DNA of 41,213 nt, from contig DWWE01000008.1 of assembly GCA_019119835.1 (NCBI GenBank), positions 1 to 41,213 on the forward strand. Direction: 5' to 3'. Under the pieces are notes generated by a model. That model saw nothing but the letters and a program-made list of their open reading frames with translations, did not search any database and had not been told where the DNA came from. This DNA is from Candidatus Gemmiger stercoravium. Its GTDB lineage: Bacteria; Bacillota; Clostridia; Oscillospirales; Ruminococcaceae. Of the stretch, positions 1 through 41,213 are shown in pieces. A program made the position numbers and the translations under genes. Position 1 is the stretch's first letter; each line of letters begins with the position of its first letter.

Positions 1-204
1 CATGCGTTGGAAGATGCCACCAAAGCGGCGCTTGCGGAACTGAATATGGACACGACCATAGACCATGTAACGGACTTCTCGCAGATCGCCGCCTATGGCG
101 TGATGACCACCCCTGCCCTTGTGGTAGATGGCAAGGTCGTGTCCTATGGTAAGGTTTTGAAAAAAGATGAGGTAAAAGCCCTCATTCAAAAGGTCAGGGG
201 ATGA
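1..204 (+). CDS. Thioredoxin-like (TM0996/MTH895-type) redox protein, 5' truncated by the window
   Basis: The open frame runs in from the window edge, so the N-terminus is missing. What remains (about 67 residues) is the C-terminal half of a small thioredoxin-fold protein: the segment YGVMTTPALVVDGKVVSYG carries the cis-proline TTPALVVDG loop typical of the glutaredoxin-like TM0996/MTH895 family. The CxxC-type active site of that family lies near the N-terminus and would be upstream of the window, so its presence cannot be checked. The gene stops 3 bp before arsC. In Firmicutes such proteins sit in ars clusters next to an ArsP-type permease, so I infer an ars operon whose earlier genes lie outside. 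Base composition is clearly less GC-rich than the rest of the window. Confidence 0.72.
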   Translation, partial: HALEDATKAALAELNMDTTIDHVTDFSQIAAYGVMTTPALVVDGKVVSYGKVLKKDEVKALIQKVRG

Positions 205-207
205 CGT

Positions 208-621
208 ATGGGTCAAAAACCCAAGGTGGCGTTTATCTGCGTCCACAATTCCTGCCGGAGCCAAATCGCCGAGGCACTCGGAAAGTATCTGGCCTCCGAT
301 GTATTTGAAAGTTACTCCGCTGGCACAGAGACTGTGCCGCAGATCAACCAGGACGCAGTTCGGCTGATAAAACAACTCTATGGCATTGACATGGAGCAGA
401 CGCAATATAGCAAATTGCTGAACGAACTTCCGCCCGTAGACATTGTAATAACAATGGGGTGCAATGTGGCCTGCCCCTATCTACCCTGCAAGCACCGGGA
501 GGATTGGGGGCTTGACGATCCGACAGGAAAATCAGACAAAGCATTTTTGGAGATAATCCAGTCTATCAAAGAAAAAATTGATAATCTAAGAAATCGAATA
601 GAACACAACGCACTTCTTTAG
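208..621 (+). CDS. arsC: Arsenate reductase, low-molecular-weight phosphatase family
   Basis: A 137-residue protein of the thioredoxin-coupled arsenate reductase family, which reduces arsenate to arsenite in the cytoplasm for export. The N-terminal P-loop CVHNSCR (C11-X5-R17) is the nucleophile site shared with low-molecular-weight tyrosine phosphatases. The redox cysteines that relay the disulfide fit C85, C89 and C94 in MGCNVACPYLPC. The segment WGLDDPTGK supplies the conserved DP general acid loop. The start ATG is 3 bp after the stop of the preceding redox-protein gene, so the two are probably co-transcribed and the upstream protein is a candidate electron donor (inference). AT content and codon use differ from the genes after position 1400, in line with horizontal acquisition. 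Confidence 0.93.
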   Translation: MGQKPKVAFICVHNSCRSQIAEALGKYLASDVFESYSAGTETVPQINQDAVRLIKQLYGIDMEQTQYSKLLNELPPVDIVITMGCNVACPYLPCKHREDWGLDDPTGKSDKAFLEIIQSIKEKIDNLRNRIEHNALL

Positions 622-640
622 TTGGATAGCAAATCCAGTC

Positions 641-891
641 GGGGCTGTCAATGGTCGAGATGAACGGCGCACAAGTGCGCCGCCATTGACCGCCCCGCCC
701 GGCCTTGCTCTGCGGTTATCAAGGCGGGCAAGCACCAGAAGTGCTTGCCCGCCTCCTTTGATTTTAGGTCGAATTGCGTCCCATGGTGGGATTGATTTCC
801 GCCGGGGCGGAAATCAATCCCCTATTGCCTGGGAGCGTTTACGCTCCCAGGCGGTGGTCGAAATGGGTCTCGATTTGAGACCCATTTCGAC
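641..891. repeat. Array of five consecutive long hairpins
   Basis: Five unrelated inverted repeats lie head to tail in 251 bp. (1) 641-654 with 683-696, holding an inner 8-bp hairpin 665-672/675-682. (2) 722-735 with 741-754, 14 bp, loop CAGAA. (3) 788-803 with 806-821, 16 bp, 2-nt loop. (4) 827-838 with 841-852, 12 bp, 2-nt loop. (5) 857-871 with 877-891, 15 bp, loop GATTT. All stems are perfect or nearly so and none is followed by a T-run, so these are not ordinary terminators. Such density suggests DNA that acts single-stranded (transfer origin, single-strand origin or recombination site) at the end of a mobile element. The structure is seen directly; the role is inferred. Confidence 0.85.
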
Positions 892-969
892 AGAAACTTA
901 CATCAAATTGAGGGAAGTTTTGATTGTGGCCGTTTATGGCCTGAAACCCTTGCAATTTCTCGGTTTTTG

Positions 970-1179
970 TGATACTATTTTGATACTAAGAAAGCGTACT
1001 GCCTCAAATAAGCAGGCAAAACATTAACATATTTGCGAATGTTTTGCCTGCAAAATCACCCTAAATACGCTCCCATATATCTGAATTTGCCGAGTTCGAA
1101 TGATTTCACAGGCCCGGAAAAGCCCGTGATGACTGGGCTTTCCAAGGTTTGATGCCCGACCTGGCAACGATTTGGCAAC
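970..1179. other. Candidate recombination junction with 11-bp-phased direct repeats
   Basis: Two pairs of short direct repeats flank about 170 bp of gene-free DNA. TGATACTA occurs at 970-977 and 981-988, and TGGCAAC at 1162-1168 and 1173-1179; both pairs have an 11-bp period, about one helical turn. Between them is a 9-bp imperfect hairpin (1116-1125 with 1135-1143). Phased direct repeats flanking a core are typical of arm-type binding sites of tyrosine recombinases, and the change from lower-GC ars DNA to the GC-rich chromosome occurs here. A weak sigma-A-like promoter, TTGCAA (950-955), 17 bp, TACTAT (973-978), overlaps the first pair. No integrase gene is in the window, so an attachment-site junction is only a hypothesis. 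Confidence 0.3.
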
Positions 1180-1200
1180 AGTTTTTCATGATTCATAAAA

Positions 1201-1241
1201 AGAGAGCTAACCGATTCTGCTTCGTCGGTTGGCTCTCTTTT
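1201..1241. terminator. Rho-independent terminator, bidirectional
   Basis: A 14-bp stem (1201-1214 with 1225-1238, one G-U pair) and a 10-nt loop, followed by TTTT and preceded by AAAA, so it could act in both directions. It separates the mobile-element-like DNA from the chromosomal genes to the right. Confidence 0.8.
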
Positions 1242-1407
1242 CGTTTATGCTCTCTTCTTCCTTCGCGGCAGTGTCGAGCTGTGTCCGCAACCGCATTCCC
1301 CCCGCGTCAACAACCCCAAGGGCGCGGGGGGCGGCGGCCGGTCCGACCGGGCGGCGGCAAGTCGCTCTGCAGAGAAAGGAAATCGGAACTCTTTTTTCAA
1401 ATGGCGG

Positions 1408-1436
1408 TTGATTTTCCCGGCAAGGCGGGGTACAAT
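1408..1436 (+). promoter_or_regulatory. Sigma-A-type promoter of the zinc-ribbon gene
   Basis: TTGATT (1408-1413), 17-bp spacer, TACAAT (1431-1436). Transcription would start near 1443. This excludes upstream in-frame starts and supports the ATG at 1507. Confidence 0.6.
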
Positions 1437-1506
1437 ACAGGTGAGAGAGAAAAAATCATCTTCCGGAAAAATGTGTCGGAACTGGCACAAAGCGATAGAA
1501 AATACA

Positions 1507-1848
1507 ATGAACAAATGTCTGTATTGCGGAAAGAAAACAGGAGATAATATAACGTATTGCAGCGATAAATGTAAAACTGAATACGAGAAAAGCGTGAGGC
1601 GTGACGATGGTAAAGCGAGACTTTTTGCGGTGGGGATCGCGGCCGGGGTTTTCCTGGTTCTGGCCGGAGTTTTTGTCGCATGGACGCCCCTGATCGGCGC
1701 GGCCATCGGGCTGATGGGGCTGACCGTGATCGGTCTGCCCCTGGCCACGCCGGAAACCATCGGCTGGCTGGGCTACCGGCCGGCCCGGCGGCTGGCCCGG
1801 GCACTGGGGGTGCTGCTGGTCCTTGTGGGGATCTGGATCTGCCTGTGA
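1507..1848 (+). CDS. Small zinc-ribbon membrane protein, function unknown
   Basis: A 113-residue protein. It begins with a zinc-ribbon-like CLYCGKK...CSDKC pattern (four cysteines in the first 21 residues), then a charged stretch, then two hydrophobic segments at roughly 41-80 and a final one at 98-112. The zinc ribbon starts right after the chosen ATG and the candidate promoter at 1408-1436 rules out earlier starts; no strong ribosome-binding site is visible. Small cytoplasmic zinc-ribbon plus membrane-anchor proteins are common in Firmicutes, but I do not recognise this one and assign no function. It stands alone, with about 200 bp before the next gene. Confidence 0.65.
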   Translation: MNKCLYCGKKTGDNITYCSDKCKTEYEKSVRRDDGKARLFAVGIAAGVFLVLAGVFVAWTPLIGAAIGLMGLTVIGLPLATPETIGWLGYRPARRLARALGVLLVLVGIWICL

Positions 1849-2012
1849 ATGGGGGCAGGCCCCGCGCTGCGCGGGTCTGGCGCTTTCGGGCTTCAAAGCG
1901 ATGACTTGACAACCACCGTGGCTTTTGCCGAAAAAATGGGAAACAAACGGCAAAAAAACGTAAAAAATGAGGGAAAGCCCGCCAGAACTCGATGGAATTT
2001 TTGACACAGTCG

Positions 2013-2021
2013 TGGTATAAT
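2013..2021 (+). promoter_or_regulatory. Extended -10 promoter of the patatin-like gene
   Basis: TGGTATAAT (2013-2021) is an extended -10 element. The TTGACA at 2001-2006 is only 9 bp upstream and cannot serve as its -35. It lies 32 bp before the start codon, with a purine-rich Shine-Dalgarno region (AAGGAAGGGAGGGAG) between. Confidence 0.55.
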
Positions 2022-2052
2022 GTAAAGTAATCAAGGAAGGGAGGGAGATCCC

Positions 2053-3234
2053 ATGGGAGAAACGGTCAAGGGTCTGGTGCTGGCGGGCGGCGGCGCCCGG
2101 GGCAGCTACCAGGTGGGTGCCTACCAGGCTCTGCAGGAAATCGGCTGGCGGCCGGATGTGATCACCGGCACCAGCGTGGGCTGCCTGAACGGCGCACTGT
2201 TCGTGACCGGCAAGGTCGCCCAGGCCGTGGAACTGTGGAAAAGCCTGGACATTCACGGCGTGCTCGAAGTTCCCCAGGGCAAGAGCCCCGAGGAACTGGG
2301 GGATTTCTTCCTGGATGTGGTGCGCGGCGGCGGGCTGGACCTGGAACCGCTGGGCGAGACCATCGACCGCTTCATCACCGAGGAGGAGATGCGGGCGGCG
2401 CCCATCCGCTACGGCCTTGTCATGACCGAGATGAACACCCTGAAGAGCATCCAGTGTCCGTTGGAGCAGATCCCCCCGGGCAAACTCAAGGAATACATGC
2501 TGGCTTCCTCGGCCTGCTTCCCGGCGCTGCGGCCCCGCACCATCGACGGCGTCAAATACATAGACGGCGGCTGGCGGGACAACATGCCGCTGGACCTGGC
2601 CGCGGCCATGGGGGCGCGGCAGCTGGTGGCCGTGGACATTGAGGGCATCGGCTACAACCGGCCCAACCGCACCGGGCTGCCCACCCGGGTGATCCGCTGC
2701 CACTGGGATCTGGGCCCGATGTTCGACTTTGACGGCGAGCGGGCCGCCCGCAACATCACGCTGGGCTACCTGGACACGCTGCGGGCCTTCGGTCGGGTGG
2801 GCGGCACCGCCTATGCGCTGCTGCCCGACCGGGAAGGTTTCCTGACCGCCTTTGCCGGGGCCTACCAGAAGCAGCTGGCAGCGGTGGTGGCCCGGGCCCC
2901 CGCGCTGGCCATGGCGGAAACGATGGCCCGCCAGCGCAAAGGCTACCCGGCGCCCTTTGCCGATAACCTGCTGGCGCCCACCCGCGGGGCCAGCGCGCCG
3001 CTGGAACTGGCCGCCGAGCAGCTGGGCGTTTCGCCCGAAAGCCCTTACACGCCGCGCATGCTGGCCCTGACCCTGCTGGGCAGTTTTGACCGGGACCCGG
3101 CCGACCGGTTCCGGGTGCTGTTCGGCGCCGAGACCGGCAGTCCCCTGGGCGAGACCGCCATGGCGGCCGCCGCCCCGGATGAATTTGTCACGGCACTGGT
3201 GTGCCATACCCTGCAGCAGATGCGGTTCGTCTGA
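2053..3234 (+). CDS. Patatin-like phospholipase family protein
   Basis: A 393-residue serine hydrolase of the patatin family, expected to cleave acyl esters of lipids. Family motifs are in order near the N-terminus: the oxyanion-hole GGGARG, the nucleophile elbow GTSVG (the Ser is the catalytic residue), and the dyad aspartate in DGGWRD about 135 residues later. The roughly 150 C-terminal residues lack a motif I recognise. There is no signal peptide or membrane segment, so it is probably cytoplasmic or peripheral to the membrane. A strong ribosome-binding site precedes the ATG. The downstream enzyme I-like gene starts 48 bp later on the same strand and may be co-transcribed. The physiological substrate cannot be told from sequence. 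Confidence 0.88.
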   Translation: MGETVKGLVLAGGGARGSYQVGAYQALQEIGWRPDVITGTSVGCLNGALFVTGKVAQAVELWKSLDIHGVLEVPQGKSPEELGDFFLDVVRGGGLDLEPLGETIDRFITEEEMRAAPIRYGLVMTEMNTLKSIQCPLEQIPPGKLKEYMLASSACFPALRPRTIDGVKYIDGGWRDNMPLDLAAAMGARQLVAVDIEGIGYNRPNRTGLPTRVIRCHWDLGPMFDFDGERAARNITLGYLDTLRAFGRVGGTAYALLPDREGFLTAFAGAYQKQLAAVVARAPALAMAETMARQRKGYPAPFADNLLAPTRGASAPLELAAEQLGVSPESPYTPRMLALTLLGSFDRDPADRFRVLFGAETGSPLGETAMAAAAPDEFVTALVCHTLQQMRFV

Positions 3235-3282
3235 CGCTGCCGGGTGCCTTTCTCCTCTACACAAAGATGGAGCGTTGATCTT

Positions 3283-4878
3283 ATGCGTATTTTTACAGGA
3301 ACCATAGCTTCCAGCGGGCTGGCTGTCGGGCCGGTGGTGCGCATCGACCACGGCATGGTCGGGCTGCACCGCATCGTCAGCGACCCGCATCGGGAGCGCG
3401 CACTGTATGATGCCGCCATCGTTCTGGCCAAGGATGAACTGATGACGCTGCAAAAGCACGCCCAGGACCAGAACGACGCCGACATCCTGATGTTCCAGGT
3501 CGCCTTGCTGGAGGATGAATCCTTCACCAACGAGATCGGGGATTACATCGCGGCCGGCGCCGGCAGCGCCGCGGCGGTGGAGCGGGCCGAGCGTATCTTT
3601 GCCGACCGGATCCGCAACATTGACGACGACTATCTCAGGGAGCGGAGCGTGGATGTCTGCGACGCCTGCCGCCGGGTGGTGGACATCCTGGACGGGCGCG
3701 CCCACATGCCGGTACAGATCAAGACGCCCAGCATCCTTGTATCCGACCTGTTTTATCCCAGCGACCTCTTTGCGCTGGACCGCAGCATGGTACTGGGCCT
3801 TGTCTCGGAAAAGGACAGCGTGACCAGCCATGCGGCCATCATGGCCCGCAGCATGGGCATCCCCGCGCTGTGCCGGGTGGGGGAGGGCACCGCTGTGGCG
3901 GCGGACGGCCACCGGGCCGTGCTGGACGCCGAGGGCGCCACCCTGACCGTGGACCCCACGGTGGAGCAGACCGCCGCGGCCCACCGCCGCCAGGCCCAGC
4001 TGGCCCACCGCCGCGAACGCCCCGACCCGCTGGTGACCAAACCCAACCGCACCCGGGACGGCACCTCCTTCACGATTCTGGGTTCGGCCAACTCCAGCTC
4101 GCCGGACGAGGTGCGGGTGGCCATGAGCAACGGCGCCAACGGCGGCATCGGGCTGGTGCGCACCGAGTCGATGATCCTGAACGGCTATGATGAGGAGCGC
4201 CAGCTGCAGGAATACCGCGCCCTGGTGGACTATGCCCGGGGCTGGCCGGTGGTGGTGCGGCTGTGCGACCCCGGCGCGGACGACGGCGCCCCCTGGGTGC
4301 AGACCGTGCAGACGCTGGCGGCCCGCAATTCGCTGTATGTGACCCAGGTGCGGGCGTTGCTGCGGGCCGGTCTGGCCGGGCCGCTGTGCGCCGTGGTGCC
4401 GATGATCTGCGGGGTGCAGGGCTGGGACGACTTTATGCAGGGGGTGGAGGAGTGCAAGACCCAGCTGCGCGCCGAGGGCCTGCCCTTTGAGGAGGACCTG
4501 CCCTTCGGCTGCATGGTGGAGGTGCCGGCCTCGGCGCTGGAAGTGGGCGAGATCATCAGCCACGGGGCGTCCTTCCTCTACATCGACCTGGACGACCTGG
4601 CCAATTTCATCTATGTGCAGCCCAAGAACGAGCGGGAAGAGCCCCGCAAGACCAACATGCCGGTGGTCAAGCGGCTGGTCCGGGATGTGCTGGACACCGC
4701 GGCGGCCAACAACACCCCGGTCACGCTGTGCAGCATTCCCCTCAACCAGCTGGACGGCATGGCGGACTATATGCGGCTGGGGGCCCGCAGCTTCTGTGTG
4801 GAAAACGCCGGCATCCCGGGTCTCAAGGCCAGTTTGATGGAACTGGACCTGTCCGGTCAGCGGGGGCAGGAAGCCTGA
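3283..4878 (+). CDS. Divergent PTS enzyme I-like (PEP-utilising) protein
   Basis: A 531-residue protein with the layout of phosphoenolpyruvate-protein phosphotransferase: an N-terminal enzyme I domain, a phosphohistidine swivelling domain with H183 in TSHAAIMAR, and a C-terminal PEP-binding barrel with GIGLVRTE and CMVEVPASAL. Several barrel motifs are altered. The usual RTLDIGGDK reads RLCDPGADD, losing the lysine. The usual GTNDLTQY reads DLDDLANF, replacing the ND pair's Asn. The region of the catalytic cysteine reads TLCSIP instead of GMCGE. The ATG at 3283 is preceded by GGAG 10 bp upstream. No HPr gene or PTS permease is nearby. It may be a regulatory or repurposed paralogue rather than the general enzyme I. 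A perfect-type terminator follows. Confidence 0.78.
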   Translation: MRIFTGTIASSGLAVGPVVRIDHGMVGLHRIVSDPHRERALYDAAIVLAKDELMTLQKHAQDQNDADILMFQVALLEDESFTNEIGDYIAAGAGSAAAVERAERIFADRIRNIDDDYLRERSVDVCDACRRVVDILDGRAHMPVQIKTPSILVSDLFYPSDLFALDRSMVLGLVSEKDSVTSHAAIMARSMGIPALCRVGEGTAVAADGHRAVLDAEGATLTVDPTVEQTAAAHRRQAQLAHRRERPDPLVTKPNRTRDGTSFTILGSANSSSPDEVRVAMSNGANGGIGLVRTESMILNGYDEERQLQEYRALVDYARGWPVVVRLCDPGADDGAPWVQTVQTLAARNSLYVTQVRALLRAGLAGPLCAVVPMICGVQGWDDFMQGVEECKTQLRAEGLPFEEDLPFGCMVEVPASALEVGEIISHGASFLYIDLDDLANFIYVQPKNEREEPRKTNMPVVKRLVRDVLDTAAANNTPVTLCSIPLNQLDGMADYMRLGARSFCVENAGIPGLKASLMELDLSGQRGQEA

Positions 4879-4927
4879 CAAATTGACGAACACAGCCTTC
4901 GCCGCCGGCATACACTGGCGTGGGGGC

Positions 4928-4963
4928 AAAAAAAGCAGAGGCCCGTCCGGACCTCTGCTTTTT
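4928..4963. terminator. Bidirectional terminator between convergent genes
   Basis: A stem of 10 bp with one mismatch (4935-4944 with 4949-4958), loop GTCC, A7 before and T5 after. It lies between the plus-strand enzyme I-like gene and the minus-strand GNAT gene and can serve both. Confidence 0.88.
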
Positions 4964-4999
4964 GCATGGCGGTTGTTTGGGCGGCCGGCGGGCGCCCTT

Positions 5000-5545
5000 T
5001 CACAGCTGGCACTGCATCGTGATCCCCTTGCGGTAGCTTCCGTCCCGGAGCTTGTAGGCCCGGGGCATTTCGCAGACGATGGCAAAGCCGAATTTCTCGT
5101 ACAGCTTTCGGGCCCGGTCGTTGCCCTCCACAAAGGCGAGCTCCACGATCTCCACCCCGCGCTGCCGGGCCAGCTCCATCAGCGCGGTGAACAGCGCGGT
5201 GCCGACGCCCAACCCCCAGCAGCTCTGCCGGACGCACAGCGACACCACGGCCCGGTGACGGGTCTTCTCCATCGGGCTGAAATCGATCTGCGCGTTGCCC
5301 AGTATCTCGTCGCCGGCCGTGCAGATCAGCCGGGCGGTGTCCGGGCTGCTGCGGGCGTTCTCGATCCAGGCGACTTCCTGGGCCGGGGTGATGGTGAACT
5401 CCTCCGGATAGCGGGACAGAAAATCCGTCTCACCGAAACAGGCCCGGGCGCACTGCAGCAGTGCGTTCGCCTGCCCGGCGTCCGGGGTGGCGAGCAGGGC
5501 GCTCCGCCCGTCCCGCAGGGTCAGCTCTCTGGGTTCCACAATCAT
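5000..5545 (-). CDS. GNAT family N-acetyltransferase
   Basis: A 181-residue acetyltransferase of the GNAT fold. The acetyl-CoA pyrophosphate loop is visible as QSCWGLGVGTAL in the middle of the protein, followed by helix LFTALMELARQRG, then the ELAFVEGNDRARKLYEKFGF strand-helix typical of the C-terminal half. The substrate is not predictable. The ATG has a good AGGAGG site. The gene lies 33 bp after rsmE on the same strand and is likely the last gene of a prmA-rsmE-GNAT transcript that ends at the terminator at 4928-4963. A link to ribosomal-protein acetylation is possible from context but speculative. Confidence 0.88.
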   Translation of the reverse strand: MIVEPRELTLRDGRSALLATPDAGQANALLQCARACFGETDFLSRYPEEFTITPAQEVAWIENARSSPDTARLICTAGDEILGNAQIDFSPMEKTRHRAVVSLCVRQSCWGLGVGTALFTALMELARQRGVEIVELAFVEGNDRARKLYEKFGFAIVCEMPRAYKLRDGSYRKGITMQCQL

Positions 5546-5578
5546 ACAACTCTCCTCCTTACTGCGTATCCAGGTGTT

Positions 5579-6310
5579 TTATTCCAGATCGCCGGTCAGG
5601 GTCAGCACGGCGGCCAGGGCGGCCAGCGGCGCGGTCTCGCACCGCAGGATCCGCGGCCCCAGCCCCACCGGCACCGCCCCGGCCTTGACGGCCTGTTCAA
5701 CTTCCTCGGGGGCGAACCCGCCCTCGCTGCCGGTCACCAGCGCGATGCGCCGGGGGAACGGGGGGCGGGCCAGCAGCTCCCGCAAACTCCGGCCGCCGCC
5801 TTCGTAAAAGAGCAGCGCCAGTTCCTCATCGGCCAGGGCGGCGCACACCGCGCCGAAATCCGGCAGCGGCATCTCCACTTCGGGCAGCCGCCCGCGGCCG
5901 CACTGTTTGGCGGCCTCGGCGGCAATGCGGCGGTACCGCTCGTTTTTGGCCTCCTCCTTTTTGGGGGCCGCCACGCAGTACCGGCTGAAAAACGGCACCA
6001 CCCGGCCCACCCCCAGCTCCACGCCGTGGCGGATGATCTCCTCCAGCTTGCCCTGCTTGGGGTAGGCGGCGTACAGGGTGATCTCGGTGCGGGGCTCGGC
6101 GGTGCTGGGCAGCCCCTCGCTCACCGTGAACTCCACCCGGTCTGGGGCAATGGCGGTGATCTGCCCGGTGTACTCCAGCGCGTCCGGCCCGCACAGCAGC
6201 ACCGTGTCGCCCGCCCGGGCCCGCATCACATGGGCCAGGTGGTGGGCGTCCGGCCCGGTCAGGGCCGCCCGGCCGCCGCCGATCTCCCGGGTAAAATAGC
6301 GGTGCGGCAT
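5579..6310 (-). CDS. rsmE: 16S rRNA (uracil1498-N3)-methyltransferase
   Basis: A 243-residue SPOUT-class methyltransferase that methylates U1498 of 16S rRNA using S-adenosylmethionine. The N-terminal PUA-like part begins MPHRYF and contains the family's HHLAHVMRARAGD stretch. The C-terminal trefoil-knot part carries LVTGSEGGFAPEE and LGPRILRCETAPLAAL, the SAM-binding signatures of RsmE. The frame is open further upstream, but the start at 6310 fits family length and lies 1 bp from the prmA stop. The prmA-rsmE order is widely conserved in Firmicutes, often beside dnaJ and the heat-shock genes, although here hrcA lies far away. Confidence 0.95.
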   Translation of the reverse strand: MPHRYFTREIGGGRAALTGPDAHHLAHVMRARAGDTVLLCGPDALEYTGQITAIAPDRVEFTVSEGLPSTAEPRTEITLYAAYPKQGKLEEIIRHGVELGVGRVVPFFSRYCVAAPKKEEAKNERYRRIAAEAAKQCGRGRLPEVEMPLPDFGAVCAALADEELALLFYEGGGRSLRELLARPPFPRRIALVTGSEGGFAPEEVEQAVKAGAVPVGLGPRILRCETAPLAALAAVLTLTGDLE

Positions 6311-6311
6311 C

Positions 6312-7232
6312 TCAGCCCTCCTTCTTGCGGCAGACGATGCACACCCAGCCGCGCTTTTCCCGCACTTCAAAGGGGTCCAGCCCGGCGCCGCGCAGGCCGG
6401 CCAGCACCTCCTCCTTGCGGGTGTCGATGATGCCCGATGCCACAAACACCGCCCCCGGCGCCATCAGCGCCGGCACATGGGGGGCCAGGCTCAGGATGGC
6501 CGCCGCCACGATGTTGGCGGTGATGATGTTGTACACCCCGCTGGCCTTGTCCGAAAGATCCCCCACCAGCACGGTGAACCGGTCCTGCACGCCGTTGCGC
6601 AGGGCGTTTTCGCCGGCGGTGCGCACGCACATCGGGTCAATGTCCACCCCTTCGGCGCAGGCGGCCCCCAGCCGGAGCGCCGCAATGGCCAGAATGCCCG
6701 ACCCGGTGCCGATGTCCAGCACCCGTTCGCCGCCGCGCACCCGCTCGTCCAGCACTTCCAGGCACAGGGAGGTGGTCTCGTGGGTGCCGGTGCCGAACGC
6801 CATGCCCGGGTCCATCGTGATGACCGTCCGGTCGGTCTCGTACTCTTCCCAGCCGGGCACGATGGCCAGCCGCTTGCCGATGTCCATGGCGTGGTAATAC
6901 TTTTTCCAGGCGTTCTGCCAGTCCTCCTGCTCCACGCCGGCGGTGGTCAGCTCGTAGGGGATGCCGGCGGCGTCCAGCCGCTCCCTGAACAGCGGCAGGA
7001 TCTCGGCCGGGTTTTCGTCCGGCGCCAGGTACATGTGGACCTTTACAATGTCCCGCGGCTGGTCCAGCAGTTCCTGCTCGATCAGGTCCACATGGGCGAT
7101 CTCCCAGGCCTGCTCTTCCAGGTCGCTGTAATCTTCAATGTAGATGCCGCCGTTGGAGACCATCGTGGCGATGGCCTCGGCCGTTTCGGCATACGGGTGG
7201 GGGACGGTGATCTGAATGTCGGTCCATTCCAT
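6312..7232 (-). CDS. prmA: Ribosomal protein L11 methyltransferase
   Basis: A 306-residue class I SAM-dependent methyltransferase that trimethylates ribosomal protein L11. An N-terminal substrate-recognition domain (about 1-130) is followed by a Rossmann domain with DPGMAFGTGTHETT, the SAM loop VLDIGTGSGILAIAAL, and ANIVAAAI in place of the usual NI(L/V)A motif. The chosen start, MEWTDI, is preceded by a strong GGAGGT site; an in-frame extension of 59 codons upstream lies across the promoter region and is unlikely to be translated. It is the first gene of the prmA-rsmE-GNAT set. Confidence 0.95.
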   Translation of the reverse strand: MEWTDIQITVPHPYAETAEAIATMVSNGGIYIEDYSDLEEQAWEIAHVDLIEQELLDQPRDIVKVHMYLAPDENPAEILPLFRERLDAAGIPYELTTAGVEQEDWQNAWKKYYHAMDIGKRLAIVPGWEEYETDRTVITMDPGMAFGTGTHETTSLCLEVLDERVRGGERVLDIGTGSGILAIAALRLGAACAEGVDIDPMCVRTAGENALRNGVQDRFTVLVGDLSDKASGVYNIITANIVAAAILSLAPHVPALMAPGAVFVASGIIDTRKEEVLAGLRGAGLDPFEVREKRGWVCIVCRKKEG

Positions 7233-7346
7233 GGAAGGTACCTCCTGGTCGTTTTTGTGGTTTGGGGTGTGTCTGAAAAGCAAGGCGCCGGAAGATCCGC
7301 CGGGGCGGAATTCCCGGCAGGTCTGATGAATCGGATATACCCTAAT

Positions 7347-7375
7347 ATTATAGCCGATTGTACAAGGCTTGGAAA
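7347..7375 (-). promoter_or_regulatory. Sigma-A-type promoter of the prmA operon
   Basis: Read on the minus strand: TTTCCA (7375-7370), 17-bp spacer, TATAAT (7352-7347). It lies about 115 bp upstream of the prmA start, in the region shared with the divergent GNAT gene. Confidence 0.6.
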
Positions 7376-7387
7376 GGGGCGTTGGGT

Positions 7388-7957
7388 ATGAAACTTCGGC
7401 TTTTGTCACTGGAAGAAACCAAACGGATCTATGACCGCCATATGGTGCGGGACTTCCCGCCGGCCGAGCGCAAACCGTTCGCCTCCATCCGGCAGCTGAT
7501 GGAGGCGGGGCTTTATGAGCCGCTGGGCGCCGAGGCGGAGGACGGCCGGCTGCTGGCCTACGCCTGGCAGACGGTGGTGCCCGGCTGCGCCAGCGCCCTG
7601 CTGGACTATTTCGCCGTTTTGCCCGAAGGCCGCGGCCGGGGCACCGGCACCGCGGTGCTGCGGGCGCTGGCCGCCCGCGACGCCCCGCACCGGGACAGCC
7701 TGATCATCGAATGCGAACACCCGGCCGAAGCTCCCGACCCGGCGGCGGCCCGGCGGCGCATCGGGTTTTACCTGCGGGCCGGGGCGCGCCCTACGGCGAT
7801 GGAAAGCCGGCTGTTCGGCGTGCGCTACCTGATCTATGCAATGCCCTGCGGCGCCGCCGTGCCCGATGCCGACATCAACACCGACCTGCAGGCCATCTAC
7901 CGGGCCACGGTGCCCGAACCCTATTACCGGGGCAATGTAATATTTTACGGCGCATAA
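7388..7957 (+). CDS. GNAT family N-acetyltransferase
   Basis: A 189-residue GNAT protein. The acetyl-CoA loop is PEGRGRGTGTAVLRAL, in a typical position after the strand LLDYFAVL. The C-terminal half has the family's strand-helix pattern, ending in RRRIGFYLRAGA. The substrate is unknown. Another in-frame ATG lies 30 bp upstream, but the 7388 ATG has the better-spaced purine-rich site (AAAGGGG). The gene is divergent from prmA and lies 40 bp before spoVAC on the same strand. It is unrelated in sequence to the GNAT protein encoded at 5000-5545 beyond the fold. Confidence 0.85.
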   Translation: MKLRLLSLEETKRIYDRHMVRDFPPAERKPFASIRQLMEAGLYEPLGAEAEDGRLLAYAWQTVVPGCASALLDYFAVLPEGRGRGTGTAVLRALAARDAPHRDSLIIECEHPAEAPDPAAARRRIGFYLRAGARPTAMESRLFGVRYLIYAMPCGAAVPDADINTDLQAIYRATVPEPYYRGNVIFYGA

Positions 7958-7997
7958 GGGAACAATGGGACCAGAACGATGAAAAGGAAGTGTTCCC

Positions 7998-8441
7998 ATG
8001 AAACTGGACCCCAAGCGCTATGACCGGATGGTCCGGCTGTTTTCGCCGCCCTCCCGGCTGGGGGCGGACTGCCTGTGGGCGTTTCTGGTGGGCGGCGGCA
8101 TTTGCCTGTTGGGCGAGGTGCTGCGCTGCCGGTACCTGCGCATCGCCCCGGCCGAGACGGCGGGCGCCCTCACCAGCATCACCCTGATCGGCCTGGCGGC
8201 GGCCGCCACCCTGCCCGGCTGGTACCAGAAGCTGGCCGCCCATGCCGGGGCCGGCACGCTGGTGCCCATCACCGGCTTTTCCAACTCGGTGGCCAGCGCG
8301 GCCATGGAGTTCAAGTCGGAAGGCTGGGTGACCGGCGCCGGCGCCCAGATCTTTTCCATCGCCGGCCCGGTCATCACCTACGGGACCCTGGCCAGCTGGG
8401 TCTGGGGGGTGCTGTACTGGGTCATGAACCGGGGCGGGTGA
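7998..8441 (+). CDS. spoVAC: Stage V sporulation protein AC
   Basis: A 147-residue integral membrane protein of the SpoVAC family, part of the inner forespore-membrane channel that takes up calcium dipicolinate during sporulation and releases it at germination. After a hydrophilic N-terminus (about 25 residues) come four hydrophobic segments, with the signature GFSNSVASAAMEFKSEGWV between them. It is the first gene of a compact spoVAC-spoVAD-spoVAE set; spoVAD begins 3 bp after the stop. Expression is under sigma-G in known spore formers, but I could not find a convincing sigma-G promoter. A 7-bp inverted repeat (GGGAACA...TGTTCCC) lies just upstream of the start. Confidence 0.95.
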   Translation: MKLDPKRYDRMVRLFSPPSRLGADCLWAFLVGGGICLLGEVLRCRYLRIAPAETAGALTSITLIGLAAAATLPGWYQKLAAHAGAGTLVPITGFSNSVASAAMEFKSEGWVTGAGAQIFSIAGPVITYGTLASWVWGVLYWVMNRGG

Positions 8442-8444
8442 GCC

Positions 8445-9479
8445 ATGTCCATCCGCCGCAGGGACACCCTGCTCTTTCCGGACCCGCCGGTCATCGCCGC
8501 CTGGGCGGCGGTGGGCGGCAAAAAGGAGGGGGAAGGCCCGCTGGCCTCCGCCTTTGACGAGCGCATCCCCGATGCCGGCTTTGCCGCCGAGGGCTGCCGC
8601 AGCTGGGAACAGGCCGAAAGCCTGCTGCAGCAGCGGTGCATCCGCCGCTGCCTGCGCAAAGCCGGCCTGCGCCCGCAGGATGTGACCCTGGCCTTCGCCG
8701 GGGACCTGCAGGCCCAGTGCGCCGCCAGCAACTACACGCTGCGGGCGCTGGGGGTGCCCTTTGCGGGGGTGTACGGCGCCTGCAGCACCATGGCCGAAAC
8801 CCTCTGCCTGGGGGCGGCCTTTGCGGCCGCCGGCTACAGCGAGCGCACCCTGGCCTTCACCAGCAGCCATTTCTGCGCCGCCGAACGCCAGTTCCGCACC
8901 CCGCTGCTCTACGGCGGCAAGCGCACCCCCACCGCCCAGTGGACCGCCACTGCGGCCGGCGCCTGCCTGCTGCGCCCGGCGGGGAGCGCGGGGGTGCCGG
9001 TGGCCGCCGTTACCTTCGGCCGGGTGCAGGACTATGCGGTCAGGGACATCAACAACATGGGCGCCGCCATGATGCCGGCGGCCGCCGCCACCCTGCTGGC
9101 CCATTTCGGCGCCTGCGGCAGCGGCCCTGAGGACTACGACGCCGTGATCACCGGCGACCTGGGGGCGGTGGGCAGCGAGCTGCTCTACACCCAGCTGCGG
9201 CGGGAAGGCTGCGAGCTGGCCAACCATCTGGACTGCGGCTGCCTGCTCTATGACCGGGACGAACAGCCGGTCCAGGCCGGCGGCAGCGGCGCCGGCTGCA
9301 GTGCGGCGGTGCTTGGCGCCTATATCCTGCCCCAGCTGCAAAGCGGCCGCTGGCGGCGGGTGCTGTTCGTGGCCACCGGCGCACTGATGAGCCGGGCCAC
9401 CATCCTGCAAGGGGAATCCATCCCCGGCATCGCCCATGCCGTGGAACTGATCGCACCGAAAGGGGAGAGGGAAGGATGA
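8445..9479 (+). CDS. spoVAD: Stage V sporulation protein AD
   Basis: A 344-residue soluble SpoVA protein with a thiolase-like fold that binds dipicolinic acid in known systems. Recognisable family stretches are TAAGACLL, YGACSTMAE, TSSHFCAAERQFR, NNMGAAMMPAAA and YDAVITGDLG. The length matches the family (about 340). The start overlaps nothing: it follows spoVAC by 3 bp, with a weak GGGTGA site. The stop overlaps the start of spoVAE in ATGA, so translation of the three genes is probably coupled. Nothing suggests loss of function. Confidence 0.96.
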   Translation: MSIRRRDTLLFPDPPVIAAWAAVGGKKEGEGPLASAFDERIPDAGFAAEGCRSWEQAESLLQQRCIRRCLRKAGLRPQDVTLAFAGDLQAQCAASNYTLRALGVPFAGVYGACSTMAETLCLGAAFAAAGYSERTLAFTSSHFCAAERQFRTPLLYGGKRTPTAQWTATAAGACLLRPAGSAGVPVAAVTFGRVQDYAVRDINNMGAAMMPAAAATLLAHFGACGSGPEDYDAVITGDLGAVGSELLYTQLRREGCELANHLDCGCLLYDRDEQPVQAGGSGAGCSAAVLGAYILPQLQSGRWRRVLFVATGALMSRATILQGESIPGIAHAVELIAPKGEREG

Positions 9480-9832
9480 ACTATCTCTGGGCGTTTGTGG
9501 TGGGCGGGGCGCTGTGCGTGGCCGGGCAGCTGCTTGTGGACCTGACCAGCCTGACCCCGGCCCGCATCCTGACCGGGTATGTGGTGGCCGGCGTGGTGCT
9601 GAGCGCCACCGGCCTGTACGGCCCGCTGGCCGAGCTGGCCGGCGCCGGGGCCAGCGTGCCGCTGCTGGGCTTCGGCCATCTGCTGGCCCAGGGGGTGCAG
9701 AAGGCCGTGGCCGAACAGGGACTGCTGGGGGCTTTCACCGGCGGGCTCACCGCCGCGTCCGGCGGCATTGCGGCCAGCCTGGTCTTCGGGGTGCTGGCCG
9801 CTCTGTTCGGGAAAAGCCGGGACCAGAGCTGA
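9476..9832 (+). CDS. spoVAE: Stage V sporulation protein AE (SpoVAEb type)
   Basis: A 118-residue membrane protein with four hydrophobic segments, the third member of the dipicolinate channel. It is related in pattern to SpoVAC: both have the WAFxVGGxxCxxGQ/E start and a GFGHLLAQGV-like loop. It overlaps spoVAD by 4 bp (ATGA). The set of SpoVAC, SpoVAD and SpoVAEb is the minimal spoVA operon of many Clostridia, which lack the extra genes of Bacillus. It is followed by a palindrome-rich spacer. Confidence 0.93.
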   Translation: MNYLWAFVVGGALCVAGQLLVDLTSLTPARILTGYVVAGVVLSATGLYGPLAELAGAGASVPLLGFGHLLAQGVQKAVAEQGLLGAFTGGLTAASGGIAASLVFGVLAALFGKSRDQS

Positions 9833-9851
9833 ACGCCCCGGCGGCAAAACA

Positions 9852-10087
9852 GGCGGCAGGCGCCCGCAAAAGGCACCTGCCGCCTCAGCGTGTCGAGGAA
9901 CTCGACACGCTGCACAAGGGGCAACAGCCGCGCACGGCAATTGCCTAACGCGTCTGTTTCCCCTTGTGTATCCCCTTCGACAAAATTTTACGGCAAATCG
10001 CGCACTCGGAGCGGAGCTCCTCGCACACAATTTGCCGCAAAATTTTCCTGTCGGTGTCACTGTCGTCGGCGCATGTCCGCCGACAGC
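9852..10087. repeat. Composite palindromic spacer element
   Basis: About 300 bp without a gene between convergent genes, holding a chain of inverted repeats: 9852-9860 with 9876-9884 (9 bp, possible spoVA terminator without T-run); 9886-9897 with 9901-9912 (12 bp perfect, loop GAA); 9982-9998 with 10030-10046 (17 nt, one mismatch, flanked by CGACA/TGTCG halves); and 10065-10071 with 10078-10084 (7 bp). The third arm pair is markedly A/T-rich (AAAATTTT) in a GC-rich setting. It resembles a REP/BIME-like extragenic palindrome, but copies elsewhere in the genome cannot be seen from this window. Confidence 0.6.
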
Positions 10088-10137
10088 GACGATTTTAGAT
10101 TTTTTCGCAACGCGCCAAAGGGGGGCGGCGCGCCGGC

Positions 10138-10608
10138 TCAGCGGAAGCGGTTCCGCCGGCCCAACCCATAGCCCAGCGCAAAGACAAGGACCATGAACAG
10201 GGTGCCGATCACATGGATGGCGATGTGGGTCCTGAGCCCGGCAAAGTTGGGCTGGGTCTCGAACAGGGAGGGCAGACGGCCGAACAGATAGGTGGGCACG
10301 GCGACCGGGAACATCTGGGAGGCCACCGTCAGCGCCAGGTTCCGGGTCTCATCGGTTTCCAGCAGCATCTGCCACAGAAAGACGCCCAGCGAGACAAGCC
10401 CGGTCCCGTTGCCGATGAGCAGCGCCGCCGGGGCACTCCAGCTGCTGCGGGCGTACATCCGCCCGAGAAAGAACCAGAACACCGTGACCAGCAAAGGCAG
10501 GACGAGGTAGAGGATCCAGCCGATGACGGGCAGGTGGAGAGTGTGATCGATCAGATACCCGACCAGGATCGGGACAAAGGTCAGCAGGAACAGGACGCTT
10601 TTTTTCAT
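10138..10608 (-). CDS. Four-helix integral membrane protein, unknown
   Basis: A 156-residue protein with hydrophobic segments at about 5-20, 26-48, 60-82 and 132-150, and a short basic tail RRNRFR. The N-terminus begins MKKSVLFLL, which can serve as a signal anchor. There is no catalytic motif or family that I recognise. A clear AGGAG precedes the ATG. It lies downstream of rpsT on the same strand, separated by the terminator at 10661-10696, so it may depend on read-through or on its own unseen promoter. It is convergent with spoVAE. Confidence 0.7.
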   Translation of the reverse strand: MKKSVLFLLTFVPILVGYLIDHTLHLPVIGWILYLVLPLLVTVFWFFLGRMYARSSWSAPAALLIGNGTGLVSLGVFLWQMLLETDETRNLALTVASQMFPVAVPTYLFGRLPSLFETQPNFAGLRTHIAIHVIGTLFMVLVFALGYGLGRRNRFR

Positions 10609-10660
10609 GTCAACTCCTCACTTTCTCGGGCCCGGGCACGGCGGCCCGCCTATAACGAAA

Positions 10661-10696
10661 ATTCCCAACCGAAAGCCGGGGCCTTTGGTTGGGAAT
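10661..10696 (-). terminator. Terminator of rpsT
   Basis: Arms 10661-10670 with 10687-10696 (10 bp) are extended by 4 bp after a one-base bulge; on the minus strand the stem is followed by TTTTCG. It lies 35 bp after the rpsT stop. Confidence 0.7.
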
Positions 10697-10731
10697 GTTT
10701 CTTTTGCAGGGATTGGGTCAATGCACGCAGC

Positions 10732-11001
10732 TTACTGCGCGGCGCTGACCTTGTTGTTGCGCTTGGCCATACGGCTGATCTTGCGGGCAGCGGTGTTCTT
10801 ATGGATGACACCCTTGCTCTTCGCAGAATCAATGGCGGCAACGGCCGCACGGATCATGGCGTCCTTGTCCGCAGCGTTGCTGTCGATGGCAGCGTCTGCC
10901 TTCTTGATCACTGTCTTCAGGCTGGTCTTGATGGCCTTGTTGTGCATAGCCTCTTTCTTGGCCTGCACGACCCGGTCCTTCTGGGATTTAATGTTAGGCA
11001 T
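10732..11001 (-). CDS. rpsT: 30S ribosomal protein S20
   Basis: An 89-residue basic protein that binds 16S rRNA in the 30S subunit. The N-terminus MPNIKSQKDRV and the C-terminal HKNTAARKISRMAKRNNK are the usual S20 signatures, and the length is standard. A GGAGGTGG site precedes the ATG; an in-frame start 12 codons upstream is inside the leader and lacks a site. It is transcribed alone, with a promoter at 11041-11069 and a terminator at 10661-10696. Confidence 0.97.
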   Translation of the reverse strand: MPNIKSQKDRVVQAKKEAMHNKAIKTSLKTVIKKADAAIDSNAADKDAMIRAAVAAIDSAKSKGVIHKNTAARKISRMAKRNNKVSAAQ

Positions 11002-11040
11002 TCGTTCCACCTCCTTGGTTGACCCATAACAGTACAAGCT

Positions 11041-11069
11041 ATATTACCATACTTTTGCCCCCCTTGCAA
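11041..11069 (-). promoter_or_regulatory. Sigma-A-type promoter of rpsT
   Basis: On the minus strand: TTGCAA (11069-11064), 17-bp spacer, TAATAT (11046-11041), about 40 bp before the rpsT start codon. Confidence 0.5.
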
Positions 11070-11136
11070 GTCCTTTCCGCAAAAATTTTTGCTTTTTTTC
11101 GCCCCGGCACCCGGGTTTTCCCGGCGGACGGGGCTG

Positions 11137-11144
11137 CATATACT
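11137..11144 (+). promoter_or_regulatory. Sigma-E-like -10 element before spoIIP
   Basis: CATATACT, within GCATATACTGG, resembles the -10 consensus CATACANT of the mother-cell factor sigma-E, which controls spoIIP in Bacillus. The start codon is 21 bp downstream, with a Shine-Dalgarno sequence at 11151-11157. No clear -35 is visible. The same 11-mer occurs before the MurA paralogue (20372-20382). Confidence 0.45.
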
Positions 11145-11164
11145 GGCGCGGAGGGGGTGTGTGT

Positions 11165-12304
11165 ATGGACCATCTGCGCCGTGCGGGGCGCCGGCTGGGC
11201 TGCGCCTTGCTGGCCGGTGTGCTGACCGCCGCCGCGGCGGCCGGCGCCGCGACCGTACAGCCCGCCGGCTGGGTGCTGCGGGCCGCCGCGCTGCTCTTCG
11301 CCCCGGCGGCGGTGGAAGCGGTGGGGGTGCTGCCGTCGGAACCCGATCCCCCGGCCCTGGCCGCCGCGGCCGCCGTGCCGCCTGCCCCGTCGCCCTCGCC
11401 CGCCCCGCCGACCCCGGCCCCGGCCCCGCAGCCGACCCCGGCTCCTTCGCCCGGCGCCGAACCCACCCCCGCGCCGCTGACCACCGCCTCGCCGGACCTG
11501 GAAGACGCAGGGCCCATTGAAGCCCGCCACTACGGCCAGGGCAGCGGGGAAGGGTATGTGACCCTCGCCGCCGGCAGCATCAAGAATTCCACCGATCACT
11601 CCGACGATGCGCTGGCCCGGGCCGCCCGGGGGGAGCTGCCCTTCACCGTCCAGCTGGACAGCCCGGACCCCCAGGTGCTGATCCTGCACACCCATGCCAC
11701 CGAGACCTACCAGATCTGGGAGGAACCTGTCTATGACCCGGACTTTGCCGCCCGCACCGCCGACACCAGCCTGAATATGTGCGCCGTGGGGGCGCGGATG
11801 GCGCAGGTGCTCAACGAGGCCGGCGTCAACACGCTGCACGACACCACCCTCCACGACTCGCCCAGCTACACCGAGAGTTACGGCCGCAGCGCCGACACGG
11901 CCCGGGCCTACCTGGAACGATACCCCAGCATCAAGGTGATCCTGGACGTACACCGGGACGCGCTGGAGGCCGACGGCACCCGGATCAAGCCGGTCTGCGA
12001 GCTGGAGGGAAAGACGGCGGCCCAGGTCATGATCATCGCCGGGTGCGACAACGGCGGCACCGTCAGCCTGCCCCACTGGCAGGACAACCTGAAATTCGCC
12101 GCCGCCTGGGAGACCGCCATGGAGACCGCCTACCCGGGCCTGACCCGGCCGGTGCTCTGCGGCTACCGGTTCTATAACCAGGATGTCACCACCGGCAGCC
12201 TGCTGCTGGAGGTGGGCGGCCACGCCAACACGCTGGAGGAGGCGGTCCGCGCCGGCGAGTACGCCGCCCGCGCCCTGGCCGGGCTGTTCGGGGCGGAAAT
12301 TTAG
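11165..12304 (+). CDS. spoIIP: Stage II sporulation protein P, engulfment peptidoglycan hydrolase
   Basis: A 379-residue protein. SpoIIP is the amidase/endopeptidase that, with SpoIID and SpoIIM, thins septal peptidoglycan during engulfment. After a membrane anchor (about 10-50) comes a Pro/Ala/Ser-rich linker (about 60-110), then the catalytic domain with ILHTHATETY (H175, H177), DVHRDAL and EVGGHANTLEEA, which carry zinc-ligand and catalytic residues of the family. The ATG at 11165 is preferred over a GTG two codons earlier because the GAGGGG site is 8 bp from it. A sigma-E-like -10 lies just upstream. The linker is unusually long and repetitive but not out of range for GC-rich species. Confidence 0.93.
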   Translation: MDHLRRAGRRLGCALLAGVLTAAAAAGAATVQPAGWVLRAAALLFAPAAVEAVGVLPSEPDPPALAAAAAVPPAPSPSPAPPTPAPAPQPTPAPSPGAEPTPAPLTTASPDLEDAGPIEARHYGQGSGEGYVTLAAGSIKNSTDHSDDALARAARGELPFTVQLDSPDPQVLILHTHATETYQIWEEPVYDPDFAARTADTSLNMCAVGARMAQVLNEAGVNTLHDTTLHDSPSYTESYGRSADTARAYLERYPSIKVILDVHRDALEADGTRIKPVCELEGKTAAQVMIIAGCDNGGTVSLPHWQDNLKFAAAWETAMETAYPGLTRPVLCGYRFYNQDVTTGSLLLEVGGHANTLEEAVRAGEYAARALAGLFGAEI

Positions 12305-12323
12305 CGCAATGCCGGCCGGGGGC

Positions 12324-12352
12324 TGTACATTTGGGCCTCTTTGCGCTATAAT
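12324..12352 (+). promoter_or_regulatory. Sigma-A-type promoter of asnS-mutY
   Basis: TGTACA (12324-12329), 17-bp spacer, TATAAT (12347-12352), about 70 bp before asnS. There is no room for a T-box leader. Confidence 0.55.
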
Positions 12353-12422
12353 ACCCCTATCTATCCGCTGCCCCGACCCAATGGGGCCCATCAGGATCTG
12401 ACAAAGAGGAGAGGGAACGTCC

Positions 12423-13820
12423 ATGGAATATTTGAAGAACCGGACCGAACTGGCATTGCTCTACACCGACACCCCCGCCCACGGCACCGTGGTGACCGTC
12501 TGCGGCTGGGCCAAGACGGTGCGCGATTCCAAAAAGATCGGCTTTATCTCGTTGACCGACGGCAGCTGCTACAAGCCCGTCCAGGTGGTGTTTGAGGCCG
12601 ACAAGCTGGACAATTACGCCCAGGTGGCCAAGTGCGGCCTGTATACGAGCTTTGCGGTCACCGGCCGGCTGCTGCTGACCCCCGAAGCCCGCCAGCCCTT
12701 TGAGATCAACGCCGACTCCATCGAGATCCTCGGCGCCTGCGGCCCCGAATATCCGCTGCAGAAAAAGAAGATGAGCACCGAGTACCTGCGCACCATGACC
12801 CACCTGCGCCCGCGCACCAACACCTTCCTGGCGGCGTACCGGGTGCGGGGGCAGGCGGCCTTTGCGCTGCACCAGTTCTTCCACGACAACGGCTTCACCT
12901 ACGTCCACACCCCGATCTTCACCGGTTCGGACTGCGAGGGCGCCGGCGAGATGTTCCAGGTCACCACGATGGACCTGAACAACATCCCCCGCACCGAGGA
13001 GGGCGCGGTGGACTATACCCAGGACTTCTTCAAGCGCCCGGTGAACCTGACCGTCTCCGGCCAGCTGGAAGCCGAGGCCCTGGCCATGGCGCTGGGCAAG
13101 GTCTACACCTTCGGCCCCACCTTCCGGGCCGAAAAGAGCTACGACACCCGCCACGCGGCCGAATTCTGGATGATCGAGCCCGAGATGGCCTTCGCCGATC
13201 TGGCCACCTATATGGATACCGCCGAGGCCATGACCAAGTATGTGGTGCGCTACCTGCTGGACCACTGCGCCGACGAGCTGGCCTTCTTCAACCAGTTCTT
13301 CGACAAGGGTCTGCTGGACCGGCTGCAGCTGGTGGCCTCCAGCGATTTTGCCCGGGTCAGCTACACCGACGCCATCGAACTGCTGCGGAAAAACGACGAC
13401 AACTTCCAGTACAAGGTGTCCTGGGGCATGGACCTGCAGACCGAACACGAGCGCTACCTCACCGAACAGGTGTTCAAAAAGCCGGTCTTTGTCACCGACT
13501 ATCCCAAGGAGATCAAGGCGTTCTATATGCGGATGAACGACGACGGCCGGACCGTGGCCGCCGCCGATATGCTGGTGCCCGGCATCGGCGAACTGATCGG
13601 CGGTTCCCAGCGTGAGGAGCGGCTGGACGTGCTGGAAGCCCGCCTGCAGGAACTGGGCCTGTCCGCCGCCGACTACGACTGGTATCTCGACCTGCGCCGT
13701 TTCGGCAGCGTCAAACATGCCGGCTACGGCCTCGGGTTCGAGCGGCTGCTCATGTATGTCACCGGCATCCCCAACATCCGGGATGTCATCCCCTTCCCGC
13801 GCACCTGCGGGGGCTTCTGA
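12423..13820 (+). CDS. asnS: Asparaginyl-tRNA synthetase
   Basis: A 465-residue class IIb aminoacyl-tRNA synthetase that charges tRNA-Asn with asparagine. An N-terminal OB-fold anticodon-binding domain (about 15-110, including [18 protein letters not shown]) precedes the catalytic core. Visible motifs are [19 protein letters not shown], motif 2 [10 protein letters not shown], and motif 3 [15 protein letters not shown]. Length and order match AsnRS rather than AspRS. A GAGGAGAGGG site precedes the ATG. The stop overlaps the mutY start by 1 bp (TGATG), so the genes are translationally coupled. Confidence 0.96.
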
Positions 13821-14866
13821 TGGGCGCCGTCGCCCAAGCGCTGCTGCCCTGGTTTGAAAAGAATCGAAGGCTTCTGCCGTTCCGGCAGGAGCCTTCGGCT
13901 TACCATATCTGGGTCAGCGAGATCATGCTCCAGCAGACCCGGGTGGCGGCGGCGCTGCCCTACTACGAGCGGTTCGTGGCCGAGCTGCCCGACCCCGCCG
14001 CCCTGGCCGCCTGCCCGCCCGACCGGCTGCGCAAGCTCTGGCAGGGGCTGGGGTACTACAGCCGGGCGGCCAATATGCAAAAAGCCGCCCGCATCGTCTG
14101 CGAACAATACGGCGGCGTTCTGCCCGCCAGCAGGGAAGCGCTGCGGGCGCTGCCCGGCATCGGGGACTACACGGCCGGGGCCATCGCCAGCATCGCCTTC
14201 GGCATTCCGGCCCCGGCGGTGGACGGCAACGTGCTGCGGGTCTTTGCCCGCCTGTTTGACGACGACGCCGACATCACCCGCCCGGCCGTCCGGCGGCTGT
14301 TTACCCGGCGGGTCATGGAGCAGATGCCCCCCGACGCCCCCGGCCCTTACAATGAAGCGCTGATGGAACTGGGGGCGCTGGTCTGCCTGCCCGCCGCGCC
14401 CCGCTGCGACGCCTGCCCGCTGGCGGCGCTGTGCCGCGGCCGGGCTTCGGGCCGGGCGGCCGCGCTGCCCTGCAAGCCGCCCAAAAAGGAGAAGACCCGC
14501 CTGCCGGTGACGGTGGCGCTGGTGGAAAGCCCGGCCGGCCTTTTGCTGCAGCGGCGGCCGGCGGGCGGGCTGCTGGCCAACCTCTGGCAGCCCCCGGCCT
14601 TTGAGGGCCGCACGCTGACCCGGGACCAGCTGGACGGCGAACTGGCCCGGCTGGGGATCCGGGTGGACTGGGAAGCAGCCCTGCCCGCGGCGCGGCATGT
14701 CTTCACCCACCGCATCTGGGAACTGGGCGGCTGGCGGGGCCGGGCGGCCGCGGCGGCTGCGCTGCCCGACGGCTACGCCTGGGCGCGGGGCGAGGAACTG
14801 GCCGAGCAGTACCCGGTCCCCAGCGCCTTCGACGCCTATCTGCCCCAGGCCGGGCACCGGGAATAG
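13820..14866 (+). CDS. mutY: A/G-specific adenine DNA glycosylase
   Basis: A 348-residue base-excision repair enzyme that removes adenine mispaired with 8-oxoguanine. The N-terminal domain has HIWVSEIMLQQTRV (with the catalytic Glu), the helix-hairpin-helix LPGIGDYTAGAIASIAFG and the catalytic Asp in PAVDGNVLRV. The iron-sulfur loop C-X6-C-X2-C-X5-C is intact. The C-terminal Nudix-like domain, which recognises 8-oxoG, occupies about 225-345. It overlaps asnS by 1 bp. A weak stem with a T-run (about 14876-14901) follows and may end transcription. Confidence 0.94.
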   Translation: MGAVAQALLPWFEKNRRLLPFRQEPSAYHIWVSEIMLQQTRVAAALPYYERFVAELPDPAALAACPPDRLRKLWQGLGYYSRAANMQKAARIVCEQYGGVLPASREALRALPGIGDYTAGAIASIAFGIPAPAVDGNVLRVFARLFDDDADITRPAVRRLFTRRVMEQMPPDAPGPYNEALMELGALVCLPAAPRCDACPLAALCRGRASGRAAALPCKPPKKEKTRLPVTVALVESPAGLLLQRRPAGGLLANLWQPPAFEGRTLTRDQLDGELARLGIRVDWEAALPAARHVFTHRIWELGGWRGRAAAAAALPDGYAWARGEELAEQYPVPSAFDAYLPQAGHRE

Positions 14867-14911
14867 GGCGGCGGGGGAGACGTTTCTCTCCAAATTTTTA
14901 CTTTCCTGTTG

Positions 14912-14940
14912 TTGTATTCCTTTGGCAGGTCGGTTATAAT
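14912..14940 (+). promoter_or_regulatory. Promoter of the small membrane protein gene
   Basis: TTGTAT (14912-14917), 17-bp spacer, TATAAT (14935-14940). The start codon is about 80 bp downstream. Confidence 0.5.
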
Positions 14941-15023
14941 AGAACAAACCGAAGGCGCAGCCGTCCCGCTGCGTCCATCAAACTGCAGGCTGCGCTGCGG
15001 CCTGCCGCTGGGAGGAAACACCT

Positions 15024-15263
15024 ATGATGAAGAAATCCACTTTTGGCATCGCTCTGGCTTTCATCGCAGCTGCGGCTGGCGTGCTGACCGCTGTGGCCCT
15101 CTACCTGCGCCGCCGCGAAAAGGAACTGGACGAGTACGAGAGCCTGCTGTATGCGGATTCTGACTTTGATGAGGACGATGACGAGACCACCTACGCGCCG
15201 ATCTCCCCCGAAGCCCCCGCCGGCGACGCCGACGGTGTGCAGGATGACGCCGCGCAGTCCTGA
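15024..15263 (+). CDS. Small membrane-anchored acidic protein, unknown
   Basis: A 79-residue protein. Residues 5-27 form one hydrophobic segment after a basic start (MMKKS), followed by RRREKEL and then a strongly acidic, probably disordered tail rich in Asp, Glu, Ala and Pro. The basic patch after the helix suggests that the tail is cytoplasmic. A GGGAGG site lies 9 bp before the ATG. It has its own promoter and a strong terminator, so it is a monocistron. I recognise no family. Confidence 0.7.
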   Translation: MMKKSTFGIALAFIAAAAGVLTAVALYLRRREKELDEYESLLYADSDFDEDDDETTYAPISPEAPAGDADGVQDDAAQS

Positions 15264-15291
15264 GTTTGCATAGTCCCCGGCAGACGGGCAA

Positions 15292-15349
15292 AAAAGCCAG
15301 GCGCGGCCCGGCGGAGGGCACAAGCCCCGCGGGCCGTGCCCGGCTTTTG
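15292..15349 (+). terminator. Terminator after the small membrane protein gene
   Basis: An 18-nt stem (15292-15309 with 15331-15348, one mismatch and one G-U), preceded by an A-run and ending in TTTT. Confidence 0.8.
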
Positions 15350-15402
15350 CTTTCACCGCCGGGCGGCCCCGGCGACAGATGATTTCAAAAGGAGGGTGAA
15401 CG

Positions 15403-16650
15403 ATGAAACGACTGCTCCTGTGGGTGGTGATGGTCGTGCTGATGGTGGCGGTGCTGCTGGGCGGCGCCGGCGCCGCGCTGTACGCCATGACCGGGGAGAA
15501 CAAACTCCCGTCCGAGCACCCCACTTTCGGCGGCACGGCGCTGGAACCCAACGGGTTCGAGTGGACGGTGCCGGTGCTGGGCGAATACCTGGAACGCCAT
15601 TTCAACGAACCCACCAACCTGACCGTGCAGCAGCTGGGGGATATGGGGGATGTCCGCCCCGAACTGGTCCTGCCCGAATGGGCCGGCCGCAGCGAACTCA
15701 CCCTCACCGCGCCGGACGGCACCGTCGCCCTCACCGGGGACGCCGCCGGCTATACCGATTTCGTCTTTTCACAAAACGGTGAATATGACCTGCAGCTCAC
15801 CCTCTACCGGGACCACTCGGCCGAAGCGCCGGGGCTTTCCAGCGGGTGGTATGCCTACCATGCGGGCTTTACCGTCAATATGCAGCCCAAGGCGGTGCTC
15901 AGCACCGACAGCGCGCCCCAGGGCACCATCGTGGCCGTCTGGGTCACCGGCATCCTGGACGGCAGCACCCCGACGCTGGACACCGACCTGGGCACGGTCT
16001 GGTTCCGCCCGACCCAGACCGGCTACATGGGGTACATTCCGGTCACCTACAACGCCGAGGGCGGCGAACATATCATGACGCTGACCTGCGGGGAGCTGGT
16101 GCAGGAACTGACCCTCTCGGTCACCGAGATGAGCGCCACCACGGTGCAGACCGAATCGGAGCCGGAAATCGCCGGCGCCGGGGAGGAATACCGGAACGCG
16201 ATCTGGCCGCTGTACACATCCAGCGAGTCGGGCAAACTCTGGCAGGGGGCGTTCGCAGCGCCCAGCAACAGCGCCGTCACCGTGCCCTACGGCGCCCGCC
16301 TGATGGCGGACGGCAGCTCGGCCGGGCGGTCCACCGGGCTGACCTACGGCAATGCCGAGATGGGCAGCCAGGTCAGCGCCACCCAGAACGGCACGGTGGT
16401 GTACGCCGGCACGCTGGCCTTGTCCGGCGGCACGGTGGTCATCGACCACGGCTGCGGGGTCAAGAGCTACCTGTTCGGCATGGGGGAGGTGCTGGTCCAG
16501 AAGGGCCAGTCGGTCACCAAGGGCGACCAGGTCGGCACCGCCACCGACGCGCACGACCTGATCTTTGAGCTGCGCATCGGCAGCAAGTCGGTGGACCCGG
16601 CCCCCGCCATCAAGGGGGCCAGCGGGCTGCAGTTTCAGGAAAACCGTTGA
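15403..16650 (+). CDS. Membrane-anchored protein with a degenerate LytM/M23 domain, paralogue 1
   Basis: A 415-residue protein. Residues 4-29 form a signal anchor; the rest should face outward (or the intermembrane space in a sporangium). Three regions follow: an N-terminal domain ending near FVFSQNGEY, a beta-rich Ig-like domain with GILDGSTPTLDTDL, and a C-terminal LytM-like barrel with TVVYAG and IDHGCGVKS. Every zinc or catalytic residue of the metalloprotease is replaced: the HxxxD site reads STGLT, and the HxH site reads DLI in HDLIFEL. It is therefore probably a structural or scaffold protein, as SpoIIQ is in Bacillus. The next gene encodes a longer paralogue 55 bp on. The SpoIIQ comparison is inference. 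Confidence 0.78.
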   Translation: MKRLLLWVVMVVLMVAVLLGGAGAALYAMTGENKLPSEHPTFGGTALEPNGFEWTVPVLGEYLERHFNEPTNLTVQQLGDMGDVRPELVLPEWAGRSELTLTAPDGTVALTGDAAGYTDFVFSQNGEYDLQLTLYRDHSAEAPGLSSGWYAYHAGFTVNMQPKAVLSTDSAPQGTIVAVWVTGILDGSTPTLDTDLGTVWFRPTQTGYMGYIPVTYNAEGGEHIMTLTCGELVQELTLSVTEMSATTVQTESEPEIAGAGEEYRNAIWPLYTSSESGKLWQGAFAAPSNSAVTVPYGARLMADGSSAGRSTGLTYGNAEMGSQVSATQNGTVVYAGTLALSGGTVVIDHGCGVKSYLFGMGEVLVQKGQSVTKGDQVGTATDAHDLIFELRIGSKSVDPAPAIKGASGLQFQENR

Positions 16651-16705
16651 TTTGTTCGGCAAGACCGTTGACATAGAGGATAACTCCCAGGGGTGAAGAT
16701 TGGGT

Positions 16706-18811
16706 ATGGAGGAGAAGAAGGATCAGGAGCGGGTCATCCCGCAGTCCCCGCAGCCGGAGGCATCGGCCCCGGCGCCGCAGCAAGGACAGGAGGGCGGCCG
16801 GCCTTCCGGCGGCCCCGGCAAGAACAGTCGTCGCCGTCGCCGCCGCCGCAAGGCGAAATCCGGCGCCGGGCAGGGGCCGTCCGCGGCGCCCGGTCGGGAA
16901 AAGACCGAGGGGGCGCAGCAGACGGCGCCGGCGGAAAAGCCCGCCGGCAAGCGGGTGCGCCCGGTCCGCCCGGCGGACGGGGAGAAAATGCGGCCTCCCG
17001 AGGCGGCAGAACCGGACCGCCCGGCGCCGCCGGAATCCCCGGCAGAACCGGAAAAAACCGAACAAACGCCGGCCGGGGCGGCAGAACCGACCGGGCGGCC
17101 GGAACCGGCGCCCGGTGAGGAGACTGCACCGGCGGCGGAAGGGCCGAAGGCGGCCCCCGACATGCCGGACCCGCCTGAGCCGGCCGAAGCGACGCCCCCG
17201 GCGCCGCCGCAGACCCCGGAGCAGACGGAGAAACCGGAGGACGCGCCGACCGGGACGGAAGAAACCACCGGGCAGCCGGAAAACGCACCCGAGGAGAAAC
17301 CCGACCCGGCGGAGCCCGAGCCGGAGGAACCGGCCGGGACGCCCGAACCGGAGGAGGAGCCGGAGCCGGAGGAGGAGCCCGAGGAGACGCCCGAACAGCT
17401 GCGCCGCACGGCGGAGCTGACCCGCACGGTGCAGCTTTCCATCGAAAAGCTCACCGATGTGCCCGACCCGATGGAAGCGGTCGAGCCGGCCGCGGCGCCG
17501 ACCCTGGCCGACCGTATGCGGGAAGGGCTGTGGCGGATGCTCAGGTGGCTGCTGCTGGTGGCCGCCTTCGTGGCGCTGGTGGCCGGCGTCGGCATCGCCT
17601 GGCTGTACAGCGGCGCTTCGGACGAAGCCATCCCCGAGGTGTCGGCTTCCTTCAACGGCCAGACGCTGGAGACGGCCTCCTCCAGCTGGCATGTGCCGGT
17701 GGTGGCGAACTTCTTCAAGCGCACCTATTCCGAAAAGAACTTCACCGAGCCCGAACAGCTCGACGATCTGGAGACCACCAGGGCGGTGCTGCGGGTCCAG
17801 GCGGACGGCTGCGATACCGAGCTGGAGATCACCGACGAGGCGGACCAGACCGTCTTTGAGGGCACGGCCGAGGAGTTTGAATCCTTCCGCTTCTCTCAAA
17901 ACGGCAGCTACACCGGCCGGCTGCGGGTCTACCGGGACAACGACTCCCTGGACCACGAGGCGGGGGTCAGCGGCCAGCAGATCTACCTGTTCACCTTCCA
18001 GGTCCGGCTCAAGCCCGGCATCCGTCTCAACACCACGACGGTGCAGCAGGGCGGCGTGGCGGCCCTGCGGGTGAGCGGCATCCTGGACACCGAAACCCCC
18101 ACCCTGGACACCGACCTGACCAACACCGGCTTCTATGAAGGGGAGAGCGGCTGGATCGTCTACCTGCCGATCGAGTATGACCGGGAGCCCGGCGACTACA
18201 CCCTGACCGTCACGGCCGGCGGCTATACCGAGGAGCTGACCCTCACGGTCAGCCAGCGCACCGAGCAGGCCCGGGATGTGTCCAGCCGCAGCCGGCTCAC
18301 CTCGCCCTATCTGGGGCTGGAAGACACCCCCGCCGAGGTGCAGGCCCTGCTGAACACCGGCGCCGCGGAGGCCGCCTGGGCGGAGGAGGGCTTTGTGCAG
18401 CCCTTCACCGATTCCATCGAGATCTCGCTGGCCTACGGCACCACCGAGTATGTGGGCCGCACCCGCACCCAGCGGCAGGCCGGCACCGGCAGCGGGCGCA
18501 CCAGCACCAACATCGTGGTCACCGGCCGGCGGGGCGGGCAGCTGATCGCCCCGGCCGACGGGCAGGTGCTGCTGGCGGAAGATCTGGGCGGCACGGCGGA
18601 CAACACCATCGTGATCGACCATGGCGCCGGCGTCAAGAGCATCTTCTACAACCTGCGCGAACTGTCGGTGCAGGAGGGTGAAACGGTGATCCGCGGCCAG
18701 CAGATCGCCACCACCAACCAGGCCACCATCGGCGAGGTGCGCATCGTCGATGTGCCGGTGGAACCGCTGAGCATCTGGCGCGGCCAGTGCGACGCGCTGC
18801 GCTACTACTGA
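16706..18811 (+). CDS. Type II membrane protein with long disordered tail and degenerate LytM domain, paralogue 2
   Basis: A 701-residue protein. Residues 1-270 form a low-complexity tail rich in Pro, Glu and Ala, with a basic patch of seven Arg plus Lys at 42-49; a membrane helix at about 278-300 follows. The outer part repeats the three-domain plan of the gene before it: FRFSQNGSY, GILDTETPTLDTDL and IDHGAGVKS align with the same motifs there. The LytM barrel again lacks the metal-binding histidines. The ATG at 16706 is chosen over a TTG two codons upstream because of GGTGA 9 bp away. The extra cytoplasmic tail is absent from paralogue 1, so the two may have divided roles. A strong terminator follows. 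Confidence 0.78.
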   Translation: MEEKKDQERVIPQSPQPEASAPAPQQGQEGGRPSGGPGKNSRRRRRRRKAKSGAGQGPSAAPGREKTEGAQQTAPAEKPAGKRVRPVRPADGEKMRPPEAAEPDRPAPPESPAEPEKTEQTPAGAAEPTGRPEPAPGEETAPAAEGPKAAPDMPDPPEPAEATPPAPPQTPEQTEKPEDAPTGTEETTGQPENAPEEKPDPAEPEPEEPAGTPEPEEEPEPEEEPEETPEQLRRTAELTRTVQLSIEKLTDVPDPMEAVEPAAAPTLADRMREGLWRMLRWLLLVAAFVALVAGVGIAWLYSGASDEAIPEVSASFNGQTLETASSSWHVPVVANFFKRTYSEKNFTEPEQLDDLETTRAVLRVQADGCDTELEITDEADQTVFEGTAEEFESFRFSQNGSYTGRLRVYRDNDSLDHEAGVSGQQIYLFTFQVRLKPGIRLNTTTVQQGGVAALRVSGILDTETPTLDTDLTNTGFYEGESGWIVYLPIEYDREPGDYTLTVTAGGYTEELTLTVSQRTEQARDVSSRSRLTSPYLGLEDTPAEVQALLNTGAAEAAWAEEGFVQPFTDSIEISLAYGTTEYVGRTRTQRQAGTGSGRTSTNIVVTGRRGGQLIAPADGQVLLAEDLGGTADNTIVIDHGAGVKSIFYNLRELSVQEGETVIRGQQIATTNQATIGEVRIVDVPVEPLSIWRGQCDALRYY

Positions 18812-18840
18812 TCCGCCGCAGCGTTGCCCATATAAACTTG

Positions 18841-18875
18841 AAAGAGGCATCCCGCCATCGGGGTGCCTCTTTTGG
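18841..18875 (+). terminator. Terminator after the LytM-like pair
   Basis: A 14-bp stem (18841-18854 with 18859-18872, one G-U), loop CCAT, with the T-run partly inside the stem (CTCTTTT). Confidence 0.85.
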
Positions 18876-18959
18876 TTTGCGGACGCCGATTCCGTGCCGA
18901 TCGTGTGTCAGCCGCCGCGTTTCCGGCATAGGATGCCACAGAGAAAAGGGGTGTGGATC

Positions 18960-19763
18960 ATGTCCGAATGGTTGTGTGTAGTGGGGCAGGACGCCCGCCA
19001 GCAGGCGGCGGCCCGGGCGCTGCGGCAGGCCGGCCTCGCCGTGGCGGGCCCCGAACAGGCCGGGCAGGCGCCGGTCATCCTGCTGCCGATGGGGGCAGCA
19101 GGCGATCGGGCGGAGGTCTGCCGGGCGGCGGTGCAGGCGGCCGCCCCCGGGGCGCTGGTGCTGGCCGGCCGGCCCGACGCCGCGCTGCGCCGGCTGGCGG
19201 AGCAGCGGGGGCTGGAACTGATCGACTACTATGCCCGCCCGGAGCTCGTCCGCCTCAACGCGGTGCCCACGGCCGAAGGCTGTCTGGCGCTGCTGCTGCA
19301 GATGCGGGACAGCACGATCTGGCAAAGCCGGTTCCTGGTGCTGGGGTACGGCCGGGTGGGGCAGGCGGTGGCCGAGCGGCTGCGGGCGCTGGGCGGGCTG
19401 GTGACGGTGGCGGCCCGCAGCGCCGAACAGCGGGCCGCCGCCCGCTGCGCCAACTGCCGGGCCGCGCCGCTCACCGCCCTGCCGCGGCTGCTGCCCCGGG
19501 CGGACGCCGTGGTCAACACGATCCCTGCGCCGGTGCTGCCGGCCGGGCAGCTGGCCCGGCTGCGGCCGGGCACGGCGGTGGTGGACCTGGCCAGCGCCCC
19601 CGGCGGCACCGACTTTGCCGCCGCCGAACGGCTGGGGGTGCGGGCCTGCCTGGCGCCCGGGCTGCCGGGGCGGTGCGCCCCGGTCACGGCCGGCCGGCTG
19701 ATCGCCCGGACCGTGCTCAACCTTTTGAACGAACGGCGCACCGCGCCGGACACAGAGGAGTGA
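18960..19763 (+). CDS. dpsA: Dipicolinate synthase subunit A
   Basis: A 267-residue NAD(P)-binding protein homologous to SpoVFA. It forms, with subunit B, the mother-cell enzyme that oxidises dihydrodipicolinate to dipicolinic acid for the spore core. The Rossmann loop is FLVLGYGRVGQAVAERL in the middle; the C-terminal half has VVNTIPAPVLP and VVDLASAPGGTDF, both characteristic. The N-terminal third is more variable. The ATG at 18960 has AAGGGGTG about 8 bp upstream; an earlier in-frame ATG has none. Subunit B follows 5 bp after the stop. A palindrome GGCATAGGATGCC lies upstream; it resembles a sigma-K -10 only loosely. Confidence 0.92.
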   Translation: MSEWLCVVGQDARQQAAARALRQAGLAVAGPEQAGQAPVILLPMGAAGDRAEVCRAAVQAAAPGALVLAGRPDAALRRLAEQRGLELIDYYARPELVRLNAVPTAEGCLALLLQMRDSTIWQSRFLVLGYGRVGQAVAERLRALGGLVTVAARSAEQRAAARCANCRAAPLTALPRLLPRADAVVNTIPAPVLPAGQLARLRPGTAVVDLASAPGGTDFAAAERLGVRACLAPGLPGRCAPVTAGRLIARTVLNLLNERRTAPDTEE

Positions 19764-19768
19764 GGAAG

Positions 19769-20356
19769 ATGGAACGTTGGACGCCGACGCCCCGGACCGT
19801 TGTGTTTGCCCTGTGCGGCAGTTTCTGCAGCTTCGGGGCGGTGCTGCCCCAGGTGGAACAGCTGCAGCAGCGCGGCTGGAACGTGCTGCCCCTGCTCAGC
19901 GCCAGCGCCGCCGCACTGGACACCCGCTTCGGTACCGCGGCCGACCTGAAGGCCACGCTGCGGGCCATGACCGGGCACGAGCCGCTGACCACCCTGCAGC
20001 AAGCCGAACCCCTCGGCCCCCAAAAACTGGCCGAAGCCCTGGTCATCGCCCCCTGCACCGGCACCACCCTGTCGCTGCTGGCCCAGGGCGTCAGCAGCAC
20101 CGCCGTCACCCTGGCGGCCAAAAGCCTGCTGCGGGGCGGCCGGCCGGTGGTCGTCGCCCCCTCCACCAACGACGGGCTGTCGGGCAGCGCCCCGAGCCTG
20201 GCGGCGCTGCTGCAGCGCAAGCATTTCTATTTTGTCCCCTTCGGGCAGGACGACAGCTTCAAAAAGCCCAACAGCCTGAAAAGCGACTTCACCCTGCTGC
20301 CGGACACGCTGGAAAGCGCACTGCGGGGCGTGCAGCTGCAGCCGCTGCTGTTGTAA
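19769..20356 (+). CDS. dpsB: Dipicolinate synthase subunit B, flavoprotein family
   Basis: A 195-residue member of the HFCD flavoprotein family, homologous to SpoVFB. Characteristic segments are FALCGSFCSFGAVLPQ near the N-terminus, LVIAPCTGTTLSLLA in the middle, and VVVAPSTNDGLSGSAPSL, with FVPFGQDD near the end. It pairs with DpsA, 5 bp upstream, and GAGGAAG serves as its ribosome-binding site. With the spoVA operon at 7998-9832 the window thus encodes both synthesis and uptake of dipicolinate. Confidence 0.92.
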   Translation: MERWTPTPRTVVFALCGSFCSFGAVLPQVEQLQQRGWNVLPLLSASAAALDTRFGTAADLKATLRAMTGHEPLTTLQQAEPLGPQKLAEALVIAPCTGTTLSLLAQGVSSTAVTLAAKSLLRGGRPVVVAPSTNDGLSGSAPSLAALLQRKHFYFVPFGQDDSFKKPNSLKSDFTLLPDTLESALRGVQLQPLLL

Positions 20357-20372
20357 CTTTTTGGGGCGGGCG

Positions 20373-20380
20373 CATATACT
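20373..20380 (+). promoter_or_regulatory. Sigma-E-like -10 element before the MurA paralogue
   Basis: CATATACT inside GCATATACTGG, identical over 11 bases to the element before spoIIP. It lies 38 bp before the start codon and 17 bp after the dpsB stop. No obvious -35. Confidence 0.4.
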
Positions 20381-20417
20381 GGTTTGGTGGTATCGAGTTG
20401 GGAAAGGCGGTGTACAG

Positions 20418-21713
20418 ATGGAACGGATCGAGATAACGGGCGGGCGGACGCTGGCGGGGCGGGTCCGGCCGGCCTGCGCCAAAAACAGCGTGCTGCCGCT
20501 GCTGGCAGCCACACTGCTCTGCCGGGAACCCTGTACCCTGTGCGGCGTGCCCGACCTGGCGGATGTGCAGACCAGCCTGCAGCTGCTGGCGTCGGTGGGC
20601 GCGGCGGTGGAGCGCCGGGGCCCGGACCTTTGCACGGCGCCCCGGCCGGTCCGGGGCCTTGTGCCCGACCCGCTGGCCGCGGCCATGCGGGCGTCGGTGT
20701 TTTACCTGGCGCCGCTGCTGCTGCGGGCCGGCCGGGTGGAACTGCCGCTGCCCGGCGGCTGCCGGCTGGGGCCCCGGCCCATCGACATCCATCTGGACGG
20801 CCTGGCCGCCATGGGCGCCACCGTCCGGACGCTGCCGGACCGGGTGGTGGTGCAGCGGCGGGGGGCGCTCCATGCGGTGGACTACACCCTGCGGCTGCCC
20901 AGCGTGGGGGCCACGCTGACCCTGCTCATGGCCGCGGCCTGCGCCCGGGGGTTCACGACGCTGCGGGGGGCGGCCTGTGAACCGGAGATCGCCGATGTGG
21001 CCGCCTTCCTCAATGCCGCCGGCGCCCGGATCGCCGGCGCGGGCACCCCGGTGCTCACGATCCGGGGCGTTGGCGGCCTTCTGCCCGGCGGGGCCCGGCA
21101 CACCCCGCTGCCCGACCGCATCGCGGCGGCCACCTATGCGGCGGCGGTGGCGGCGGCCGGGGGGCAGGTCACGGTGGAGGGCTGCCGCCCCGCCTACCTG
21201 GGGGCTTTCCTGCAGTTCCTGCGCCGGGCCGGCTGCCGGGTCGAGGCCGGGCAGGACGGTTTCACCGTTGCCCGGGACCCGGACCGGCCGCTGCAGGGCG
21301 GGGTGGATCTGCGCACCGGCGCCTGGCCCGGCTTTGCCACCGACACGGCCCCGCTGGCCGCGGCGGTACTGCTGGGGGCCGAGGGCGCCAGCCGCATCCA
21401 TGACGCGCTGTTCCAGAACCGGTTCGCCTGCGCCGCGGGGTTTGCGGCCATGGGTGCCCGGGTGCGGGCCAGGGGGCGGGACCTCTGGCTGGCCGGGTCC
21501 GACCGGCTGCAGGGCACCCTGGTCACGGCGCCGGATCTGCGGGGCGGGGCGGCGCTGGTGATAGCGGGCCTTTTTGCCGAAGGCTCTTCCACCGTGCTGG
21601 ACCCCGGGCATATCCGCCGCGGCTATGCCGATCTGCCCGGCGAGCTGCGGCAGCTGGGCGCCGCCTGCAGGCCGGCCCCGGCGCGGGCGCCGAAGGCTGT
21701 GCAATACGGATAA
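20418..21713 (+). CDS. murA: UDP-N-acetylglucosamine 1-carboxyvinyltransferase paralogue
   Basis: A 431-residue EPSP-synthase-fold enzyme of the MurA family, which transfers enolpyruvate to UDP-GlcNAc in the first committed step of peptidoglycan synthesis. Active-site residues fall exactly at the positions known from E. coli MurA: K22, N23, R91, the PEP-binding C115 in PGGCRLG, and R120. The catalytic Asp lies in GFATD (residue 309). It is therefore likely active and fosfomycin-sensitive by type. The start is the ATG with GGAAAGGCGG upstream; an earlier in-frame ATG falls before the presumed promoter. Its place after dpsA-dpsB and its sigma-E-like element suggest a sporulation-linked copy, but this could be the only murA. 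Confidence 0.88.
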   Translation: MERIEITGGRTLAGRVRPACAKNSVLPLLAATLLCREPCTLCGVPDLADVQTSLQLLASVGAAVERRGPDLCTAPRPVRGLVPDPLAAAMRASVFYLAPLLLRAGRVELPLPGGCRLGPRPIDIHLDGLAAMGATVRTLPDRVVVQRRGALHAVDYTLRLPSVGATLTLLMAAACARGFTTLRGAACEPEIADVAAFLNAAGARIAGAGTPVLTIRGVGGLLPGGARHTPLPDRIAAATYAAAVAAAGGQVTVEGCRPAYLGAFLQFLRRAGCRVEAGQDGFTVARDPDRPLQGGVDLRTGAWPGFATDTAPLAAAVLLGAEGASRIHDALFQNRFACAAGFAAMGARVRARGRDLWLAGSDRLQGTLVTAPDLRGGAALVIAGLFAEGSSTVLDPGHIRRGYADLPGELRQLGAACRPAPARAPKAVQYG

Positions 21714-21792
21714 AAAGAAGCCGGAAAACCCACGCGGATTAGACAAAAACGCAGACCTCGGAGTGATTTTTTTTCTTTTTGCGGCCCAGCTA

Positions 21793-21821
21793 TTGAAATT
21801 GGTCGGAAGATTTGGTATTCT
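21793..21821 (+). promoter_or_regulatory. Sigma-A-type promoter of ftsZ
   Basis: TTGAAA (21793-21798), 17-bp spacer, TATTCT (21816-21821). The leader would be about 115 nt. The 228-bp spacer after murA holds nothing else I can identify apart from a T-rich tract at 21767-21780. Confidence 0.6.
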
Positions 21822-21941
21822 AATAATCAGTTATATGTAAAAAACACGGGATCGGTGTGTCCTGCGCGGGGGTCTCTGCCATCCAGGGGCCGCCCGCAGC
21901 CGCCGACCTACCGAAACAGAAACGTTTAGGGGGATACACTC

Positions 21942-23168
21942 ATGGCCTTCGTTCTCGATGAAGAGATGCAGAATGTAACGAACATCAAGGTGATCGGTGT
22001 CGGCGGCGGCGGCGGCAACGCTGTCAACCGCATGGTGGAAGCCGGTCTCGGCGGGGTCGAGTTCGTGGCAATGAACACCGACCAGCAGGCGCTGATCAAT
22101 TCGAAGGCGACCCAGAAAGTCCAGCTGGGCGCCAAACTGACCAAGGGCCGCGGCGCCGGCGCTGACCCGGAGGTCGGCCAGCGTGCCGCCGAGGAGAGCA
22201 AGGACGAGATCGCCAACGCCCTCAAGGGCGCCCAGATGGTCTTCATCACCGCCGGCATGGGCGGCGGCACCGGCACCGGCGCGGCCCCCGTGGTGGCCGA
22301 GACCGCCCATGACCTGGGCATCCTGACCGTCGGCATCGTCACCAAGCCCTTCAGCTTTGAGGGCAAGCGCAAGATGAGCCTGGCCGAGCAGGGCATCGCC
22401 AACCTGATGATGCATGTGGACAGCCTGATCGTGATTCCGAACGAGCGCCTCAAGCTCATCAGCCAGGAAAAGATCACCCTGATGAACGCCTTCGAGGCCG
22501 CCGACAACGTGCTGCGCCAGGGCGTGGAGAGCATCTCCAGCCTCATCAACATCCCGGCCTTCATCAACCTGGACTTCGCCGACGTGCGCTCCATCATGAA
22601 AGACGCCGGCTTCGCCCACATGGGCGTCGGCGTCGCCAAGGGCGCCGGCAAGGCCGAGAACGCCGCCAAGGCCGCCATCTCCAGCCCGCTGCTGGAGACC
22701 AGCATCGCCGGCGCCCGCGGCGTCATCATCAACATCACCTCCAGCCCGGACATCGGCCTGGACGATGTGGAGACCGCCGCTTCCATGATCACCCAGAGCG
22801 CCCACCCCGACGCCAACATCATCTGGGGTACCGCCTTCGACGATCACCTGGCGGACGAAATGAACATCACCGTCGTGGCCACCGGATTTGAAAACACTCC
22901 GGGTGTGGATGAGCCCATCCAGGCCGCCATGAACGCCCAGGCGGCGGCCCGCCCCGCGGCCCCCGCCAAGGAGCCTGCCCCGGCCCCCGCGCCGGAACCG
23001 GCCGCGCCCAGCGTGGACCCGGTGATCCCCAGCCCGGTGTTCAGCCAGGTCTTCAACACCGACATCGGCTCGGCCCCGTCCACCGACTCCAAGGCCAACG
23101 ACCAGGAGGAAGAGGATGACGGCGACTACTTCAACGATCTGCTCAGCATCCTGAACAAGCGTTCCTGA
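21942..23168 (+). CDS. ftsZ: Cell division protein FtsZ
   Basis: A 408-residue tubulin homologue that forms the cytokinetic ring. The GTP-binding glycines are at 20-25 (VGGGGGN) and in the tubulin signature GGGTGTG (107-113); the T7 loop is FINLDFADVR. After the core (to about 320) comes an Ala/Pro-rich linker. The C-terminal peptide reads DDGDYFNDLLSILNKRS, which differs from the classical DIPxFLR motif that binds FtsA and ZipA. A GGGGGA site precedes the ATG. It has its own promoter and is followed 82 bp later by a DivIVA-like gene, a common division-cluster arrangement. Confidence 0.97.
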   Translation: MAFVLDEEMQNVTNIKVIGVGGGGGNAVNRMVEAGLGGVEFVAMNTDQQALINSKATQKVQLGAKLTKGRGAGADPEVGQRAAEESKDEIANALKGAQMVFITAGMGGGTGTGAAPVVAETAHDLGILTVGIVTKPFSFEGKRKMSLAEQGIANLMMHVDSLIVIPNERLKLISQEKITLMNAFEAADNVLRQGVESISSLINIPAFINLDFADVRSIMKDAGFAHMGVGVAKGAGKAENAAKAAISSPLLETSIAGARGVIINITSSPDIGLDDVETAASMITQSAHPDANIIWGTAFDDHLADEMNITVVATGFENTPGVDEPIQAAMNAQAAARPAAPAKEPAPAPAPEPAAPSVDPVIPSPVFSQVFNTDIGSAPSTDSKANDQEEEDDGDYFNDLLSILNKRS

Positions 23169-23250
23169 CCTGCGGGCCGCGCCCGGCGCTGTGGACGTTG
23201 TACCATGCCGCACCGCGGCCGGAAGTGTTTACTGAATGAGGAGGAACGCC

Positions 23251-24297
23251 ATGCCGTCACAGGAACCATCCATTCAGGATAAGGGGTTCCGCACCAGTAT
23301 GTTCGGCGGTTTTGACAAAAACGACGTGCTGGCTTACATGAACGCGCTGGCCAACGAGACCCAGCAGCGGGAATTGGAACTGCAGCAGACCATTGACGAG
23401 CTCAATGAACGGCTGGATACATGTAAAAAAGATCAGACCAGCGCCCGGATCTATACCGAGCAGCTGCAAAAGGAGCTGAACCAGGCCAACCAGCGGGCCG
23501 AAAAGGCCGAGAAGGCCAGCGCCGAGGCCAAGGCCAAGCTGGAGGACGCCCAGAACCAGCTCAAGACCCTGCAGGGCAAGTTCAAGGAATGCCAGCAGGC
23601 GGGCCGCGCCTGGCAGTTCCGCTGCCATGACCTGGAAAAGCAGGTCAAGGAGATGGAGGACATGATCCCCAAAGGCGGGATGCCCGCCCCCAGGCAGCCG
23701 GAACCGGAAGCCCCGCCCAAGCCCCGGGAACAGCCTGCGCCTGAACCGCCGGCCCCCGTGGCGCCGCCCCCTGTGGCGCCGGCGTCCGTGCCGCCGGCCC
23801 CCGCCGGTTCGGTCACCGAGCAGGCCCGGGTGGAAGCCAGGAAGATCCTGGCGGATGCCCGCCTGACCGCCGAGAGCGCCGAACGCCGCCTGCGGGAGCA
23901 GGAGGAGGCCCAGAAAGCCCGGATGGCCGAACATGCCACCGCGCTGGAGGCCGGGGTCCTGCTGCTGCGGGATCGGCTGGCCCGGGTGGATGAGCGGCTC
24001 AACTCCGCCAGCATGGATCTGGAAAACGCCACCGGCGCCATCTATCAGGCGCTGGACGACACCAAGCAGGACCTGGATTCGCTGGGGGCGGATCTGCGCA
24101 GCTTCGGGCAGGGGAGCCTGCCGGACCCAGCTGCCGCCGACCCGGCCGCCCCGCGGGCCAAGGTGGCGCCGCGGCGGGTGCGCCCGGTGCGTCAGCCGGC
24201 CCCGCCCGCCCCGGTCAAACGGCTGCGCCGTGCGGCCCGCGGCCAGCGCCCGGTCTCCCAGGAACTGGGGGAAGCCCTCGACCGTCTGGACAAGTGA
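23251..24297 (+). CDS. DivIVA-like coiled-coil division/polarity protein
   Basis: A 348-residue protein. The first about 35 residues (GFRTSMFGGFDKNDVLAYMN) match the membrane-curvature-binding N-terminus of DivIVA-type proteins. A coiled coil follows (about 38-140), then a Pro-rich hinge (about 150-190), a second coiled coil (about 190-285), and a basic Pro/Arg-rich C-terminus. The start is the ATG with GAGGAGG 7 bp upstream; that site overlaps an earlier in-frame ATG, which is thus excluded. Position directly after ftsZ supports a role in septum placement or polarity. It is not a canonical DivIVA: the hinge and basic tail are extra. Confidence 0.8.
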   Translation: MPSQEPSIQDKGFRTSMFGGFDKNDVLAYMNALANETQQRELELQQTIDELNERLDTCKKDQTSARIYTEQLQKELNQANQRAEKAEKASAEAKAKLEDAQNQLKTLQGKFKECQQAGRAWQFRCHDLEKQVKEMEDMIPKGGMPAPRQPEPEAPPKPREQPAPEPPAPVAPPPVAPASVPPAPAGSVTEQARVEARKILADARLTAESAERRLREQEEAQKARMAEHATALEAGVLLLRDRLARVDERLNSASMDLENATGAIYQALDDTKQDLDSLGADLRSFGQGSLPDPAAADPAAPRAKVAPRRVRPVRQPAPPAPVKRLRRAARGQRPVSQELGEALDRLDK

Positions 24298-24437
24298 CCC
24301 GGCCCAAGGGGCAAGGCCCCGCCCGCCGCTTTTCCCCGGCGCCGCGGGCTTGCCGTCCTTTCGGATAAGATCCCTCCGCTGCCGCCGGCAATTCCCCGGC
24401 GCCCTGGCGGAACAGACAAACTTTTATGGTTCGTCCG

Positions 24438-24467
24438 GAGCAGGCCGCGCAGCGGCCTGCTCTTTTC
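24438..24467 (+). terminator. Terminator after the ftsZ/DivIVA region
   Basis: An 11-bp perfect stem (24438-24448 with 24452-24462), loop GCA, followed by TTTT. It lies 53 bp before the next start codon. Confidence 0.85.
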
Positions 24468-24519
24468 ATTTTTGTTTCTGCATTTTCTGCCCGGCCCTGC
24501 GGGCATAAAGGAGGCCCTT

Positions 24520-26445
24520 ATGTCCCACGAATTCCAGTTCGCACCGCCGCTGCGGCGGCTGACCGCCGCCGCCCGGGCAGCGTTTGGCCGCTGGCCGGCC
24601 CCGGTCCGCGCCCTGACCCTGGGCACCCTGCTGCTGGCTGCGATCCTGGCGGGCGGCGCCATCACCGCCTACGGCGGCCTGCTGCTGGTGGCCCTGCTCT
24701 GGGTGCTGTGCACCGGCTGGCTGTGGTGGCTGCTCGCCTATACCTGGCGCACGGCCTTCCCCGGCGAAGGGCTGCGCAGCGACCCGGCCTTTCTGCGGGC
24801 TTTGCTGGGCGGGGCAGCGGTGGGGCTGGCGGTCATGGCGGGGCTGGTGTTTTATCGCCGCACCGTCTATGCCACCGACGCCGTCAACTATTTTGCCAAG
24901 CAGAACCTGCTGTTCAACAGTTTCTCCACCAGCGGGTTCTACGGGGTCAGCAACCTGCTGGAAAACCTGCTCACGGCGGACTACAAGATGTTCATGAACC
25001 TCTTCATCAGTCTGCCGTACCTGTTTTTGCCCCGCAACCTCAATACCTTCATGGTCTGCTACGGCCTGACCTGTTTTGTGCCGATGTGGACCGCGCTGCT
25101 GATGCTGGCCCGCAAGGCGGCCGCCGCCTTCCCCGGGGTGCGCCGGGGCTGGTACTACGCCGCCTGTATGGCCGCCATGGTGCTGTGGCCGATGTTTCTG
25201 TGGCCGGCCACCCACGGCCTGCCGGACGCCTTCGGGCTGACCTTTGCGGCGGTGATCCTGCTGCTGGGGGCGGACCTGCGGTTTGAAACGCTGCCCCCGG
25301 CCCGGCTGCTGGCCCTGTTTGCCGCCACCTTCGCCCTGATCCTGACCCGCCGCTGGTATATGTTCTGGGTCCTGGCCTTCTATGTCTGCTACGCGGCGGC
25401 GCTGCTGCTGCGGGCGGCCCGGCGCGGGGTCTTCGGCCGGGTGCTGGCCAACCTGCTCAAATTCGGCATCCCGTCGGTGGTCCTCACGGTGGCGGCGCTG
25501 CTGCCCACCTTCCGCACCATCCTCACCACCGACTACGCCGACATCTACGGCGCCTATTACGGCGGCGGCTTCCTTGTGAACTGCGCGGCCCAGGCCGGCC
25601 GCCAGGGCTGGATCTGGCTGGCGCTCTGCGCAGCGGGGTTCGCGGGGCTGCTGGCCCGCCCGGCGCTGCGGGGCGGTGTGGCAGTCACGGGGCTGACCTC
25701 GCTGCTGGCCATGGTGCTGTTCACCCGCACCCAGTCGCTGGGGGACCACCAGAGCCTGCTGCTGGCCCCGGCTTACCTGCTGGGCCTGTTCGGCTGTGCG
25801 GCGCTGGTCTGCGGGCTGCGGCGGGTTGCGGCGGCCCGGGTGGGGGCGGCGGCGATGATCGCCTTTTACGCCCTCAACTGCGCCAATGCGCTGCGCATTC
25901 CCGGCGCCAGCCTGACCACCCCGCTTTTGAGCGACGAAAGCCTGGACATCACCTGCCGCACCGACCTGGACCAGATGCAGGCGGTGACCGACTTTGTGCT
26001 GGAACACTGCGCCGAGACCGACACCGTCTACATCAATCTGGCGGGGGACGGCTACAGCGGTTCCACCTTCGCCTTCAGCGACCCGTCCCATCCCCAGCTG
26101 GAATCCATGATCCTGTGGGAGAACAGCGTGCCCTCCACCCACGGCTTCCCCACCGGCATCTGGTCCAGCAAGTATGTGATGGTCACCGACAAGGTGGACC
26201 AGGGCGGCCTGGTGGGCGGGGTGAACGCCGCGATCCGGGGCGACACGCCGGCGGCCGGCCATTACGCCTATGTGACCGAGTTCCCGCTGGCCGACGGCCT
26301 GGTTCTGTACTGCTACGAGCGCACCAGCCCGCCCGACCAGGCGGAGGCCGATTATTTCAAGCAGCTCTTTGCCGAGTATGACGCCCGCTGGCCCGAGATC
26401 TACAGCCAGCGGATCGACGCCTATCTGGCCGGCGAGACCGGGTGA
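24520..26445 (+). CDS. Large polytopic membrane protein, possibly a GT-C-type glycosyltransferase
   Basis: A 641-residue protein. I count about ten or more hydrophobic helices up to residue about 475, then a soluble C-terminal domain of about 165 residues. The pattern of a many-helix N-terminal part with a charged first outer loop (YRRTVYATDAVNYF) and a C-terminal outer domain recalls GT-C-fold glycosyltransferases that use lipid-linked sugars, but no motif settles this. The ATG has AAAGGAGG 8 bp upstream. It is a monocistron between two strong terminators. The alternative is a polysaccharide or lipid transporter. A wall-polymer role is plausible, given the rfb genes at 34541-37425. Confidence 0.6.
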   Translation: MSHEFQFAPPLRRLTAAARAAFGRWPAPVRALTLGTLLLAAILAGGAITAYGGLLLVALLWVLCTGWLWWLLAYTWRTAFPGEGLRSDPAFLRALLGGAAVGLAVMAGLVFYRRTVYATDAVNYFAKQNLLFNSFSTSGFYGVSNLLENLLTADYKMFMNLFISLPYLFLPRNLNTFMVCYGLTCFVPMWTALLMLARKAAAAFPGVRRGWYYAACMAAMVLWPMFLWPATHGLPDAFGLTFAAVILLLGADLRFETLPPARLLALFAATFALILTRRWYMFWVLAFYVCYAAALLLRAARRGVFGRVLANLLKFGIPSVVLTVAALLPTFRTILTTDYADIYGAYYGGGFLVNCAAQAGRQGWIWLALCAAGFAGLLARPALRGGVAVTGLTSLLAMVLFTRTQSLGDHQSLLLAPAYLLGLFGCAALVCGLRRVAAARVGAAAMIAFYALNCANALRIPGASLTTPLLSDESLDITCRTDLDQMQAVTDFVLEHCAETDTVYINLAGDGYSGSTFAFSDPSHPQLESMILWENSVPSTHGFPTGIWSSKYVMVTDKVDQGGLVGGVNAAIRGDTPAAGHYAYVTEFPLADGLVLYCYERTSPPDQAEADYFKQLFAEYDARWPEIYSQRIDAYLAGETG

Positions 26446-26451
26446 CAGCAA

Positions 26452-26505
26452 AACAGCATCCCCCGAACGGGACCCGCAGAGGAACCGTTCGGGGGATGTT
26501 GTTTT
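26452..26505. terminator. Strong terminator between convergent genes
   Basis: A 19-nt stem (26452-26470 with 26485-26503, with G-U pairs), preceded by AAAA and followed by TTTT. It can serve the membrane protein gene and the minus-strand HD gene. Confidence 0.88.
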
Positions 26506-26525
26506 GCTGTTTGGTTTGGGGCCGG

Positions 26526-27116
26526 TCAGTGGCCGTTTTCCACCGCGCTGGTGCCCTGTTCCAGCAGATAGGTGGCGATCAGGTCGGACACATGCAGCTT
26601 GACGGCCAGGGGATAGCGGTTGTAGGCGTCGCTGATGGCGTAGCTGCCGCCCCGCACGGCGTCGTCAAACCCGCCCATGTGCCAGCGGATGGCAATGGCC
26701 TCGTCGGTCTTGAGCCGCATGAAATGCTCGATCAGGTAGACGCTCTTCTCCCCATGGCCATAGGGCAGCTGGTCGGCCACCTGGTAGAAGGGGACCTTTT
26801 CCCACTGGCCGGTGGCGTCGTTTTTCACGTTGCGGGTGCTGACCTTGTAGAAGTTCGCCTTGCACACGTCGTGCAGCAACGCACAGACGGCGAAGGACTC
26901 CCGGTTGTCCCCTTCGGTGAAAAAGTGCTGCATCATCGCGTTGTACACGTTGATGCTGTGCATCACCAGCCCCTGTTCGCAGGCGCCGTGGAACTTGGTG
27001 GATGCCGGCGCCCGGAAAAAGTCGGTGCCTTCCAGCCATTTCAGCAGCCGGTCGGTGCCGGGGCGGGTGATGGTCTGGGTGAACAGGTCCACAAACTGCT
27101 GATGATAGTTTTCCAT
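26526..27116 (-). CDS. HD-domain phosphohydrolase-like protein
   Basis: A 196-residue protein with an HD-type metal-binding pattern: H53 in GLVMHSINVYN, H82-D83 in ALLHDVCKA, a later GHGEKS histidine, and D in HVSDL near the C-terminus. HD-domain proteins hydrolyse phosphate esters, commonly of nucleotides; the substrate here is unknown. The start is the ATG that overlaps the ydbC stop (TGATG); a GTG one codon earlier is less likely. The two genes are co-transcribed from the promoter at 27392-27420. Confidence 0.83.
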   Translation of the reverse strand: MENYHQQFVDLFTQTITRPGTDRLLKWLEGTDFFRAPASTKFHGACEQGLVMHSINVYNAMMQHFFTEGDNRESFAVCALLHDVCKANFYKVSTRNVKNDATGQWEKVPFYQVADQLPYGHGEKSVYLIEHFMRLKTDEAIAIRWHMGGFDDAVRGGSYAISDAYNRYPLAVKLHVSDLIATYLLEQGTSAVENGH

Positions 27117-27337
27117 CACAGATCCATCTCGTCCAGAATGCCCTTCAGCGTGGCCAGTTCGTCCCGGGTCATGCTGATGCCCTTGCCCATCTTGCTGCCG
27201 TCGGGGCTCCAGTCGCGGATGTCATACTTGGGGTCCTTGCCGTTCCAGCTGACCATGTTCAGCTGCCGCTCCCAGCCGCTGGCGTTGGTGGAAAGCACGG
27301 CGATGCGTTCGGTGATCTCATACCTAAATTCAGCCAT
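27116..27337 (-). CDS. YdbC/PC4-like single-stranded DNA-binding protein
   Basis: A 73-residue protein of the YdbC family, which has the PC4 (Sub1) transcriptional-coactivator fold and binds single-stranded DNA. Family hallmarks are FRYEITERIAVLS, WERQLNMVSWNG, KYDIRDWSPDG and KMGKGISMTRDEL. The length is standard. A GGAGAT site lies before the ATG. It is the first gene of a two-gene unit with the HD protein. The role in bacteria is not well settled. Confidence 0.9.
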   Translation of the reverse strand: MAEFRYEITERIAVLSTNASGWERQLNMVSWNGKDPKYDIRDWSPDGSKMGKGISMTRDELATLKGILDEMDL

Positions 27338-27391
27338 AATGCAGTATCTCCTTTGTGTGGCCGGGCGGGGCCCGGCGTTCGGTCTTGTACC

Positions 27392-27420
27392 ATCATACCG
27401 GATTCGGCGGCAAAATGCAA
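27392..27420 (-). promoter_or_regulatory. Promoter of ydbC-HD unit
   Basis: On the minus strand: TTGCAT (27420-27415), 17-bp spacer, TATGAT (27397-27392). It directly follows the sortase gene. Confidence 0.45.
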
Positions 27421-27430
27421 GGGCGGCGGC

Positions 27431-28378
27431 TCACTCTTCCACCCGGACGGCCAGCACGGCCAGCCGTTCGTCGGTATAGATGCTGGATGTGCCGCAGGTG
27501 GACAGGGTCAGCAGCTGCTGGCCGTACTCGGGCACCACGCCGGTGTCATACAGCGCCAGCTCCAGCATCGCATCCACCCGCTGCTGCCAGTCTGCCCGGC
27601 CGTCGGCGTCAAAAAAGGTGTAGTAGGGCAGGGCGTCGGCGCCCAGCTCGGTGCGCAGCACCGCCACCACCTGCCAGGTGCCCGGCTCGGTCAGGGTGTC
27701 GAAGGTGAAGGTGGGGTGCGCCGCATAGAAATCCGGGTCCTCATACCGGTCCAGCTCGCCCAGCATGCTGCCGTCGGCCATGTTGTGGCCGTAGATCAGC
27801 CAGTTGGCGGTGGCCGGGTCGTTCAGGCGGCACCGTTCATCCAGAAACAGCGACCCGGCGGTGGCGTACAGCCGGTCGAACCCGCGGCGCAGGTAGTATT
27901 CGTTGTTGCCGGGGGTCTGCATGACCGGGTAGTCGATGTCGGTGCCCTCAATGCGCAGCCAGCCCACCATGTCGGGGTTCTGTTCATACAGCGCCTGGTA
28001 CTGGGGCAGGATGGACCGGGCGGTCTCCGGCGTGGCCGAAGCCTGGGGCGCCGGGGTGGACCGGGCCTCGGCGTCCGCCTGTTGGGTCTCGGCCAGCACG
28101 TCGGCGGTGGCGGGGCGCACATCCACCGCCACATGGGCGCTCTCGGGGGTCTGGGGTGCGGTGTGGACCACCGGCTCCGCCGCCGGGGGCTCCGGCTGAC
28201 CGCCGCGGAACACCGTCTGGCGCAGCACAAGGGCCGCGGCGGCCAGCAGGGCCAGCGAACCCAGCAGACGCAGCACCCGGGCATGGCGGCGCTGCCGCCG
28301 CCGCAGCGCGATGCGCAGCCCGAAAGGGTAGTAGGCGCTGCTGCCCTGCAGCCGCCGGTATCGTTTGCGAAACGCCAT
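27431..28378 (-). CDS. srtB: Class B sortase
   Basis: A 315-residue membrane-anchored transpeptidase that cleaves sorting signals and links proteins to peptidoglycan. The N-terminus is basic and cytoplasmic (1-35), followed by a membrane helix at about 37-53 and a Pro/Ala/Thr-rich linker to about 125. The catalytic domain has H198 in IYGHNMADGSM, C295 in TLSTCGTSS and R305 in TDERL, and the class B pattern MVGWLRIEGTDIDYPVMQ. An AAAGGAGG site precedes the ATG. The gene lies 114 bp after a small gene that encodes a probable substrate, on the same strand, so the pair likely forms a dedicated cassette. Confidence 0.93.
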   Translation of the reverse strand: MAFRKRYRRLQGSSAYYPFGLRIALRRRQRRHARVLRLLGSLALLAAAALVLRQTVFRGGQPEPPAAEPVVHTAPQTPESAHVAVDVRPATADVLAETQQADAEARSTPAPQASATPETARSILPQYQALYEQNPDMVGWLRIEGTDIDYPVMQTPGNNEYYLRRGFDRLYATAGSLFLDERCRLNDPATANWLIYGHNMADGSMLGELDRYEDPDFYAAHPTFTFDTLTEPGTWQVVAVLRTELGADALPYYTFFDADGRADWQQRVDAMLELALYDTGVVPEYGQQLLTLSTCGTSSIYTDERLAVLAVRVEE

Positions 28379-28492
28379 GGCCGCCTCCTTTCTGCGGAAT
28401 GTTCCGGGCGGGAAAAAGAAAAGGCGTGCAGACCCTGCGCCGCAGGGCCCGCAGCCCAAACGTCAGGTCGGCACGTCTGTGCAGATATCGGA

Positions 28493-28816
28493 TCAGATAC
28501 GCCGCAGCATCAGCAGCCCGGCAGAGGAAAACAGGAGCAGCCCCAGCACCCCGACAAAGTAGGCGGCGGGGAAGTCGCCGGTCTCGGGGGTGTCGGCCGT
28601 TTCCGGGGTCACGGTGGGGGCGGCGGTGGTTTCCGTCACCACCTCGCTGTTGGCGTAGGTCTCGGTCACGGTCACCGGTTCGCTGCGCACATTGCGGGAA
28701 GAGGACGCGGTGGGGGCGGCGGTGGCCTCCGGCGTGTCACTCAGTACGGTGCGGCTGCAGGCAGCGCACAAAACAAGAAGCGCGGCAATGGCGACCACGC
28801 ATAAAAAACGCTTCAA
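28493..28816 (-). CDS. Small secreted protein with TPETG sorting signal, probable sortase substrate
   Basis: A 107-residue protein that I start at a TTG codon because it gives a clean signal peptide (MKRFLCVVAIAALLVLCAAC) and has AAGGAGG 11 bp upstream; no ATG does. The mature part (21-75) is Thr/Glu/Pro/Ala-rich and probably disordered. The C-terminus is a textbook sorting signal: TPETG (76-80), a hydrophobic helix (83-103) and RRI. Class B sortases of Clostridia accept PxTG-type motifs, so the downstream sortase is the likely partner (inference). The mature protein would be only about 55-60 residues, so it may act as a spacer or tag rather than an adhesin. A C-A-A-C stretch could also be read as a poor lipobox. 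Confidence 0.78.
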   Translation of the reverse strand: MKRFLCVVAIAALLVLCAACSRTVLSDTPEATAAPTASSSRNVRSEPVTVTETYANSEVVTETTAAPTVTPETADTPETGDFPAAYFVGVLGLLLFSSAGLLMLRRI

Positions 28817-28837
28817 CGGGAAGCTGACCTCCTTCTG

Positions 28838-28878
28838 ACAGCGGTTACCCCCTTCACAAGACAGGGGAGAACCGCTGT
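28838..28878 (-). other. Leader hairpin upstream of the sortase-substrate gene
   Basis: A 9-bp stem (28838-28846 with 28870-28878) enclosing a CCCC/GGGG inner pairing. It lies in the transcribed leader, 22 bp before the start codon, with no T-run, so it is a possible RNA-level control or stability element. Confidence 0.45.
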
Positions 28879-28966
28879 GCAAAGAATCCGGAACAGGGTG
28901 CCCGGGGCACCGTTTATCCAAAGGGTGGGCAGACCCCCACCGTCTATTGCATCACTATTGATATTA

Positions 28967-28995
28967 AATATACCATGGCGAGGCAAAAACGTCAA
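28967..28995 (-). promoter_or_regulatory. Strong sigma-A promoter of the substrate-sortase cassette
   Basis: On the minus strand: TTGACG (28995-28990), 17-bp spacer, TATATT (28972-28967). The leader would be about 145 nt. Confidence 0.7.
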
Positions 28996-29040
28996 GAGAA
29001 TGGCAAAAATAAGTTTCGAATCGGTAACAGCGCAAACATG

Positions 29041-29069
29041 GCAGCGCCCCGGGTCACCCGGGGCGCTGC
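29041..29069 (-). terminator. Hairpin terminator after the 132-residue unknown gene
   Basis: A 13-bp perfect GC-rich stem (29041-29053 with 29057-29069), loop TCA, directly after the stop codon; only a short T-stretch follows on the minus strand. Confidence 0.55.
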
Positions 29070-29071
29070 GG

Positions 29072-29470
29072 TTATCGGGTTTTGGTGCGCTGGCGCAGCA
29101 AAAATACCTTGAAGCGGCTGTAGCCGTTCATCTTGTCGGTGTCAAACTCCTCGGTTTTGACATAGCGCTTGCGGGCCGAATCAAACTGCAGGGCGTCGCC
29201 GTTCTCCTGCACGTCGGTCAGGCGGCGGGGCAGGGCTTTCTGGTCGGTGTCAAACTCCGGCTCCTTCTCCCACAAAATGCGGCCGTCGGCGTCCAGCCCG
29301 CGGCCCCACACGCTGAACACCAGGCAGGCGGCCTCGCCGTAGCAGTAGCGCTCAAACTTGATGCGGCCGTCCAGGTAGAACAGTAGGCAGTCGCGGAAAT
29401 GGGTTTCCAGCTCCTTCTCGTAGCGGCGCCCGCATCCCGGGCCCGCAAACTCGGCGGCATTGGCGGTCAT
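29072..29470 (-). CDS. Conserved-looking small soluble protein, unknown
   Basis: A 132-residue soluble protein without signal peptide or membrane helix. It has several Cys in the first half (CGRRYE, FRDCLLFYLDGRIKFERYCYGEAACLVF) and a charged C-terminal half ending in basic RQRTKTR. The start at 29470 has AAGGGG 8 bp upstream; a longer frame reaches 29620 but runs across the promoter. I recognise no family. It is transcribed alone downstream of the ABC transporter genes. Confidence 0.65.
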   Translation of the reverse strand: MTANAAEFAGPGCGRRYEKELETHFRDCLLFYLDGRIKFERYCYGEAACLVFSVWGRGLDADGRILWEKEPEFDTDQKALPRRLTDVQENGDALQFDSARKRYVKTEEFDTDKMNGYSRFKVFLLRQRTKTR

Positions 29471-29539
29471 GGTTCCAGCCCCTTCCCCACAGGGCGCGGC
29501 AACCTGTCCGCGCCTGGCTATTGAATGTTTGCTGTGCCT

Positions 29540-29568
29540 ATTATACTGCTTTCCCTGGCAAAAAGCCA
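29540..29568 (-). promoter_or_regulatory. Promoter of the 132-residue unknown gene
   Basis: On the minus strand: a perfect TATAAT (29545-29540), with a weak -35 TGGCTT (29568-29563) 17 bp upstream, inside a small stem CTGGC/GCCAG. Confidence 0.4.
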
Positions 29569-29606
29569 GCGTTTTTGCCCCCGTGTGCGGAAAACTTTGC
29601 CCGCCC

Positions 29607-30341
29607 TCAGGCCCGCACATCCCGGGCCCGCAGCAGGGCGGCGGCCGCGGCGAACAGCAGCCCGGTCCAGATCAGGCAGGCCGCCCAGAACACCCCGCCG
29701 CTGCCGGCCAGCACATCCTCCGATTTGTTGGAGTTCATCCCCATCTGCATCAGGGCGAAGGGCCATACCATCCCGAAGCCTTTGCTGGCCATCAGCATCC
29801 CGCTGACCCCGCCGGCCAGCCCGAACAGAACCGGCACCGCAAAACTGCGGATGAGCATGGCAATGAGCAGTTCCAGCGCGATGATCGCAAAGCTGCCCAC
29901 CACCCCGCGCACCAGCCAGACCGCCACCTGCAGCGGCGGCCAGCCGGGCAGCCCGGCCCACAGCTTGCCGCAGACCACATACAGCACGAACACCCACCCC
30001 TGGGTGAACAGGGTGACCTTGGCCACCGCCAGGAACTTTGCGATGAACAGGTCCACCGGCGGCACCGGCGCCGCCATGATCAGGTTCCAATTGTGCCCCA
30101 GGTGTTCCAGCCGCCACAGGTAGGCCGCGTACACCCCCACCATCGGGGCAAAGAAAAACAGGGTGTAGAACAGGGTGTGCTGGGTCCACAGGTTGTACCA
30201 GGTGAAGCTGAGCAGCCCCAGGTTCTGCAGAAAATTGTAGCTGCCGTACAGGCAGGAGATCAGCGGCACCACCAGGAACACCAGCCAGATGGGGGCGCCG
30301 TGCAGTTTCTGATTTTCGGCGCGGATACAGCGCAGCAGCAT
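29607..30341 (-). CDS. ABC-2 type permease, lantibiotic-immunity (LanG/MutG) type
   Basis: A 244-residue integral membrane protein with six hydrophobic segments, the second permease of a three-gene ABC transporter. The length, the short N-terminus (MLLRCIRAENQKLHGAPIW) and the position after a similar permease and an ATPase fit the LanE/LanG or CprC type of transporters that remove antimicrobial peptides from the membrane. The ATG has AAAGGAGG about 6 bp upstream, and the gene begins 2 bp after the stop of the first permease. Which peptide it handles cannot be told. Confidence 0.82.
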   Translation of the reverse strand: MLLRCIRAENQKLHGAPIWLVFLVVPLISCLYGSYNFLQNLGLLSFTWYNLWTQHTLFYTLFFFAPMVGVYAAYLWRLEHLGHNWNLIMAAPVPPVDLFIAKFLAVAKVTLFTQGWVFVLYVVCGKLWAGLPGWPPLQVAVWLVRGVVGSFAIIALELLIAMLIRSFAVPVLFGLAGGVSGMLMASKGFGMVWPFALMQMGMNSNKSEDVLAGSGGVFWAACLIWTGLLFAAAAALLRARDVRA

Positions 30342-30343
30342 GA

Positions 30344-31099
30344 TTATACCTCCTTTGTCTGGATGGACCGGCGGCAGGCGGCTGCGCACAGCAGGCCCAG
30401 CAGCACCGTCACCCCCAGCAGCCACCAGCGGAAATCGGTCAGGTAAAAGGTGGTGATGCGGGTGTCCCGGTCCCAGTTCATCAAAACGCCGTTGAGCGGC
30501 ACATAATACCCGAAGGGGACAAAGTAGCCGAACCAGGTGGGCATATACGCCGCAAACAGCCCGATCAGCGCCCCGCAGAACCCCACGGCCAGGGCGGTCA
30601 CCTGGTTGCGGAACCGCAGGCTCAGGTAAAAGCTGAAAAAGTACAGCATCGCGTTCACAAGAAAGGCGCAGAGAAACAGCCAGCCGAACCGCACCGGGTC
30701 GGGGGCCTGGGTGCTGCCCTTCCACAGCCCCAGCGCCCACACGCCGGCGACTTCGATCAGGCAGACCAGCAGGTTTTCCAGCATTCCCAGCGCCGCCTTG
30801 CCGCAAAACAGGCTTTCCCGGCTTTGCAGGGTGAACAGCAGCTTGCAGGTCTCGCCCTTGGTCTCGCTGTCCCAGATGCGGCTGGCCAGGGCGGCCATGC
30901 CCACCGGCATCACGATGGCGTTCATCAGCGGAACGGCAAAATACAGCGCCGAGTAGCAGCTGGCCAGCTCTTCCGGCGTGTCCAGGTCATAGGTCACCGA
31001 AGCCCACAGCACCACCACCAGCGCGATGCCGGCCGCCACCAGCCAGTCGTGCCGCCGGCGGGACTTCTGCAGTTCGGCGCGGAAACTTCTCGTCATCAT
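30344..31099 (-). CDS. ABC-2 type permease, lantibiotic-immunity (LanE/MutE) type
   Basis: A 251-residue membrane protein with six hydrophobic segments. The N-terminus FRAELQKSRRRHDWL and the loop with SETKGETCKLLFTLQSRESLF are typical of the coupling region of LanE/MutE permeases. Two adjacent ATGs overlap the stop of the ATPase gene (ATGATGA), so translation is coupled; either may be used. It forms the transporter with the ATPase upstream and the second permease downstream. Confidence 0.83.
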   Translation of the reverse strand: MMTRSFRAELQKSRRRHDWLVAAGIALVVVLWASVTYDLDTPEELASCYSALYFAVPLMNAIVMPVGMAALASRIWDSETKGETCKLLFTLQSRESLFCGKAALGMLENLLVCLIEVAGVWALGLWKGSTQAPDPVRFGWLFLCAFLVNAMLYFFSFYLSLRFRNQVTALAVGFCGALIGLFAAYMPTWFGYFVPFGYYVPLNGVLMNWDRDTRITTFYLTDFRWWLLGVTVLLGLLCAAACRRSIQTKEV

Positions 31100-32031
31100 A
31101 CGGCCGCCTCCTCTCCGCTGTCCGGTTCCCCGGTCAGGCTCAGGAAGATCTCCTCCAGCGTTTTGGTGCGGCGGGTCAGCCCCACCACCCCGGCGCCCCG
31201 GGCGGCCAGGGTGCGCACCAGCTCGGCCAGCAGCTCCTCCCGCAGCGGGGGCAGCGTCCACTCGCCGGGGCGGGCGCCTTCGGCGGCGCGCACGCCGCTC
31301 TCCCGCAGCACCTCGGCCGCCGCCCGCGGCCGCAGCACCCGCAGGCAGACATCCCCCCGGCTGTGGCGCTGCAGTTCGGTCAGCGGGCCCTGGAACAGCA
31401 GCCTGCCTCGGTTCACAATGCCCACCTGCTCCACGATCTGCTCCAGTTCGCTGAGCAGATGGCTGGAGATCAGCACGGTGGCGCCGCAGCTCTTTGGCAT
31501 CTGGGCGATCAGCGCCCGCATCTCCTGGATGCCGGCGGGGTCCAGCCCGTTGGTGGGTTCGTCCAGGATCAGCAGCTTGGGCGAGCCCAGCAGCGCCTGG
31601 GCGATACCCAGCCGCTGGCGCATCCCCAACGAATACTGCCCCACCTTGCGCTTGCGGTCGCCGGTCAGGTGGACGATCTCCAATACCCGGTCGATGTCCT
31701 TGCGGGGCACCCCTTTCAGGTCGGCCACGATCTCCAGGTTTTCCTGCCCGGTCAGGTGGCCGTACCCGGCGGGGGATTCAATCAGGCTGCCGGTCTGCCG
31801 CAGCAGGGCCAGCCGGTTGCGGGGCGTCAGGGTCCGGCCCAGCAGCGTCACCTGCCCGGCCGAAGGGTGGATCAGCCCCAGCAGCATCTTCATGGTGGTG
31901 CTCTTGCCGGCGCCGTTGGGGCCGATAAAGCCGTACACACAGCCCTCCGGCACCGTCAGGTCCAGGTGGTCCACGGCAAATTGCCGCCCGTAGACTTTGC
32001 ACAGCCCTTTGGTCTCGATCACAGTTTGCAT
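31096..32031 (-). CDS. ABC transporter ATPase, lantibiotic-immunity/CprA type
   Basis: A 311-residue ATPase. Walker A is GPNGAGKST, the Q-loop lies in the RQTGSLIESPAGY segment, the signature is YSLGMRQRLG, and Walker B is LLILDEPTNGLD, followed by the H-loop in VLISSHLL. A C-terminal extension (about 215-311) is usual for the drug/peptide-resistance class. It is the first gene of the ATPase-permease-permease operon and is divergent from the two-component genes at 32293, an arrangement like CprABC-CprK/CprR of Clostridioides difficile and the lan immunity modules. The function in peptide resistance is inferred from family and context. Confidence 0.92.
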   Translation of the reverse strand: MQTVIETKGLCKVYGRQFAVDHLDLTVPEGCVYGFIGPNGAGKSTTMKMLLGLIHPSAGQVTLLGRTLTPRNRLALLRQTGSLIESPAGYGHLTGQENLEIVADLKGVPRKDIDRVLEIVHLTGDRKRKVGQYSLGMRQRLGIAQALLGSPKLLILDEPTNGLDPAGIQEMRALIAQMPKSCGATVLISSHLLSELEQIVEQVGIVNRGRLLFQGPLTELQRHSRGDVCLRVLRPRAAAEVLRESGVRAAEGARPGEWTLPPLREELLAELVRTLAARGAGVVGLTRRTKTLEEIFLSLTGEPDSGEEAAV

Positions 32032-32113
32032 GGTGTTTCGCTCCTTTGTCTTATGGGTGGGGGCCCGGTGCGGGGCCGCGGGGCGGCCGGTCCGGCGCCC
32101 CCTGACAGCACCC

Positions 32114-32119
32114 AGTATA
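32114..32119 (-). promoter_or_regulatory. -10 element of the ABC transporter operon
   Basis: On the minus strand: TATACT. At the -35 position stands no consensus box but a TTAA-containing repeat (32130-32142), as at promoters that need an OmpR-type activator. Confidence 0.5.
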
Positions 32120-32129
32120 GCGGGCTTTC

Positions 32130-32176
32130 CTTAATCCCTGCCGGCGCCTGCGCTTAAATTTGCCTTAATCTTTGCC
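32130..32176. promoter_or_regulatory. Candidate response-regulator operator: three phased CTTAA...TGCC repeats
   Basis: Three direct repeats: CTTAATCCCTGCC (32130-32142), CTTAAATTTGCC (32153-32164) and CTTAATCTTTGCC (32164-32176). Their starts are spaced 23 and 11 bp apart, near whole helical turns. They fill the -35 region of the transporter promoter and lie just upstream of the -35 of the two-component promoter. OmpR-family regulators bind such phased direct repeats, so binding by the 32293 product is likely (inference). Confidence 0.6.
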
Positions 32177-32184
32177 CCGTCCCC

Positions 32185-32213
32185 TGTTCACCGCCCTGCC
32201 GGGCCGCTATAAT
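32185..32213 (+). promoter_or_regulatory. Promoter of the two-component system
   Basis: A perfect TATAAT (32208-32213), with a poor -35 TGTTCA (32185-32190) at 17 bp; the repeats end 8 bp upstream, suiting autoregulation. Confidence 0.55.
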
Positions 32214-32292
32214 GATAAAGGACAAAACGATGCCCGGCGGCACAGCCAGGCCGCCGGGAACCGAAGCATTTTGCTGAAAAGGGGGAAGCGCG

Positions 32293-33012
32293 ATGCAGCG
32301 CATACAGGAAGCGGAGATCCTGCTGGTGGATGACAACCCCGAGCTGCTGACCCTGGTGGGTCAGGCGCTGGCCGGGGCGGGCTATACCTGCCTGCGCACC
32401 GCCGGCAGCTGCCGGGCGGCCCGCCGCGCCTTTGCGGCCCGGGCGCCGGAACTGATGATTCTGGACATCAACCTGCCGGACGGGGACGGCTTTACCCTGT
32501 TTCGGGAGCTGAACGCCGGGGGCGAGGTGCCGGTGCTGTTCCTTTCGGCCCGGGACGCCGACGCCGACCGGCTGTTCGGCCTGGGGCTGGGGGCGGACGA
32601 CTACCTGACCAAGCCCTTTCTGACGCAGGAACTGCTGCTGCGGGTGCAGCTGATCCTGCGCCGGGCCTACCGGGCCCAGCTGCAGCAGGGGGCCGCGGCC
32701 CGGCTGCAGGTGGGGGACCGGGTGGTGGACCTGAACGACGCCACCGTGACCCGCCCCGACGGCGCGGTGCTGACCCTGACCGCCACCGAGCGGGGGCTGC
32801 TGCAGAAGCTGGCGGCCAACCGGGGGCACATCGTCACCTTTGACGCACTGTGTCAGGCGGTGTGGAATGCGGACTACTACGGCTATGAGAATACCCTGGG
32901 CGTCCACATCCGCCACCTGCGGGAAAAGCTGGAGGATGACCCGGGCAAGCCCCGCTGCCTGCTGACGGTGCGGGGGCTGGGCTACAAGCTGGCAGGGGAG
33001 GGCGTGTCATGA
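32293..33012 (+). CDS. OmpR-family response regulator
   Basis: A 239-residue regulator. The receiver domain (1-120) has the acidic pair D13-D14, the phosphorylated D58 in LMILDINLPDGDG, S85 and K107 in LTKPF. The C-terminal winged helix (about 140-238) shows ALCQAVWNADYYGYENTLGVHIRHLREKL, split by the wing, as in OmpR/PhoB proteins (key stretches VWNADYYG and HIRHLREKLEDD). A GGGGGAAG site precedes the ATG. The stop overlaps the kinase start (ATGA). It probably controls the divergent ABC transporter and itself through the repeats at 32130-32176. Confidence 0.94.
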   Translation: MQRIQEAEILLVDDNPELLTLVGQALAGAGYTCLRTAGSCRAARRAFAARAPELMILDINLPDGDGFTLFRELNAGGEVPVLFLSARDADADRLFGLGLGADDYLTKPFLTQELLLRVQLILRRAYRAQLQQGAAARLQVGDRVVDLNDATVTRPDGAVLTLTATERGLLQKLAANRGHIVTFDALCQAVWNADYYGYENTLGVHIRHLREKLEDDPGKPRCLLTVRGLGYKLAGEGVS

Positions 33013-34400
33013 GGACGCTGGGCAGGCTGATTCGCCGCTATGTGCTGGCAGGGGTGGGCATCGCGGTGGGTATCCTTCTGCTCAACCTGGCCATCTTCCT
33101 GGGAATCGTGATCCTGGTGGGGTACCGGCAGGCGCTGCATCTGGACTACTTCCCCAGCGACATCGCCGAGTCCTTCACCCGGGAGGCGGACGGCACCCTT
33201 CACCCCGGCAGCGAACACACCCCGGAGGAATGGTTCGCCGGTTTTGCCTGGGCCATGATGCTGGACGACGAGGGCAATGTGATCTGGCGCTACCGGCTGC
33301 CCGCCGAGCTGGACCACCCCTACACCACCCGGGAGGTGGTCTCCTTTTCCCGCTGGTATCTGGAGGATTACCCGGTCATGTGCTACCTGACCGACTATGG
33401 CGCCCTGGTGATGGGGCGGGAACCGGGCAGCCTCAACCGGTACAACTTTTATATGTCCAGCGAGATCAGCAACACGCTGCTCTCCGCCATCCGGCCGGTG
33501 TTGCTGGCGGACCTGCTGGTCATCGTGCTGCCCTGCGCCCTGTTTGCCTGGGCGCTGCACCGCCGGCTGCAGGGGGTGGAAAGCGGCCTGCAGGAACTGG
33601 CCGCCGGCCGGCCGGTGCAGATCCGGGAGAAGGGGGCCACCGCCGCCCTGGCCCGCCAGCTCAACCAGACCAGCGAGCACCTGCGCCGCCAGGAGGCCAT
33701 CATCGCCCGGCGGGACGCGGCCCGCACCGACTGGATCGCCGGGGTCAGCCACGACATCCGCACCCCGCTCTCGCTGATCTTCGGCTATGCGGAGCGGCTG
33801 GAACAGGACCCGGCCCTGCCGCCGGCCCAGCGGGCCTGCGCCGGGGCCATCCGCGCCCAGGGCCAGACCATCCGGGACCTGATCGAGGACCTGAACCTGA
33901 CCAGCAAGCTGGAATACGGCGCTCAGCCGCTGCGCCGCGCCCGGCAGGGGGCGGCCCCGCTGCTGCGCCAGGCGGTCACCGATTTCTGCAACAGCGGCCA
34001 GGGGGAGCATTGCGGGGTGGAGTTCGCCCTGACCCCGGCGGCCGAGAGCGCCGTGCTGGACGCCGACAGCGCCCTGCTGCGCCGGGCCTTTGCCAACCTG
34101 CTGGGCAACAGCGCCCGCCACAACCCCGGCGGCTGTGACATCACGGTGCGGGCCGACGCGGCGGACGGCTGGCTGGAGATCACCTTTGCCGACACCGGCG
34201 CCGGCTACCCGCCGGCGGTGCTGGCCGTCCTGAACGGCGCCGAACCCGACCCGGAGACCCCCGCCCCCCACATTCTGGGGCTGCACATCGTCGAGCAGAT
34301 CGCCAGGGCCCACGGCGGCCGGGCCGTGTTTGCGCAGAACACCCCCCGGGGCGCCCGCTGCCTGCTCAGCCTGCCCCTGGCCGACGTCCAGGCCCCCTGA
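33009..34400 (+). CDS. Sensor histidine kinase
   Basis: A 463-residue membrane kinase. Membrane helix 1 lies at about 12-38, an outer sensor domain at about 40-155, and helix 2 at about 157-183, followed by a HAMP-like linker (RRLQGVESGLQELAAG). The phosphorylated H248 stands in GVSHDIRTPLSLIFGYAERL. The ATP-binding domain has the N box LLGNSARHNPGG, G1 box DTGAGYP and G2 box GLHIVEQIARAHGG. The outer domain of over 100 residues indicates direct sensing of an external ligand; with the neighbouring transporter, a cationic or lanthipeptide antimicrobial is the best guess. It overlaps the regulator gene by 4 bp. Confidence 0.94.
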   Translation: MRTLGRLIRRYVLAGVGIAVGILLLNLAIFLGIVILVGYRQALHLDYFPSDIAESFTREADGTLHPGSEHTPEEWFAGFAWAMMLDDEGNVIWRYRLPAELDHPYTTREVVSFSRWYLEDYPVMCYLTDYGALVMGREPGSLNRYNFYMSSEISNTLLSAIRPVLLADLLVIVLPCALFAWALHRRLQGVESGLQELAAGRPVQIREKGATAALARQLNQTSEHLRRQEAIIARRDAARTDWIAGVSHDIRTPLSLIFGYAERLEQDPALPPAQRACAGAIRAQGQTIRDLIEDLNLTSKLEYGAQPLRRARQGAAPLLRQAVTDFCNSGQGEHCGVEFALTPAAESAVLDADSALLRRAFANLLGNSARHNPGGCDITVRADAADGWLEITFADTGAGYPPAVLAVLNGAEPDPETPAPHILGLHIVEQIARAHGGRAVFAQNTPRGARCLLSLPLADVQAP

Positions 34401-34410
34401 AACCGACCCG

Positions 34411-34452
34411 AAACCGCCGGGAGGCACCCTCTTGCCAGACCGGCGGTTTTCC
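34411..34452 (+). terminator. Terminator of the two-component operon
   Basis: A 10-bp stem (34411-34420 with 34440-34449) with an inner GGCA/TGCC pairing in the loop, then a short T-run. The loop holds the -35 box of the rfbA promoter. Confidence 0.7.
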
Positions 34453-34460
34453 TGTATAAT
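34432..34460 (+). promoter_or_regulatory. Sigma-A promoter of the rfb operon
   Basis: TTGCCA (34432-34437), 17-bp spacer, TATAAT (34455-34460). The -35 and half of the spacer lie within the preceding terminator hairpin. The leader is about 75 nt. Confidence 0.72.
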
Positions 34461-34540
34461 AATTTTATATGACTGTGTGAGATTATGCCCCTTCGGGATG
34501 GGCGGCGCGCATAGCAGACTGCAAAATAGGAGTTGGAACT

Positions 34541-35425
34541 ATGAAAGGTATCATCCTTGCCGGCGGTGCCGGTACACGACTGTACCCGCTGACCATGGTG
34601 ACATCCAAGCAGCTTTTGCCTGTGTACGATAAGCCCATGATCTACTACCCCCTGTCCACCCTGATGCTGGCGGGCATCCAGGACATTCTGATCATCTCCA
34701 CCCCCACCGACACCCCGCGGTTCGAACAGCTGCTGGGCGACGGCAGCCAGTACGGCCTGCACCTGCAGTACAAGGTGCAGCCCAGCCCGGACGGTCTGGC
34801 CCAGGCTTTCCTGCTGGGGGAGGAGTTCATTGACGGCGACCCCTGCGCCATGGTCCTGGGGGACAATATCTTCTACGGCGCGGGTTTCTCCAAGCGGCTC
34901 AAGGCGGCGGCGGCCAACGCCGAGGCCGGCCGCTGCACCGTCTTCGGCTACTATGTCAACGACCCCGAGCGGTTCGGCGTCGTCGCCTTTGACGAAGCCG
35001 GCCACGCCACCTCCATTGAGGAAAAGCCCGCCCACCCCAAGAGCAACTACGCCGTGACCGGCCTGTACTTCTACAGCCGGGACGTGGTGGAAAAGGCCAA
35101 GCAGGTCAAGCCCAGCGCCCGGGGCGAACTGGAGATCACCACCCTCAACGATATGTACCTGCAGGACGGCAAGCTGGATGTGCAGCTGCTGGGCCGCGGC
35201 TACGCCTGGCTGGACACCGGCACGATGGACAGCCTGGTGGAAGCCGCCGACTTTGTGCGGATGATCGAGCAGCGCCAGGGCATCAAGATTTCCGCCCCGG
35301 AGGAGATCGCCTACAAGTACGGCTGGATCAACCGGGAAAAGCTGCTGGAAAGCGCCGAACGCTACGGCAAGAGTCCCTACGGCCAGCACCTGCGCAACGT
35401 GGCGGAAGACAAGCTGAGATACTGA
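34541..35425 (+). CDS. rfbA: Glucose-1-phosphate thymidylyltransferase
   Basis: A 294-residue nucleotidyltransferase (RmlA) that joins dTTP and glucose-1-phosphate to dTDP-glucose, the first step of the dTDP-rhamnose pathway. The N-terminal [11 protein letters not shown] is the pyrophosphorylase signature, followed by [29 protein letters not shown] and the sugar-binding [18 protein letters not shown] region. The length matches the short RmlA class. A GGAG site precedes the ATG. It heads the rfbA-rfbD-rfbB operon; the next start is 20 bp away. Confidence 0.97.
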
Positions 35426-35445
35426 GAAGGGGAGGGTGTGCATCC

Positions 35446-36357
35446 ATGAAAATCCTGATCACCGGCTGCCGCGGGCAGCTGGGGACTGAATTGCAGCGCC
35501 AGCTGTCCAGCGAGGGCAGCGCGCTGGGCCCTCTGCCTGACCGGCTGCGCAAGGCCACCGTTCTGCCGGTGGACATCGACGAGCTGGACATCACCGACCG
35601 GGAGGCCACCGTGGCCTACATCCGCCGCCATCAGCCGGACACCGTCATCAACTGCGCCGCCGCCACCAACGTGGACGGCTGCGAGACCCAGCGGGACATG
35701 GCCTTCCGGGTCAACGCCCTGGGGCCGCGCAACCTGGCCATCGCCTGCGACAAGATCAACGCCCGGCTGATCCACATTTCCACCGACTATGTCTTCCCCG
35801 GCACCCCCAACGGGCCGGACGGCCGCACCCCGATGGATGAGTGCGCCCAGCCCGCGCCGGTCTCGGCCTACGGCCAGACCAAGCTGCTGGGCGAACAGTA
35901 TGTGCAGCGGTTCTGCCGGCGGCACTTTATCGTGCGCACGGCCTGGCTGTACAGCTACTACGGCAAAAACTTCGTCAAGACGATGGTGAACCTGGCCAAG
36001 ACCCACAGCGAGATCACGGTGGTCAACGACCAGCTCGGCAACCCCACCAACGCCGTGGACCTGGCCCACCATCTGCTCAAGCTGGCGGTCAGCCATGATT
36101 ACGGCATTTACCACTGCACCGGCAACGGCGTTTGCAGCTGGTATGAGTTTGCCGCTGAGATCATCCGCCTGTCCGGCCTGCCCTGCAAGGTGAACCCCTG
36201 CACCAGCGCCGAGTATGCGGCCCAGCACCCGGCCAGCGCCAACCGCCCCGCCTGGAGCGCGCTGGAAAACCGTGCGCTGCGCTGCAGCGTGGGCGACGAG
36301 ATGCGCGACTGGAAGGACGCGATCTGTGACTTTTTCAAAAACTGGGATGGAGAATAA
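35446..36357 (+). CDS. rfbD: dTDP-4-dehydrorhamnose reductase
   Basis: A 303-residue short-chain dehydrogenase/reductase (RmlD) that makes dTDP-L-rhamnose using NAD(P)H. The nucleotide loop is ITGCRGQLGTEL near the start. NCAAATNVDGCE and HISTDYVFPG precede the catalytic Tyr-x3-Lys in SAYGQTKLLGE; VRTAWLYSYYGKNFVKTM is the family signature. About 15 residues more than usual lie between the first helix and second strand. A GGGGAGGG site precedes the ATG. The gene sits between rfbA and rfbB, 3 bp before the latter. Confidence 0.95.
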   Translation: MKILITGCRGQLGTELQRQLSSEGSALGPLPDRLRKATVLPVDIDELDITDREATVAYIRRHQPDTVINCAAATNVDGCETQRDMAFRVNALGPRNLAIACDKINARLIHISTDYVFPGTPNGPDGRTPMDECAQPAPVSAYGQTKLLGEQYVQRFCRRHFIVRTAWLYSYYGKNFVKTMVNLAKTHSEITVVNDQLGNPTNAVDLAHHLLKLAVSHDYGIYHCTGNGVCSWYEFAAEIIRLSGLPCKVNPCTSAEYAAQHPASANRPAWSALENRALRCSVGDEMRDWKDAICDFFKNWDGE

Positions 36358-36360
36358 ACT

Positions 36361-37425
36361 ATGAAGACCTATCTGATCACCGGCTGCGCCGGTTTCATCG
36401 GTTCCAATTTTGTCCACTATATGCTGGAAAAGCACGCCGACATCCGGCTCATCAACCTGGACAAGCTGACCTATGCCGGCAACCTGGAAAACCTCAAGGA
36501 TGTGGAGAACGACCCCCGCCACATCTTCGTCCAGGGCGACATCTGCGACAAGGCCCTGGTCACCGACCTGATCGCCCGCTATGACCCGGACTATCTGATC
36601 AACTTCGCGGCCGAAAGCCATGTGGACCGCAGCATCAAGAACCCCGAGATCTTTGTGGAAAGCAACGTGCTGGGCACCGTCAACCTGCTGCAGTGCTGCA
36701 AGGACGCCTGGTATGACGCCGATGCCAAGACCTGGAAGGAAGGCAAAAAGTACCTGCAGGTCTCCACCGACGAGGTGTACGGCGCGCTCGGCCCCGAGGG
36801 CTACTTCACCGAGACCACCCCGCTGTGTCCCCACAGCCCCTACTCTTCCTCCAAGGCCAGCGCCGACCTGTTCGTCATGGCCTTCCACGACACCTACGGG
36901 ATGCCGGTGAACATCACCCGCTGCTCCAACAACTACGGCCCCTACCAGTTCCCTGAAAAGCTGATCCCGCTGCTCATCAACAACGCCAAGCAGCACAAGA
37001 ACCTGCCGGTCTACGGCGACGGGATGCAGGTGCGCGACTGGCTGTATGTCATGGACCACTGCAAGGCCATCGACATGGTGGCTTCGGACGGCAAGGTGGG
37101 CGAGGTGTACAACGTGGGCGGCCACAACGAGCGGCCCAACATCTTCATCGTCAAGACGGTCATCGCCCAGCTGCATGACCGCCTGCAGGACGAGGGCATC
37201 AGCGAGGAGCTGATCACCCATGTGGCCGACCGCCTGGGCCATGACCGCCGCTACGGCATCGACCCCACCAAGATCAAGGAGGACCTGGGCTGGTACCCCG
37301 AGACCCCGTTTGAAAAGGGCATCGTGCTGACCATCGACTGGTACCTGGCCAACCCGGAATGGATGGCCCATGTGACCAGCGGCGATTACCAGAAATACTA
37401 CGAGCAGATGTACAAAAATAAGTGA
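36361..37425 (+). CDS. rfbB: dTDP-glucose 4,6-dehydratase
   Basis: A 354-residue extended short-chain dehydrogenase (RmlB) that converts dTDP-glucose to the 4-keto-6-deoxy sugar, with bound NAD. The NAD loop is ITGCAGFIGSNFVHYML. Catalytic residues fit VSTDEVYGALG (with Thr-Asp-Glu) and the Tyr-x3-Lys in PYSSSKASADLFV. NNYGPYQFPEKLIPL and GDGMQVRDWLYV are RmlB signatures. It follows rfbD by 3 bp. No rfbC (3,5-epimerase) is in the operon, so that enzyme must be encoded elsewhere if rhamnose is the product. A strong terminator follows. Confidence 0.97.
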   Translation: MKTYLITGCAGFIGSNFVHYMLEKHADIRLINLDKLTYAGNLENLKDVENDPRHIFVQGDICDKALVTDLIARYDPDYLINFAAESHVDRSIKNPEIFVESNVLGTVNLLQCCKDAWYDADAKTWKEGKKYLQVSTDEVYGALGPEGYFTETTPLCPHSPYSSSKASADLFVMAFHDTYGMPVNITRCSNNYGPYQFPEKLIPLLINNAKQHKNLPVYGDGMQVRDWLYVMDHCKAIDMVASDGKVGEVYNVGGHNERPNIFIVKTVIAQLHDRLQDEGISEELITHVADRLGHDRRYGIDPTKIKEDLGWYPETPFEKGIVLTIDWYLANPEWMAHVTSGDYQKYYEQMYKNK

Positions 37426-37477
37426 TCTTTCCCTTTTGCGCCCCGCCGGCACCCGCCGGGGCGCCCAAGGGGGCGGG

Positions 37478-37509
37478 CCGCATTGCGGATTTGCAATGCG
37501 GCTTTTTTT
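37478..37509 (+). terminator. Terminator of the rfb operon
   Basis: A 9-bp perfect stem (37478-37486 with 37493-37501), loop of 6, then C and seven T. A further 8-bp hairpin (37438-37445 with 37457-37464) lies just upstream. Confidence 0.9.
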
Positions 37510-37519
37510 GTGGTATACT
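37491..37519 (+). promoter_or_regulatory. Promoter of the anchored unknown protein gene
   Basis: TTGCAA (37491-37496), 17-bp spacer, TATACT (37514-37519) with extended TGG. The -35 lies in the loop and 3' arm of the rfb terminator, the same design as at 34432. A 7-bp hairpin (37571-37577 with 37582-37588) is in the leader. Confidence 0.6.
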
Positions 37520-37608
37520 GAATCACAGTATGCCGCCCGTGGCGGTGCGGCAGCCAAAAACAACGTCGGCACAAGCCTGCGGGCTTGTCTTGCAATAAGG
37601 AGCATCTC

Positions 37609-38586
37609 ATGGCAAATTCTCGTGAGGAACAACTGCGCAACAACCGCCGCCTGGCGCGGCAGCTGGTGGGCGCCGTGGCGCTGATCCTGGTGGTGATCGG
37701 CCTGTTCACGGTGCTGAACTGGTGCGTGGCGGCGCTGCGCGCCGCGCTGGATGACTCGGACCGCCGGGAACGCTATGCGGACCGGGTCTACGGCCTGGTC
37801 ATGTTCGATGTGGTGCCTTTTGAAGATGCCAGCCAGGTGGATTCTTCCATCTTCCGGCAGGCGGCGATCTGGGGCATCGTCTACCAGGCCCAGAAAAACG
37901 GCACGCTGGACGACTATGAGCGGGACGCCCAGACCGGTTCGCTGATCCTGCCCCAGCTGGAGGTGGACACCTACCTGACCAACCTGCTGGGCCCGGACTA
38001 TCCGCTGGTGGAAGGTGACTTCGAGACCGAGGAGTTCATCTATACATACGATGAGGAAAAGCAGGGCTACCTGGTGCCGGTCACCGGCTCGGTGGGCCTG
38101 TACACCCCCGAAGTCCAGCGCATCTGGACCGAGGCCGGCCAGACCCATGTGACGGTGGGCTACATCCCCACGCTGAACAACAGCACCAGCGGCGAACTTT
38201 CCCTCACGGCGCCCACCGAACCCATCAAGAATATGGACTTCATCTTCTCCCGCGGCGAGAACCGGCAGTGGTATCTGACCGCCCTGCAGGAGAGCGCCAC
38301 CCAGCCCGAGACGGCGGCCACCGCCACCCCGGCCCCTACCGCCGGCATGGACAACCCCCAGGCGCTGGTGCAGGACAACCTGGATTCCACCATGACCGAC
38401 GCGGCCGGCAGTTCGGCAGCGACTGACACCCAGGATCAGACTGCCGGGGACACGACCTCCGCCGAAGATACCGCCCCCGCCGAGGACACGGCGCCGGCCG
38501 AGGATACCACCGAAGGGGATACCGCCCCGGAGGAGACCGCCCCGCCGGAAGAGGGGGACACCGCCGCCAGCGAACCGGCCGAATGA
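37609..38586 (+). CDS. Single-pass membrane protein with acidic repeat tail, unknown
   Basis: A 325-residue protein. After a basic N-terminus (SREEQLRNNRRLARQ) a membrane helix lies at about 18-44, then an outer domain of about 180 residues with no family that I recognise, in which FIYTYDEEKQGYLVPVTG is the most motif-like part. From about 235 the tail is low-complexity Thr/Ala/Glu/Asp/Pro with near-perfect AEDTAP repeats (about 38460-38511 in the DNA). The AAGGAG site fits the ATG at 37609. It has its own promoter and follows the rfb operon. A surface or wall-associated role is suggested by topology only. Confidence 0.72.
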   Translation: MANSREEQLRNNRRLARQLVGAVALILVVIGLFTVLNWCVAALRAALDDSDRRERYADRVYGLVMFDVVPFEDASQVDSSIFRQAAIWGIVYQAQKNGTLDDYERDAQTGSLILPQLEVDTYLTNLLGPDYPLVEGDFETEEFIYTYDEEKQGYLVPVTGSVGLYTPEVQRIWTEAGQTHVTVGYIPTLNNSTSGELSLTAPTEPIKNMDFIFSRGENRQWYLTALQESATQPETAATATPAPTAGMDNPQALVQDNLDSTMTDAAGSSAATDTQDQTAGDTTSAEDTAPAEDTAPAEDTTEGDTAPEETAPPEEGDTAASEPAE

Positions 38587-38623
38587 GAACCGGAGCTGTC
38601 GGCAGCCAACAAAACACAGCGAA

Positions 38624-38657
38624 CACGGCGGGCCGCCCTTCGGGGCGGCCCGCCGTG
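38624..38657. terminator. Long GC hairpin with TTCG tetraloop
   Basis: A 15-bp perfect stem (38624-38638 with 38643-38657) capped by TTCG, closed by C-G. No T-run follows. It lies between convergent genes (37609 product and Nudix gene), so bidirectional termination is likely. Confidence 0.65.
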
Positions 38658-38744
38658 CTGCGCTTCATCGGTTCATGCGGGGGTGTCGGTGCGGCCCAGC
38701 AGATAGTCCACCGAGACGCCGTGAAAATCCGCCAGCCGGACCTT

Positions 38745-39230
38745 TTATGCTTGAACGGGCAGCTCCCGGCCGTCCAGCACGGCGCGGGCCAGGCGGTCCC
38801 CTTCATACCAGAACTGCAGGTGGAAGAAGGGGGCGCCCTCGTTCAGCAGTCGGAAAAAGATCTTGTCCCCGGTCCAGATGGGCAGCGCCTCCACCTTGTC
38901 CTTGTCCACCCAGGCCAGGTCGCCCTCGTCGCAGACCTTCTGCACGCCGGCAAACTGCCGGCAGGTGAACAGGTGGATGCGCTCGGGCTGCCAGGGCGGG
39001 CAGTAAAAGTCCAGGATCCCCCGGTAGTCCGGCGCCTGCATGGTCAGGCCGGTCTCCTCCCGCACTTCCCGCTGTACGCAGGCCAGGGCGTCCTCGCCGG
39101 GTTCGAACTTGCCGCCCACCCCGATCCACTTGTCCTTGTTCACATCCCGCTCCTTCTTGACCCGGTGCAGCATCAGGTATTGTCCGTCCCGTTCCAGGTA
39201 GCACAGGGTGGTCTGCAGCAGTTCCTCCAT
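38745..39230 (-). CDS. Nudix hydrolase, MutT-like
   Basis: A 161-residue Nudix protein. The full 23-residue Nudix box is present: G-x5-E-x7-REVREETGL (from GKFEPGE onward). Before it stands DKWIGVGG, usual for 8-oxo-dGTP diphosphatases of the Firmicute MutT type; the region RDGQYLMLHRVKKE is also typical. Likely role: sanitising oxidised nucleotides; the exact substrate is not certain. A CAAGGAGG site precedes the ATG. It is monocistronic and divergent from spoVT. The repair enzyme MutY is encoded elsewhere in the window (13820). Confidence 0.9.
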   Translation of the reverse strand: MEELLQTTLCYLERDGQYLMLHRVKKERDVNKDKWIGVGGKFEPGEDALACVQREVREETGLTMQAPDYRGILDFYCPPWQPERIHLFTCRQFAGVQKVCDEGDLAWVDKDKVEALPIWTGDKIFFRLLNEGAPFFHLQFWYEGDRLARAVLDGRELPVQA

Positions 39231-39262
39231 AGGGGGGCCTCCTTGTTTTACACGTTTGTCCC

Positions 39263-39268
39263 ATTGTA
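39263..39268 (-). promoter_or_regulatory. Extended -10 element of the Nudix gene
   Basis: On the minus strand: TGCTACAAT, an extended -10 (TACAAT at 39268-39263), about 33 bp before the start codon. Confidence 0.45.
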
Positions 39269-39386
39269 GCACGCCGCCCCGGGCGGGGCAAGCAGCCGGG
39301 CGGGTATAAATTCCTTCCTTTTACAAAGAATACCATCATCGCCGGGACAAACATCGGCCACAGGCTGTAAAATGGAGGAATGAAAG

Positions 39387-39929
39387 ATGAAGGCAACCGG
39401 AATAGTCCGCAGGATCGACGAGCTGGGGCGGGTGGTCATCCCCAAGGAGATCCGCCGCACTCAGCGCATCCGCCAGGGCGACGCCCTGGAGATCTTCACC
39501 GATTCCAACGGGGAAGTGGTCTTCAAAAAATATTCGCCGCTGCTGGGGCTCGGGCAGCTGTCCGCTGTCTATGCCGAAGTGCTGGCCAAGGACCTGGGGG
39601 TCCCGGTGCTGGTCTGCGACCGGGACGAGATCGTGGCGGCCACCGGCCCGCGCCGCAGCGAGATGAACGGCCGGCCCATCTCGGATTCGCTGCAGAAACT
39701 GCTGGCCATGCGGGGGCTGTACACCGCCCCCGCCCGGGCGGAAGGCCGGCTGCGGGCGCTGGAGCGCAGCGACCGCCAGGTACTGTGCGCCGCGCCCATC
39801 GTGGCCCACGGGGATGTGGAGGGCGGCGTGCTGCTGCTGGGCGCCCCCCAGGACCCGCCGCCGCCCCAGCCCACCGTCCACGCCCTGTCCATCGCTGCGG
39901 CCTTCCTGGCCAAATGGATGGAGGAATGA
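39387..39929 (+). CDS. spoVT: Stage V sporulation protein T, AbrB-family regulator
   Basis: A 180-residue transcription factor that, in known spore formers, modulates sigma-G-dependent genes in the forespore. The N-terminal AbrB swapped-hairpin DNA-binding domain is MKATGIVRRIDELGRVVIPK with IRRTQRIRQGDALEIF (1-50). The C-terminal GAF-like domain (about 58-178) has LAKDLGVPVLVCDRDEIVA. Length and architecture match SpoVT rather than short AbrB. A GGAGG site precedes the ATG. It is monocistronic with a strong terminator. I found no convincing sigma-G promoter in the 156-bp spacer. Confidence 0.95.
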   Translation: MKATGIVRRIDELGRVVIPKEIRRTQRIRQGDALEIFTDSNGEVVFKKYSPLLGLGQLSAVYAEVLAKDLGVPVLVCDRDEIVAATGPRRSEMNGRPISDSLQKLLAMRGLYTAPARAEGRLRALERSDRQVLCAAPIVAHGDVEGGVLLLGAPQDPPPPQPTVHALSIAAAFLAKWMEE

Positions 39930-39939
39930 CCTTTGCGAG

Positions 39940-39979
39940 CAAAGCCCCGCGCCTGCACCCCGGCAGGCGCGGGGCTTTG
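39940..39979 (+). terminator. Terminator of spoVT
   Basis: A 17-bp perfect stem (39940-39956 with 39963-39979), loop of 6; the T-stretch is partly inside the stem. Confidence 0.82.
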
Positions 39980-40020
39980 TGTCAAAACTGTTAAACTTTC
40001 AAAGAAGTTTGCAAAACCTC

Positions 40021-40048
40021 TTGACAGTTGGGAAAGGCGGGGTATAAT
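40021..40048 (+). promoter_or_regulatory. Sigma-A promoter of the hrcA-grpE heat-shock operon
   Basis: Perfect consensus boxes: TTGACA (40021-40026), 16-bp spacer, TATAAT (40043-40048). CIRCE begins 4 bp downstream. Confidence 0.92.
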
Positions 40049-40052
40049 AGAT

Positions 40053-40079
40053 TTAGCACTCGGGAACAGAGAGTGCTAA
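40053..40079 (+). promoter_or_regulatory. CIRCE operator
   Basis: TTAGCACTC-N9-GAGTGCTAA, a perfect match to the CIRCE consensus bound by HrcA. It covers the transcription start region of the operon, so HrcA represses its own gene and grpE until heat shock. Confidence 0.97.
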
Positions 40080-40106
40080 AACCAAACCGGAAAGGGATGT
40101 GGCAGC

Positions 40107-41132
40107 ATGGCAATGGATCGCCGCAAACAGCGGATCTTGGAAGCCATCGTTGCCCTGTATGCGGTCGATGGGGAGCCGGTGGGCTCCGGCCTGCTGGCCA
40201 ACTACTTCGACATGGCGGTCTCCAGCGCCACGCTGCGCAACGAGATGGCCGCGCTGACCCGGCTGGGGCTGCTGGAGCAGCCTCACACCAGCGCAGGGCG
40301 TGTGCCAAGCCCGCAGGGGTACCGGTATTACCTGGACCACCTGCTGTCGGCCGCCGGCAGCTTCACCCTGTCCGCCCAGGACAGGGAACAGATCGACGAT
40401 CTGTTCACCTCGATGGACGCCGAACCGGAAAAGCTGGCCCAGAGCGCGGCCCGCGCCCTGGCCGACTACACCGGCATGGCGGCGGCCGCCACCACCCCGC
40501 AGGCCGACGACCTCTGCATCGCCCACTTCGAGGTGGTGCAGGTCGGCCGCTACACGGCGGCGGTGCTGGCTGTCACCAGCGCCGGCGGCGTGCGCACCCG
40601 GGTGGCCCGGGTGGCGGACGGGTTCACCCGCGCCGACGCCCAGACGCTGGCCGCGCTGCTCAACCGCAGCCTGACCTTTGTGGTGCCGGAGGATGTCACC
40701 GACGGTTTGACCGCCGAACTGCTGGCCGCCACCGAAAGCCGGCTGGCGCCGGTGGTACGCGCCGCCGAAGCACTGGTGCGCACAAGGCCCCAGGTTTACC
40801 TGGAAGGCGCCCAGTACCTGGCCCAGAACAAGGCTGTCCGCAAGGAACTGGGCCTGCTGCTGGAGATCTTTTCGGACAGCAGCGCCGGCCGCACGCTGAT
40901 CGAACCCCAGGGCAACCGGGTCACCGCCACGCTGGGCGAGGATGTGCGCCCCGAACTGCCGGGGATCTGCATCGTCAGCAAGCGGTATCTGGCCGGCGGC
41001 GGCCTTACGGGCACGGTGGCGCTGATCGGCTCCAACCGGATGGCCTATCAGCACCTGATCCCCATTCTGGACTATTTTGCATCAAAACTCGGGCAGTCCA
41101 TGTCCGGGAAAAAGCAGGAGGAGCAAGTATGA
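40107..41132 (+). CDS. hrcA: Heat-inducible transcription repressor HrcA
   Basis: A 341-residue repressor of class I heat-shock genes, which binds CIRCE and needs GroEL for activity. The N-terminal winged helix (1-75) has VSSATLRNEMAALTRLGLLE and PHTSAGRVPSPQGYRYYLD, the family signature. The middle GAF-like part and dimerisation region follow, with GLLLEIFSDSSAGR and the C-terminal IGSNRMAYQHLIPILDYFA. An AAAGGGATG site lies upstream; an ATG two codons further in is the alternative start. The stop overlaps the grpE start (ATGA). Confidence 0.97.
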   Translation: MAMDRRKQRILEAIVALYAVDGEPVGSGLLANYFDMAVSSATLRNEMAALTRLGLLEQPHTSAGRVPSPQGYRYYLDHLLSAAGSFTLSAQDREQIDDLFTSMDAEPEKLAQSAARALADYTGMAAAATTPQADDLCIAHFEVVQVGRYTAAVLAVTSAGGVRTRVARVADGFTRADAQTLAALLNRSLTFVVPEDVTDGLTAELLAATESRLAPVVRAAEALVRTRPQVYLEGAQYLAQNKAVRKELGLLLEIFSDSSAGRTLIEPQGNRVTATLGEDVRPELPGICIVSKRYLAGGGLTGTVALIGSNRMAYQHLIPILDYFASKLGQSMSGKKQEEQV

Positions 41133-41213
41133 CCCCCATGAATGAAGAAAACAAGCAGGCGACACAGGAACAGCCGCAGGCGGAAACCGCTCCCGCCGCC
41201 GAGGCAGCCGCCC
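41129..41213 (+). CDS. grpE: GrpE nucleotide exchange factor, 3' truncated by the window
   Basis: Only the first 28 codons are present. The frame opens with ATG overlapping the hrcA stop and a good AGGAGGAG site 9 bp upstream. The visible peptide is an acidic, Gln/Ala/Glu-rich stretch as found at the disordered N-terminus of GrpE. The name rests on the conserved hrcA-grpE-dnaK order, not on a domain. Confidence 0.75.
   Translation, partial: MTPMNEENKQATQEQPQAETAPAAEAAA

Follow-up and report, generated by a model that had tools for sequence, protein, structure and literature searches.

What do two adjacent genes for membrane proteins with seemingly dead LytM domains do when they lie among sporulation genes? 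The pair considered here, A and B, lies in a 41,213-nucleotide stretch of Candidatus Gemmiger stercoravium DNA (assembly GCA_019119835.1, contig DWWE01000008.1, positions 1 to 41,213), which we refer to as a whole as the window. A preliminary description placed the pair between spoIIP and the dpa genes, where it is indeed found, and pointed to the sporulation channel of SpoIIQ as a precedent. The evidence assembled here partly supports that interpretation, but A and B look more like everyday cell-wall organizers than parts of a spore channel.

Two tandem paralogs with a shared outer architecture

The two genes and their domains are as follows.

15403–16650, + strand: gene A, 415 aa, with a membrane helix, a first beta domain, an Ig-like middle domain, a linker helix and a dead LytM barrel
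15406–15489, + strand: putative membrane helix of A, residues 2–29 (helix by DSSP on the model; membrane assignment from sequence)
15520–15876, + strand: first beta domain of A, residues 40–158 (model; boundaries by eye)
15877–16125, + strand: Ig-like middle domain of A, residues 159–241, where Pgp3 has its N-terminal domain (model, structure match)
16273–16602, + strand: degenerate LytM barrel of A, residues 291–400, catalytic positions S,T,G,D,I (Pfam, alignment, structure match)
16706–18811, + strand: gene B, 701 aa, with a long cytoplasmic tail, a membrane helix and the same three outer domains as A
18410–18772, + strand: degenerate LytM barrel of B, catalytic positions S,V,N,A,I (Pfam, alignment, structure match; boundaries by eye)

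Judged from their sequences, which align from residue 3 to 405 of A at 32% identity (E 2.8e-52), A and B are tandem paralogs. The start codon of B is more likely the ATG at 16706, with a TTG at 16700 also possible. Both proteins pass the curated cut-off of Pfam Peptidase_M23 (A 1e-16, B 1.5e-12), and the AlphaFold2 models (pLDDT 93.8 for A and 89.6 for B) each match LytM barrels and bear out the three-domain outer part that had been proposed. The shared strings GILDxxTPTLDTDL, F(V/R)FSQNG and IDHGxGVKS are present in both translations, the HGxG part also occurring in M23 relatives with an intact site. In each protein a membrane helix is followed by a LytM domain, as in SpoIIQ, and the Ig-like domain, linker helix and LytM domain together form a Pgp3-type layout. 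Apart from the membrane helix, the helices in the models are all short, the linker helix of A (259–272) being an example, and neither model has a helical dimerization domain of the Csd1/Csd2 type. A search of the window against Rfam matched nothing.

Loss of the catalytic site

Five canonical positions were scored: the H and D of HxxxD, the H of YxHL and both H of HxH. As the preliminary description had stated, all are replaced in A (S,T,G,D,I) and in B (S,V,N,A,I), and no aligned B row has an intact set. Peptidase activity might in principle persist through a rearranged or non-zinc site, and the barrel core, including its VIDHGxGxKS stretch, is conserved; however, with all five positions lost and the stretch preceding HxH shorter than in intact relatives, we regard this as very improbable.

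Among relatives, the active site forms a series from intact (HDHHH) through partial to dead, with intact members in the genomes G097, G100 and G101. The gene phylogeny comes from a quick tree of 84 of the 132 alignment rows that carries a long-branch warning and in which the outgroup does not lie on one side of a branch; it omits 47 rows (29 loci, hand-picked near duplicates) and a mislabelled row, L204_A, which is really a B. That the A lineage lost the site several times independently is unproven, since a single origin was not rejected (AU p 0.675) in a test that compared 71 rows against 13 and to which the separate decay in G053 and G077 is external. Loci carry the genus names of their NCBI titles: An120, An194, An87, An50, NC bin37, SI.B54 and AM bin27, all titled Gemmiger, group with the Fournierella type, and UBA1819, titled Faecalibacterium, groups with Ruthenibacterium.

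The outer domains also differ in conservation. Within this A-B pair the middle domain is the most similar (41% identity, against 33% for LytM and 31% for the first domain), and to that extent the earlier claim that it is the best conserved holds. Over 55 rows, however, LytM exceeds the middle domain in A-A (66 vs 62%), B-B (52 vs 41%) and A-B comparisons (35 vs 31%), and 22 of its 110 positions are near-invariant as against 10 of 83. By sequence, then, LytM is the most conserved outer domain, which argues against the middle domain as the functional surface. The dN/dS of A (0.16 and 0.23) is similar to that of mutY (0.18). When the window is compared with its nearest relative, the LytM part of A reaches 0.25 as compared with 0.16 for whole A, and B evolves faster than A (0.53, 0.69); relaxed constraint also fits these higher values.

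Relation to SpoIIQ and the sporulation genes

It is worth considering whether A or B is the missing SpoIIQ of this organism. This was ruled out because the genome carries a separate SpoIIQ-like gene (G000:C97:19924-20214), with intact H, D and HxH, whose best PDB match is SpoIIQ (4.5e-9) and whose best NCBIfam model is likewise SpoIIQ (9.3e-16; 58 bits, below its cut-off of 250). The SpoIIQ profile is not the top family match of either A or B: the Pgp3 model scores 9e-20 vs 4.5e-5 for SpoIIQ in A, and 1.8e-9 vs 0.0026 in B.

A role in the sporulation apparatus could take another form, in which A and B act beside SpoIIQ at the engulfing membrane, as binding partners of SpoIIIAH or of the SpoIID/SpoIIP machine. 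The neighborhood, which includes spoVAC, spoVAD, spoIIP, dpaA and dpaB, speaks for this, as do the sporulation genes present in most A/B carriers tested, a co-occurrence that the preliminary description had proposed to examine; SpoIIIAH is found in 31 of the 35 genomes of the genus and DpaB in all 35. Furthermore, two genomes of another family encode a relative that lacks the zinc ligands 3′ of spoIIIAH, directly adjoining it in G053 and with one gene between in G077. Against it, both of these genomes also have a separate SpoIIQ-like gene, and neither SpoIVA nor DpaB was found in the three genomes with intact-site relatives (G097, G100 and G101), whose completeness is unstated. Faecalibacterium had been considered as a test group free of sporulation genes and was ruled out, all nine genomes tested having SpoIIIAH, DpaB and SpoIVA; we found no paper in the open-licence literature on Faecalibacterium with SpoIVA and sporulation genes. 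Neither outcome that the preliminary description had named as contrary, a predicted fold lacking the LytM barrel or carriers mostly devoid of sporulation genes, was obtained.

Promoter-like boxes and hairpins around the pair

The surroundings of A and B also bear on when they might be expressed.

11159–12304, + strand: spoIIP (context; TIGR02867, 1.6e-50)
14912–14940, + strand: conserved sigma-A-type box TTGTAT-N17-TATAAT ahead of the small gene
15024–15263, + strand: small single-helix membrane protein, upstream of A
15288–15352, + strand: terminator-like hairpin in the gap that separates the small gene from A (−46.8 kcal/mol, z −4.8; seen in part by the strict scan too)
18838–18880, + strand: terminator-like hairpin between B and dpaA (−25.6 kcal/mol, z −5.0; not in the strict scan's list)
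18894–19763, + strand: dpaA (context)
19769–20356, + strand: dpaB (context; start approximate; TIGR02852, 2.7e-58)

The small gene is a conserved neighbor of A in Gemmiger, Fournierella and many Faecalibacterium loci. Among 78 named loci, scanned for sigma-A-type boxes as the one promoter class and by a criterion fixed after the upstream sequences had been inspected, such a box lies upstream of A or of its upstream neighbor in 55 of 75: it precedes the small gene in 50 of 52 and A directly in 22 of 76. None was found in the regions scanned for spoVAC (0/14), spoIIP (0/11, few because its N-terminus was rarely aligned) or dpaA (0/23), and the shuffle expectation is at most 1.7 for any gene. An earlier count on overlapping sets of the same genomes gave 58/72 for the small gene, 24/101 for A, 0/28 for spoVAC, 0/23 for spoIIP and 0/41 for dpaA. 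On the other side, the window's own box matches the −35 at only 3 of 6 positions, a strict promoter scan of 14850–19000 returned no boxes, A itself is not immediately preceded by a box either in the window or in most near relatives, and a terminator-like hairpin separates the small gene from A.

Downstream, a hairpin lies 3′ of B in 18 of 26 loci, the window included. Where there is room for it, 23 of 25 Gemmiger-clade loci have dpaA after B, as compared with 0 of 14 of the Fournierella type; spoIIP lies at most 6 kb ahead of A in 34 of 78 loci, many contigs being cut. The sigma-A-type boxes at the A unit, the hairpin ahead of dpaA and the absence of dpaA after B in the Fournierella-type loci all argue against the sporulation apparatus. 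Together with the separate SpoIIQ-like gene and the better Pgp3 match, they weaken the idea of a SpoIIQ-like channel, and we consider a part in the sporulation apparatus unlikely.

The pairing of A and B is not obligate

B is present in all 35 genomes of the genus and A in 31, the two being adjacent in 30 and on two contigs in the remaining one (G033). The other four (G010, G017, G028 and G031) have B alone, with neither A nor runs of N at the locus, and in all nine Faecalibacterium genomes searched A occurs without B. Pairing is thus not obligate. Coupling of A loss to loss of sporulation genes was ruled out, as the four genomes without A still carry dpaB, SpoIIIAH and SpoIID. An obligate A-B heterodimer, functional only as a complex of the kind that Csd1 and Csd2 can form (PMC5053510), would agree with the frequent side-by-side occurrence; with either copy found alone and no helical dimerization domain in the models, it seems to us decidedly improbable.

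A conserved segment in the tail of B

As had been noted, only B has a large cytoplasmic tail, as its predicted topology would have it.

16706–17509, + strand: putative cytoplasmic tail of B, Pro/Glu/Ala-rich, of variable length among relatives
16829–16852, + strand: basic cluster RRRRRRRK, similar in many, not all, relatives (by eye)
17420–17446, + strand: conserved TRTVQLSIE motif

A degenerate DNA pattern for TRTVQLSIE matches the genome at this one place only, and a TRTVQ-type motif occurs in all 24 B tails examined in the genus, 22 by pattern and two as variants recognized by eye. Its presence in an otherwise variable tail is, on the sequences compared, a new observation, and it offers a concrete handle for finding a cytoplasmic partner.

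A proposed role at the cell wall

The reading that we favor, with somewhat better than even confidence, is that A and B act in vegetative cells as pseudo-peptidases, binding wall hydrolases and steering them, and that B also connects the wall with a cytoplasmic partner. Their ancestor would have been an active Pgp3-like M23 wall peptidase with one membrane helix, an extra beta domain, an Ig-like domain and LytM. A and B themselves would be membrane-anchored and have lost the ability to cleave peptidoglycan, and sigma-A promoters probably drive their expression in vegetative cells. The most likely task of their conserved LytM barrels is to dock on peptidoglycan, on a real hydrolase or on both, and to activate or position the hydrolase, a role described or assumed for EnvC, NlpD, DipM and Csd2. 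A cytoplasmic protein of division or cell shape is the probable partner of the conserved TRTVQ segment in the flexible B tail, and we therefore propose that B ties the cell interior to the wall.

The genus divides by budding-like constriction. A more speculative extension, doubtful as a whole, is a trans-envelope control module of vegetative Clostridia: a Pgp3-like peptidase would have lost its catalytic base, decayed stepwise to a scaffold and been duplicated, and the disordered B tail, through its TRTVQ docking segment, would signal the position of the division or shape machinery to wall hydrolases. Gemmiger, Faecalibacterium and Fournierella, all common in the gut, carry a protein family in which intact, half-decayed and dead members coexist, and the path from an enzyme to a regulator can thus be traced.

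Comparison with known systems

Pgp3 of Campylobacter jejuni (M23; PDB 6jmx, 6jmy, 6jn1, 6jn7; PMC6978369) is both the best structural match and the best NCBIfam model of A and B. Like them, it has an Ig-like domain, a helix-bearing linker and LytM; the match to 6jmy covers the Ig-like and LytM domains, with TM-scores by target length of 0.81 for A and 0.73 for B. With its 274 aa, Pgp3 is a zinc D,D-peptidase (PMC6978369), whereas A and B lack any catalytic residue of HxxxD and HxH and carry a first beta domain that Pgp3 does not have, to which B adds the long cytoplasmic tail.

The preliminary description knew of no described pair of this kind, but Csd1 and Csd2 of Helicobacter pylori (HP1543 and HP1544, consecutive locus tags) are also a pair of LytM paralogs. 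According to PMC5053510, one member has incomplete metal ligands, Csd1 binds zinc and the two dimerize via a helical domain; in A and B, by comparison, both members are dead. The LytM domains of EnvC, DipM and Csd1/Csd2 also match A and B structurally.

SpoIIQ shares with A and B a single membrane helix and LytM, but the match to 3tuf extends over ~150 columns of the LytM part alone, and this genome has a SpoIIQ-like protein of its own. Our search of the open-licence literature for Gemmiger together with LytM found no paper.

A and B also resemble the dead-LytM regulators of wall hydrolases EnvC, NlpD, ActS and DipM in having an extracytoplasmic LytM domain without a catalytic site. These four belong to Gram-negative bacteria, as do most such controllers to our knowledge; where A and B have their beta domains, they have coiled-coil or LysM modules instead. 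The LytM groove of DipM is the predicted docking site for autolysins, and groove mutations abolish function and binding (PMC10336132). If the proposed module is real, it would be a Gram-positive counterpart of EnvC-FtsEX built from a single protein.

Identity and fold of A and B

The two adjoining genes named in the preliminary description are both real:

15403-16650, gene A, membrane protein of 415 aa
16706-18811, gene B (ATG start), paralogous membrane protein of 701 aa

Both proteins exceed the cut-off of the Pfam model Peptidase_M23 (A, 1e-16; B, 1.5e-12), and A aligns with B over A residues 3-405 at 32% identity (E 2.8e-52). AlphaFold2, run with homologous sequences (55 rows for A, 37 for the outer part of B, which comprises a first beta domain, an Ig-like middle domain and a LytM barrel), gave confident models of each protein singly (A, pLDDT 93.8 and pTM 0.78; B outer part, 89.6 and 0.74), and Foldseek matched these to the LytM proteins Pgp3 and SpoIIQ. 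The top match of either was Campylobacter Pgp3, over ~260-270 columns (A: 6jn1, E 2.4e-17, and 6jmy, TM-score 0.81 by target length; B: 1.6e-14 and 0.73, respectively); the match to SpoIIQ 3tuf spans 150-158 columns. In the published architecture of Pgp3, the N-terminal domain is of immunoglobulin type and is accompanied by a flexible, helix-containing linker and LytM (PMC6978369).

Decay of the catalytic site

Five positions (H and D of HxxxD, H of YxHL, both H of HxH) hold the zinc and catalytic residues in M23 peptidases. With L201, a relative with an intact site, as ruler, these read S, T, G, D, I in A and S, V, N, A, I in B, confirming that both LytM domains are dead. Beyond A and B, the window's genome has 13 M23 matches. 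Ten keep HxxxD and HxH in alignment; C103 aligned incompletely, and the two lowest-scoring lie outside the count. Among A orthologs the site is intact (HDHHH) in L191, L195, L197, L198, L201, L202 and L203; partial in Pygmaiobacter (HDHLH, HDFTH, HDFPH), Ruthenibacterium and UBA1819 (SDHPH, SGYDH), Anaerofilum (NTHLQ) and some Fournierella-type loci, where the YxHL histidine is the only site residue left; and dead throughout the Gemmiger clade and the Faecalibacterium rows other than UBA1819. The first histidine of HxH is gone from every decayed A row, and a single origin of A-site decay was tested and not rejected.

The middle domain had been proposed as the best conserved part and hence the functional surface. 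This holds for the window's A-B pair (41% vs 33% for LytM) and fails across families: with 30 rows of A and 25 of B compared, LytM is ahead in the A-A, B-B and A-B means and has 22 near-invariant positions of 110, whereas the middle domain has 10 of 83. A is under constraint, with dN/dS of 0.16 and 0.23 vs two relatives (mutY, 0.18); its LytM part alone gives 0.25 in the nearest pair, which counts against a simple reading. The outer part of B evolves faster (0.53, 0.69), and the value for its tail, 0.41 over 214 codons, is unreliable.

The predicted cytoplasmic tail of B is an open, low-complexity frame ahead of the outer part whose length ranges from 50 to 357 residues among relatives, in many cases with a basic cluster close to the N-terminus. 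A [TS]RT[VA]Q-type pattern, beginning 30-58 residues ahead of the outer construct's first residue, occurs in 22 of 26 tails examined; those of L058 and L075 carry visible variants, and it was not found in those of L039 and L040, both Fournierella type. With variants counted, all 24 tails examined in the window's genus have the motif, whose DNA pattern occurs once in the window's genome.

Distribution and origin

Within 35 genomes of the genus, B is present in all and A in 31; the two are adjacent in 30 and on separate contigs in G033, and A is missing from the locus in G010, G017, G028 and G031, with no N runs there. Pairing of A with B is not obligate. Among the best 80 of 242 relatives (78 loci), A is found under the titles Gemmiger, Fournierella, Faecalibacterium, Anaerofilum, Ruthenibacterium and Pygmaiobacter, and the 42 loci where B adjoins A belong without exception to the Gemmiger clade or the Fournierella type. 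The window is Gemmiger-like, its A sharing 84% identity with that of Candidatus Gemmiger stercoripullorum. Searched genome-wide with B as query (E 1e-10), nine of nine Faecalibacterium genomes gave A and no B. Because a quickly built 84-row tree has B as a single clade (SH-aLRT 99) and A of Gemmiger, Fournierella and Faecalibacterium as another (SH-aLRT 98), the duplication probably predates these three genera, with B probably lost in Faecalibacterium.

Sporulation or vegetative function

It is worth considering that A and B may belong to the sporulation apparatus, as a SpoIIQ-like channel would, a reading we regard as unlikely. The genes are syntenic with spoVAC, spoVAD, spoIIP, dpaA and dpaB. 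Among loci of the best 80 of 242 relatives that leave 1 kb or more of room after B, dpaA comes next in 23 of 25 from the Gemmiger clade, all but L150 and L204, and in none of 14 of the Fournierella type; too short, and so dropped, were L127 from the former set and L156, L159 and L172 from the latter. Relatives lie directly 3′ of spoIIIAH in G053 and one gene further in G077, after genes read as spoIIIAF and spoIIIAG; their zinc ligands are gone (NNHHF, NNHNY). However, the window's genome encodes a SpoIIQ-like protein elsewhere (G000:C97:19924-20214; L108:1987-2733), which has the SpoIIQ structures 3uz0 and 3tuf as its top PDB hits and SpoIIQ as its top NCBIfam model, the latter under the curated cut-off. 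Eleven such proteins from 11 genomes, including G053 and G077, have invariant H, D, H and H in alignment, and their profile has SpoIIQ as top PDB match (4.2e-21). The LytM motifs are also kept in C. difficile SpoIIQ, as described in PMC4982068.

Several further features deserve mention. The SpoIIQ-like gene lies near a contig end, beside a gene that by eye is argD-like; spoIID is on a different contig. The relatives 3′ of spoIIIAH in G053 and G077, which belong to a different family, are membrane proteins of 585-586 aa with a zinc-ligand-free LytM (L045:7391-9148, L100:4252-6012), and each genome additionally encodes a distinct SpoIIQ-like protein whose motifs are intact. In G067 a relative with a partly lost LytM site (L046:5921-7564) is divergent to what by eye is a GerA-type germination-like gene. 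Family matches of DpaA (window 18894-19763) begin only at about residue 76, and its N-terminal part looks divergent. SpoIIIAH, DpaB and SpoIVA are present in all nine Faecalibacterium genomes G081-G089 (those of L162, L167, L155, L163, L170, L180, L183, L184 and L187), a genus usually regarded as non-spore-forming. Retention of the spoIIIA operon in a cluster containing Faecalibacterium is already published (PMC7924749).

Promoter boxes also speak against a sporulation role. Our criterion, chosen after the upstream sequences had been inspected, was TATAAT plus either a -35 match or TGn, and so covers the sigma-A type only, in loci from the best 80 of 242 relatives. One further gene enters here:

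15024-15263, small acidic single-helix membrane protein, kept upstream of A in three genera

A box lies 5′ of this small gene in 50/52 loci and 5′ of A in 22/76, and 55/75 loci have one at A or at a nearby co-directional small gene, whereas none lies 5′ of spoVAC (0/14), spoVAD (0/3), spoIIP (0/11) or dpaA (0/23) in the loci counted. Comparison genes with a box are asnS (16/36) and ftsZ (6/20); its absence from mutY (0/54), dpaB (0/24) and murA (0/22) carries little weight because these starts are probably operon-internal. A stricter promoter tool returned no box on the window stretch, and the window's box therefore rests on conservation. A hairpin with a T-rich tail follows B in 18 of 26 loci, window counted (window z -5.0), which again argues against the sporulation reading.

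Proposed role and comparison with known systems

Given that catalysis is lost and the barrel retained, that the promoter boxes are of vegetative type, and that DipM offers a precedent, the likeliest role for A and B is that of a scaffold, which would steer hydrolases or bind peptidoglycan. SpoIIP is a candidate partner by location only. The likeness to DipM lies in the non-catalytic LytM: as reported in PMC10336132, the groove of its dead LytM domain is the predicted site where autolysins bind, and A and B may act in a comparable way.
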